Below are positions 1 through 36,011 of a stretch of 36,011 nucleotides of DNA, piece by piece (the first letter of the stretch is position 1; every line of letters starts with the position of its first letter). Made by a program: the position numbers and the translations under genes. The notes beneath the pieces are model-generated. The model saw only the letters and a program-made list of their open reading frames with translations. It was not told the origin of the DNA and did not search any database. The stretch spans positions 1 to 36,011 of the forward strand of contig JAGONZ010000002.1 of NCBI GenBank assembly GCA_017992755.1, written 5' to 3'. The DNA comes from Candidatus Buchananbacteria bacterium. Lineage in GTDB: Bacteria > Patescibacteriota > Patescibacteriia > 2-01-FULL-39-33.

Positions 1-209
1 AATCAGCCCTGTATGCCCAGGAGTTCAAGTACAAGAAGGTGATCAAAGAAAATGGTCTAGAATTTGATGACTACCATCGGTCACTGACATACTATAGCCA
101 ATTATTTGAGCAACATGGACTGCAAATGTGTGAGCTCTCTGAAAGTAACAGTCTAGGCACGTCTCAGTATCCAGACTTCATTATATTCGTCTTGCGCAAG
201 AAGTGTTAG
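1..209 (+). CDS. C-terminal end of a probable SAM-dependent methyltransferase (partial)
   Basis: An open frame enters from the left edge (codons from base 3) and ends at TAG 207-209, giving about 68 residues. The stretch YHRSLTYYSQLFEQHGLQM, followed by an SLGTSQYPDFIIFVLRKK end, matches the usual finish of class I SAM methyltransferases: a late helix with a conserved YHR, then a final beta strand ending P-x-F-hydrophobic-K. The SAM-binding motifs lie outside the window, so substrate cannot be stated. It converges on the ABC exporter gene with no gap: its stop ends at 209 and the exporter's stop begins at 210, with no obvious terminator between them. Assignment rests on the C-terminal pattern only. 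Confidence 0.55.
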   Translation, partial: SALYAQEFKYKKVIKENGLEFDDYHRSLTYYSQLFEQHGLQMCELSESNSLGTSQYPDFIIFVLRKKC

Positions 210-1958
210 TTACACTTCCCGCACCGCACCCTGCTCACGCCACAACGCCGCATACAAACCTTGGCGATCTAACAATTCTTGATGAGCGCCGGCCTCAACG
301 ATCGCGCCTTTCTCTAGAACATAAATCCGATCGGCGTGGGCGATTGTCGATAAACGGTGAGCCACTAATACTGTAATTAATTTTGGATGAGCCTTTTCAA
401 TATCTTCAATCGTCTCCACAATTGAACGCTCAGTAATTGAATCTAGGCTCGAGGTTGCTTCGTCGAAAATAATTAATTCCGGTTGGCGCAACAAGGCGCG
501 AGCAATCGCTAAGCGCTGACGTTCGCCGCCTGACAATTTCAAGCCGCCTTCACCGATGCGGGTTTCTAAACCCTGATCACCTTTTTCAATAATCGTCAGG
601 GCAGCCGCTTTTCTCAGGGCTTCAACACATTCATCATCAGTGGCGTTCGGCCGGACGAACCGCAAGTTTTCTCCGATTGTACCCGCGAATAATTGTGTTT
701 CTTGCGACACCAAGCCAATGCGCTGACGCAAGACATCAGTGTCGAACTGAGTAATATCAATATCATTGACCGTGATCGTACCTTGAGTTGGGCGGTACAA
801 GCCAACAAGTAATTTAATGATTGTTGATTTACCCGCACCTGATGGACCAACAAAGGCGACTGTCTCCCCTGGTTTCACCGCCAAAGACAATCCCGTCAAT
901 GCGTCCTGATCATCGCTGCCATAACGGAACGTCACGTCACTGAACGCAATCGCTTGCACCTCGGTCAGGTTTTTAGGTTCAGCTGGTTGCTCTTCAACCG
1001 GCATCGCCATAATTTTGGCCAACCGTTCATTGCTCGCTCGGGCTTCCTGATACGTCGCCGCGACCGCACTTAATTCGTTGAGTGGATTAAAGATAAAGAA
1101 TGAATAGAAGAACAAGCTGAAGAATTCACCGAGCGTGATTTGTTGAGTTGAAATCAGCCAGAGCAATAAGAGCAGCAAGAGCGAACGAACCGCGTTGATC
1201 AGTGTACCTTGTACAAAGCTCAATACTCGAACCAGTCGCAACTTTTTTAGTTCGAGCTCAAGGATAACACCATTAACCTCGTTCAGGCGGTTAATTTCCT
1301 GAACTTCCAAGCCGAGGCTTTTTACTAGCTCAACGTTGCGCAACGTTTCAGTGGTTGAACCAGCTAGCGCTGACTGTTCGCGAATAACTGTGGTTTGAGC
1401 CGTTTTAATTTTGCGGGTGATGATAAAAGTTAGCCCTCCAAGAATCGGAATCATCAGGGCGTAGACAAGAGCAATTAACCAGTGAACCCAGAGCGCGTAC
1501 GCAATAACGAAGACAATACCGATTAATGCCAAATAAATTGTATTTATAAAACTAACAATGACTCGTTCATTGTCAGTTCGAGCCTTGGCTAATACTTGAA
1601 GCAACTCGCCGGAACGCTGGTCTTCAAAAACTTCGAACGGCAATGACAATGTATGTTTGATACTATCAGCATATAGTCGTGTACCAACGCGCTGAGTGAT
1701 GACATTGACCGCGTAATCTTGGAAATTTTTGGCGACGCGCGACACAAACACAATTCCTACTGACAATAAAATTAAAGCTGACACACCCGTAATAAATTCT
1801 GTTGGTGAAATTTCACCGGCGCGGCTGGCGTAACGATCAACGATAATTCGAAATATTTGCGGATCAATTAAGGAAAAGATTTGATTGATGGCCGCCAAAA
1901 TCAAAGCTCCGACGAGCAGTTGTTTTTGGGGCTTAAGATATGACCAGAGAATTTTCAT
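210..1958 (-). CDS. ABC-type exporter, fused permease and ATPase
   Basis: This is a half-transporter of about 582 residues. An N-terminal six-helix ABC transmembrane domain (about residues 15-320) is followed by a nucleotide-binding domain with Walker A GPSGAGKST, signature LSGGERQR, Walker B LIIFDEATSSLD and the H-loop VLVAHRLST. It would form a homodimer in the cytoplasmic membrane and export a lipid, peptide or drug; the substrate is not readable. An upstream in-frame GTG at 1988 exists, but it lies inside the rpsT terminator hairpin and adds ten unlikely residues, so ATG 1958 (MKILWSYLKPQ) is preferred. It follows rpsT on the same strand but is separated from it by that terminator. Confidence 0.9.
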   Translation of the reverse strand: MKILWSYLKPQKQLLVGALILAAINQIFSLIDPQIFRIIVDRYASRAGEISPTEFITGVSALILLSVGIVFVSRVAKNFQDYAVNVITQRVGTRLYADSIKHTLSLPFEVFEDQRSGELLQVLAKARTDNERVIVSFINTIYLALIGIVFVIAYALWVHWLIALVYALMIPILGGLTFIITRKIKTAQTTVIREQSALAGSTTETLRNVELVKSLGLEVQEINRLNEVNGVILELELKKLRLVRVLSFVQGTLINAVRSLLLLLLLWLISTQQITLGEFFSLFFYSFFIFNPLNELSAVAATYQEARASNERLAKIMAMPVEEQPAEPKNLTEVQAIAFSDVTFRYGSDDQDALTGLSLAVKPGETVAFVGPSGAGKSTIIKLLVGLYRPTQGTITVNDIDITQFDTDVLRQRIGLVSQETQLFAGTIGENLRFVRPNATDDECVEALRKAAALTIIEKGDQGLETRIGEGGLKLSGGERQRLAIARALLRQPELIIFDEATSSLDSITERSIVETIEDIEKAHPKLITVLVAHRLSTIAHADRIYVLEKGAIVEAGAHQELLDRQGLYAALWREQGAVREV

Positions 1959-1972
1959 AAAACGGTAGTTAA

Positions 1973-2003
1973 AACCAAAACCCGTCACTCGCGAGCGACG
2001 GGT
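1973..2003 (-). terminator. Rho-independent terminator of rpsT
   Basis: Bases 1981-2002 form a GC-rich hairpin with outer arms cccgtc and gacggg and a near-palindromic tcgcga core. On the minus strand it is followed by TTTTGGTTTTAAC. It lies 13 bases after the rpsT stop. Confidence 0.75.
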
Positions 2004-2015
2004 CGGTAAAGATTG

Positions 2016-2279
2016 TTAAGCTTTGAGAGCGTTGAGTTGGCGCATCAAGCGTGACTTGCGGCGGCTGCCAGAGTTGGCAGAGATCGCTTTTTTGGCGACC
2101 GCTTTGTCGACGGCTTTGATCGCGGCTTTGAACTTAGTTTCCGCTTCTGACTTCTTGTCAGCGGCGACTTTAGTAGCGTGCTTGGTCAAAGTCTTGATCG
2201 TCCGCTTGCGACGGAGATTGCGCACGGTGCGCGTCTCGGCTTGTCGCAACGCTTTAATGGCGGCTTTTTTAATAGGCAT
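2016..2279 (-). CDS. rpsT: 30S ribosomal protein S20
   Basis: The 87-residue, highly basic protein begins MPIKKAAIKALRQAETR and ends in SRRKSRLMRQLNALKA, the typical S20 pattern of lysine/arginine/alanine-rich helices. S20 binds 16S rRNA in the body of the small subunit and is an early assembly protein. Length matches the family (about 85-90 residues). It is transcribed alone, with a terminator directly downstream at 1981-2002, and its upstream region holds a GTCATCCCGG-type repeat. Only a weak AAGGAAC lies upstream, about 15 bases from the ATG. Confidence 0.95.
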   Translation of the reverse strand: MPIKKAAIKALRQAETRTVRNLRRKRTIKTLTKHATKVAADKKSEAETKFKAAIKAVDKAVAKKAISANSGSRRKSRLMRQLNALKA

Positions 2280-2304
2280 AATTATTTGGCTTGTTCCTTA
2301 TTTT

Positions 2305-2357
2305 GTCATCCCGGAAAATTCGCAAGAGCGAAGCGGTGCGGATTTATCCGGGATCCC
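2305..2357. repeat. Small palindromic repeat, GTCATCCCGG type
   Basis: ATCCCGG at 2308-2314 pairs with CCGGGAT at 2348-2354 around a 33-base centre. The GTCATCCC start resembles the ends of the two 87-base elements at 8471 and 15171. It lies between divergent rpsT and the bactofilin gene. It may be a more diverged or different subfamily. Confidence 0.5.
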
Positions 2358-2409
2358 GACCACGCTCAGAATTTCGTAAGTACTACGAGTGTACCACAAC
2401 TGATCGATT

Positions 2410-2439
2410 TTGACAAGAGCGCGCTCGTGCCAGTACAAT
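2410..2439 (+). promoter_or_regulatory. Promoter of the bactofilin gene
   Basis: A perfect -35 TTGACA (2410-2415) is followed after 18 bases by TACAAT (2434-2439). Expected transcription start is near 2446, almost on the ATG at 2448, so the transcript would be leaderless or would start translation at the second ATG (2475). Confidence 0.7.
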
Positions 2440-2447
2440 ACGGGCAT

Positions 2448-2867
2448 ATGAGTACCATTTTTAAAGAAACTACTATGGCAGAGAATGACACAATCATCGG
2501 TCAATCAGTCCGCGTCGAGGGTGAATTTACTACTGAAGGCAACGTCATCATCGATGGCGTCATGTCTGGCAGTGTCAGTACCACTAAAAGCTTGCGGGTC
2601 GGCCCGAGCGCGATCATTTTCGCAAGCGTTGGTGCTGAAAACGCTTCAATTGCTGGGGAAATCCAAGGCACCGTTGTTGTTACCGGCAAACTTGAGTTAG
2701 CCGCTACGGCTAAAATCTTTGGGGACGTTAAAGCTGGCACCCTAGTGATCGCTGCTGGCGCCGTCCTTAACGGCAAGTGCCAAATGACTGACGGCGCCCA
2801 AAAGTCACCAAAACCCAACCCAACCAAGGCCAAGCCTGGCGTCGACGCCGTTCCCGAAACTCGCTAA
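2448..2867 (+). CDS. Bactofilin (polymer-forming cytoskeletal protein)
   Basis: A 139-residue protein with the bactofilin core (DUF583/PF04519). After a short N-terminus (DTIIGQSVRVEGEFTTEGNV) comes a repeating glycine/hydrophobic pattern, IIDGVMSGSV...GEIQGTVVVTGKLEL...IFGDVKAGTLVI, typical of a right-handed beta helix, then a proline/lysine-rich tail (KSPKPNPTKAKPG). Bactofilins polymerise without nucleotide and act as membrane-associated scaffolds for cell shape or envelope enzymes. The start is uncertain between ATG 2448 and ATG 2475 (MAENDT); the promoter supports either. The frame extends further upstream, but that part carries no family pattern. A lipid-kinase-like gene follows after 15 bases. 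Confidence 0.88.
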   Translation: MSTIFKETTMAENDTIIGQSVRVEGEFTTEGNVIIDGVMSGSVSTTKSLRVGPSAIIFASVGAENASIAGEIQGTVVVTGKLELAATAKIFGDVKAGTLVIAAGAVLNGKCQMTDGAQKSPKPNPTKAKPGVDAVPETR

Positions 2868-2882
2868 CCCATCGCCAGCGCG

Positions 2883-3596
2883 ATGTATCATTACGTATAT
2901 GATGCTGCCCTTAATGACCCGCGGCACCATAAATTATTGGCCCGCATCGAAACTCGGTTAACTGACCTGGGAATTGCCGGCTCAATCACTCGTCTCGCCG
3001 CCGCTAAAAACACGGCGGCGACTGTTCGGCGTGATCTCCAGCCCGGACTATCAACGATTGTGGTTGTCGGCACTGACCGCACCTTAGGTGAAATTATCAA
3101 CATTGCAGTTGACCCGGCCATTACGTTTGGGTTTATTCCCATTGGTCCGTCGGCAATTGCCGACCTGATGGGTATTAATCAAGACAAGGCTGCTGAAATT
3201 TTGTCATCACGCCTCGTCGCCACCTTCGCACTGGGTTGTATCAATACCTATCGCTTTATTACAACCTTGGAAATTAAAAAAACAGTGTCGATCACTGTTA
3301 ATAAGCAATACCGAATCGAAACAAACAACCAACGGGTGACAATTACCAACATGAGCCACCAACGTGCTCAAACCGAGATTCCAACATTAGAAGTTCATAT
3401 GCAACCGGCTGTCCATCGTTGGCAACGCACTACTGAATTCACTCAATTGCACGCCGACCATCTGGAGATTACCGCTCCCATTGGCGTCACTCCAATTGTC
3501 CTAACTGATGAAGGACGCTCAATCAACACCCCGGCCCAAATTTCTTGCTTGCCGCAAGCACTAAAACTAATTGTCGGTCGGGATCGCTTGTGCTAA
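2883..3596 (+). CDS. Diacylglycerol-kinase-like protein with altered glycine motif
   Basis: 237 residues. The first half follows the DAGK catalytic / NAD-kinase-like fold: a YHYVYDAAL start, a helix, then STIVVVGTDRTLGEIINIAVDP and ITFGFIPIGPSAIADLMGI. In active lipid kinases (YegS/DgkB) the motif is GGDGT; here it reads GTDRT, so two of its three glycines are replaced. The second half would match the beta-rich C-terminal domain. At 237 residues it is shorter than the usual 290-330. It may be a diverged kinase or a lipid-binding protein without activity. It lies 15 bases after the bactofilin gene, likely in the same transcript, and its end overlaps the PRC-barrel gene by four bases on the opposite strand. 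Confidence 0.6.
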   Translation: MYHYVYDAALNDPRHHKLLARIETRLTDLGIAGSITRLAAAKNTAATVRRDLQPGLSTIVVVGTDRTLGEIINIAVDPAITFGFIPIGPSAIADLMGINQDKAAEILSSRLVATFALGCINTYRFITTLEIKKTVSITVNKQYRIETNNQRVTITNMSHQRAQTEIPTLEVHMQPAVHRWQRTTEFTQLHADHLEITAPIGVTPIVLTDEGRSINTPAQISCLPQALKLIVGRDRLC

Positions 3597-3862
3597 ACCG
3601 TAGCCGTTTCAATTACCGATGAAGACACGGATTTTTCACCACTCTCAACGGTAACTTGCTCTGGCGTAATTTCAATAATCTGCTCGTGACGGATGATCAA
3701 ATCAGCTTTGATCATTTTTTTTACCAAATTATTAGTGCTGACACCCAGCGCCGCTAAGCGACCAGTTTCGGCGTCGATAATAATATCACCAACCACCCCT
3801 AGCTTAATTCCGTCGCGACTCACGACAGGGATTTTTAACAGTTGTTGGTAACTAAGCTCCAT
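3593..3862 (-). CDS. PRC-barrel domain protein
   Basis: An 89-residue protein with one PRC-barrel-like domain: the opening LLKIPVVSRDGIKLGVVGDIII, the DAETGRLAALGVS segment and a short C-terminal beta region. PRC-barrels are small beta domains found in RimM and photosynthetic reaction-centre H subunits and in stand-alone proteins that bind RNA or protein partners; the role here is unknown. It starts two bases after yidC ends and so is probably last in the rpmH-rnpA-yidD-yidC transcript, the place where jag/khpB often sits in other bacteria. Confidence 0.75.
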   Translation of the reverse strand: MELSYQQLLKIPVVSRDGIKLGVVGDIIIDAETGRLAALGVSTNNLVKKMIKADLIIRHEQIIEITPEQVTVESGEKSVSSSVIETATV

Positions 3863-3864
3863 AG

Positions 3865-4596
3865 CTAGGCAATTGGTTTTTTTCGAAAGACTAAGTGTTG
3901 TTGTAAGGCGCTAATCAGCGCATTGACTAACCAATAAAGTGGTAGTCCGCTTGGGAAAATGGCACCAGCGAAAATAGTCATCAACGGCATGACATACAGC
4001 ATTTGTTTGTTCATCATTGCCATCATGTTTTCATCAGCCCCGCCTGGTGTTTTGGTGGCCATCGGTGGTCGGTGATTCATCAACATCCGGGTTTGAATGA
4101 ACTGTGCGCCACCAGCCAAAACTGCTAGAACTAAGTTTGGTTTGGCCAAATTAAATAAACCAAGAGAGATTGGATTAAGCGCACCAGGGTTACTGACAAA
4201 TGGATAGAGGGCGGTCAGTGTGTGCTGAGCTAAGCCATCTTGGAATACATGATACAGCGCAATTAAAAAAGGAAATTGTAATAATATCGGCAAACAGGAT
4301 GACAGTGGATTTACCTTCTCCTCCTTGTACAATTTCATCACTGCAGCGGCAAACGCTTCCTTGTTATCCTTATGCTCAGCTTTGAGCGCGTCAATTTTTG
4401 GCTGTAAACTCTGCAGAGCCCGCTGCGAACGAAGAGCCGGCACTGTTAATGGATATAAAACTAATTTGATCAAGACTGTGAGCGCGATAATTGCCAATCC
4501 AAGATCATGGCCAGGTAAGACGTTATAGAGCCAGACCAATAAATTAAATAATGGCTGGTAAAAAATCGTGAAGAACAATGAAAAAATCATGCTCAT
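3865..4596 (-). CDS. yidC: Membrane protein insertase YidC (short form)
   Basis: 243 residues, lacking the large periplasmic domain of proteobacterial YidC, as in Gram-positive and CPR versions. The core family region runs from GHDLGLAIIALTVLIKLVLYPL through the cytoplasmic coiled segment (LQPKIDALKAEHKDNKE), then NPLSSCLPILLQFPFLIALYHVF, with the last helices near MPLMTIFAGAIFPSGLPLYWLV. The KLVLYPL segment holds the lysine at the position of the conserved positive charge in the hydrophilic groove. It inserts membrane proteins with or without SecYEG. It sits one base after the yidD stop, the standard order next to rnpA and rpmH. Confidence 0.95.
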   Translation of the reverse strand: MSMIFSLFFTIFYQPLFNLLVWLYNVLPGHDLGLAIIALTVLIKLVLYPLTVPALRSQRALQSLQPKIDALKAEHKDNKEAFAAAVMKLYKEEKVNPLSSCLPILLQFPFLIALYHVFQDGLAQHTLTALYPFVSNPGALNPISLGLFNLAKPNLVLAVLAGGAQFIQTRMLMNHRPPMATKTPGGADENMMAMMNKQMLYVMPLMTIFAGAIFPSGLPLYWLVNALISALQQHLVFRKKPIA

Positions 4597-4597
4597 G

Positions 4598-4834
4598 TTA
4601 TTTGATTACTGGATCATGTCCGCCGGCTGATAAAGGATTACACCGTCCGATCCGCCAAATAATTTTGGGAAGACTGCGCAGTAGTCCATGTGTTTCTAAA
4701 CTTTCAAGGGCGTACTGAGAACATGTTGGATAATAGCGGCAATATCCATATGGATATCGAGCCCGCAGCCACCCATGATCAGGCGAGAGTGTTTTTTGAT
4801 ACCACCGAATTAAAACAATACTAATTCGAGTCAT
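4598..4834 (-). CDS. yidD: Membrane protein insertion efficiency factor YidD
   Basis: A 78-residue protein with the conserved YidD core: IRWYQKTLSP, then CRYYPTCSQYALESLETHG and a final RIGRCNPLSAGGHDPV. Three conserved cysteines are present (CRYYPTCSQY and GRCNP). YidD is a small amphipathic membrane-associated protein that aids YidC-dependent insertion. Its ATG overlaps the rnpA stop by four bases (ATGA), and yidC begins one base after its end, implying coupled translation. Confidence 0.95.
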   Translation of the reverse strand: MTRISIVLIRWYQKTLSPDHGWLRARYPYGYCRYYPTCSQYALESLETHGLLRSLPKIIWRIGRCNPLSAGGHDPVIK

Positions 4835-5172
4835 CGTGAAGATTTAAAAACTGTTTGCGTAACTTTAGTCAGGGCTTGCTGTAAATCATCAAAGTTCGCG
4901 GTGCGACTCGCCGGCAACGCACTAATGACGACATCGTACCCACTAGCGGCGGGAATTAACTCGAGACTTAAGGACCGCAAGCGTCGCTTAATTAAATTTC
5001 GAGTCACTGCTTGCTTGCTAACCTTAGTTGAAACCACAACCGTAATGCGACGCCCAGTAGCCCGTCGGGGCAACCAGTAACTACGAAAAAGCGGCGTCGG
5101 TACCTGCCGTCCGCGACGGTACACCGTTTGGACATCAGTTGAACGACGCAACCGTTCGGGGCGACTAAACAT
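4831..5172 (-). CDS. rnpA: Ribonuclease P protein component
   Basis: 113 residues. It starts MFSRPERLRRSTDVQTVYRRG and carries the RNR-type motif in the form KQAVTRNLIKRRLRSL, the RNA-binding signature of RnpA. RnpA binds the RNase P RNA and assists 5' processing of tRNA precursors. The protein is basic and of normal length. The gene lies 17 bases after rpmH and overlaps yidD by four bases. The catalytic RNA gene (rnpB) was not found in the window. Confidence 0.93.
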   Translation of the reverse strand: MFSRPERLRRSTDVQTVYRRGRQVPTPLFRSYWLPRRATGRRITVVVSTKVSKQAVTRNLIKRRLRSLSLELIPAASGYDVVISALPASRTANFDDLQQALTKVTQTVFKSSR

Positions 5173-5189
5173 TTCGCCGAGGTAATTTA

Positions 5190-5327
5190 TTAGACGGTCA
5201 AACGAGCGCGTTTTTTCAGACGGCGACGTTTGATCACTTTGCGACCACCAACAGTGCGCATCTTAGCTCGGAACCCATGGGTTCGGGCGCGTTTGCGCTT
5301 CTTTGGTTGGTATGTTCGTTTAGGCAT
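5190..5327 (-). CDS. rpmH: 50S ribosomal protein L34
   Basis: A 45-residue reading frame: ATG at 5325-5327 and TAA at 5190-5192. It begins [20 protein letters not shown] and continues [20 protein letters not shown], a full L34 signature (KRTYQP, HGFR.RM.T..GR.V...RR.KGR-like). L34 is a component of the large ribosomal subunit. It is first in the rpmH-rnpA-yidD-yidC group pointing away from dnaA, the classic arrangement on one side of the bacterial origin. The annotation rests on direct translation of the minus strand. Confidence 0.97.
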
Positions 5328-5364
5328 AATAGTAGACTTAATCCTTAATTGTCATCCATACTTT

Positions 5365-5404
5365 ACCCCTCCCATAACACCTTCCCCTATCCTAGGGGAG
5401 GAAC
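5365..5404 (+). repeat. Repeat family B, copy 1
   Basis: The segment acccctcccataacacct, then tcccctatcctaggggagga, matches copies at 15124 and 34759. The second half is an inverted repeat around cctagg. Confidence 0.7.
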
Positions 5405-5552
5405 TCTTAGCTGGACGAGATAAAGTGGAGCTCAATTGCTTTACGGCTAACTATACCACACCATAGTTATAAGGTCAATGATTATAGCGCAATTATCCAG
5501 TATCAACACTTAATCCACAGCTTGTATACCCTGTATTCACTAAGTATGGTTT

Positions 5553-5580
5553 TTGTAGTTGTGTATAAGTGTGGTAAAAT
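5553..5580 (+). promoter_or_regulatory. Possible dnaA promoter with DnaA box in the spacer
   Basis: TTGTAG (5553-5558) and TAAAAT (5575-5580) are 16 bases apart and could be -35 and -10 boxes for dnaA. The best DnaA-box match in the region (TTATACACA, minus strand, 5560-5568) lies between them, which would suit autorepression. The promoter boxes are weak matches. Confidence 0.4.
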
Positions 5581-5633
5581 GAAAGTCGCCTATATTTCCT
5601 AGAATTTTTATTCCTAAACTCCAGTTATCCACG

Positions 5634-6998
5634 ATGAATCCCCAGCAATTATGGCAAGCGATCCTTGGTGAATTGGAGCTCATACTGTCCAAAGCTAATT
5701 TTACCACATGGTTTAAAAATACCGGCATTTCTTCAGTCGCTAATGATGAGGTGGTGATCTCGGTCCCAAACGGGTTTACAAAGGAATGGCTTGAGAAGAA
5801 ATACCATCAAAACATCGTTAAAGCTTATAAAAACATCACAGGTGCCAGTCCTAAGAGTATTACCTATAAAATTGAGGTTATTACCACTGCCACCCCTATT
5901 ATAACTCCCACTTCTTCCACTTCACCTATTGTCGCTAGTCCGTCAGAGCCTAAAAATCAGCTAAAATTAGATAATTTTACCTTAAACCCAAAGTATACCT
6001 TTGCCAATTTTATCGTTGGTAAAAACAATGAATTAGCTCATGCTGCCTCATTAGCAGTGGCTAAAAACCCTGGAACCAGCTATAACCCACTTTTTATGTA
6101 TGGTGGGGTTGGACTCGGCAAAACTCACCTTATGCAAGCAATTGGGCATGCAATTTTAGAGAATAATCCCTCAGTAAAGGTTTTATATGTATCCTGTGAG
6201 AAATTTACTAACGATTACATTGCCGCTATTCAAAGTGGTAAAGCTAGTGATTTTGAGAAGAAATATCGCTTAATTGACGTCTTATTGATCGACGATATTC
6301 AATTTATCTCTGGTAAAGAGCGGACCCAGGAGGCATTTTTTTATACTTTTAATGAACTCCACCAACATAATAAGCAAGTGGTAATCTCTTCTGATCGACC
6401 ACCAAAAGCTATTGCCGCCCTTGAACACCGCTTGGTTTCACGTTTTGAATGGGGAATGATTGCTGATATCTCCGCTCCTGACTTGGAAACAAAGATGGCT
6501 ATTATTGAAACCAAGGCTCGGGAGAAGAATTATGTCCTCACTCCTGATATTACTCAATATTTAGCCACTGTCATCCACAACAACGTCCGCGAACTTGAGG
6601 GCGCTCTTAACCGAATTATTGCCCATAGCCAATTACTTTCAAAAACATTAGGCTTGGAGGAGGTAAAACAGGTGGTCAGTAGTATTACTGCCGCCTCCCA
6701 AAAGAAATCTTTAACCCCAAAAACAATTATTTCAATTGTGGCAGAATACTTTGATATCGCCATTGAAGATATTATCGGCCCCTGCCGCAAAAAGAATCTC
6801 ACTGAGCCGCGTCAGATTATTATGTACCTCATTCGCGAGGAACTTAAATCATCCTACCCAACCATCGGCCAAGAAATTGGGGGACGCGACCATACCACCG
6901 TCATTCATGCGTACGAGAAAATTAATCGTAACATTAAAACTGACGATAAGTTGCGTCACGACATCACTGCCCTTAAACAGAAATTAGCGATCCAATAA
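5634..6998 (+). CDS. dnaA: Chromosomal replication initiator protein DnaA
   Basis: 454 residues with all four DnaA regions. The N-terminal domain I (QQLWQAILGELELILSKANFTTWF) is followed by a Thr/Ser/Pro-rich linker near residues 85-108. The AAA+ domain has Walker A GGVGLGKT at 157-164 and Walker B VLLIDD at 216-221. Domain IV carries the DNA-contacting signature GRDHTTVIHAYEKI from residue 417. ATP-bound DnaA binds DnaA boxes and opens the origin. No Shine-Dalgarno is visible; instead a DnaA-box-like TTATCCACG directly abuts the ATG. dnaN follows in the same direction after 306 bases. Confidence 0.98.
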   Translation: MNPQQLWQAILGELELILSKANFTTWFKNTGISSVANDEVVISVPNGFTKEWLEKKYHQNIVKAYKNITGASPKSITYKIEVITTATPIITPTSSTSPIVASPSEPKNQLKLDNFTLNPKYTFANFIVGKNNELAHAASLAVAKNPGTSYNPLFMYGGVGLGKTHLMQAIGHAILENNPSVKVLYVSCEKFTNDYIAAIQSGKASDFEKKYRLIDVLLIDDIQFISGKERTQEAFFYTFNELHQHNKQVVISSDRPPKAIAALEHRLVSRFEWGMIADISAPDLETKMAIIETKAREKNYVLTPDITQYLATVIHNNVRELEGALNRIIAHSQLLSKTLGLEEVKQVVSSITAASQKKSLTPKTIISIVAEYFDIAIEDIIGPCRKKNLTEPRQIIMYLIREELKSSYPTIGQEIGGRDHTTVIHAYEKINRNIKTDDKLRHDITALKQKLAIQ

Positions 6999-7304
6999 AG
7001 CGCGTGGGTATAAGATGAGGATAAAGTAAGTAAGAGTGTGGGATAGACCGTTGATAGGAGTTGTACAACTTGGGAGTTAGTCTTATAACTCATGTACACA
7101 AGTTGTGTTCAATACTAGTATAAGTTTCTATCTTAGTTCTACCTCAACCTTAAAAAGAGTTATTAGAGTTCCAGTACGAAGTCGTCCTCAAAGTTATACC
7201 CATTAATACAGTAAGAAATACTAATTATTTCTTAATAAAATAGAAGTTATTTCGAGTTATCCCCGTATCCCCAACCCTTAGTATTATGATGAATTATATA
7301 TAGT
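6999..7304. other. Intergenic region dnaA-dnaN with palindromes, second oriC candidate
   Basis: 306 bases without a gene. It holds a perfect 12-base palindrome agttgtacaact (7059-7070) and an inverted repeat ACACAA-G-TTGTGT (7096-7108). It becomes AT-rich toward dnaN and has a TTATCCCCG site (7257-7265) that is a two-mismatch DnaA box. A TATGAT (7285-7290) 14 bases before the dnaN ATG could be its -10 box. It may be part of the origin or a dnaN control region. Confidence 0.4.
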
Positions 7305-8432
7305 ATGAAATTCTCCTGCACCCAAGAAAATTTTCAACAAGGTTTAAGTATTGTCAGTCATCTAGCGGGACGTAATGCTAATCTTGCTATTCTTTCAAAT
7401 ATTTTAATTTGTGTTCAGGATAAATTAGTAACCTTAAGTGCAACTAATCTTGAGATTGGAGTTAGTACTCAAGTTCGAGCATCAGTAGAAACTGAGGGGT
7501 CACTAGCAGTTGATGCTCGCCTACTCGCTGAATATGTTAACCTTCTTCCTCGAGAGCGGATTGAACTTGAAGTAATTGACGGAGAGTTATTTATTTCTTG
7601 TGGTTCACACCATACAAAAATCAAAGGAGTTGATGCTACTGACTTTCCATTACTCCCAACAATTAGCCGCGAACAACCTTTTATTGTGAGTCCTTTAGAA
7701 TTACGGGATGGAATTCAAAAAGTAGCTTTTGCGGCCGCGCATTTAGAAACTCGACCTCAGATTTCCGGTGTGTGTTTAAATTTTTCTAAGAATAAGTTAA
7801 TTACCGCCGCCACTGATGGGTATCGATTAGCTGAATATCAAATTACTCGAGCGGATGAAGTGGTGGCTGACCAAAAAGTAATTGTGCCGGCGAAGACACT
7901 TCAAGAAATTAGTCGAATTATTGGCGTCTTTAAAGATATTGACGCTACTCACCAACTTGAGTTATATGTAACTGATAATCAATTATTAGCTTCATATAAT
8001 GGTACAGAATTAATTTCACGGTTAATTGAAGGTAATTACCCTGAATATGAAGCAAGTTTCCCTGAGCGGATTGAAACAAATGTGATTGTGCCAACTGACG
8101 CCTTTATAAAAGCGGTTAAAACTGTGGGTTTATTTACTCAGTTAGGAGTCCAGGATATTCGCTTAGAGTTACAAGCCCCAGATTCAGTGATGGTGAGCGC
8201 CTCATCGGTGACGAGTGGTGAAAGTCAGGTTCAACTAAGCGCCCAAACTAATAATAATCTAATTGTAATTCTTAATTACCGGTTTTTATTGGATGGCCTT
8301 CAAAATTGTTCTAGTGATGAAATTAGCCTAGAATTTACAACTCCAAACGATCCATGTCTCCTTAAACCACAAGGGAGTGATGTATATCGGTATATTATTA
8401 TGCCGATTAAACAAGATGTAGTGGTTGGCTAG
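7305..8432 (+). CDS. dnaN: DNA polymerase III beta subunit (sliding clamp)
   Basis: 375 residues with three repeated clamp folds. It starts MKFSCTQENFQQGLSIVSHL, has the family motifs LSILSNI-like (LAILSNILICV), AATDGYRLAEY at the first/second domain junction and a C-terminal VYRYIIMPIKQ, where most clamps end in YxIMPMRL; here nine extra residues follow MPI. Two copies form a ring around DNA that tethers the polymerase. No Shine-Dalgarno is visible. recF and gyrB, often next in line, are absent; instead a convergent PBP gene follows. Confidence 0.97.
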   Translation: MKFSCTQENFQQGLSIVSHLAGRNANLAILSNILICVQDKLVTLSATNLEIGVSTQVRASVETEGSLAVDARLLAEYVNLLPRERIELEVIDGELFISCGSHHTKIKGVDATDFPLLPTISREQPFIVSPLELRDGIQKVAFAAAHLETRPQISGVCLNFSKNKLITAATDGYRLAEYQITRADEVVADQKVIVPAKTLQEISRIIGVFKDIDATHQLELYVTDNQLLASYNGTELISRLIEGNYPEYEASFPERIETNVIVPTDAFIKAVKTVGLFTQLGVQDIRLELQAPDSVMVSASSVTSGESQVQLSAQTNNNLIVILNYRFLLDGLQNCSSDEISLEFTTPNDPCLLKPQGSDVYRYIIMPIKQDVVVG

Positions 8433-8470
8433 TATATAGTAAAGTAGGTTAGGGGGGGATTTAATTTTTT

Positions 8471-8557
8471 GTCATCCCCGCGGCGGCGGGGATCTCCTAA
8501 TTTCGTGTTTATTAATAAATGTGTACCAGTGAGATCCCCGGCTAAACCGGGGATGAC
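8471..8557 (-). repeat. Repeat family A, copy 1 (87-base palindromic element)
   Basis: The element runs from gtcatccccgcggcggcggg to ccggctaaaccggggatgac. Each end folds into its own hairpin (ATCCCCGC/GCGGGGAT and ATCCCCGG/CCGGGGAT), and the outer nine bases are inverted copies of each other. It is the reverse complement of the 87-base element at 15171-15257. No coding capacity; it looks like a REP/MITE-type non-autonomous repeat. Confidence 0.85.
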
Positions 8558-8583
8558 AAAAAAGTGTAGTAATAATACTAAAT

Positions 8584-8612
8584 AAAAACACCTACTTTAT
8601 GTAGGTGTTTTT
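8584..8612. terminator. Bidirectional terminator between dnaN and PBP1A gene
   Basis: Perfect 12-bp stem aaaaacacctac / gtaggtgttttt with a five-base loop tttat. A and T runs flank it, so it can work for both convergent genes. Confidence 0.85.
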
Positions 8613-8624
8613 ATTATCAAATTT

Positions 8625-11486
8625 CTATTTGATAATTACTGTTAAAGTTTCGGATTGGTACCGTTTACCTGTATTAGTAAAGAGATACGCGTAAATCTGG
8701 TAAGTTCCGGGTCCAGGATTTTGATTCCAGGTGAAGCGAGGGTTGGAGTTAGGATTGTCACTATTCCCTAAATATTGCTCTGTGCCTGAACCTTGCTGGC
8801 GGAAATATACGTCAATCTTTTTAATTGACGAACCATTACTTAATTGTGCTCGGAGTTCAGTTGGGAAGTTACTAATAGTGGTATTTTTACCTGGCTGTGT
8901 CCAAGATAATTGTGGAGTGACAGTATTTGGGTTATTAATGGTGATTGTAACTGTATTTTCAGCTCGATTTCCAAATTCATCTTTCACTACCACACGCAGT
9001 GTTTGACTACCATTAGCAACTTCATCGAGGGGTAATGTTACTGTTTGGTTATTAGTGTTCCGTAAGAGTTCAGATCCAATATAATACTCAATCGTCGAAA
9101 TTGAACGCGGAGCACTGGCATTGATTTGAACTTTTAATTGGCTGTCACTAATGGTTTGGTTGGCGCTTGGGCTAATAATACTGACTTGTGGCTGGTCTTC
9201 AGGGCGGTGCGCATCATCATACTCAGTTGGAATAACTTCTGAACTAGTGCCAGTCGCCATTCCACGGGCGGCTGCCCAACGATCAATAGCTGACTGCCAG
9301 TTGTAATACTGAGGGTCGTTTTGGGGGTTGGTTGGTGTTGGACCCCGTGGATCATCCTTATCAATATAATAGAGGATGGTTTTGTAATCCCGCGTAATAA
9401 TTTCTCGAGTAGTTTCTGGTGGGGTGTATTGGGTGGCTAGTTTACCTGATACTGTATCAATCTTAACAATTTTTTCACCACCAACTTGGCCATCAAGCAC
9501 CGCTTTGCCGGTGGTTACTGGTTGTGGTTTAGTAAATTGCTCGGCGGGAGTACCACTAAGTGCAGTGCGCATAAATTGATTCCAAATTGGGGCGGCAATA
9601 ATACTACCATCAGCCCCTCGTTTCATTTCTTTATTATCACTGTTACCCACCCAGACGCCTGTTACTAGGCTTGGGGTGTAACCCATTGTCCAAGCGTCAT
9701 GATAATCGTTTGTAGTGCCCGTTTTGGCGGCTACAGGGCGATCTGGGAGTGTGAGCTTGCCACGCGCACCGAAGATAAATGCCCGGGCTCCATCATCTGA
9801 TAATACGTCAGTTGTTTGACGGGCAATTTCTGGGTCTAGGACTTGGTCAGCTTTATCTTTGTATTCAAATAAAACTTCACCGCGCTTATCCTCAATTTTC
9901 AAGATCGGAGCAATTTGATGATGAGTGCCTTCCTGAGCTAGAGCTCCATAAGCACTAGTGTGTTCCAAGAGTTTAACTTCACCGCCACCCAACACAATTG
10001 CTAGTCCAAAGCGGTTGCGATCGCCGAACGTGGTATACCCGAGTTTTTCAGCTAAATCAAGAACAGTATTAATGCCGGTTAGGTAAGTAATTTTAACAGC
10101 GGGGATATTAAGTGAACCAGCTAACGCTTTACGCAAGCTGACGGGACCATTTTCGGCTAAGTTATAATTTTTTGGTTCGTAGGGTTGGCTGCCCGTAGTA
10201 TCAAAATTAGTATTTACGTCATAGACAATCGTATTTGGGGTGTACCCCTTAGCAAAAGCGGCTGTATACACGATTGGTTTAAATGATGAACCTGGTTGCC
10301 GTGGTCGAACCGCGACGTTTACCTGGCCGTCAATATCGTCGTTGAAATAATCAGCGGAACCGACCATTGCTAATATTTGACCAGTTTTAGGATCAATGGC
10401 GACCAAAGATGCGTTGGCGAACCCATATTTCGGACCATTTGTTTCCACGCCAACCTTAACTGCTTCCTCAGCTAATTTTTGTTTATCAAGATCAAGGCTG
10501 GTATACACCTTAAGTCCTTCTTGAGTGATAAAATCTTCCCCGTATTGCTCCGAGAGTAATTCTCGAATATACATGACAAAGTGTGGGGCGGTAATTGATT
10601 CTTGTAATGGCTTAAAGGTAATCTTTTCTTGCTTTGCGGCTTCAGCTTGGTCTTTAGTGACATACCCAAGATCGGCCATAGAGTCCAAAATATAGCGTTG
10701 GCGGACAAGTAAACGATCTTTATTTGAACCGTAAGGTGAATAAAACGTTGGTGCTTGGGGAATAGCGGCTAAGATGGCAGCCTCACCTAAAGTTAGATCT
10801 TTAGATGACTTACCAAAGTAAGATTGCGAAGCAGCTTCGATGCCGTAAATAACGGAGCCGTACGGAATTTCATTGAAGTACATTTGTAAAATCTCGTCTT
10901 TGGAGAATTTACGTTCGATTTGATATGACAGTAAGATTTCTTTGACTTTGCGAGTATAGGTTTTCTCGTTGGTGAGAATGGCGTTTTTAACAAATTGTTG
11001 GGTAAGCGTTGAACCACCAACTTTACTGCCAGTAGTAACGTTTTTAATTACTGATCGCAGCATTCCAGTAATACTAATGCCGCGATGGGTATAAAAGTTC
11101 CGATCTTCAGCGGCGAGCGTGGCTTTTTGAGCGTAATCAGGAATTTGGTCCAAGTTGATTAAGCTGCGCTTAATATCACCGTGAATATCATAGAGGACAG
11201 TTTGGCCGGTGCGGTCATAAATCTTAGTGCTAACCGTTAATGAGCGGTCAATAACACCTTGAGGATTTGGTAAATCACGCGACACCCACGCCAGGCCAAT
11301 AAAAACTGTCACTACAAAGACCCCAAGTCCAATACTGCCCAAAGTCAGAATTGAAGTTAGTAATTGGCGCTTATTAACGGCGTACCCATCGCGGCGTCGG
11401 CGCAGTGATGGCCGCTGTCTTGGAGTTTGTGGTACATAATTTGGGTGGCGCCAGTCCTGCGATGGGGTGAGACGTTCGTTAGGCAT
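8625..11486 (-). CDS. Class A penicillin-binding protein (PBP1A type) with C-terminal Ig-like domains
   Basis: 953 residues. A basic cytoplasmic start is followed by one membrane anchor (about 40-66), a GT51 transglycosylase domain with EDRNFYTHRG (catalytic Glu127) and GGSTLTQQFVKN, then a transpeptidase with SSFK (nucleophile Ser400), AGSLN and KTGTTN (588-590). All catalytic motifs are present, so it should both polymerise and crosslink peptidoglycan outside the membrane. After about residue 760 two Ig-like/Big-type domains follow (QVSIISPSANQTISDSQLKV and a second starting PQLSWTQPGKNTTISN), longer than a minimal PBP1A. It starts two bases after the ATP-grasp gene and ends the yebC operon. 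Confidence 0.95.
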   Translation of the reverse strand: MPNERLTPSQDWRHPNYVPQTPRQRPSLRRRRDGYAVNKRQLLTSILTLGSIGLGVFVVTVFIGLAWVSRDLPNPQGVIDRSLTVSTKIYDRTGQTVLYDIHGDIKRSLINLDQIPDYAQKATLAAEDRNFYTHRGISITGMLRSVIKNVTTGSKVGGSTLTQQFVKNAILTNEKTYTRKVKEILLSYQIERKFSKDEILQMYFNEIPYGSVIYGIEAASQSYFGKSSKDLTLGEAAILAAIPQAPTFYSPYGSNKDRLLVRQRYILDSMADLGYVTKDQAEAAKQEKITFKPLQESITAPHFVMYIRELLSEQYGEDFITQEGLKVYTSLDLDKQKLAEEAVKVGVETNGPKYGFANASLVAIDPKTGQILAMVGSADYFNDDIDGQVNVAVRPRQPGSSFKPIVYTAAFAKGYTPNTIVYDVNTNFDTTGSQPYEPKNYNLAENGPVSLRKALAGSLNIPAVKITYLTGINTVLDLAEKLGYTTFGDRNRFGLAIVLGGGEVKLLEHTSAYGALAQEGTHHQIAPILKIEDKRGEVLFEYKDKADQVLDPEIARQTTDVLSDDGARAFIFGARGKLTLPDRPVAAKTGTTNDYHDAWTMGYTPSLVTGVWVGNSDNKEMKRGADGSIIAAPIWNQFMRTALSGTPAEQFTKPQPVTTGKAVLDGQVGGEKIVKIDTVSGKLATQYTPPETTREIITRDYKTILYYIDKDDPRGPTPTNPQNDPQYYNWQSAIDRWAAARGMATGTSSEVIPTEYDDAHRPEDQPQVSIISPSANQTISDSQLKVQINASAPRSISTIEYYIGSELLRNTNNQTVTLPLDEVANGSQTLRVVVKDEFGNRAENTVTITINNPNTVTPQLSWTQPGKNTTISNFPTELRAQLSNGSSIKKIDVYFRQQGSGTEQYLGNSDNPNSNPRFTWNQNPGPGTYQIYAYLFTNTGKRYQSETLTVIIK

Positions 11487-11488
11487 AA

Positions 11489-12778
11489 TTATTTTTTTGT
11501 ATGATGACGTCGAATGACGAAATCAAGACTTTTTTCAATTTTTCTAATATTTGATAATAATTCTGACCGGGAATCAGCAATAACGTTAAATGAGCAAATG
11601 TAGGTGTGGCCAAATTTTGAAAAGCCCACCTGATCCCCTGGCTTCTTTTGTTGCTTGGATCGGAGCACTGATGAGCGTTCGGAATTTTTCTTAAAACCCT
11701 TGATTGATACCAGGGTCCCCTTTTGTAGTGGCCAGAATTTTAGAAAGGCAGTGTAGCGTTTTTGGCGCTGCTTAAGGTCTGGCTTTTTGCCGAGACGGAT
11801 CAGGATATCATTCATGTGGTGCTTAATCCCATAGGCATCATCAAGAATCTCATCCCGGAAACCGCCCGTGCGGGCTGCAATTTCGACAATCTTAAACCCT
11901 TTTTTGGTGCGGTAGAATTCTGCATGGGCAGTACATGAGCGCAGACCGAGTGCATAAATCCCCTGCATAATTACTGAACGGGCTTGTTCAATGTCGGCTG
12001 GATCAAGGCCTGATGGGGTAATTTGCGAATACATAAAGAAATCATCGTGGCCAATGTCTTTGCCGGTTTTAATTTCAATAATCGGGGTGTAATAACAAAA
12101 ACCCAAGGAGTTTACATACACATCAAGTGAATATAATTCCCCCTCAATTAAGCGCTCAACTAAAATCTTTGGCTCATGTTCAACGTGTTTCTGTTTGTAT
12201 AAGAGTTGAATTTTACTAATTACTGTATCTAAAGTGCTTTTAAGTTCTTCGCGATCGTAGCAGTTAATTACTAATTGGCTCTGAGCAAGGGACGCTGGTT
12301 TGACGACGCATGGGAATTTCACGTACTGCTCAATCGCATCAAGCGTGCGCTTGTTGCTGTCGGCAACGATCATATAGCGCGGGGACAGTTTAGGAATGTA
12401 TTTGCGAAAGGCTTTGCGCATTTCAACCTTATCCGTGGCGATCATCAGTGACCGTGGGGTTGGGTTTTTGAGGTACGGAAATAATGATGTCAGCCGACCA
12501 TAGAGTGGCATCATGTTTTCTGATTTAGAAACGATGGCGGCAATGTCGTTTTTAATCGGCAGAAGTTGGCGTTCAACTAAATCCGTGCGCAATAAATTAG
12601 TTCTAAATAAAAAATCAAGTTCATCTAGGATTTCCTTCTCAATCTTCTCGTGTGAAGTTGTGAGTAGGGCAATCCGGAAGGGTTGTTTGAGGTGTTTTTC
12701 TAAATCATACACCCCCTGGATGTGTTTCTTGGTGATCTTACCCAAGAATAGAATGATGTCTTTTTTGGAATCTTTCAT
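11489..12778 (-). CDS. ATP-grasp domain protein of unknown substrate
   Basis: 429 residues. The centre has ATP-grasp features: FPCVVKPASLAQSQLVI (ATP-binding lysine strand and loop), ILVERLIEGELYSLDVYV, and the metal-binding end HAEFYRTKKGFKIVEIAARTGGF (E...E..AR-G). This resembles the carbamoyl-phosphate-synthetase-like or amino-acid ligase branch, which joins a carboxylate to an amine through an acyl phosphate. The N-terminal 100 residues look like a Rossmann pre-ATP-grasp region. The substrate cannot be read. Its ATG overlaps the ruvC stop by four bases (ATGA), and the PBP1A gene starts two bases after its stop, so it sits between recombination and wall genes. Confidence 0.75.
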   Translation of the reverse strand: MKDSKKDIILFLGKITKKHIQGVYDLEKHLKQPFRIALLTTSHEKIEKEILDELDFLFRTNLLRTDLVERQLLPIKNDIAAIVSKSENMMPLYGRLTSLFPYLKNPTPRSLMIATDKVEMRKAFRKYIPKLSPRYMIVADSNKRTLDAIEQYVKFPCVVKPASLAQSQLVINCYDREELKSTLDTVISKIQLLYKQKHVEHEPKILVERLIEGELYSLDVYVNSLGFCYYTPIIEIKTGKDIGHDDFFMYSQITPSGLDPADIEQARSVIMQGIYALGLRSCTAHAEFYRTKKGFKIVEIAARTGGFRDEILDDAYGIKHHMNDILIRLGKKPDLKQRQKRYTAFLKFWPLQKGTLVSIKGFKKNSERSSVLRSKQQKKPGDQVGFSKFGHTYICSFNVIADSRSELLSNIRKIEKSLDFVIRRHHTKK

Positions 12779-13263
12779 AGAATTACATTACTGCCAGCAA
12801 TGGCGATCGCGAGCGCGTCGGCGGCATCATCAGGTTGAGGAATTGTTTCTAATTTAAGTAATAATTTAACCATTTGTTGGACTTGTTTTTTATCGGCTTT
12901 TCCAAACCCAGTAACGGTTTGCTTAACTTGCAGCGGCGTCAATTCGTGAATTGGAATTTGGTGGCGACCAGCAACGAGCAATACAACACCGCGAGCTTGG
13001 GCGACCGTAAAAGCGGTCGTGACATTTTTGGCAAAAAACAATTGTTCGATCACGAGCAGTTCCGGCTGATGCTCTTGAATATGTTGCTCTAACGCAGTTT
13101 CGAGCATCACGAGTCGATTACTCGGCGTTTCGCCCTTGGGGGTTTTGATACTTCCGTAGCTGATCGCTTCGATTCGGGAACCATCAGCTCGAATCACGCC
13201 ATAGCCGGTGTCAGCAATTCCTGGATCAATTCCCAAAATAATTCTCGATGGCTTAACCGGCAT
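12775..13263 (-). CDS. ruvC: Holliday junction resolvase RuvC
   Basis: 162 residues from the ATG at 13261-13263. Conserved catalytic acids are Asp13 in LGIDPG, Glu73 in LVIEQLFF and the aspartate pair in PQPDDAADALAIAI (145-146). RuvC cuts four-way DNA junctions as a dimer, normally with RuvAB, which is not in the window. A longer frame reaches 13335, but the extra residues lie within yebC and lack family similarity. The chosen start overlaps the end of yebC by 11 bases, and the TGA stop overlaps the ATG of the ATP-grasp gene. yebC next to ruvC is a common arrangement. Confidence 0.95.
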   Translation of the reverse strand: MPVKPSRIILGIDPGIADTGYGVIRADGSRIEAISYGSIKTPKGETPSNRLVMLETALEQHIQEHQPELLVIEQLFFAKNVTTAFTVAQARGVVLLVAGRHQIPIHELTPLQVKQTVTGFGKADKKQVQQMVKLLLKLETIPQPDDAADALAIAIAGSNVIL

Positions 13264-13963
13264 TGGTATAAATTTCGCTGACTTCATCCAGAGTTTCAAG
13301 CGCTGCAAATAATTTTTCCAGCCGTTCTTGGTCAAGCTCGCTCAGGCTCACTAATTCTTTCGGAATGTATGCGAGCGAAGCTTCATTAATGGTATGTCCG
13401 GCAGTTTGAATCGCCTGACGGACGACTTGTAAGTCAGTGCTCTCGCAGTAGACGACGGTTACATCATCTCTTTGTATCATATCACGGGCGCCCGCATCGA
13501 TTAAGTGTAATTCTAAGGCTTCATCGAGTTTCGCGGTAATCGTAATCACACCAAGAAGTTCAAACATCCAGCGCACGCTGTTTGGCCCGGCAAGTTGGCC
13601 GCCGTTTTTAGTTAAGGTGTTTTTGACTTCGCTGACCGTACGATTTTTATTGTCGGTAATCGCTTCAATAATCAGGGCGACTTGGTTGGGACCAAACGCT
13701 TCATACACAACACTTTCGAGTTGGGCGTTGCCATCAGTGGCACCGCTGCCGCGCTTAACCGCTCGTTCGATATTGTCTTTGGGCATGTTAGCTTCACGTG
13801 CCTTGTCGATTGCCAAACGCAACGTAAAATTAGCGTCGAGGTCGGCGCCATTGCGAGCCGCAATCGTAATCGCGTTCGCGAGCTTAGTGAAGCTGGCGCT
13901 GCGCTTAGCGTCAGCAGCTGATTTTTGTCGATGGGTCGTGGCCCACTTGCTGTGTCCGGACAT
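13253..13963 (-). CDS. yebC: YebC/PmpR-family regulator (TACO1-like)
   Basis: 236 residues. It opens MSGHSKWATTHRQKSAADAKR (most homologues have GHSKWANIKHRK) and contains the family stretches NMPKDNIERAVKRGSG, YEAFGPNQVALIIEAITDNKNRT and the NGGQLAGPNSVRWMFE block. Members bind DNA or act on translation of difficult peptide stretches. The acidic C-terminal end (LEKLFAALETLDEVSEIYTNAG) is usual. It is first in a probable four-gene operon and has a clear promoter upstream (TTGATT-17-TATACT). Confidence 0.95.
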   Translation of the reverse strand: MSGHSKWATTHRQKSAADAKRSASFTKLANAITIAARNGADLDANFTLRLAIDKAREANMPKDNIERAVKRGSGATDGNAQLESVVYEAFGPNQVALIIEAITDNKNRTVSEVKNTLTKNGGQLAGPNSVRWMFELLGVITITAKLDEALELHLIDAGARDMIQRDDVTVVYCESTDLQVVRQAIQTAGHTINEASLAYIPKELVSLSELDQERLEKLFAALETLDEVSEIYTNAG

Positions 13964-13989
13964 ACTAAATGATAATTAAAAGCCTAGAT

Positions 13990-14018
13990 AGTATACGGCA
14001 ATTTATTTATTTAATCAA
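13990..14018 (-). promoter_or_regulatory. Promoter of the yebC-ruvC-ATP-grasp-PBP operon
   Basis: On the minus strand TTGATT (14018-14013) and TATACT (13995-13990) are 17 bases apart. The transcription start would be about 20 bases before the yebC ATG. Confidence 0.65.
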
Positions 14019-14028
14019 CCCTCCATGA

Positions 14029-14034
14029 TACAAT
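14029..14034 (+). promoter_or_regulatory. -10 box six bases before the isomerase ATG (leaderless start)
   Basis: TACAAT at 14029-14034 leaves six bases before ATG 14041, so transcription would begin at or next to the start codon. No clear -35 is seen in the AT-rich stretch upstream. Confidence 0.5.
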
Positions 14035-14040
14035 GATCAC

Positions 14041-15117
14041 ATGAAATTACTTGATCGGCAATCACTATTTAAAACTGAAGCACTCGCACCACTCGTTGCC
14101 ACGTTGTTCCAGTTTCAAGTTCAACTTGCTAGTGGTTGGAACGCCGCTCAAACAGTTCGCTTGCCGCGCGCACCGCGCTCTCGCCGAATTGTCGTCTGCG
14201 GGATGGGCGGTTCCAATCTAGCCTCAGAAATTGCCCGTGACATTCTCGGTCCTGAGTCACCGTTTGGCTGGGACTTAATCCGCGACTATACAATTCCGAA
14301 TGCCGTTACCAAAGCCGATTTAGTTATTCTTTCGAGCTATTCAGGTACGACCGAAGAAGTATTGGCGTGTTATGAGGCGGCTCGCGCCCGTCGCTTACCA
14401 ATGGTTGTTATTGCCACTGGTGGTGAATTGGTTGATCGCGCCAAAAAGCAGCGCGTACCCCTAATTCTATTAGACGCTGGCACTAACCCATCAATTCAGC
14501 CGCGCTACGGTGTTGCTTTGCAGTTGGGCGCGCTTTTGGGGATGGTGGCGCGCTGGCAGCGTTCATTGATCAACCAACAAGAGCTTAAGGAAACTATTTC
14601 TTATCTTGAGGTCTTGGCTCGTGATGTGTATGGTCCGCAAGTGTCCACTGTTGATAATCCCGCCAAATACGCGGCACAATTATTGGTAAACCGTCTGCCA
14701 TTAGTAATGGCGGCTGAGAGTCTGAGCGGCGTGGCTCATACATTCGCCAATCAAATTAACGAAAGCGCCAAAGTCTTGGCCCACCACCACCTCTTATCTG
14801 AACTCAACCACCACTTGCTTGAGGGGTTACAGTTGCCAGGGCCGAGTCACAATCAATTACTGGCGCTGTTTTTAACCACCGATCAATATTCACGACGAAT
14901 CCAGCAGCGAGTTAAGGTGACGCAGTCGGTATTGGAAAAACAACAGATCCCTTATCTCGAAGTTTCGATTGATGGCAAAAGTCCCTTAGCGGTGGCGCTT
15001 GAAGGGCTGTTGTTCGCCAGTTGGACCAGTTTATATTTGGCACTATTACTAGAACAAAACCCAACAGATATTCCGTGGGTGAAGTATTTTAAGAAGGAGC
15101 TAGGGAAGAAATCGTAA
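14041..15117 (+). CDS. Bifunctional phosphoglucose/phosphomannose isomerase (SIS domain)
   Basis: 358 residues. The N-terminal SIS domain shows RIVVCGMGGSNLASEIARDIL and LVILSSYSGTTEEVLACYEAA, the sugar-phosphate-binding serine loops of PGI/PMI enzymes. The second half has the conserved ANQINESAKVLA, with a catalytic-region glutamate, and SELNHHLLEGL; the end WVKYFKKELGKK is typical of the family. It would interconvert glucose-6-P, fructose-6-P and mannose-6-P, feeding glycolysis and nucleotide-sugar synthesis. It is a single gene with a probable leaderless start, divergent from yebC. Confidence 0.88.
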   Translation: MKLLDRQSLFKTEALAPLVATLFQFQVQLASGWNAAQTVRLPRAPRSRRIVVCGMGGSNLASEIARDILGPESPFGWDLIRDYTIPNAVTKADLVILSSYSGTTEEVLACYEAARARRLPMVVIATGGELVDRAKKQRVPLILLDAGTNPSIQPRYGVALQLGALLGMVARWQRSLINQQELKETISYLEVLARDVYGPQVSTVDNPAKYAAQLLVNRLPLVMAAESLSGVAHTFANQINESAKVLAHHHLLSELNHHLLEGLQLPGPSHNQLLALFLTTDQYSRRIQQRVKVTQSVLEKQQIPYLEVSIDGKSPLAVALEGLLFASWTSLYLALLLEQNPTDIPWVKYFKKELGKKS

Positions 15118-15123
15118 CGCTAA

Positions 15124-15160
15124 ACCCCTCACATAACACCTCCCCTACCTCAGGGGAGGA
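15124..15160 (+). repeat. Repeat family B, copy 2
   Basis: acccctcacataacacct, then cccctacctcaggggagga, shares its first 18 bases with copy 3 except for none seen differing, and has the same CCCCT...AGGGG inverted arms. Confidence 0.7.
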
Positions 15161-15170
15161 TTTGTTTTTT

Positions 15171-15257
15171 GTCATCCCCGGTTTAGCCGGGGATCTCCTC
15201 GTTACGCATTTGTTAATGAGTACGCGATTAGGAGATCCCCGCCGCCGCGGGGATGAC
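15171..15257 (+). repeat. Repeat family A, copy 2 (87-base palindromic element)
   Basis: It has exactly the same length as the element at 8471-8557 and matches its reverse complement at both ends (about 27 bases left and 29 right); most differences lie in the middle. Both terminal hairpins are intact. Confidence 0.85.
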
Positions 15258-15325
15258 AAATTATAAGAGGAATGACAAAGTAGGGTATGTTCCTACCATT
15301 CGCATTATGGTAAGATGGCGACACT

Positions 15326-16903
15326 ATGATTACTCAGTGTCGTATTTTTTTGCAAAAACAGCCCTGGATTGGGTATTTGGGGGTTTTTGTGGTTGTGTGG
15401 TGTTATTTGTTTTCGCTGCAATTTAGTGATGCAGTGGCTGATCCGGACTCGTTTTATCACATTAAGGTGGCGATGCTTATGGCTCAACGGGGGTGGGTTT
15501 TAGAGTTTCCCAGTCTCCCCTTCACGATCTTTACTAATGGGTATGTCGACCATCATTTCCTGTATCATCTCTGGTTGATGCCGTTTGTCAGCTGGCTGCC
15601 GCCGTTTGTTGGGGCCAAGATTGGCCATACGCTTTTAGCAACTGGGTTTATTGTGTTGCTGTATCACTATATGCGGCGGCTCACGGTTCGGTGGCCGGCG
15701 CTTTACATTTTTGCTTTGCTGTTATCGCAAGTGTTTATCTTCCGTTTATCACTGATCAAGGCTCAGCCATTGTCACTGATTCTATTATTTACCGCACTTT
15801 ATCTATTAATTAAAAAAAGATACGCATGGTTACTGCCACTGGGCGCGGTGTATGTTTGGGCATACGATGGTTGGCCGATACTCCTAGTGGTTACAAGTTT
15901 ATATATCCTTGCTGACTGGCTCAACCAAGCACCTCGATCTTTGAAAATACGCGAATGGTGGCAGCATGTTTTACTGGGCTTCAAAACCGCTCATTATTAT
16001 CACTTACTTGGCTTAAGTGTTATTGGAATCATCCTGGGAATTATTATTAATCCGTTCTTCCCGCAAAACTTGAATTTTTATTGGCTGCACATTTGGCAGA
16101 TTGGAGTAGTTAATTTACAAAGCGTAATTGATGTAGGGGCAGAGTGGTACCCACTTAAACCCTTTAATTTTATGCGAGCGATTGCGATTGCACTAGTGCC
16201 ACTACTAATGGCTTTAGTCCTAATGCTGACGTATCGTCCGCGCACGCGAGCTGTAACGACGTTGCTCTTGCTTGATATGTTTTTCCTGGTCATGGCCATT
16301 AAATCCCGGCGCAACATTGAGTACCTCGTACCCTTACTGGTTTGGAGTAGTGCGGTTATTATTACCACGTGTCTCAAGCAGCCACAAGCGCAAATAGATT
16401 TGACTTACTTTAAAGCCCGCGTCCGGTGGTTTTGGGATAATCAATTACAAAACTTATTTACAGGGGCAGTGCTGGTGGTTTCTATTGGTTGTATTGGTAT
16501 TGTTGCCTGGTTCGCCAACCAGCAAACCTTGCAGTCAGTCCCTGAAACCAAGTTGTCAGGCGTCAGTCAGTATCTTAAAAATCATAGTCAGCCAGGCGAT
16601 ATTGTTTTCCATAGTGACTGGGATGACTTTCCGCTGTTGTGGTATCATAACGATAGTAATCGCTATATTATCGGGCTGGACCCGACGTTCCTCTTTGCCC
16701 AAAACTCTCAGCAGTATCAAGACTGGTTAGCGCTGACTAAGGGCGAACGTGCTGCCGAAAGTTACTATATCGTAAAGGAAGAATTTAGTGCTGCCTTCGT
16801 GCTTATCAATAAAGAAAATAGTAAGATGCCTGCGGCATTCGTTGACCCGAAATTTAAAAAGGTTTACGAAGACCGCGAGGCGATTGTTTATCAGGTGCTA
16901 TGA
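15326..16903 (+). CDS. Multi-spanning GT-C type glycosyltransferase (STT3/PMT-like)
   Basis: 525 residues with about eleven to thirteen hydrophobic helices. Near the N-terminus ADPDSFYHIKVAMLM (about 33-47) followed by YVDHHFLYHLWLMPF resembles the first external loop of STT3 and related GT-C enzymes, in which an acidic D-x-D-type motif binds metal and the lipid-linked donor. A soluble C-terminal domain follows the last helix (VPETKLSGVSQYLKNH onward). It would transfer sugar from a polyprenyl-phosphate carrier to a protein or glycan outside the membrane. The stop overlaps the ATG of the next gene (ATGA), a DPM-synthase-like enzyme that could make the donor. The acceptor is unknown. Confidence 0.65.
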   Translation: MITQCRIFLQKQPWIGYLGVFVVVWCYLFSLQFSDAVADPDSFYHIKVAMLMAQRGWVLEFPSLPFTIFTNGYVDHHFLYHLWLMPFVSWLPPFVGAKIGHTLLATGFIVLLYHYMRRLTVRWPALYIFALLLSQVFIFRLSLIKAQPLSLILLFTALYLLIKKRYAWLLPLGAVYVWAYDGWPILLVVTSLYILADWLNQAPRSLKIREWWQHVLLGFKTAHYYHLLGLSVIGIILGIIINPFFPQNLNFYWLHIWQIGVVNLQSVIDVGAEWYPLKPFNFMRAIAIALVPLLMALVLMLTYRPRTRAVTTLLLLDMFFLVMAIKSRRNIEYLVPLLVWSSAVIITTCLKQPQAQIDLTYFKARVRWFWDNQLQNLFTGAVLVVSIGCIGIVAWFANQQTLQSVPETKLSGVSQYLKNHSQPGDIVFHSDWDDFPLLWYHNDSNRYIIGLDPTFLFAQNSQQYQDWLALTKGERAAESYYIVKEEFSAAFVLINKENSKMPAAFVDPKFKKVYEDREAIVYQVL

Positions 16904-17646
16904 AGCTTGTTATTGTCTTACCCGTCTATAACGAACAGTTAGTACTTAAGAAAAATGCGCAGGCAGTGCGTGTTTTTTGCCGTGGCGTTTTTACTAATGA
17001 TCAACTGACGATTGTGATTGCTGATAATGCTTCGCGCGATCAGACACCAGCGATCGCTCAGCAATTAGCGGCAACGTATCCAGATATTAAATACCTGCAT
17101 GTTGCTGAACGTGGCAAGGGCGTTGCCTGGCGAACGGCATTTCTCGAGTATGATGCTGACTGTTATGTGGTGATGGATGTCGATCTCGCAGTTTCTTTAG
17201 TTGACTTGCCACCATTAGTCGAAGCAATTCGCTCAGGATCTGATTTGGTGATTGGCTCTCGATTTTTAGCGGGATCGCGTGTCCAACGAACGGCCTTGCG
17301 CACGCTGACGTCGCGAGTCTATCGGTTCTTGGCGCAACGCGTACTGCAGAGCCAGATCAGTGATTTCCAGTGCGGGTTCAAAGCGCTCAATCGTCGGTCG
17401 CGCGATGAATTATTACCACAAACCACCGACCCAGAATTTTTCTTGGACACTGAAATCGCAGTGATGGCCGAGGCACTTAATTATACAATTACGGAGATTC
17501 CTGTTGAGTGGTCGGCCTATCGTGATCCCCTGCGCAAAAGCACGGTCAATATTATCGTTACTACTTATTTATACCTTCAAAAGATCTGGAAATTGCGGCG
17601 GCGTACGGCAGCGCTTAGGATTGACAAAAAAGCAAAAGTAGCGTAA
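16900..17646 (+). CDS. Family 2 glycosyltransferase, polyprenyl-phosphate sugar synthase type
   Basis: 248 residues with a full GT-A fold. The start is KLVIVLPVYNEQLVLKKNAQ; the nucleotide-binding region is IVIADNASRDQTPAIAQQLA; ERGKGVAWRTAFLEY is the DPM1-type GKG motif; the metal site is MDVDL; then LVIGSRF and DFQCGFKAL, with a late ...FFLDTEIAVMAE. This pattern matches dolichyl/undecaprenyl-phosphate mannose or glucose synthases (DPM1/GtrB). There is no C-terminal transmembrane pair, so it is the soluble, membrane-associated form. The four-base overlap with the GT-C gene points to a donor-plus-transferase pair. Confidence 0.88.
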   Translation: MKLVIVLPVYNEQLVLKKNAQAVRVFCRGVFTNDQLTIVIADNASRDQTPAIAQQLAATYPDIKYLHVAERGKGVAWRTAFLEYDADCYVVMDVDLAVSLVDLPPLVEAIRSGSDLVIGSRFLAGSRVQRTALRTLTSRVYRFLAQRVLQSQISDFQCGFKALNRRSRDELLPQTTDPEFFLDTEIAVMAEALNYTITEIPVEWSAYRDPLRKSTVNIIVTTYLYLQKIWKLRRRTAALRIDKKAKVA

Positions 17647-17686
17647 AACAAAGCTACTTTCCTTTCACAATTCACGGTTCAACTAC

Positions 17687-17692
17687 AGGAGA
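17687..17692 (+). promoter_or_regulatory. Strong Shine-Dalgarno before the lipoprotein gene
   Basis: AGGAGA ends seven bases before ATG 17700. It is one of very few good Shine-Dalgarno sites in this window and fixes the start. Confidence 0.6.
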
Positions 17693-17699
17693 ACTGCTC

Positions 17700-18350
17700 A
17701 TGAAGTATGTCGCGAGTCTATTAGTGTCTTTTGTTGTTTGCGGTTGTGCGACCATTGTGGATCGCCAAGGCACAAGAAAAGATGTGGCATCACCAGGATT
17801 GTGGTTCAATACGAAACAATCCGACCCGAGTCGGCCAGTCCATCCATCTCGAACTGCCGACCGTATGGCTGAAGTTGACCCCGAAATGGCAACCGTGAAT
17901 CTGCTCGTTGCTCAAGGGGTAAGCCCTGAAAAGGGCTTGGAGGCTGTGAAAGAAATTTCAAACAATCGCGCGGAGTCCGGATACGGGATTCAGGGCCGAG
18001 GGCTTCGGAGCGGCATCAGTATGAGACCGGGTTCGGGCGTCGGCCAGTCAACGGTCGGGCAACCGCGCACGGGGGTGATTGTTAATCGTTCAGAGGTGAC
18101 GGCCTGGATAACGATCAGCGACTTTAACGGCGCCGTTGCCTACAAAGAATTGGAAGTGCCGGCTGGCGGCGTTCGCTATATCACCTTGCCGGCGGAAAGT
18201 CGCTGGCAGGTGCACATCAGAAATATGAACGGCGAAAGAGATGATGTGCTGACAGTGACGGCGGCAACAGGCAAAGGCTGGGCCCATGTCAGTCACGATA
18301 TCGGCAGTGCCGTGATGCCCGCCGATTTCAATTATCGACTTGAGGAATAG
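17700..18350 (+). CDS. Putative lipoprotein of unknown function
   Basis: 216 residues. The start MKYVASLLVSFVVCGCATIV is a short signal peptide with a lipobox-like VCGC, so Cys16 (or Cys14) is the likely lipidation site. A glycine/serine-rich middle (GYGIQGRGLRSGISMRPGSG) follows, and then a probable beta-sandwich from about residue 120 (RTGVIVNRSEVTAWITISDF to the end), where the surface-type alternation of charged and hydrophobic residues is clear. I do not recognise a named family. Its codons look more GC-rich and it has a strong Shine-Dalgarno, both unlike its neighbours, which may mean transfer from another bacterium. A terminator follows directly. Confidence 0.7.
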   Translation: MKYVASLLVSFVVCGCATIVDRQGTRKDVASPGLWFNTKQSDPSRPVHPSRTADRMAEVDPEMATVNLLVAQGVSPEKGLEAVKEISNNRAESGYGIQGRGLRSGISMRPGSGVGQSTVGQPRTGVIVNRSEVTAWITISDFNGAVAYKELEVPAGGVRYITLPAESRWQVHIRNMNGERDDVLTVTAATGKGWAHVSHDIGSAVMPADFNYRLEE

Positions 18351-18370
18351 TAGTAACCAACAACAAAAAA

Positions 18371-18395
18371 ACGCACTGTCTCGATGACAGTGCGT
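18371..18395. terminator. Bidirectional terminator
   Basis: Perfect 10-bp stem acgcactgtc / gacagtgcgt with loop tcgat; an A run precedes it and a T-rich stretch follows, so it can end both the lipoprotein gene and the convergent pilin-like cluster. Confidence 0.88.
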
Positions 18396-18410
18396 TCTTA
18401 TTTTTCTAAA

Positions 18411-18887
18411 CTAGTTTCCGCTTGGCACTTGGACGCTTTGACCGCTAGAACCAGCGGCATTTAATAAGCGCTGATTAATAATATTAATCACTGAGGTGGC
18501 TATCGCATATGAAATTAATACCAGCACCAAGCCGATGACGGCATTTTTAATAATATCTTTAGCTTCACCAACGTTTTTGCTTTCACCACCGGCAGTCATC
18601 CACTTCCAACCGCCGTACATAATAAGGAGCACTGCAACGACGGCTAAAAATCCAAGAAAGAATTTAATTATATTGCCAATGGCTTCCATTGGCGTGATAT
18701 TAGACCCACCAAAGGTGGATCCAAGCTTGGTTGCTTCCAAGGCCTTCGTATCAAGGGCAGCTTGCGTCAATGTCGGCGTTGCTAACAAACTGACGGCACA
18801 CAACAACACGCCACCAATTACTAGTATTGGCAAGTAGCGGCGGATGGCGCCGCGATCAATAAAGGCGCTCGCCGTCTTAAGAAGCAC
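18411..18887 (-). CDS. VirB2/TrbC-like pilin family membrane protein (A)
   Basis: About 158 residues from GTG 18887. A first hydrophobic helix (YLPILVIGGVLLCAVSLLATPTLTQA) looks like a signal peptide. The mature part has two helices around the shared motif MYGGWKWMTAGGES, then AKDIIKNAVIGLVLVLISYAIA. Two-helix proteins of this kind are annotated as TrbC/VirB2 pilins, subunits of conjugative or type IV secretion pili; here the role is inference. A longer frame from ATG 18932 exists, but its extra hydrophobic residues come from overlap with the preceding gene; GTG 18887 overlaps that gene's stop by 11 bases. It is last in the array. Confidence 0.65.
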   Translation of the reverse strand: MLLKTASAFIDRGAIRRYLPILVIGGVLLCAVSLLATPTLTQAALDTKALEATKLGSTFGGSNITPMEAIGNIIKFFLGFLAVVAVLLIMYGGWKWMTAGGESKNVGEAKDIIKNAVIGLVLVLISYAIATSVINIINQRLLNAAGSSGQSVQVPSGN

Positions 18888-19230
18888 TGACCCCGTTAAA
18901 TATAAATAAGGTAATAGCATAAGATAAAACAATAATCACGAGGCCGGTGATGGCGGCGATAATAATGCTTTTGGCGTCAGTAACGGCCTTGGTCTCACCG
19001 CGCGCCGTCATCCATTTCCAGCCCCCATAAAGCATTAAAAGGAAAAATACCAAACTGAGAAGTCCCAAAAAAGCGGTGACCAACGTGCCAATAGCGACGG
19101 GAAGCGAGCCGCGGGCGGCGAGGTCGGTGCCGTTAACGCTAGCTTGTAAGTTGTTGCGAATCTCTCCGGCGGCCGACACTGGCAAAGCTAGAGTCGAGAC
19201 GAGGAGGGCGCTGATAATACCTGCTTTCAT
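18877..19230 (-). CDS. VirB2/TrbC-like pilin family membrane protein (B)
   Basis: 117 residues from ATG 19230 (MKAGIISALLVSTLALPVSAAG, a clean signal peptide with an ASAA-like site). Helix one ends in MLYGGWKWMTARGET and helix two is SIIIAAITGLVIIVLSYAIT, the shared layout of this array. An in-frame GTG at 19254 touches the hairpin at 19255-19278 and gives a worse N-terminus. Its stop overlaps the start of the next gene, implying coupled translation. Confidence 0.7.
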   Translation of the reverse strand: MKAGIISALLVSTLALPVSAAGEIRNNLQASVNGTDLAARGSLPVAIGTLVTAFLGLLSLVFFLLMLYGGWKWMTARGETKAVTDAKSIIIAAITGLVIIVLSYAITLFIFNGVSAS

Positions 19231-19254
19231 GTGAGTGTAGTATGCCTTCAGCAC

Positions 19255-19278
19255 AAAGGAGGCGAAATCGCCTCCTTT
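19255..19278 (-). other. Hairpin between pilin-like genes, holding a buried AAAGGAGG
   Basis: The arms aaaggaggcg and cgcctccttt form a perfect 10-bp stem around four bases. There is no T run after it on the minus strand, so it is not a standard terminator. On the minus strand the first arm contains a perfect AAGGAGG that would be paired. It may be an mRNA processing or stability element, or a weak attenuator. Confidence 0.5.
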
Positions 19279-19289
19279 GACTGTTAAGC

Positions 19290-19691
19290 TTATAGGTCGT
19301 TAAGTAAACGATTATTTACTTCGTTGAAGACGAAGGTTGCAATCGCGTACGCAGACAAGATAATGATCAAACCGATAATGCCGTTAACGATGAGCTTTTT
19401 CGCTTCGCTCACCTTGCCGTCATCACCGCCAGCAGTCATCCATTTGAAGCCGCCGTAAAGGATCACGAGCACAGCGACGATACCGAGGAACGAGAAGATC
19501 CACTGCATAATCTTGGTGATCAGTCCCATTAAGTCGGCGTTATCGCTGCTGCCTTGAAGCGTGTTTTCAAAGCTGGCATTGTTGACACCAAATGGGTCAT
19601 CATTTTGAGCAAACGCTACAGGCGCTGCAAAAGCTAACGCGAGCGTCAAAGTCATGATGCCAGCGAGTAACTGTTTGTGTAATTTTTTCAT
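19290..19691 (-). CDS. VirB2/TrbC-like pilin family membrane protein (C)
   Basis: 133 residues. The signal peptide MKKLHKQLLAGIMTLTLALA ends near PVAFAQ, then a short polar segment (NDDPFGVNNASFENTLQGSS), helix one, the motif LYGGFKWMTAGGDDG, and helix two AKKLIVNGIIGLIIILSAYAIA. It is the best-formed member: a purine-rich GAGGGGGTGAT site lies close before its ATG, its own promoter is visible (TTGGCA-18-TATACT), and a stem-loop follows. These signs suggest it is the most highly expressed unit of the array. Assignment to pilin rests on topology and motif. Confidence 0.72.
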   Translation of the reverse strand: MKKLHKQLLAGIMTLTLALAFAAPVAFAQNDDPFGVNNASFENTLQGSSDNADLMGLITKIMQWIFSFLGIVAVLVILYGGFKWMTAGGDDGKVSEAKKLIVNGIIGLIIILSAYAIATFVFNEVNNRLLNDL

Positions 19692-19760
19692 ACAATCACC
19701 CCCTCTCTGTTGTCGAATGATGCCATTCGTGTAGTCAATAATTCATCCATACTGGTAATT

Positions 19761-19790
19761 AGTATATCACAGCCAACCGCCAACTGCCAA
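19761..19790 (-). promoter_or_regulatory. Promoter of pilin-like gene C
   Basis: Minus-strand TTGGCA (19790-19785) and TATACT (19766-19761) are 18 bases apart. The leader of about 60 bases holds a small hairpin, CGAATG-GCAT-CATTCG, before the GAGGGGGTGAT site. Confidence 0.55.
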
Positions 19791-19832
19791 TCGCTTACCG
19801 TCAATACATAGCAATCAACGGTAGAGGGTTAG

Positions 19833-20159
19833 CTAACTAGCGCCTACCGCACCGAGGATAGTATTGACGGCGGCGAATGATAATAAGATGGCGACCAAGC
19901 CGAAGATCGCCCAGATCATGATATTTTTGCTTTTGGTGATGAGGGTGGCGTCCCCGCGTGAATAAAACCATAGCCACCCGGCCCAGATGAAACTAAGAAA
20001 GGCGACGACACTGGCACCAGCTAAAACGGCACGGACAATAATGTTGGCGAGTTCTGGAATAGTGGTAGCCGGAATTGGACTGTTAAATTCGAGGGCGTAG
20101 GCACTCATTGGTAGGACTAATGAAGCGACCGCAGTGCTTAGAGCAAATATTTTTTTCAT
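19833..20159 (-). CDS. VirB2/TrbC-like pilin family membrane protein (D)
   Basis: 108 residues: signal peptide MKKIFALSTAVASLVLPMSAYA, a short extracytoplasmic stretch with LEFNSPIPATTIPELANII, helix one, the diverged motif WAGWLWFYSRGD, then SKNIMIWAIFGLVAILLSFAAV. It keeps the spacing and the K-x-I-hydrophobic-hydrophobic pattern of the other members but lacks YGGWKWMT. It lies three bases after the cysteine-rich gene and is separated from gene C by about 140 bases that hold a promoter, so the array is probably two transcripts. Confidence 0.68.
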   Translation of the reverse strand: MKKIFALSTAVASLVLPMSAYALEFNSPIPATTIPELANIIVRAVLAGASVVAFLSFIWAGWLWFYSRGDATLITKSKNIMIWAIFGLVAILLSFAAVNTILGAVGAS

Positions 20160-20162
20160 ATA

Positions 20163-20795
20163 CTAATTTTTTTTCGGAGTCGCTTCACACTGTAGGTTGC
20201 CACTAATTAAGGTTGAGGTGTTAAAGGCGCCATTGGTAAGCGATATGATCACGGTATTAACTAGTGTCCAAGCAATCATGATTACAAACACACCGACGAT
20301 CACTGATTTAATAATCTCTTTGCCTTGACTGATGCGGCTAGTATCGCCGTAGGCAGTGATAAATAAGAAGCCCGCAAGAATCAACATTAGCACTGCGGCG
20401 ACACCAGTCAAAGCGAGAATGACCCTAGAAACATTGATTAAAAGCTGAAAAATGTCACACACACTACATTCATTGTTGGCCTGGTCTCCAGCGCAGCTGG
20501 CTGGTATAAATACGGATTGTGCGGCGTTACGATAGGCGCTGTCATTAAAGTTTGAAGTGCTATCAGCAGTTGGTGCCGGGGTACATGTAATCTTATTAGG
20601 GGAAAGACTGGTGACACCACATGTTGCCTGGCTGCACTGATCGGTGCACGTTAAGGGCGAGCTTTGTCCTTTGTCATCAGTGCAAATACATTTAATCTCA
20701 GCCGCTTGTACTGATTGTGGTTGAACCCCAATAACTCCAATAACGGCACTGCACGCAATTAATGTCAATACAGCATATTTACTGAACGAGCTCAT
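20163..20795 (-). CDS. Cysteine-rich pilin-like membrane protein (E)
   Basis: 210 residues. After a signal peptide (VLTLIACSAVIGVIGVQ...VQAAE) comes a secreted region with nine cysteines (CIC, LTC, DQC, ATC, ITC and later SC, EC, VC, spaced like disulfide knots), then two helices around LAGFLFITAYGDTSRISQGKEIIKSV, the same layout as the small pilin-like genes. The extra cysteine-rich head sets it apart and could be a surface-exposed or capping subunit; this is inference. The ATG overlaps the stop of the binding-protein gene by four bases. Confidence 0.68.
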   Translation of the reverse strand: MSSFSKYAVLTLIACSAVIGVIGVQPQSVQAAEIKCICTDDKGQSSPLTCTDQCSQATCGVTSLSPNKITCTPAPTADSTSNFNDSAYRNAAQSVFIPASCAGDQANNECSVCDIFQLLINVSRVILALTGVAAVLMLILAGFLFITAYGDTSRISQGKEIIKSVIVGVFVIMIAWTLVNTVIISLTNGAFNTSTLISGNLQCEATPKKN

Positions 20796-22156
20796 AATGT
20801 TTGGTTTATCTTCTGGATCGCGGTGCCGATAATTTGCTCATCTTCTTTATCTGTCATCGAATTGGTGAGTTGATCAAGCATGGTTTTGAGCGCTGCGTCA
20901 ACCGTGAGCGCATCTTTGCCGATATACCAATTACGAGCCGTTAAGGTTTGGGTTGAAGCCGCGTGTAGCTCCTCATCTTCGCTTTGGGCGGCAATCAAAG
21001 TCTTCAAAGCAGCTGGGCGCTTGGTGATCTCTAGAAACTTTTTAGCTTCAGCATCGCGTGTCGTCGCAAACAAGATGAAATCCCAGGCCTCATTTGGATA
21101 TTTAGTTTTCTTCGACGTCACCTCGAGCCAGTAATTAGCCAAATTGGTCGGACGCTCAGGTGAAATCTGCGGTAGCGGTGCGATTCCGATCTGTACGCGT
21201 GGGGCACGGGCGCGGATTAGCGGCAAGTTGTAATTATAGGCAAAAGCAATGGCGGTTTTTCCAGCCATGAAAGCATCCAGGGCGTTTGGTTGGTCAGTGC
21301 TCCAGCTGTAGACGTTTTTAGTCGGTGAGCTGAAGTCCCGATAGAAGCGCAAGGCTTGGCTGCCTGGGTTCTGGCCATTTTTACTGGCAAAGAATGTCGG
21401 TGAGCCTTGAGGGGTGGTCATGGTCGCCCCGTTCTGCATCATTAAGACTGAGAGTAAATCTGCGCTCGTATTAATATTGACGCCCGTACCAATGGCGGCC
21501 CCGGATTGGACGACAGCGCCTTTACTGTCATATCGAGTGAGTTTAGTGACCACATTGGAAAATTCATCCCAGGTTGCTGGTGGCTGGCTAATATTGGCCG
21601 CATTGAACAAATCGCGGTTATAGAGCATTACCAAGCTGTCGACTGAGAGCGGCAAGCCATACACTACGTCGTCAATAATACTGTCTGTAACGACCGTATC
21701 AGGAAATTTGTCCTTAATTTGGCGAAGATTTGGGGTCGGCGTGGTTTCGAGCTCAAAAACCTGCTCTTTTTTGATCGTTCCTTTAATTCGCTGGGTAGCC
21801 ATGGTGATCTTGGCTGGCATCGGGGTTAGCTTGGGTTGATATTCGCGCAACCAACTCTCAGGAATAGAGAATAGGTCGGGTCCCCGATCTTCAGCAAAGG
21901 CCTCAAGGAGTTGCTGCTCGTATTCTTCGTAGCGGAATTTCCGGTAGTTGATTTTTACGTTTGGGTGGAGAGTTTGGTAGTCAGCAATAATGCCGGCAAA
22001 TGAATCAGCGTCATCCCACACGCGCCAATACTCGAGCGTCACTGGCTGTGTGCGTTCTTGAACGGCTTTCGACGGTGCCTTGCAGCCAAAACCAGTGGTT
22101 ACTAAAACGGCAATTAAGAGGGCGAGTGCGGTTGTGTGTTTTATCGAAGGATTCAT
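20792..22156 (-). CDS. Extracellular solute-binding lipoprotein, sugar ABC type
   Basis: 454 residues. The lipoprotein signal (ALLIAVLVTTGFGC, Cys at about 25) is followed by a family 1 / SBP_bac_8-like binding protein: VTLEYWRVWDDADSFAGII at the start, DLFSIPESWLREY, and a hinge region with NYWLEVTSKKTKYPNEAWDFILFATT. Such proteins bind sugars or oligosaccharides outside the cell and hand them to ABC permeases. No permease or ATPase genes lie nearby, and the gene is instead coupled by a four-base overlap to the pilin-like array. A TATAAT eight bases before the ATG suggests a leaderless mRNA. Confidence 0.87.
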   Translation of the reverse strand: MNPSIKHTTALALLIAVLVTTGFGCKAPSKAVQERTQPVTLEYWRVWDDADSFAGIIADYQTLHPNVKINYRKFRYEEYEQQLLEAFAEDRGPDLFSIPESWLREYQPKLTPMPAKITMATQRIKGTIKKEQVFELETTPTPNLRQIKDKFPDTVVTDSIIDDVVYGLPLSVDSLVMLYNRDLFNAANISQPPATWDEFSNVVTKLTRYDSKGAVVQSGAAIGTGVNINTSADLLSVLMMQNGATMTTPQGSPTFFASKNGQNPGSQALRFYRDFSSPTKNVYSWSTDQPNALDAFMAGKTAIAFAYNYNLPLIRARAPRVQIGIAPLPQISPERPTNLANYWLEVTSKKTKYPNEAWDFILFATTRDAEAKKFLEITKRPAALKTLIAAQSEDEELHAASTQTLTARNWYIGKDALTVDAALKTMLDQLTNSMTDKEDEQIIGTAIQKINQTL

Positions 22157-22164
22157 ATGCAGGA

Positions 22165-22209
22165 ATTATAGCACGAATATTTTTTGTTGTAGTAGTTTTA
22201 TAGTATAAT
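22165..22209. promoter_or_regulatory. Divergent promoter pair between binding-protein gene and giant-gene operon
   Basis: Minus strand: TATAAT at 22170-22165, eight bases before ATG 22156. Plus strand: TATAAT at 22204-22209, giving a leader of about 35 bases to ATG 22251; TTTTTG at 22181-22186 is a weak -35, 17 bases away. The two -10 boxes are 33 bases apart. Confidence 0.6.
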
Positions 22210-22250
22210 CAGGTGGATACAAGTACTCTCCGTGCACTGATACTATTCTT

Positions 22251-22556
22251 ATGATAATTCCCGAAGCTCAAGTCTTTTTAGAAAAAATTGTGACTGAAAA
22301 ACACGGCACCGTGAGCGCCGAATTTCGCCGTGACACAATTGCGAGTTTGCAGTCTCGGTTGGAAGCACATGTCATGACGGCACTGGCAGCAGCGATGCCA
22401 CCGGCAGGAGTTGCAGCTATGAATGAATTGGTTGGAGATACGACAGAAATTACGCCTGAGAAAATCCAATCGATTATTACTCAGCACATTCCGAATATAT
22501 CAGAAATAGTAGCCGCAGCTTTGCTAGAGTTCCGGGCTACCTACCTCACTTCATAA
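22251..22556 (+). CDS. Small helical protein, DUF5663-like
   Basis: 101 residues with a repeated pattern of short helices: VFLEKIVTEKHGTVSAEFRRD, a middle section LQSRLEAHVMTALAAAMPPAG, then ITPEKIQSIITQHIPNISEIVA and a final LLEFRATYL. The end LLEFRxTYL and the length fit DUF5663, small proteins frequent in CPR genomes, usually near secretion or pilin-like genes; the match is from memory. No signal peptide. It starts the operon that ends with the giant protein and is divergent from the binding-protein/pilin-like group. Confidence 0.6.
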   Translation: MIIPEAQVFLEKIVTEKHGTVSAEFRRDTIASLQSRLEAHVMTALAAAMPPAGVAAMNELVGDTTEITPEKIQSIITQHIPNISEIVAAALLEFRATYLTS

Positions 22557-22566
22557 TCTACTGGCC

Positions 22567-22752
22567 ATGGCGCCGACAAAAACAAAATCAGCAACGTTAC
22601 TTGAAGCTCAACTTAAACAATTGGAGCGGGTTTATGATGATTTTGAACAGCAAATGTCGGCCTTGCGGCGCGAGCGAGCACAATTACTTGCTGATATCCA
22701 GGCGCATATTGACCAGAAGAAGTTACAGTCCGTATATAACAACCTAAAATAA
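22567..22752 (+). CDS. Small coiled-coil protein
   Basis: 61 residues, nearly all helical: LEAQLKQLERVYDDFEQQMSALRRERAQLL has clear heptad spacing, with KKLQSVYNNL at the end. It lies 10 bases after the previous gene and two bases before the giant gene, so it is translated with them. Function unknown; it could pair with the coiled coils of the giant protein. Confidence 0.6.
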   Translation: MAPTKTKSATLLEAQLKQLERVYDDFEQQMSALRRERAQLLADIQAHIDQKKLQSVYNNLK

Positions 22753-22754
22753 GT

Positions 22755-25700
22755 ATGGCGAAGCGTCCGCGAGAAGAAGAAGATTTTGATGAGATTGAGC
22801 GTAAAGGCCGGAATAAAGACGGTAAGGTGAGGCGTGGCCAAAAAGATCCTGAAGCAATTAATATTAACCTTGAACTTGAAGCGCAAGTTGGACGAGAACA
22901 GCGAGAATTAGAAGATCAACTCAGGCGCGTGGGTGAAGTTCAAGGTCAAGTGGGTGATGAAGCGGCAGCGTTTGCCGCAGAAACTCAGGAGTTGCTACCT
23001 GACGGTGTCACCGAAACTCAAGAAGCGCAATTTGAGATGATTGATGAACGTGCCCTGGCTGCCGCCGCTCAAGCCCAGGAAGCACTTGATGTCATTAAGC
23101 AGGAACAATTTCTAGAGCTGTTTAAAGAAGATATACGTAAAAGAATTGATAAGACGGGGGTGGTTCACATGCAAGCTGATACTAGTGACGAGAAGGTTTT
23201 TTTCAGAAGGGCACGCAAGGTTGCTGCAGAGAAAATCGGAATTAATCTAGAAAATGTCGACTCTTTGGTCTCAGCTGATGAATTACTTGAGGCAATTAAT
23301 GAGGTAATGCGTGAATATCAGCCAATCACACCTGAGAGCTCTTTACCTGATGCCAAACGCGAGAAATTTCTCAAACATTTTGAAAAACAACTAGATAAAG
23401 AGCTCGATGATCTCGAATTCCTTTCCGAAGAAGATATTGCCGAAGCTTATGAGTCTGCTAAAATCGCCGCCCAAAAAAAATTAAAACTTGATACGCTCGT
23501 TGTTGATGATGAGTTAAATGTGGAGATGAAGGGTATCGAGCGGCGTTATTCAGAACGAAAAGCGCAGCGTGAATTAGAAATTACTGAAAACAAAGGGTTA
23601 GCTGTTAATGTTTTGGGTGCAGGTAAAAATAGAGAAATCCTAGAACGACTAAAAGATAAAATTGGTGATGCAACCGAGCCGGAGTCGGTAGCTGATACTA
23701 AAAGGACGGCTCCAAAAAAAGAGGCAGCGATTCAAGGTCCTCAAGCGGCTAGCAAAACAGGACTACAACGTGTCCAGAAAGTCGATACTAATTCTCCTAA
23801 ACGCATTGATATTGATGAGTATGTTCGACAAGGGTTGGGATTTGCTCATGGCACGGTTAGTACGAAAGGCGGCAAGGAATCCGGAGTGACTTTTCATGGG
23901 CGAAAGCGTGCCGCTACTACTTCAGCACCTGAAACTGAATTGGAAACAGCGCCAACTAGCGAACAGCTCGCATTGGCTGCAGAAATTGATGCCAAGATCG
24001 AAATTTTGGATGATTTGGTAACTGAAATATATGAGTTGCCTAACGAGCATCATTTTTCTGACAGCGCCTTAACTGCTTTGGATAGTTTTGTTGATACATA
24101 CGACTCAAGTATCCAGAAATTAGCTGAACTATGCTATTTAATTAAATCACCTCAGGATCTCGTCAATTGGAATGATGGCCATGCATTTATTGAACGTAAG
24201 TTACGATTAGCCAAAGAATATTTGCTATCACTTGATTCAAATGCAGTTATTACCAAAGAGGATATTGAAAATCATGTTCGCCAACAGCCAGAAGTAGTCG
24301 ATGTTCCGGCGCCATCCATTGGCGACCGCTTTGAGCAGTTGTTCCGAAAGCGACTCCAGCGGGAACTGCGTTTGCTTGATAGTCAAACCTCAGCTCAAGG
24401 TATTGAAGGTGCCTACAAGCATGTACTTGATGCCGTGTTTGATCAAGTTAATAGTTCATACGATGACCGGGGGCGGCTTCAGGAGCAAAACAATATCACT
24501 CGTGACGAAGCTGTTGTTATCGCGCGCGCGGTTCGAGCCGAACTCGAAGCGGCTTGGCGAAATCACCATGACGAATTTTCTCAGGGCCTAGAGCGGTTAG
24601 AAAATCTGAAAGTGGAAGCCCAAAAGTTAGATGGTGGCATCGCTGAAGACCTGAAACCTGCTAATCTGGAATCTACGCCGGCAATTGAAATGCTGCAGCG
24701 CCGGATTGAGCGTTTGTTTGCAGAATTAGACACGGCCACTCAGTCGCCAGATGTTCTCAAGCTCAACGAAGAGTTTCAAGCGGCCCAAAAGCGGTCACCG
24801 AACACACCGGAGGAGCAACAGCAGTTAGTTGATCATCTTAAGCACATCGTGAGTCGGTTACAAGACACTGTATTTGGGCGCGCGCTTGATCGAGAGCAGC
24901 GTATCCATGCCAGTGAAGTTAAAAATCAATTTGAAGATCAGGTTCAGTATGCTGCTTTTATTGAAAAACAGTTGCGCGAGCCTGAAACGAGCTCCCCAGA
25001 GTTTAAAAAGATAATCAAGAAAAAGAACGACATTCTAAATAAATTCGCGAACGCTAAGGAGAATGATCGACTCGAAGAACTGCTCCACCAGTTCAAGCAG
25101 CGCGTAGTGGCGCCCTTAGGAGAGCTTTTCCATGAGCGCAAATCACCCGAGGCAGTTATTGTTGAAAATCAGACTGAATTACCACCGGTAGAAAGTCTAG
25201 AAAATGATCCACGCTTCCAACAAATTATTGAGGCTGAAAGCTTAAGCTATCTGAAAACTACAGATAGTGCCTGGTTTTACCGCAACTTCTCTGGCGAAGT
25301 TTCGCCAGCGGGCTATCTTATCGATCGCCAGGGCAAAGAAACTAACTTACTGCCAAGTCAAAATATAACCAGTGGCTGGGACGCAGTGAAAGCCAAATCA
25401 GAAAAAGTATTTGCCGAGCGCTATCCAACTGCTGCCCAAGCACCTGAAAAACCGCCTCAGGATCCCAACCCAAAAAAGCCCGATACTTTTGATGGCCTAA
25501 GTGAGGCCCCAACTATCCAATACGCCGGCATGGCTCAAGGGGTTGAAGTTGGTCCCGATAATGAGGATTCACTTGAGGCCTATGGTCGTCTCCAACAGGC
25601 TACCGTCAAGGTCGAAGCGCCAAAACCAGCGGCTGAGCAACCCGAAGTTGAGAAGGGTCAGGAGCACCCATCAAAACTCTTTCTTATCGACACCTCAGAA

Positions 25701-28700
25701 GTTGTTCGCGCGTATGCGCGGCGTGAAGCTGAACAAAAACTTGAGCAGCTACGGCATTCTTCGAATACGTTGCAGCGAACCTGGCTCCGCTTAGGTGAAA
25801 AGGGGTATCTCAGTAAATTTTATAAGGAGTCACTCGCCAATATTAGTACTAATAAAAACCTTTTAGCCGAGATTGAAGCTCGGTTTGGCCGGAGTGAAAA
25901 CCGCAATGAAGGCCGCGAGTATTCGGATGAGATTCTTAATAGCTTAATTGAAGAGTTTGATCAGGCAGTGGTCGAAACCGATGAAGTTGGTGATTTCGTT
26001 CAGGATGCTGAGGTGAGTGCGGCGCTCGGTGATCTCTGTCGCCGATATGCAATTGATGACCCGGCGATTCATGACCGGCACACATTTGATGCTGCGGTTG
26101 ATGAAGTTATTATCCCAATCTTATTGCGCAAAGGCTTTGCCTTTAGCAATGATGCGAATCGCGCTGGCCAAGCTGACGGCTTGATGTTTGCCAGTAATCT
26201 TTTCAAGTTCGCCGAAAGCTACAAGGCAGGAGTTAAAAACCAGTTGGAAGCGTTGCAAGAGCAATATCCTGATGATGCCGAGAAAATTAAAGCCGAACTC
26301 AGCGCCGAAATGGCCCTGGATATCCAGCTTGGTCTAAAGCAACGAGACTTGTACGAGACGAAACCAGCGGGCGCGTTATCATGGTATGAAAAACTAGTTG
26401 ACCGTCTGGAATCAGTGCCGATATTGAACAAGGTAATTGCCAATCCAATGATGTATGGGGCGGTCGCTGGCGGTCTGACCGCAGCGGCCACGATTGGCAC
26501 GCGGGGTATCGCCCGGGCCGGTGCGGTGGCTGGCGTTGCCGCAATTGCCGGTACGGCAGGAATGATCGCACCATTGGTTGTGGGTGCTGGCGTCGGCGGA
26601 GCGTTTATTGCGGCTCGCCGGGGCCGAGACTTGAAGTATGATCGTGGCATGGACTTACGGCGACGGACGCTGGGTGCGGAAAGTGGCGGGGCTCGGACTG
26701 ACACGATGCGCAAGTTTGCCTATGACCAAAAAGACGCAACCACTGTTACTGAACAGCTACGAAGCTTATTAGCCCAGGATCAACTCAATGAAGATGATCG
26801 CTTAGCGGTTGCTGATAGTATGGCTCGGCTGGCCTTGGAGAAGGAAAAGAGCCTTGATTTGTTTAGTGTTGATGCGGAACAAGGCGGGCAGTATAAAACC
26901 CGGGCACTGGCGATGAAGGATCTCAAAGTAGCACTCAAACAACTCCAAGAAAAATTTGATTTAAGTGACGAGTCATTCACGCAATTGCAAACTGAGACAG
27001 CAGCAACGTTAGTCGAGGGCATTGAAGGCAATGACCGTGACTTCAATCGCTATAAGCGTCAGCAAATGGTTAAAAGCGGCGTCTTTGGCGTCGCCATGGG
27101 TTTGGCACTGGGCACCGTTGGTCAGTACGGTGTGTACCAGGGACTCGAGGCGGCCGGCATTAAAACACCCGACAGTGCGCTCGAAAAGATTTATCAAGTG
27201 CTTCGAGGCGACCAGGCTGCCACTGCTCCTGCCGAGAATATGCAGCAGGTTTTGGAGCAACTCCAGATCAAGAAACTTGATACTGGTGACGTTCAATTAG
27301 TAAGTCCTAAAGGCGAAGTCTTGGCGGATCATTTGCGCTTTGGCGATAACGGTGAATTGACTCCAGAAAGTCAGCAAGCTTTGCTCGATAAGCACATTGA
27401 TTTCAGTGCTCATCGGACTTCAGAGGTAGTTTCACAAGCACCTAATACATATTTCGGCGAAGAGCTTCAAAAGCATGGGCGTGGTGCCTGGCATGATGAA
27501 GTTGGTAAAAAGATGAGTTCTTTTTTCAATAAGCTTATCGAATATGAAGGTAAGCAGCAGATGTTGTATTTGGATAAAAACGCGGACGGCAGCGTAATCG
27601 TCAACGCCCAGGCAATTCTGCAAAACCTCGAGAAAAATCTTAACGGGTCGTTTAAGCAATTTGGTACCAGTCCTGATGGGAGTGTCGATTCCAAACTCGC
27701 TTCCCTTCTTGATCAGTTACGCCAGTATCAAAAAGAGGGTACCTTGGCTGAACATCTCAAAGTTCAAATCATCCCGACTGATGAAGCTAATAAACAGGGC
27801 TTAGGCATTTTGACGGCCGGCGCTAACGCTGAAGGCAAAATTAGCTTGCCAGAAAAAGTGGCTCGGTTGTTTACAGATAAAACCAGCCTGACCTATGGGC
27901 ATCACCCGGTTAAGTTTATTGAATTGCGGCTTGATGATCATGTGCTAGCTACTAGCGTTGGAGCCGACATGTCGGCGATGCCAGGCATGGTGGATCATTA
28001 TCAATATGATTTCTCAACCGCAGCTGTTGCTCCGGTTTCCGAAGTAAGCCCAGCTACGTGGGATCTCCCACCGGTGCTACCATTTGACTCGCGCAAGGCG
28101 CTTGAGAAGTCAGCAGTCAACGACAGGATCGTGGGCGGTAGTTACTACCAAGGGCATTATGAACTGTCTCCTGTAGAGTTGGAAAAATATCAGGATCAAC
28201 GCTTACCACTATTGGAGACGCCAGACACCATACTAAATCCGCAAAAGGCGGCGGAGATGTATTTGTCAAAACAGGATGAGCACTATCATCATGATTTAGA
28301 AGTATTGGTCAAAGATTTAGAGCCACGGCACCCTGACTGTAAGGTGGCCGTATGTATCCCAGTTGCTGGCCATCAAGAATCACACAACATCTACAAAACG
28401 CTCGAGTCGTATAGCCATCAATCAGCTGACCCAAAATCATTTGAAATTGTGCTTTTTGTTAATCACCCAGAAAAAGATTTGCAAGGCAATAAGCTTGATG
28501 CTAAAAAGACTATTAAAGAAATTGAGCGATTTAAAAAAGACCATCCGGAGCTGAAGGTTCAGTATATTTACAAAGCGCTCAAGCGTGAGGATGCAGTCAT
28601 TGGTAATATTCGCAAGATTCTCAGTGACACCGTCCTGCTTCGTGAACAGTCAGCGCCAAACGAGCGAGACTTAATCCTTGTCAGTAATGACGCTGATAAT

Positions 28701-29501
28701 GAAGGGTTGTCGCCGAAATATATCGAGAATTTCATCAATAAGTTTGAAGCACATCCCGAGGTTGATTCATTTATGGGACGGCTTGATTGGGACCCGAAAG
28801 CCTACGTTCGCAATCCAGTTTTGCATGTTGGTACTCGACTCTTCCAGTACATTGCCATGCAATCGCGACACAAAGGATGGCACATTGAGTCATCCGGAGC
28901 AAACTTTGCCTATCGGGCTAGTATTTATGCGGCCGTAGGCGGTTATGATCAGAAATCACCATTAGCAGAAGATGTCGATTTAGGCAGAAAGATTAAGGCC
29001 GCCCGAATGGGTGCAACACGAATGAAAGATGTTGGTGTTGCTGGTAGTCAGAGTTCTCGGTTATATACATCGGCACGCCGTGCTGAAAAGGCTTTCACCG
29101 AAGGTAAGGCACCTATTGAGCAGTGGGAAACAGGCTTCAGTGCGTATGATGATGAAATTAGAAAAGGTAAATGGCAAATTAATGGCGAGGTTAACTGGGA
29201 TGATCCAGAAGAGCTAAAAAAATTCAAATCTGATATTGAAAAAGTAGTAAATCAAACCATTAACCTTTATCTGGGTATTGGTGGGCGCTATGGAGAATTG
29301 GCAGGCAAAGCGCTTAAGTGGCTGGGGATTAAGTATGAGTTAGGTGACAAAGGTCAGGTTAAAGTGACGGATATTACTCTGCTAATAGATGGACTGAAGA
29401 AATATCAACGTGAGGGATTGAAGTTATATGAGCAGAAAATTGGCAAGGAACCAAAGATGACTAGCCCAATCAGTAACAATCTCTTGAGACGGCTTAAATG
29501 A
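22755..29501 (+). CDS. Giant coiled-coil membrane protein with C-terminal family 2 glycosyltransferase domain
   Basis: 2248 residues. Residues 1 to about 1230 are rich in Glu, Lys, Arg and Gln with long helical/coiled-coil stretches and a few proline-rich linkers. Two glycine/alanine-rich hydrophobic helices follow (about 1232-1252 and 1256-1287), then a charged region, a third hydrophobic helix (about 1441-1465) and a mixed region. From about 1860 to 2100 a GT-A domain is visible: KVAVCIPVAGHQESHNIYKT, the DAD metal motif in SNDADNEG (near 1980), FAYRASIYAAVGGYDQ and the catalytic EDVDLGRKI (near 2071). Catalytic residues look intact. There is no signal peptide, so the N-terminal part is probably cytoplasmic. 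Start ATG 22755 follows the small coiled-coil gene by two bases. Confidence 0.85.
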   Translation: MAKRPREEEDFDEIERKGRNKDGKVRRGQKDPEAININLELEAQVGREQRELEDQLRRVGEVQGQVGDEAAAFAAETQELLPDGVTETQEAQFEMIDERALAAAAQAQEALDVIKQEQFLELFKEDIRKRIDKTGVVHMQADTSDEKVFFRRARKVAAEKIGINLENVDSLVSADELLEAINEVMREYQPITPESSLPDAKREKFLKHFEKQLDKELDDLEFLSEEDIAEAYESAKIAAQKKLKLDTLVVDDELNVEMKGIERRYSERKAQRELEITENKGLAVNVLGAGKNREILERLKDKIGDATEPESVADTKRTAPKKEAAIQGPQAASKTGLQRVQKVDTNSPKRIDIDEYVRQGLGFAHGTVSTKGGKESGVTFHGRKRAATTSAPETELETAPTSEQLALAAEIDAKIEILDDLVTEIYELPNEHHFSDSALTALDSFVDTYDSSIQKLAELCYLIKSPQDLVNWNDGHAFIERKLRLAKEYLLSLDSNAVITKEDIENHVRQQPEVVDVPAPSIGDRFEQLFRKRLQRELRLLDSQTSAQGIEGAYKHVLDAVFDQVNSSYDDRGRLQEQNNITRDEAVVIARAVRAELEAAWRNHHDEFSQGLERLENLKVEAQKLDGGIAEDLKPANLESTPAIEMLQRRIERLFAELDTATQSPDVLKLNEEFQAAQKRSPNTPEEQQQLVDHLKHIVSRLQDTVFGRALDREQRIHASEVKNQFEDQVQYAAFIEKQLREPETSSPEFKKIIKKKNDILNKFANAKENDRLEELLHQFKQRVVAPLGELFHERKSPEAVIVENQTELPPVESLENDPRFQQIIEAESLSYLKTTDSAWFYRNFSGEVSPAGYLIDRQGKETNLLPSQNITSGWDAVKAKSEKVFAERYPTAAQAPEKPPQDPNPKKPDTFDGLSEAPTIQYAGMAQGVEVGPDNEDSLEAYGRLQQATVKVEAPKPAAEQPEVEKGQEHPSKLFLIDTSEVVRAYARREAEQKLEQLRHSSNTLQRTWLRLGEKGYLSKFYKESLANISTNKNLLAEIEARFGRSENRNEGREYSDEILNSLIEEFDQAVVETDEVGDFVQDAEVSAALGDLCRRYAIDDPAIHDRHTFDAAVDEVIIPILLRKGFAFSNDANRAGQADGLMFASNLFKFAESYKAGVKNQLEALQEQYPDDAEKIKAELSAEMALDIQLGLKQRDLYETKPAGALSWYEKLVDRLESVPILNKVIANPMMYGAVAGGLTAAATIGTRGIARAGAVAGVAAIAGTAGMIAPLVVGAGVGGAFIAARRGRDLKYDRGMDLRRRTLGAESGGARTDTMRKFAYDQKDATTVTEQLRSLLAQDQLNEDDRLAVADSMARLALEKEKSLDLFSVDAEQGGQYKTRALAMKDLKVALKQLQEKFDLSDESFTQLQTETAATLVEGIEGNDRDFNRYKRQQMVKSGVFGVAMGLALGTVGQYGVYQGLEAAGIKTPDSALEKIYQVLRGDQAATAPAENMQQVLEQLQIKKLDTGDVQLVSPKGEVLADHLRFGDNGELTPESQQALLDKHIDFSAHRTSEVVSQAPNTYFGEELQKHGRGAWHDEVGKKMSSFFNKLIEYEGKQQMLYLDKNADGSVIVNAQAILQNLEKNLNGSFKQFGTSPDGSVDSKLASLLDQLRQYQKEGTLAEHLKVQIIPTDEANKQGLGILTAGANAEGKISLPEKVARLFTDKTSLTYGHHPVKFIELRLDDHVLATSVGADMSAMPGMVDHYQYDFSTAAVAPVSEVSPATWDLPPVLPFDSRKALEKSAVNDRIVGGSYYQGHYELSPVELEKYQDQRLPLLETPDTILNPQKAAEMYLSKQDEHYHHDLEVLVKDLEPRHPDCKVAVCIPVAGHQESHNIYKTLESYSHQSADPKSFEIVLFVNHPEKDLQGNKLDAKKTIKEIERFKKDHPELKVQYIYKALKREDAVIGNIRKILSDTVLLREQSAPNERDLILVSNDADNEGLSPKYIENFINKFEAHPEVDSFMGRLDWDPKAYVRNPVLHVGTRLFQYIAMQSRHKGWHIESSGANFAYRASIYAAVGGYDQKSPLAEDVDLGRKIKAARMGATRMKDVGVAGSQSSRLYTSARRAEKAFTEGKAPIEQWETGFSAYDDEIRKGKWQINGEVNWDDPEELKKFKSDIEKVVNQTINLYLGIGGRYGELAGKALKWLGIKYELGDKGQVKVTDITLLIDGLKKYQREGLKLYEQKIGKEPKMTSPISNNLLRRLK

Positions 29502-29506
29502 AAATT

Positions 29507-29544
29507 AAACTAAAACTCCCGCTGATCAGCGGGAGTTTTAGTTT
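29507..29544. terminator. Perfect bidirectional terminator
   Basis: A 38-base perfect palindrome: left arm aaactaaaactcccgctga and its exact reverse complement, with A-rich and T-rich outer arms. It serves both the giant gene (plus) and msrB (minus). Confidence 0.92.
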
Positions 29545-29548
29545 GTTA

Positions 29549-29926
29549 CTATTTTGTCGGTTTAAAATCTAACGCCACTGAATTAATACAATACCGTTTA
29601 CCTGTCGGTGCGGGGCCATCTTCAAATAAATGCCCAAGATGTGAATCACAGCGGCTGCAGCGGGCTTCAACTCGATGGATGTCGAAACTGTAGTCGTCTT
29701 TGAGCGTTACGGTCCCAGCTTTGGCTAAATCATAAAAACTTGGCCAGCCTGTGCCTGATTCAAATTTAGCTTCCGAAGAAAATAATTCTTGGCCGCAGGC
29801 AACGCAGACGTACACACCCTTTTCGTGATGATCGTAATATTTGCCGCTAAACGGACTTTCAGTAGCGCCTAAACGGCAGACGTTGTATTGCTCGGCGGTG
29901 AGTTTGTCTTTGTAATCGTCGGCCAT
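29549..29926 (-). CDS. msrB: Peptide methionine-R-sulfoxide reductase MsrB
   Basis: About 125 residues. The zinc-binding pairs CVACG and CSRCD and the catalytic RYCINSVAL are present, along with ESGTGWPSFYD and the GHLFEDGPAPTGKR signature. It reduces methionine-R-sulfoxide in proteins, using a catalytic cysteine recycled by thioredoxin; the resolving cysteine is not obvious. A TTG at 29932 would give a longer start; ATG 29926 (MADDYKDKL) is preferred and lies two bases after the RmlA-like stop. No signal peptide, so it is cytoplasmic. It is last in a long minus-strand series. Confidence 0.95.
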   Translation of the reverse strand: MADDYKDKLTAEQYNVCRLGATESPFSGKYYDHHEKGVYVCVACGQELFSSEAKFESGTGWPSFYDLAKAGTVTLKDDYSFDIHRVEARCSRCDSHLGHLFEDGPAPTGKRYCINSVALDFKPTK

Positions 29927-29928
29927 AT

Positions 29929-30651
29929 TCAAAGAGTTTTTAAATGCTTATTGCGCGCCCACTCATTGGCTTTATAAAGTGATTCAAACGTCCCGGCATC
30001 AATCCATTCGCCAGTAATCTTTTTCACCGTCAATTCGCCGCGCTCGAGATACCATTTTTGGACATCGGTAATTTCGTATTCACCGCGGGCTGAGGGTTTC
30101 AAGCCCTTAGCCACTTCTACAACTCGCGAATCGAAGACGTATAATCCAGGAATCGCATAGTTTGATTTTGGCTGCGTCGGTTTTTCTTCGATCGACAGCA
30201 CTTTGCCATCAGCATCAAACTCGACAATTCCAAACCGTTCAGGATCAGGCACTTCTTTGGCAAACACCATGCCGCCGGAAGTGAAGCTTTGGATGGCGGC
30301 GCTTAAGTCGTCTTCGAAAATATTGTCACCAAAGATCAGAGCAGCGGTATCGCCGTCATCGAGGAAGTTTTCAGCCAGGGAAAATGCTTGAGCGGAGCCT
30401 TCTGGCTTATCTTGAATTTCGTAGGTAAAACGCACGCCGAATTGGCGCCCGGAACCAAGCACTTTCATATGTTCGCCGCAGTTGTGTGGTGCGGTGATAA
30501 TTAAGATTTCTTTGATCCCCGCCTTGATCAGGGTTTCCAGCGGGTAATAAATCAGGGGCTTGTTGTAGATTGGTAATAGTTGCTTTGAGGTGGCGAGGGT
30601 TAACGGTCGGAGGCGTGTTCCTGAGCCGCCGGAGAGGATGATGCCTTTCAT
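29929..30651 (-). CDS. Glucose-1-phosphate thymidylyltransferase-like nucleotidyltransferase (RmlA family)
   Basis: 240 residues. The opening MKGIILSGGSGTRLRPLTLA is the nucleotide-binding loop; KQLLPIYNKPLIYYPLETL follows, with GDNIFEDDL as the acidic metal site and ...RGEYEITDVQKWYLERG near the end. This is the pattern of RmlA, which makes dTDP-glucose for rhamnose and other surface sugars. It is shorter than Escherichia coli RmlA (about 290), as in many stand-alone sugar nucleotidyltransferases. rmlBCD were not seen in the window. Its ATG shares one base with the stop of the upstream gene. Confidence 0.87.
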   Translation of the reverse strand: MKGIILSGGSGTRLRPLTLATSKQLLPIYNKPLIYYPLETLIKAGIKEILIITAPHNCGEHMKVLGSGRQFGVRFTYEIQDKPEGSAQAFSLAENFLDDGDTAALIFGDNIFEDDLSAAIQSFTSGGMVFAKEVPDPERFGIVEFDADGKVLSIEEKPTQPKSNYAIPGLYVFDSRVVEVAKGLKPSARGEYEITDVQKWYLERGELTVKKITGEWIDAGTFESLYKANEWARNKHLKTL

Positions 30652-31097
30652 TATCGTAATTTAATTTCAGAATTTACTTCGGGCTCACTTTCTTTATGTA
30701 TGCCATTAATCTCATAATATTTTAAGACTTCAGCTGCCGGCATCGATTCAACTGATACAGGTGTTACGGCTTCTAATCCGGTAATCGCATACTGTTGCTC
30801 ATCAACTTTTATGAGATGTTCGCCTGGGATTGTATCGGTATCGATCGCATAAATATAAACGTCCTTTTTGGGGTCAAACAATTCAGGGTGCTCGAAGGTG
30901 ATAACTTTGGTTGTCTCATCAATATGGGCAGCGGTATTATCTGGGAGCGCGGCTACGGCAATGGCGAACCCTATATCTGGTGTGGCGTAAACAGCTTCTA
31001 GAAGCTCATTTTCAGGTACAGCCATGCCCTCGCCGGCCTGTGCCTGGCTTGGTTTGAGCGTGTCAAAACGTTTTGATGAGCCGTGGTAGAGGATCAT
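30651..31097 (-). CDS. Small protein, possible ADP-ribosyltransferase-like fold
   Basis: 148 residues. The start MILYHGSSKRFDTLKPSQA, then EAVYATPDIGFAIAVAAL, recalls small ART-fold proteins, where a YHGS-like strand and a later ATP/T-x-x-A region form the NAD pocket. The usual catalytic glutamate is not certain; the region VDEQQYAITGLEAV is a candidate. It could instead be a related non-enzymatic domain. It sits in a tight operon: its start overlaps the alpha/beta hydrolase by four bases and its stop overlaps the RmlA-like ATG. Confidence 0.35.
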   Translation of the reverse strand: MILYHGSSKRFDTLKPSQAQAGEGMAVPENELLEAVYATPDIGFAIAVAALPDNTAAHIDETTKVITFEHPELFDPKKDVYIYAIDTDTIPGEHLIKVDEQQYAITGLEAVTPVSVESMPAAEVLKYYEINGIHKESEPEVNSEIKLR

Positions 31098-31636
31098 AGA
31101 AGTGGTAATAATTCAGGAATTTCTTTTTCAGTGAAATGTCCTTTGTCTGAATGTTCGTGATAGGTTACTTTTGGTAGTGCGGATTTAATTATCTCAAACG
31201 ATTTCAATAAATCCGGACCGTCATCAGTCGATAATAAGATATGAATCTCATTATAATCACTAATCATTGGATTGATTTGAAAATCGAAAAAGCCAGTGGT
31301 TAGTTCTTTATCAGGATCAATCCATGGGGCGACCAAGAATATTTTACTTACTTTAATTTGATGCTCGGAAAGATAGCGCAATAAAAATCCACCACCGCAA
31401 CTGTGACCAATGAGCGTTGTTTCTTCGTTGAGCTTGAGTTGCTCAAAGACTTTAACCCATTCTTCGTAAATTGGATCAAAGGGGCGCGGAAATTCTAAAA
31501 CTTGGCACAACTCATTTCGCAAGGCGAACTGTTTTTGCAACCAGGGCAACCAAACACCATTTGATGGCGATGGTTTTGTGGCGTCGTAGAATTCTTTTTC
31601 GTACGGTGCGCCGTGGATGAGGATTGTTTGGTTCAT
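31094..31636 (-). CDS. Small alpha/beta hydrolase (RBBP9/YdeN-like)
   Basis: 180 residues. It starts MNQTILIHGAPYEKEFYDAT, has the nucleophile elbow LIGHSCGGGFLLRYL (Ser of GHSCG), an acidic residue in LLSTDDGPDLL and a histidine in SDKGHFTE, a full Ser-Asp-His triad layout. Its size fits the RBBP9/YdeN type of serine hydrolase. Substrate unknown; esterase-like. No signal peptide. Its stop overlaps the next gene by four bases (ATGA). Confidence 0.8.
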   Translation of the reverse strand: MNQTILIHGAPYEKEFYDATKPSPSNGVWLPWLQKQFALRNELCQVLEFPRPFDPIYEEWVKVFEQLKLNEETTLIGHSCGGGFLLRYLSEHQIKVSKIFLVAPWIDPDKELTTGFFDFQINPMISDYNEIHILLSTDDGPDLLKSFEIIKSALPKVTYHEHSDKGHFTEKEIPELLPLL

Positions 31637-31642
31637 TTTGAT

Positions 31643-32194
31643 TTAAATATTAAATACTTTATATTCATAATCCTTTAGTAACAAGGTCTCTAACCCTAAA
31701 TCATTTGGTAACTTGTCAGCATTCTCACCTACATAATGGCAAATAGTCTGGACGGGCACAAGGCCTAAACCTTTATGCAAGCCCCCTGAACTTTTGCTGT
31801 AAAAAGCTGTTGAAAGGACATAAGCACCCGCAGATGTTCCAGCGATAATCTTGCCAGTAAATAATTCTCCGAGGGTTTCAAATCTTTTCAGTACTTCTAG
31901 TAATTGTAATGTATTGCCACCGTGAATAAAGATGACGTTTGCTCTGGAGATTTGTTCAATGAGAGTGTGCCCATCAGCAACTTCGTACGTTATCGTTTTT
32001 GATTCTTTATTGCGCTCAAATTGAGCGATGTCTTTATCTTTGCTGGCCGTAATTTCATCTGTATCTTTTGCAAATAATACCAACAAAACTGTAAGTGTAC
32101 TAGGAGTATCTTTTAAAATCTCTTTAAAGAATGAGTCATTCTGTTCATTAATGTGACTCGCAAAGCCGCCGTGGAGGATGTATTTTGTTGGCAT
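31643..32194 (-). CDS. Peptidase S51-like protein (short)
   Basis: 183 residues. HGGNTLQLLEVLKRF and the nucleophile elbow AGTSAGAYVLSTAFYS (Ser in GTSAGA) identify the S51/dipeptidase E-like class I glutamine-amidotransferase fold. The N-terminal MPTKYILHGGFASHINEQN fits the first strand. The glutamate/aspartate acid partner is less clear, and the region after the nucleophile is short. The family cleaves Asp-x dipeptides or cyanophycin; the substrate here is unknown. Seven bases separate it from the Nudix gene upstream and six from the hydrolase downstream. Confidence 0.7.
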   Translation of the reverse strand: MPTKYILHGGFASHINEQNDSFFKEILKDTPSTLTVLLVLFAKDTDEITASKDKDIAQFERNKESKTITYEVADGHTLIEQISRANVIFIHGGNTLQLLEVLKRFETLGELFTGKIIAGTSAGAYVLSTAFYSKSSGGLHKGLGLVPVQTICHYVGENADKLPNDLGLETLLLKDYEYKVFNI

Positions 32195-32201
32195 ATGCTA
32201 A

Positions 32202-32789
32202 TTATTTGATACCGTGATCACTGTCGGAAGCTTCACGGTGCGCAATCCACTTTTTCACAAACCGATGAAGATGCGGATCAAGCTTTTCGATCGGTGTTTC
32301 AAGGATTTCTTCGGGACTAAACCATTTGTAACCATTAAATTCCCCAGGGTCATATTGTAGAGGCGCATTTGAATCGGCTTTGAGTACATACCACAGACTG
32401 ACATCTGTATGCCCGGCCGTTAGGTTTACGGTAACGGCTTGAGTCAGGAAAAATATTCCATCGTACAGAAAATCAGCTTGAATGTTGAGCTCCTCAACCA
32501 CTTCCCTTTCAACGGTGGCTTTGGGATGTTCGTTTGGCTCAACATGTCCACCAGCTGGCAGCCATAACTGGGCTTTGATGTGGTCAATCAGTAGGATTTT
32601 ATTTTCCTTTGGGTCAATGACAACAAAATAGGAAACAAGATGTTTTGGTGGGATATCTGGTTTTTGGATACGAAATAATTCGGCACCGCTTTTAATCCAC
32701 TGGATGGTGTCGTTGATATGTTCACGCTCTAAACCGTCAGTTGGTGTGATTTGCTCAACGAGCTTTAAGATTTCATCTTTAATACTCAT
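32202..32789 (-). CDS. Nudix hydrolase A
   Basis: 195 residues. The Nudix box GGHVEPNEHPKATVEREVVEEL matches G-x5-E-x7-REU-x-EE-x-G-U, apart from N at the G position. An upstream extension (ELVEQITPTDGLEREHINDTIQWI) adds a helical region often seen in Nudix enzymes acting on larger substrates. It would hydrolyse a nucleoside-diphosphate-linked compound; the substrate is not readable. The gene is within the minus-strand operon between two S51-like genes. Confidence 0.88.
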   Translation of the reverse strand: MSIKDEILKLVEQITPTDGLEREHINDTIQWIKSGAELFRIQKPDIPPKHLVSYFVVIDPKENKILLIDHIKAQLWLPAGGHVEPNEHPKATVEREVVEELNIQADFLYDGIFFLTQAVTVNLTAGHTDVSLWYVLKADSNAPLQYDPGEFNGYKWFSPEEILETPIEKLDPHLHRFVKKWIAHREASDSDHGIK

Positions 32790-32797
32790 AAGAAAAT

Positions 32798-33547
32798 CTA
32801 TTTTATCACCAAATCAGAAAGTGGCGCGAAATCTTTATGCTGTCTTATCTCTTCCTCATGATATTTGCCAGCTTTCCAATAAACTTTATAAGCTTTCGCG
32901 GTGGGTTTTGAAGCGATGACACGATAGGTGTCATCAATAAATTCAACAGCGCAACAATTATCTATGGCAATCGCAATACCTGAAGTTTTTTGCATTATCT
33001 TTTTCAGCCCAGGTCGCCGATCTTTTTCGACATCGTAGTGAGGCGAGTGTACTACTGGGATAAATCCAAGTCCACTGACTTTTATTAAGTCGGCATCAGG
33101 ATTATTAAACCGTCTAGAGTCAGAGGCTCCAGCGTGGAACCAGCAAATTGACCCAGCACTTAAACCCGAAAGGATTACACCCTTATCCCAAGCTTTCCTT
33201 AGGATTTTATCGACACCATACGACTTCCAGGTGCGGAGCATCTTTTGGGTGTTTCCACCACCAACATACACGATGTCAGCCGACATGATTTTTTCTTCAA
33301 CTGCTTTCTTAGTAGGCTTTTCTTTGATCAGCCAAAGCACATCTGTCTCACACCCTAGTTTCTTTCCAAAATATTTCTGTACCGTTTCATAATATCCTTC
33401 AGAGTCAGAACTAGCTGTAGGGACAAAAAGAACTCGCGGGCTTTTCTTGCCGGTTAACCGAATAATCTCCCGGTCTATTTTAGTGGTTTCAATCGGATAT
33501 CCAGGTCTCCCGATTTCACCGCCGCCGATGGCTATGATTTTTTTCAT
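32798..33547 (-). CDS. Peptidase S51 family protein (dipeptidase E-like)
   Basis: 249 residues. VGGGNTQKMLRTWKSYGV and the elbow SGLSAGSICWFHAGASDS (Ser of GLSAGS) are the S51 signature; VVHSPHYDVEKDRRPG provides the histidine near the end, and the full length is normal for the family. The start MKKIIAIGGGEIGRPG is typical. It would be a cytoplasmic exopeptidase for aspartyl dipeptides or a cyanophycinase-like enzyme. It starts the tightly packed part of the operon, and a shorter S51-like paralogue lies two genes on. Confidence 0.85.
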   Translation of the reverse strand: MKKIIAIGGGEIGRPGYPIETTKIDREIIRLTGKKSPRVLFVPTASSDSEGYYETVQKYFGKKLGCETDVLWLIKEKPTKKAVEEKIMSADIVYVGGGNTQKMLRTWKSYGVDKILRKAWDKGVILSGLSAGSICWFHAGASDSRRFNNPDADLIKVSGLGFIPVVHSPHYDVEKDRRPGLKKIMQKTSGIAIAIDNCCAVEFIDDTYRVIASKPTAKAYKVYWKAGKYHEEEIRQHKDFAPLSDLVIK

Positions 33548-33611
33548 AAAGTTGCTATGAGGTCTTTTGTTGGCTGTAGGCTATCTTTGTCTATAGTCCA
33601 AATGCCCTTAC

Positions 33612-34079
33612 TTATTGCGCATCTTTATTCATTGCCAGAATCCTATCGACACCTGGGGTGCGATCATTTGGAATTTGTTCTAAGGTAAACCAATTTGCTT
33701 CTGCTATCTCAAATCCATCGATAGCAAAATCTCTATTGGGTACACGAGCGTAATAAACATGTACCGTATCAATTTTGTATTGATGGGTACTTACGTACTC
33801 GCCAATCTTTTTAACCTCAGTCGTTACTACACCTGTTTCCTCCTTTAATTCTCTCATAGCCGCCACTTCGGACGCCTCACCTTTATGAATACCGCCTCCT
33901 GGCACTGTCCATCGTCGATGACCGTAATTGATACGCACTAAAAGAAAAGCCCCTTCGTTCTCAATGAGACATTTCACGCCCAGTGTTTTTGGTCGAACAA
34001 TAAACCAATATACAGATCGAATCGGACTTGCTAAGATCCAAAAGATTTTAATCGTATATTGGCGCGGAGTGTATTTCAT
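33612..34079 (-). CDS. Nudix hydrolase B
   Basis: 155 residues from ATG 34079 (MKYTPRQYTIKIFWIL). A hydrophobic, aromatic N-terminal segment (IFWILASPIRSVYWFIV) precedes the Nudix fold, unusual for a soluble Nudix enzyme and possibly a membrane-contacting helix. The Nudix box GGGIHKGEASEVAAMRELKEETGV is complete. An in-frame GTG at 34103 is the alternative start. It is 64 bases from the S51 gene downstream and lies alone, so it may be a separate transcript. Confidence 0.88.
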   Translation of the reverse strand: MKYTPRQYTIKIFWILASPIRSVYWFIVRPKTLGVKCLIENEGAFLLVRINYGHRRWTVPGGGIHKGEASEVAAMRELKEETGVVTTEVKKIGEYVSTHQYKIDTVHVYYARVPNRDFAIDGFEIAEANWFTLEQIPNDRTPGVDRILAMNKDAQ

Positions 34080-34135
34080 TTGTATGTTTCTTTGTCCAGA
34101 CACCCTTTTTTATTCAGGTGTATAATTCAAACAAT

Positions 34136-34576
34136 CTACATTTCTACAAGTAAGACTTTAGATTCTTTACCCAAAGCACGAGCGACCATCAACCGAGTAT
34201 TGCCGCTCACCAGATGTATCTCGTCTAAATGCTTTAAAATTATTGGCGCATCAAGTTCTTGTCCCTGTTCCATCTTTTGTTTCAAGGCCTCCCAACTTCT
34301 AGTAGCTCCGGTTTCTCGATTTGTATGGTCAATGTGTTCTGCTATTTGTTCCCAGCCACCGTAGGGAATATCAAACGAATCTGTATTATCTAGAGCGCTC
34401 CACATCTCTTCCGTTAAATCAACTAATTTAGCTTCCTGAGCTTTTTCGTAGAAACTGCAAACGAATGCCTCTGGGTCTTGAGGACTATATTTTTGAGCCA
34501 CCCTTTCAATTTCTCCCCGTTCTTTTGCAACGTCTGGAAAAACAAATATGGTTTCTTTTTCAGGAAATCGTTCCAT
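34136..34576 (-). CDS. Unknown protein with ParB/sulfiredoxin-like C-terminal half
   Basis: 146 residues. The C-terminal part APIILKHLDEIHLVSGNTRLMVARALG resembles the ParB/Srx nucleotide-binding fold, with the GNTRLMVARALG stretch in the place of ParB's GERRxRAAxxLG. The N-terminal part (residues 1 to about 80) is acidic and helical and is not recognised. No DNA-binding helix-turn-helix is visible, so it is not a full ParB. A TAAAAT six bases before the ATG suggests a leaderless mRNA. The genuine ParA/ParB pair is not in the window. Confidence 0.5.
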   Translation of the reverse strand: MERFPEKETIFVFPDVAKERGEIERVAQKYSPQDPEAFVCSFYEKAQEAKLVDLTEEMWSALDNTDSFDIPYGGWEQIAEHIDHTNRETGATRSWEALKQKMEQGQELDAPIILKHLDEIHLVSGNTRLMVARALGKESKVLLVEM

Positions 34577-34639
34577 GCACCCATTTTAACTTATAGCTAC
34601 CCCTTTAGGTAGTCGGGTCACCCCGGTACTTAGTTATCT

Positions 34640-34729
34640 TGGCGGAGAGGGAGGGATTTGAACCCTCGATACCCGTAAAGGTATTTCACTTTTCGAGAGT
34701 GACGCCTTCAACCACTCAGCCACCTCTCC
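34640..34729 (-). tRNA. tRNA-Ser (anticodon CGA)
   Basis: On the minus strand the acceptor arm GGAGAGG pairs with CCTCTCC, the D arm is TGGCTGAGTGGTTGAAGGCG, the anticodon loop is CTCGAAA (CGA at 34695-34693) on a perfect TCACT/AGTGA stem, a long variable arm ATACCTTTACGGGTAT follows, and the T arm is GAGGGTTCAAATCCCTC. The long variable arm and CGA give serine for UCG codons. The discriminator is G, and CCA is encoded at 34642-34640. Confidence 0.97.
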
Positions 34730-34756
34730 AGGTGGTTACTTCATTTTTTTGATGCT

Positions 34757-34872
34757 TGACCCCTCACATAACACCTGCCTGCGCAGGCAGGCCTCCCCTA
34801 TCCTAGGGGAGGAACTTAATTATGTATTAGTTGCTCCTTCCCCTGGGACAGGGGAAGGCTGGGATGGGGTCA
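34757..34872. repeat. Repeat family B, copy 3, extended 116-base element
   Basis: Ends tgacccc and ggggtca are inverted. Inside lie the B core (acccctcacataacacct at 34759, interrupted by a 15-16 base palindromic insert cctgcctgcgcaggcagg, then cccctatcctaggggaggaa) and a second inverted unit (ctccttcccctgggacaggg). Its right half is read as the last residues of the Wzy-like gene. Confidence 0.7.
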
Positions 34873-35428
34873 ATGTCGAAATAGTAAACGCCATCGCCAC
34901 GATCGCCCAAAACAACACCGACAAATCATTCTTCAAATATGGCGCATCGACTAGGCCATGAATTACCATTTGGCTCATGGCGGCGAATGCTGCCAGGTAG
35001 AGCCAGTGTGGTTCAACGTGTTTTAAGACGTTTTTGCTGCTTTGCCAGAGGTGATACCCAATCAGAATTGCGAAGCTGATCAGACCAAGGATACCTAATT
35101 CTGACCAAAAGTTCAAGACGATGTTGTGGGGGTATAAGAAGATTTCAAATGTTGGTAAATGGTATGGTTTGATGACCGTTTGATACCCCGCTAAGCCGGC
35201 ACCGAAGATTGGATGGTCTAGGAGCATCAGCCAGGACTCTTTCCAGATCAAGCGGCGAATGAAACCTGAATAATCTTGGAGTAATAGCTTACTCAAAATG
35301 TATGCATGCAATGCTGGTGTTACTAATAGGATAATCGCACCAATAATAGAGGCGCCGATTGCCCACAAGCGTGTTCGTTGATTCCAGACGAGCATTGCTA
35401 ACCATAGCGCCGGAATTGAGAGCATTGC
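34820..35428 (-). pseudogene. O-antigen ligase-like (Wzy/WaaL) protein, C-terminal part after the in-frame TGA
   Basis: This is the downstream half of a polytopic protein, in the same frame as the upstream half at 35432-36011 and divided from it by TGA at 35429-35431. About 200 residues with several helices; it holds the large loop of Wzy/WaaL-like proteins (LIWKESWLMLLDHPIFGAGLAGYQTVI, then YPHNIVLNFWSELGILGLISFA, the conserved PHN-x-x-L motif). The last residues, TPSQPSPVPGEGATNT, are encoded by the repeat at 34757-34872 and are not natural for the family. Such proteins polymerise or ligate surface polysaccharides. Whether it is expressed as a separate protein is unknown. Confidence 0.75.
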
Positions 35429-36011
35429 TCATTCGGATTCCGCTAAGATAATTGCGGCGAATGAAATGAGGATGACGATAATCTTGGCGGCTTGGAATTT
35501 CCACTGGGCTTTTTCAAATAGCCAGCCGCTGTAGAGCATCACAATTGGCGCCAGGAACAAGCCAATGGCGTTGGGATAGCCATACACTGACACAATCCGA
35601 TCAACTCCCCCAGTTGCCTGCATGAAGGCTGCAGGGACGCCGTAGCCGCTGAAGTATTGCCAGAAGCCAAACACGGAAATGGCGATGGCGCTGATTCCTA
35701 AAGCTACTAAAATCTTTTTAAATAATTGAACGTTGCCGATTGATAATAATAATGCAAATAGAGCAATTGGTTCAATATAATACGCTTTCCAAATTCCGAG
35801 GGCGCCAATTGTATTTGGAGAAACGCCAACGGATAATGTTGCGATTAGCCCAATGATAATTGATAACCAAAAAACCGGTTGAGTTTTTAGTTTTTGCCAG
35901 TCGTAGCGTTTGGTGAAAATGCCAAGGGCTACAATGAGAATTATTAACGCTTCGAGTGCGGTAAGTGGGACCCCAGCAATGTTGAAGCGAATTAAATAAA
36001 CTGGCAGCAGG
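35429..36011 (-). pseudogene. O-antigen ligase-like (Wzy/WaaL) protein, N-terminal part, incomplete at window edge
   Basis: Translating the minus strand from 36010 gives an uninterrupted, highly hydrophobic chain without any stop down to TGA 35429-35431: helices such as LTALEALIILIVALGIF and VFWLSIIIGLIATLSVGV, then WKAYYIEPIALFALLL and the family-typical RIVSVYGYPNAIGLFLAPIVMLY. It ends ILAESE, then TGA, then AMLSIPALWLAM; homologues have Ser-x-Gly-Ala here, so a Gly codon (GGA) may have become TGA. The true start lies beyond the window. Confidence 0.72.

What the first reader, a model, noticed from the sequence alone, without database searches (positions are those of the whole stretch)
22755..29501. 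Giant 2248-residue protein: coiled coils, three membrane helices and an apparently active GT-A glycosyltransferase
The protein joins roughly 1200 residues of coiled coil, a glycine-rich pair of membrane helices, a third helix and a C-terminal GT2 domain with DAD and ED motifs intact. I know of no named family with this layout. It would need to tether a glycosyltransferase to a long cytoplasmic scaffold, perhaps organising surface sugar synthesis at a cell pole or a secretion site. The two small genes before it are coupled to it.
Basis: partly seen in the sequence, partly recalled or inferred. Interest (0 to 1): 0.75.

Follow-up and report, generated by a model that had tools for sequence, protein, structure and literature searches.

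The report
Modular giant protein with sugar-transferase head
A very large protein found only in a group of tiny, mostly uncultured bacteria keeps the same weakly membrane-seeking middle part and the same small partner gene across species but swaps the enzyme at its end (here a sugar-transferase, elsewhere another sugar-transferase, a kinase or a phosphatase), which points to an undescribed family of interchangeable-enzyme giants whose job is not yet known.

Summary
The ORF is real (window 22755-29501, 2248 aa) and is the third gene of a module: DUF5663 (22251-22556), a 61-aa coiled coil (22567-22752), giant. The module is widespread in this phylum: DUF5663 occurs in 85/381 class genomes and 0/14 controls, and 44/53 inspected DUF5663 loci have an ORF of 800 aa or more directly downstream (10/358 for other ORFs). 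The giants form several sequence families. The window's family shares a ~815-residue core (aa 973-1786) with weak Gly-rich hydrophobic segments, found in 28/380 phylum genomes. The parts outside the core are exchanged. The C-terminus is a divergent GT2-like GT-A domain in 13 fused homologues, a GT9 domain in three, PP2C in one, and a Ser/Thr kinase after the GT in one; others carry nothing recognised. The window's core is closest to non-GT-A giants (44-45%), but its GT matches giants whose cores are only 24-28% identical. DAD is invariant; ED is nearly so. An assembly join is excluded. '1200 residues of coiled coil' is overstated, and 'three membrane helices' is doubtful because the segments are marginal. 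Best reading: a membrane-associated scaffold with exchangeable catalytic heads, probably in the cell's own envelope; an effector delivered to a partner cell is a close rival.

The parts
22251..22556 (+). DUF5663 (PF18908) small helical protein, 101 aa, first gene of the module
   Evidence: Pfam 24.0 bits vs cut-off 23.7; a ~100-140-aa gene directly precedes nearly every giant
22567..22752 (+). 61-aa predicted coiled-coil protein, second gene; stop lies 2 nt before the start of the giant
   Evidence: ORF and alignment with small ORFs in the same slot of 23 other loci; no Pfam match
22755..29501 (+). Giant modular protein, 2248 aa, third gene
22755..25670 (+). Giant aa 1-972: lineage-specific, charged N-terminal part with Pro-rich linkers; no match to any other giant
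   Evidence: periodicity above chance only in aa ~400-820; phmmer of aa 1-960 finds only itself
25671..28112 (+). Giant aa 973-1786: conserved core shared by this giant family, ending in a P..PP..P..R..LE motif that marks the module boundary
26439..26627 (+). Gly/Ala-rich hydrophobic hairpin, aa ~1229-1291, marginal as membrane helices
27066..27140 (+). Third Gly-rich hydrophobic segment, aa ~1438-1462
28113..29498 (+). Giant aa 1787-2248: GT2-like GT-A glycosyltransferase module
   Evidence: low-confidence AF2 model has the beta-alpha-beta order of a GT-A N-terminal half
28689..28697 (+). DAD motif (aa 1979-1981), present in all 13 fused proteins
28968..28973 (+). ED motif (aa 2072-2073), kept in 11 of 13 fused proteins
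29506..29545 (.). Strong bidirectional terminator-like hairpin (18 pairs) directly after the giant
   Evidence: overall terminator count in the region is not above shuffles; this one stands out by stem length and position

Best explanation
This is one copy of an undescribed three-gene module (DUF5663, mini coiled coil, giant). SHOWN by sequence: the giant has a conserved core with weak Gly-rich hydrophobic segments, a freely replaced N-terminal extension, and an exchangeable C-terminal enzyme module, here a GT2-like GT-A domain with conserved DAD and ED. INFERRED: the two small helical proteins bind the giant and help it fold or assemble; the Gly-rich segments attach it to the cytoplasmic membrane, perhaps as oligomers; the terminal enzyme then works on the inner face of that membrane, so the GT transfers a sugar from a nucleotide donor to a surface-glycan intermediate or a protein of the cell's own envelope, while kinase and PP2C heads, or the neighbouring kinase gene, regulate the same assembly. 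The architecture and module exchange are about 0.9 certain; the cellular role is the uncertain part, and the confidence given refers to the whole statement.
For: Gene module: DUF5663 in 85/381 class genomes and 69/287 phylum genomes, 0/14 controls; 44/53 DUF5663 loci followed by an ORF of 800 aa or more, against 10/358 other ORFs. Core in 28/380 phylum genomes. C-terminal modules on the same core: GT-A in 13, GT9 in L015, L142 and L144, kinase after the GT in L037, PP2C in L040. Exchange: core identity 44-45% to L034/L015 but 24-28% to the giants whose GT is 44-46% identical; a GT tree keeping the core-II GTs together is rejected, p-AU 0.0015; a 100/100 core clade holds a GT-A head, a GT9 head and one with no recognised head. 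Own-envelope role: GT-A and GT9 both act on glycans; a separate Ser/Thr kinase gene follows the GT giants of L018 and L035; LytR-CpsA-Psr genes lie directly after two giants; nucleotide-sugar pyrophosphorylase-like genes lie near the giants of the window, L145 and L155 (read from sequence only). No copies in phage or plasmid collections.
Against: The last hydrophobic segment has basic N-flanks and neutral C-flanks across 60 giants (+1.95 vs +0.10, p=3.5e-5), predicting the C-terminus outside, where nucleotide-sugar or ATP enzymes have no donor. Neighbouring envelope genes were not tested for enrichment. Rapid swapping of both ends is more typical of proteins at an interface with other cells. 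The fold is unproven (AF2 pLDDT 51; best PDB hit PcManGT E=0.013). The canonical GT2 Asp motif after strand 2 (D-D/N-x-S) reads FVNH here, so donor binding is non-canonical.
Confidence: 0.42

Rival explanations
1. Host- or partner-directed effector: the giant is exported (for example by the phylum's T4SS), the Gly-rich segments insert into or cross the partner's membrane, and the swappable enzyme acts in the partner's cytoplasm; the small upstream proteins are export chaperones.
For: Swapped heads of signalling type: kinase, PP2C, and in another giant family WipA-like phosphatase with ankyrin repeats. Both ends replaced quickly; giants of a different sequence family in the window's own taxonomic family, G006 and G008. 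Marginal hydrophobicity as described for T3SS/T4SS membrane effectors, which sit just below the threshold for inner-membrane targeting (PMC6110835). Basic N-flank/neutral C-flank predicts the C-terminus outside. The window module adjoins T4SS pilin genes and G006 has giant, solute-binding protein and pilins in one run; the genome has a VirB4-like ATPase.
Against: No general linkage to T4SS genes: pilin-like ORFs in 3 of 91 giant loci, VirB4-like ORFs in one more, with 2-18 pilins per genome, so no excess is evident. No recognisable export signal: C-terminal net charge does not differ from control ORFs (p=0.38), only relative to the acidic body (p=5e-4). No immunity gene seen. GT9 and LytR-type neighbours point to own-cell glycans.
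Confidence: 0.33
2. The core is a structural or scaffolding protein, and the C-terminal enzymes are incidental fusions of neighbouring genes without a shared role.
For: Many core giants have no recognised enzyme; a GT-A relative exists as a separate gene near the giant of L142 and standalone in G084; kinase genes are fused in L037 but separate in L018 and L035.
Against: Heads sit just after the same P..PP..P..R..LE boundary; 13 GT-A fusions with conserved motifs argue for selection on the fused form.
Confidence: 0.15
3. Assembly join of two genes, or a chance ORF.
For: Fragmented assembly: 72 contigs, 86.7% complete.
Against: The same core-GT fusion recurs in 12 other genomes; protein-level homology over the whole core and GT.
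Confidence: 0.01

Closest known systems
GT2 glycosyltransferases, GT-A fold (Pfam PF00535 / PF13641 / PF13632)
   Same: beta-alpha order, DAD as DXD, ED as catalytic-acid motif; fused homologue L141 passes Pfam cut-offs
   Different: Window copy below cut-off; N in place of the usual Asp after strand 2; extra conserved IG..RK and RR motifs and a long C-terminal helical region; fused to a giant
DUF5663 (PF18908)
   Same: First gene of the module scores as DUF5663
   Different: Unknown function; no paper in the held library mentions it; its link to giant genes is added here
GT9 heptosyltransferases (PF01075)
   Same: Occupies the C-terminal position in giants L015, L142 and L144 of the same core family
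   Different: Another glycosyltransferase family, absent from the window's copy
T3SS/T4SS transmembrane effectors and translocators (PMC6110835, PMC12981334)
   Same: Few, weakly hydrophobic membrane segments; small neighbouring gene that could be a chaperone; exchangeable enzyme domains
   Different: No export signal, partner-cell localisation or general linkage to a secretion system found
Polymorphic toxin systems (own knowledge)
   Same: Conserved body with exchangeable C-terminal enzymes
   Different: No immunity gene, no Sec signal or known toxin delivery domain, and the heads are not typical toxins

Membership tests
GT2 / GT-A glycosyltransferases | Sequence match to a GT2 profile above cut-off | tested here: inconclusive
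   Window below cut-off; fused homologue L141 and standalone P0005 above
GT2 / GT-A glycosyltransferases | DXD and catalytic-acid motifs conserved | tested here: met
   DAD in 13/13, ED in 11/13 fused proteins
GT2 / GT-A glycosyltransferases | GT-A fold | tested here: inconclusive
   AF2 pLDDT 51; best Foldseek hit is mannosyltransferase PcManGT at E=0.013
GT2 / GT-A glycosyltransferases | Sugar transfer activity | not testable with these tools
   needs an enzyme assay
DUF5663 module | Small DUF5663 gene directly upstream of a giant | tested here: met
T3SS/T4SS transmembrane effectors | Weakly hydrophobic membrane segments | tested here: met
   (approximate scale)
T3SS/T4SS transmembrane effectors | Secretion signal | tested here: inconclusive
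   Absolute C-terminal charge equals controls; elevated only relative to the protein body
T3SS/T4SS transmembrane effectors | Genetic linkage to the secretion system | tested here: not met
   3 of 91 loci with pilins, one more with VirB4-like ORFs
Polymorphic toxins | Immunity gene next to the toxin tip | tested here: not met
   In the window the giant ends at a terminator followed by a convergent SelR gene; downstream genes of the other loci show no common small gene
Polymorphic toxins | Exchangeable C-terminal enzyme on a conserved body | tested here: met

The most novel reading that the evidence does not exclude
A phylum-wide, Patescibacteria-specific delivery or interaction system: a conserved DUF5663 / mini coiled coil / giant module in which the giant's weak Gly-rich membrane segments carry an interchangeable enzyme (GT-A, GT9, kinase, phosphatase) into the membrane or cytoplasm of the partner cell, giving these host-dependent bacteria a lineage-specific set of modifying enzymes.
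Probability: 0.28. Interest if true: 0.88.

Novelty: new variant of a known kind. Interest (0 to 1): 0.6.

Why it matters
How these small, host-dependent bacteria act on their hosts, or build their own surface with so few genes, is open. A recurring module whose largest gene swaps its enzyme head gives a concrete, searchable set of candidates: about a quarter of sampled genomes carry DUF5663, and most inspected DUF5663 loci carry a giant. It also gives DUF5663, so far without a function, a genetic partner.

Tried and rejected
PDB sequence search with core and GT profiles: nothing significant. Iterated profile of the core over all giants: weak additions (L077, L100, L106, L108, L109 and others) treated as possible drift and not counted. 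T4SS linkage as a general rule: rejected. C-terminal basic tail as a T4SS signal: inconclusive. PHROGs: nothing for the window protein. L034's lack of a GT head is uncertain because unknown residues (runs of N) interrupt its C-terminus. The insertion-energy scale was written from memory and is approximate. Non-overlapping longest ORFs were used as a stand-in for gene calls.
Full report
Observation. The ORF at 22755-29501 is intact and codes for 2248 residues. It lies on one 36-kb contig of a 776-kb, 72-contig draft genome. Two short genes precede it on the same strand: DUF5663 at 22251-22556 and a 61-residue predicted coiled coil at 22567-22752; the latter's stop lies 2 nt before the giant's start. 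An 18-pair bidirectional terminator-like hairpin follows at 29506-29545. No second copy was found in the genome.

The module. DUF5663 occurs in 85 of 381 class genomes and 69 of 287 phylum genomes, and in none of 14 control genomes. I fetched 53 DUF5663 loci: in 47 a same-strand ORF of at least 450 aa starts within 450 nt, and in 44 it has 800 aa or more, median of the 47 being 1453, against 10 of 358 other complete ORFs in these loci. Some are cut by contig ends, so lengths are lower bounds. In about half the loci a 55-90-residue helical ORF fills the gap and aligns with the window's. The giants fall into several sequence families, so the module is a slot and not one protein. In the window's own taxonomic family, G006 and G008 carry giants of a different sequence family.

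The window's giant family. The shared part is aa 973-1786. It was found in 11 of 381 class genomes with a four-sequence profile and 28 of 380 phylum genomes with a twelve-sequence profile, always in long frames and nearly always with a ~100-140-residue gene directly upstream. The core ends in a P..PP..P..R..LE motif. What follows differs: GT-A in 13, GT9 in L015, L142 and L144, a Ser/Thr kinase after the GT in L037, PP2C in L040, and no recognised domain in many others. A separate Ser/Thr kinase gene follows the giant in L018 and L035. What precedes the core also differs: 5 to ~970 residues, the window's being the longest in the family and without a match.

Exchange of the head. In the core tree the window groups at 100/100 with L034 (no recognised head, but its C-terminus is interrupted by unknown residues) and L015 (GT9). 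Its core is 44-45% identical to these and 24-28% to the GT-A-bearing L018, L035, L036, L037 and L140; its GT is 44-46% identical to those five. The GT tree places the window inside the GTs of the other core lineage, and a tree that keeps that lineage's GTs together is rejected (p-AU 0.0015). Long branches call for caution, but both lines agree that the GT module moved between giants.

The GT module. It is GT2-like by homology: a fused homologue passes two Pfam GT2 cut-offs and a standalone relative passes PF00535, while the window's own copy does not. DAD is invariant and ED is kept in 11 of 13. The Asp motif that normally follows strand 2 is FVNH here. The AF2 model is poor (pLDDT 51) but shows the expected strand-helix order, and its best PDB hit is a mannosyltransferase at a weak E=0.013. 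An active enzyme is likely, not shown.

Membrane segments. Across 86 giants the hydrophobic segments are unusually rich in Gly+Ala (0.40 vs 0.20 in neighbouring ORFs, p~1e-55) and the last one has basic N-flanks and neutral C-flanks. Predicted insertion is marginal (approximate). If all three span in the window protein, the GT lies outside, where its donor is absent. Either they do not all span, or the enzyme works in another cell. This is the central open question.

Mechanism. I favour a membrane-associated scaffold in the cell's own envelope with exchangeable enzyme heads (0.42), because GT-A and GT9 both act on glycans, kinase genes accompany the GT giants, and LytR-CpsA-Psr genes follow two giants. 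The effector model is close behind (0.33): weak membrane segments resemble those of secreted membrane effectors (PMC6110835), heads are swapped quickly, and the window module adjoins a cluster of five T4SS pilin-like genes, four of them over the PF18895 cut-off; but pilins or VirB4-like genes lie near only 4 of 91 giant loci, no export signal was found and no immunity gene is seen.

Novelty. No Pfam, NCBIfam or PDB family covers the core, and no paper in the held library mentions DUF5663. The parts are of known kinds; the arrangement is not named in the resources searched.

Noticed in passing
window 18411-20795 (-): Five adjacent T4SS pilin-like genes (PF18895; four over cut-off, one also a weak TrbC/VirB2 match), next to a solute-binding protein gene (20792-22156) divergent from the giant module; G006 keeps the same set (L094).
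   Followed up: partly
L099:1542-8423 (+): DUF5663-associated giant of another family with a WipA-like phosphatase domain (3.9e-16) and ankyrin repeats.
   Followed up: no
L149:8313-12002 (+): Gene after a core giant joins a YheC/D ATP-grasp domain and a GNAT domain in 1229 aa.
   Followed up: no
L041:10729-13236 (+): 835-aa HAD-hydrolase protein directly following, by a one-base overlap, a core giant without a GT head; its close relative L039 has the GT head.
   Followed up: partly
L015:7190-12706 (-): Sister giant with a GT9 head whose N-terminal region holds an HEWRH (HExxH-type) motif, possibly a metallopeptidase.
   Followed up: no
L144:1809-8823 (+): Core giant split into two overlapping ORFs (1134 and 1214 aa) with the core divided between them: frameshift, assembly error or programmed split.
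   Followed up: no
L042:5256-10262 and L125:9247-15720: Two giants of 1668 and 2158 aa next to each other in one genome (G098:C1), each with its own DUF5663-like gene.
   Followed up: no
Plasmids NZ_CP086382.1, NZ_CP074396.1, NZ_MK318987.1: Distant relatives of the window's GT domain (24-27% identity) on Deinococcus, Agrobacterium and Rhizobium plasmids, two annotated only as hypothetical.
   Followed up: no
L143:1-810 and 6359-7990: In G552 the DUF5663-giant pair is flanked on both sides by VirB4-like ORFs, the only giant locus found inside an apparent T4SS region.
   Followed up: partly
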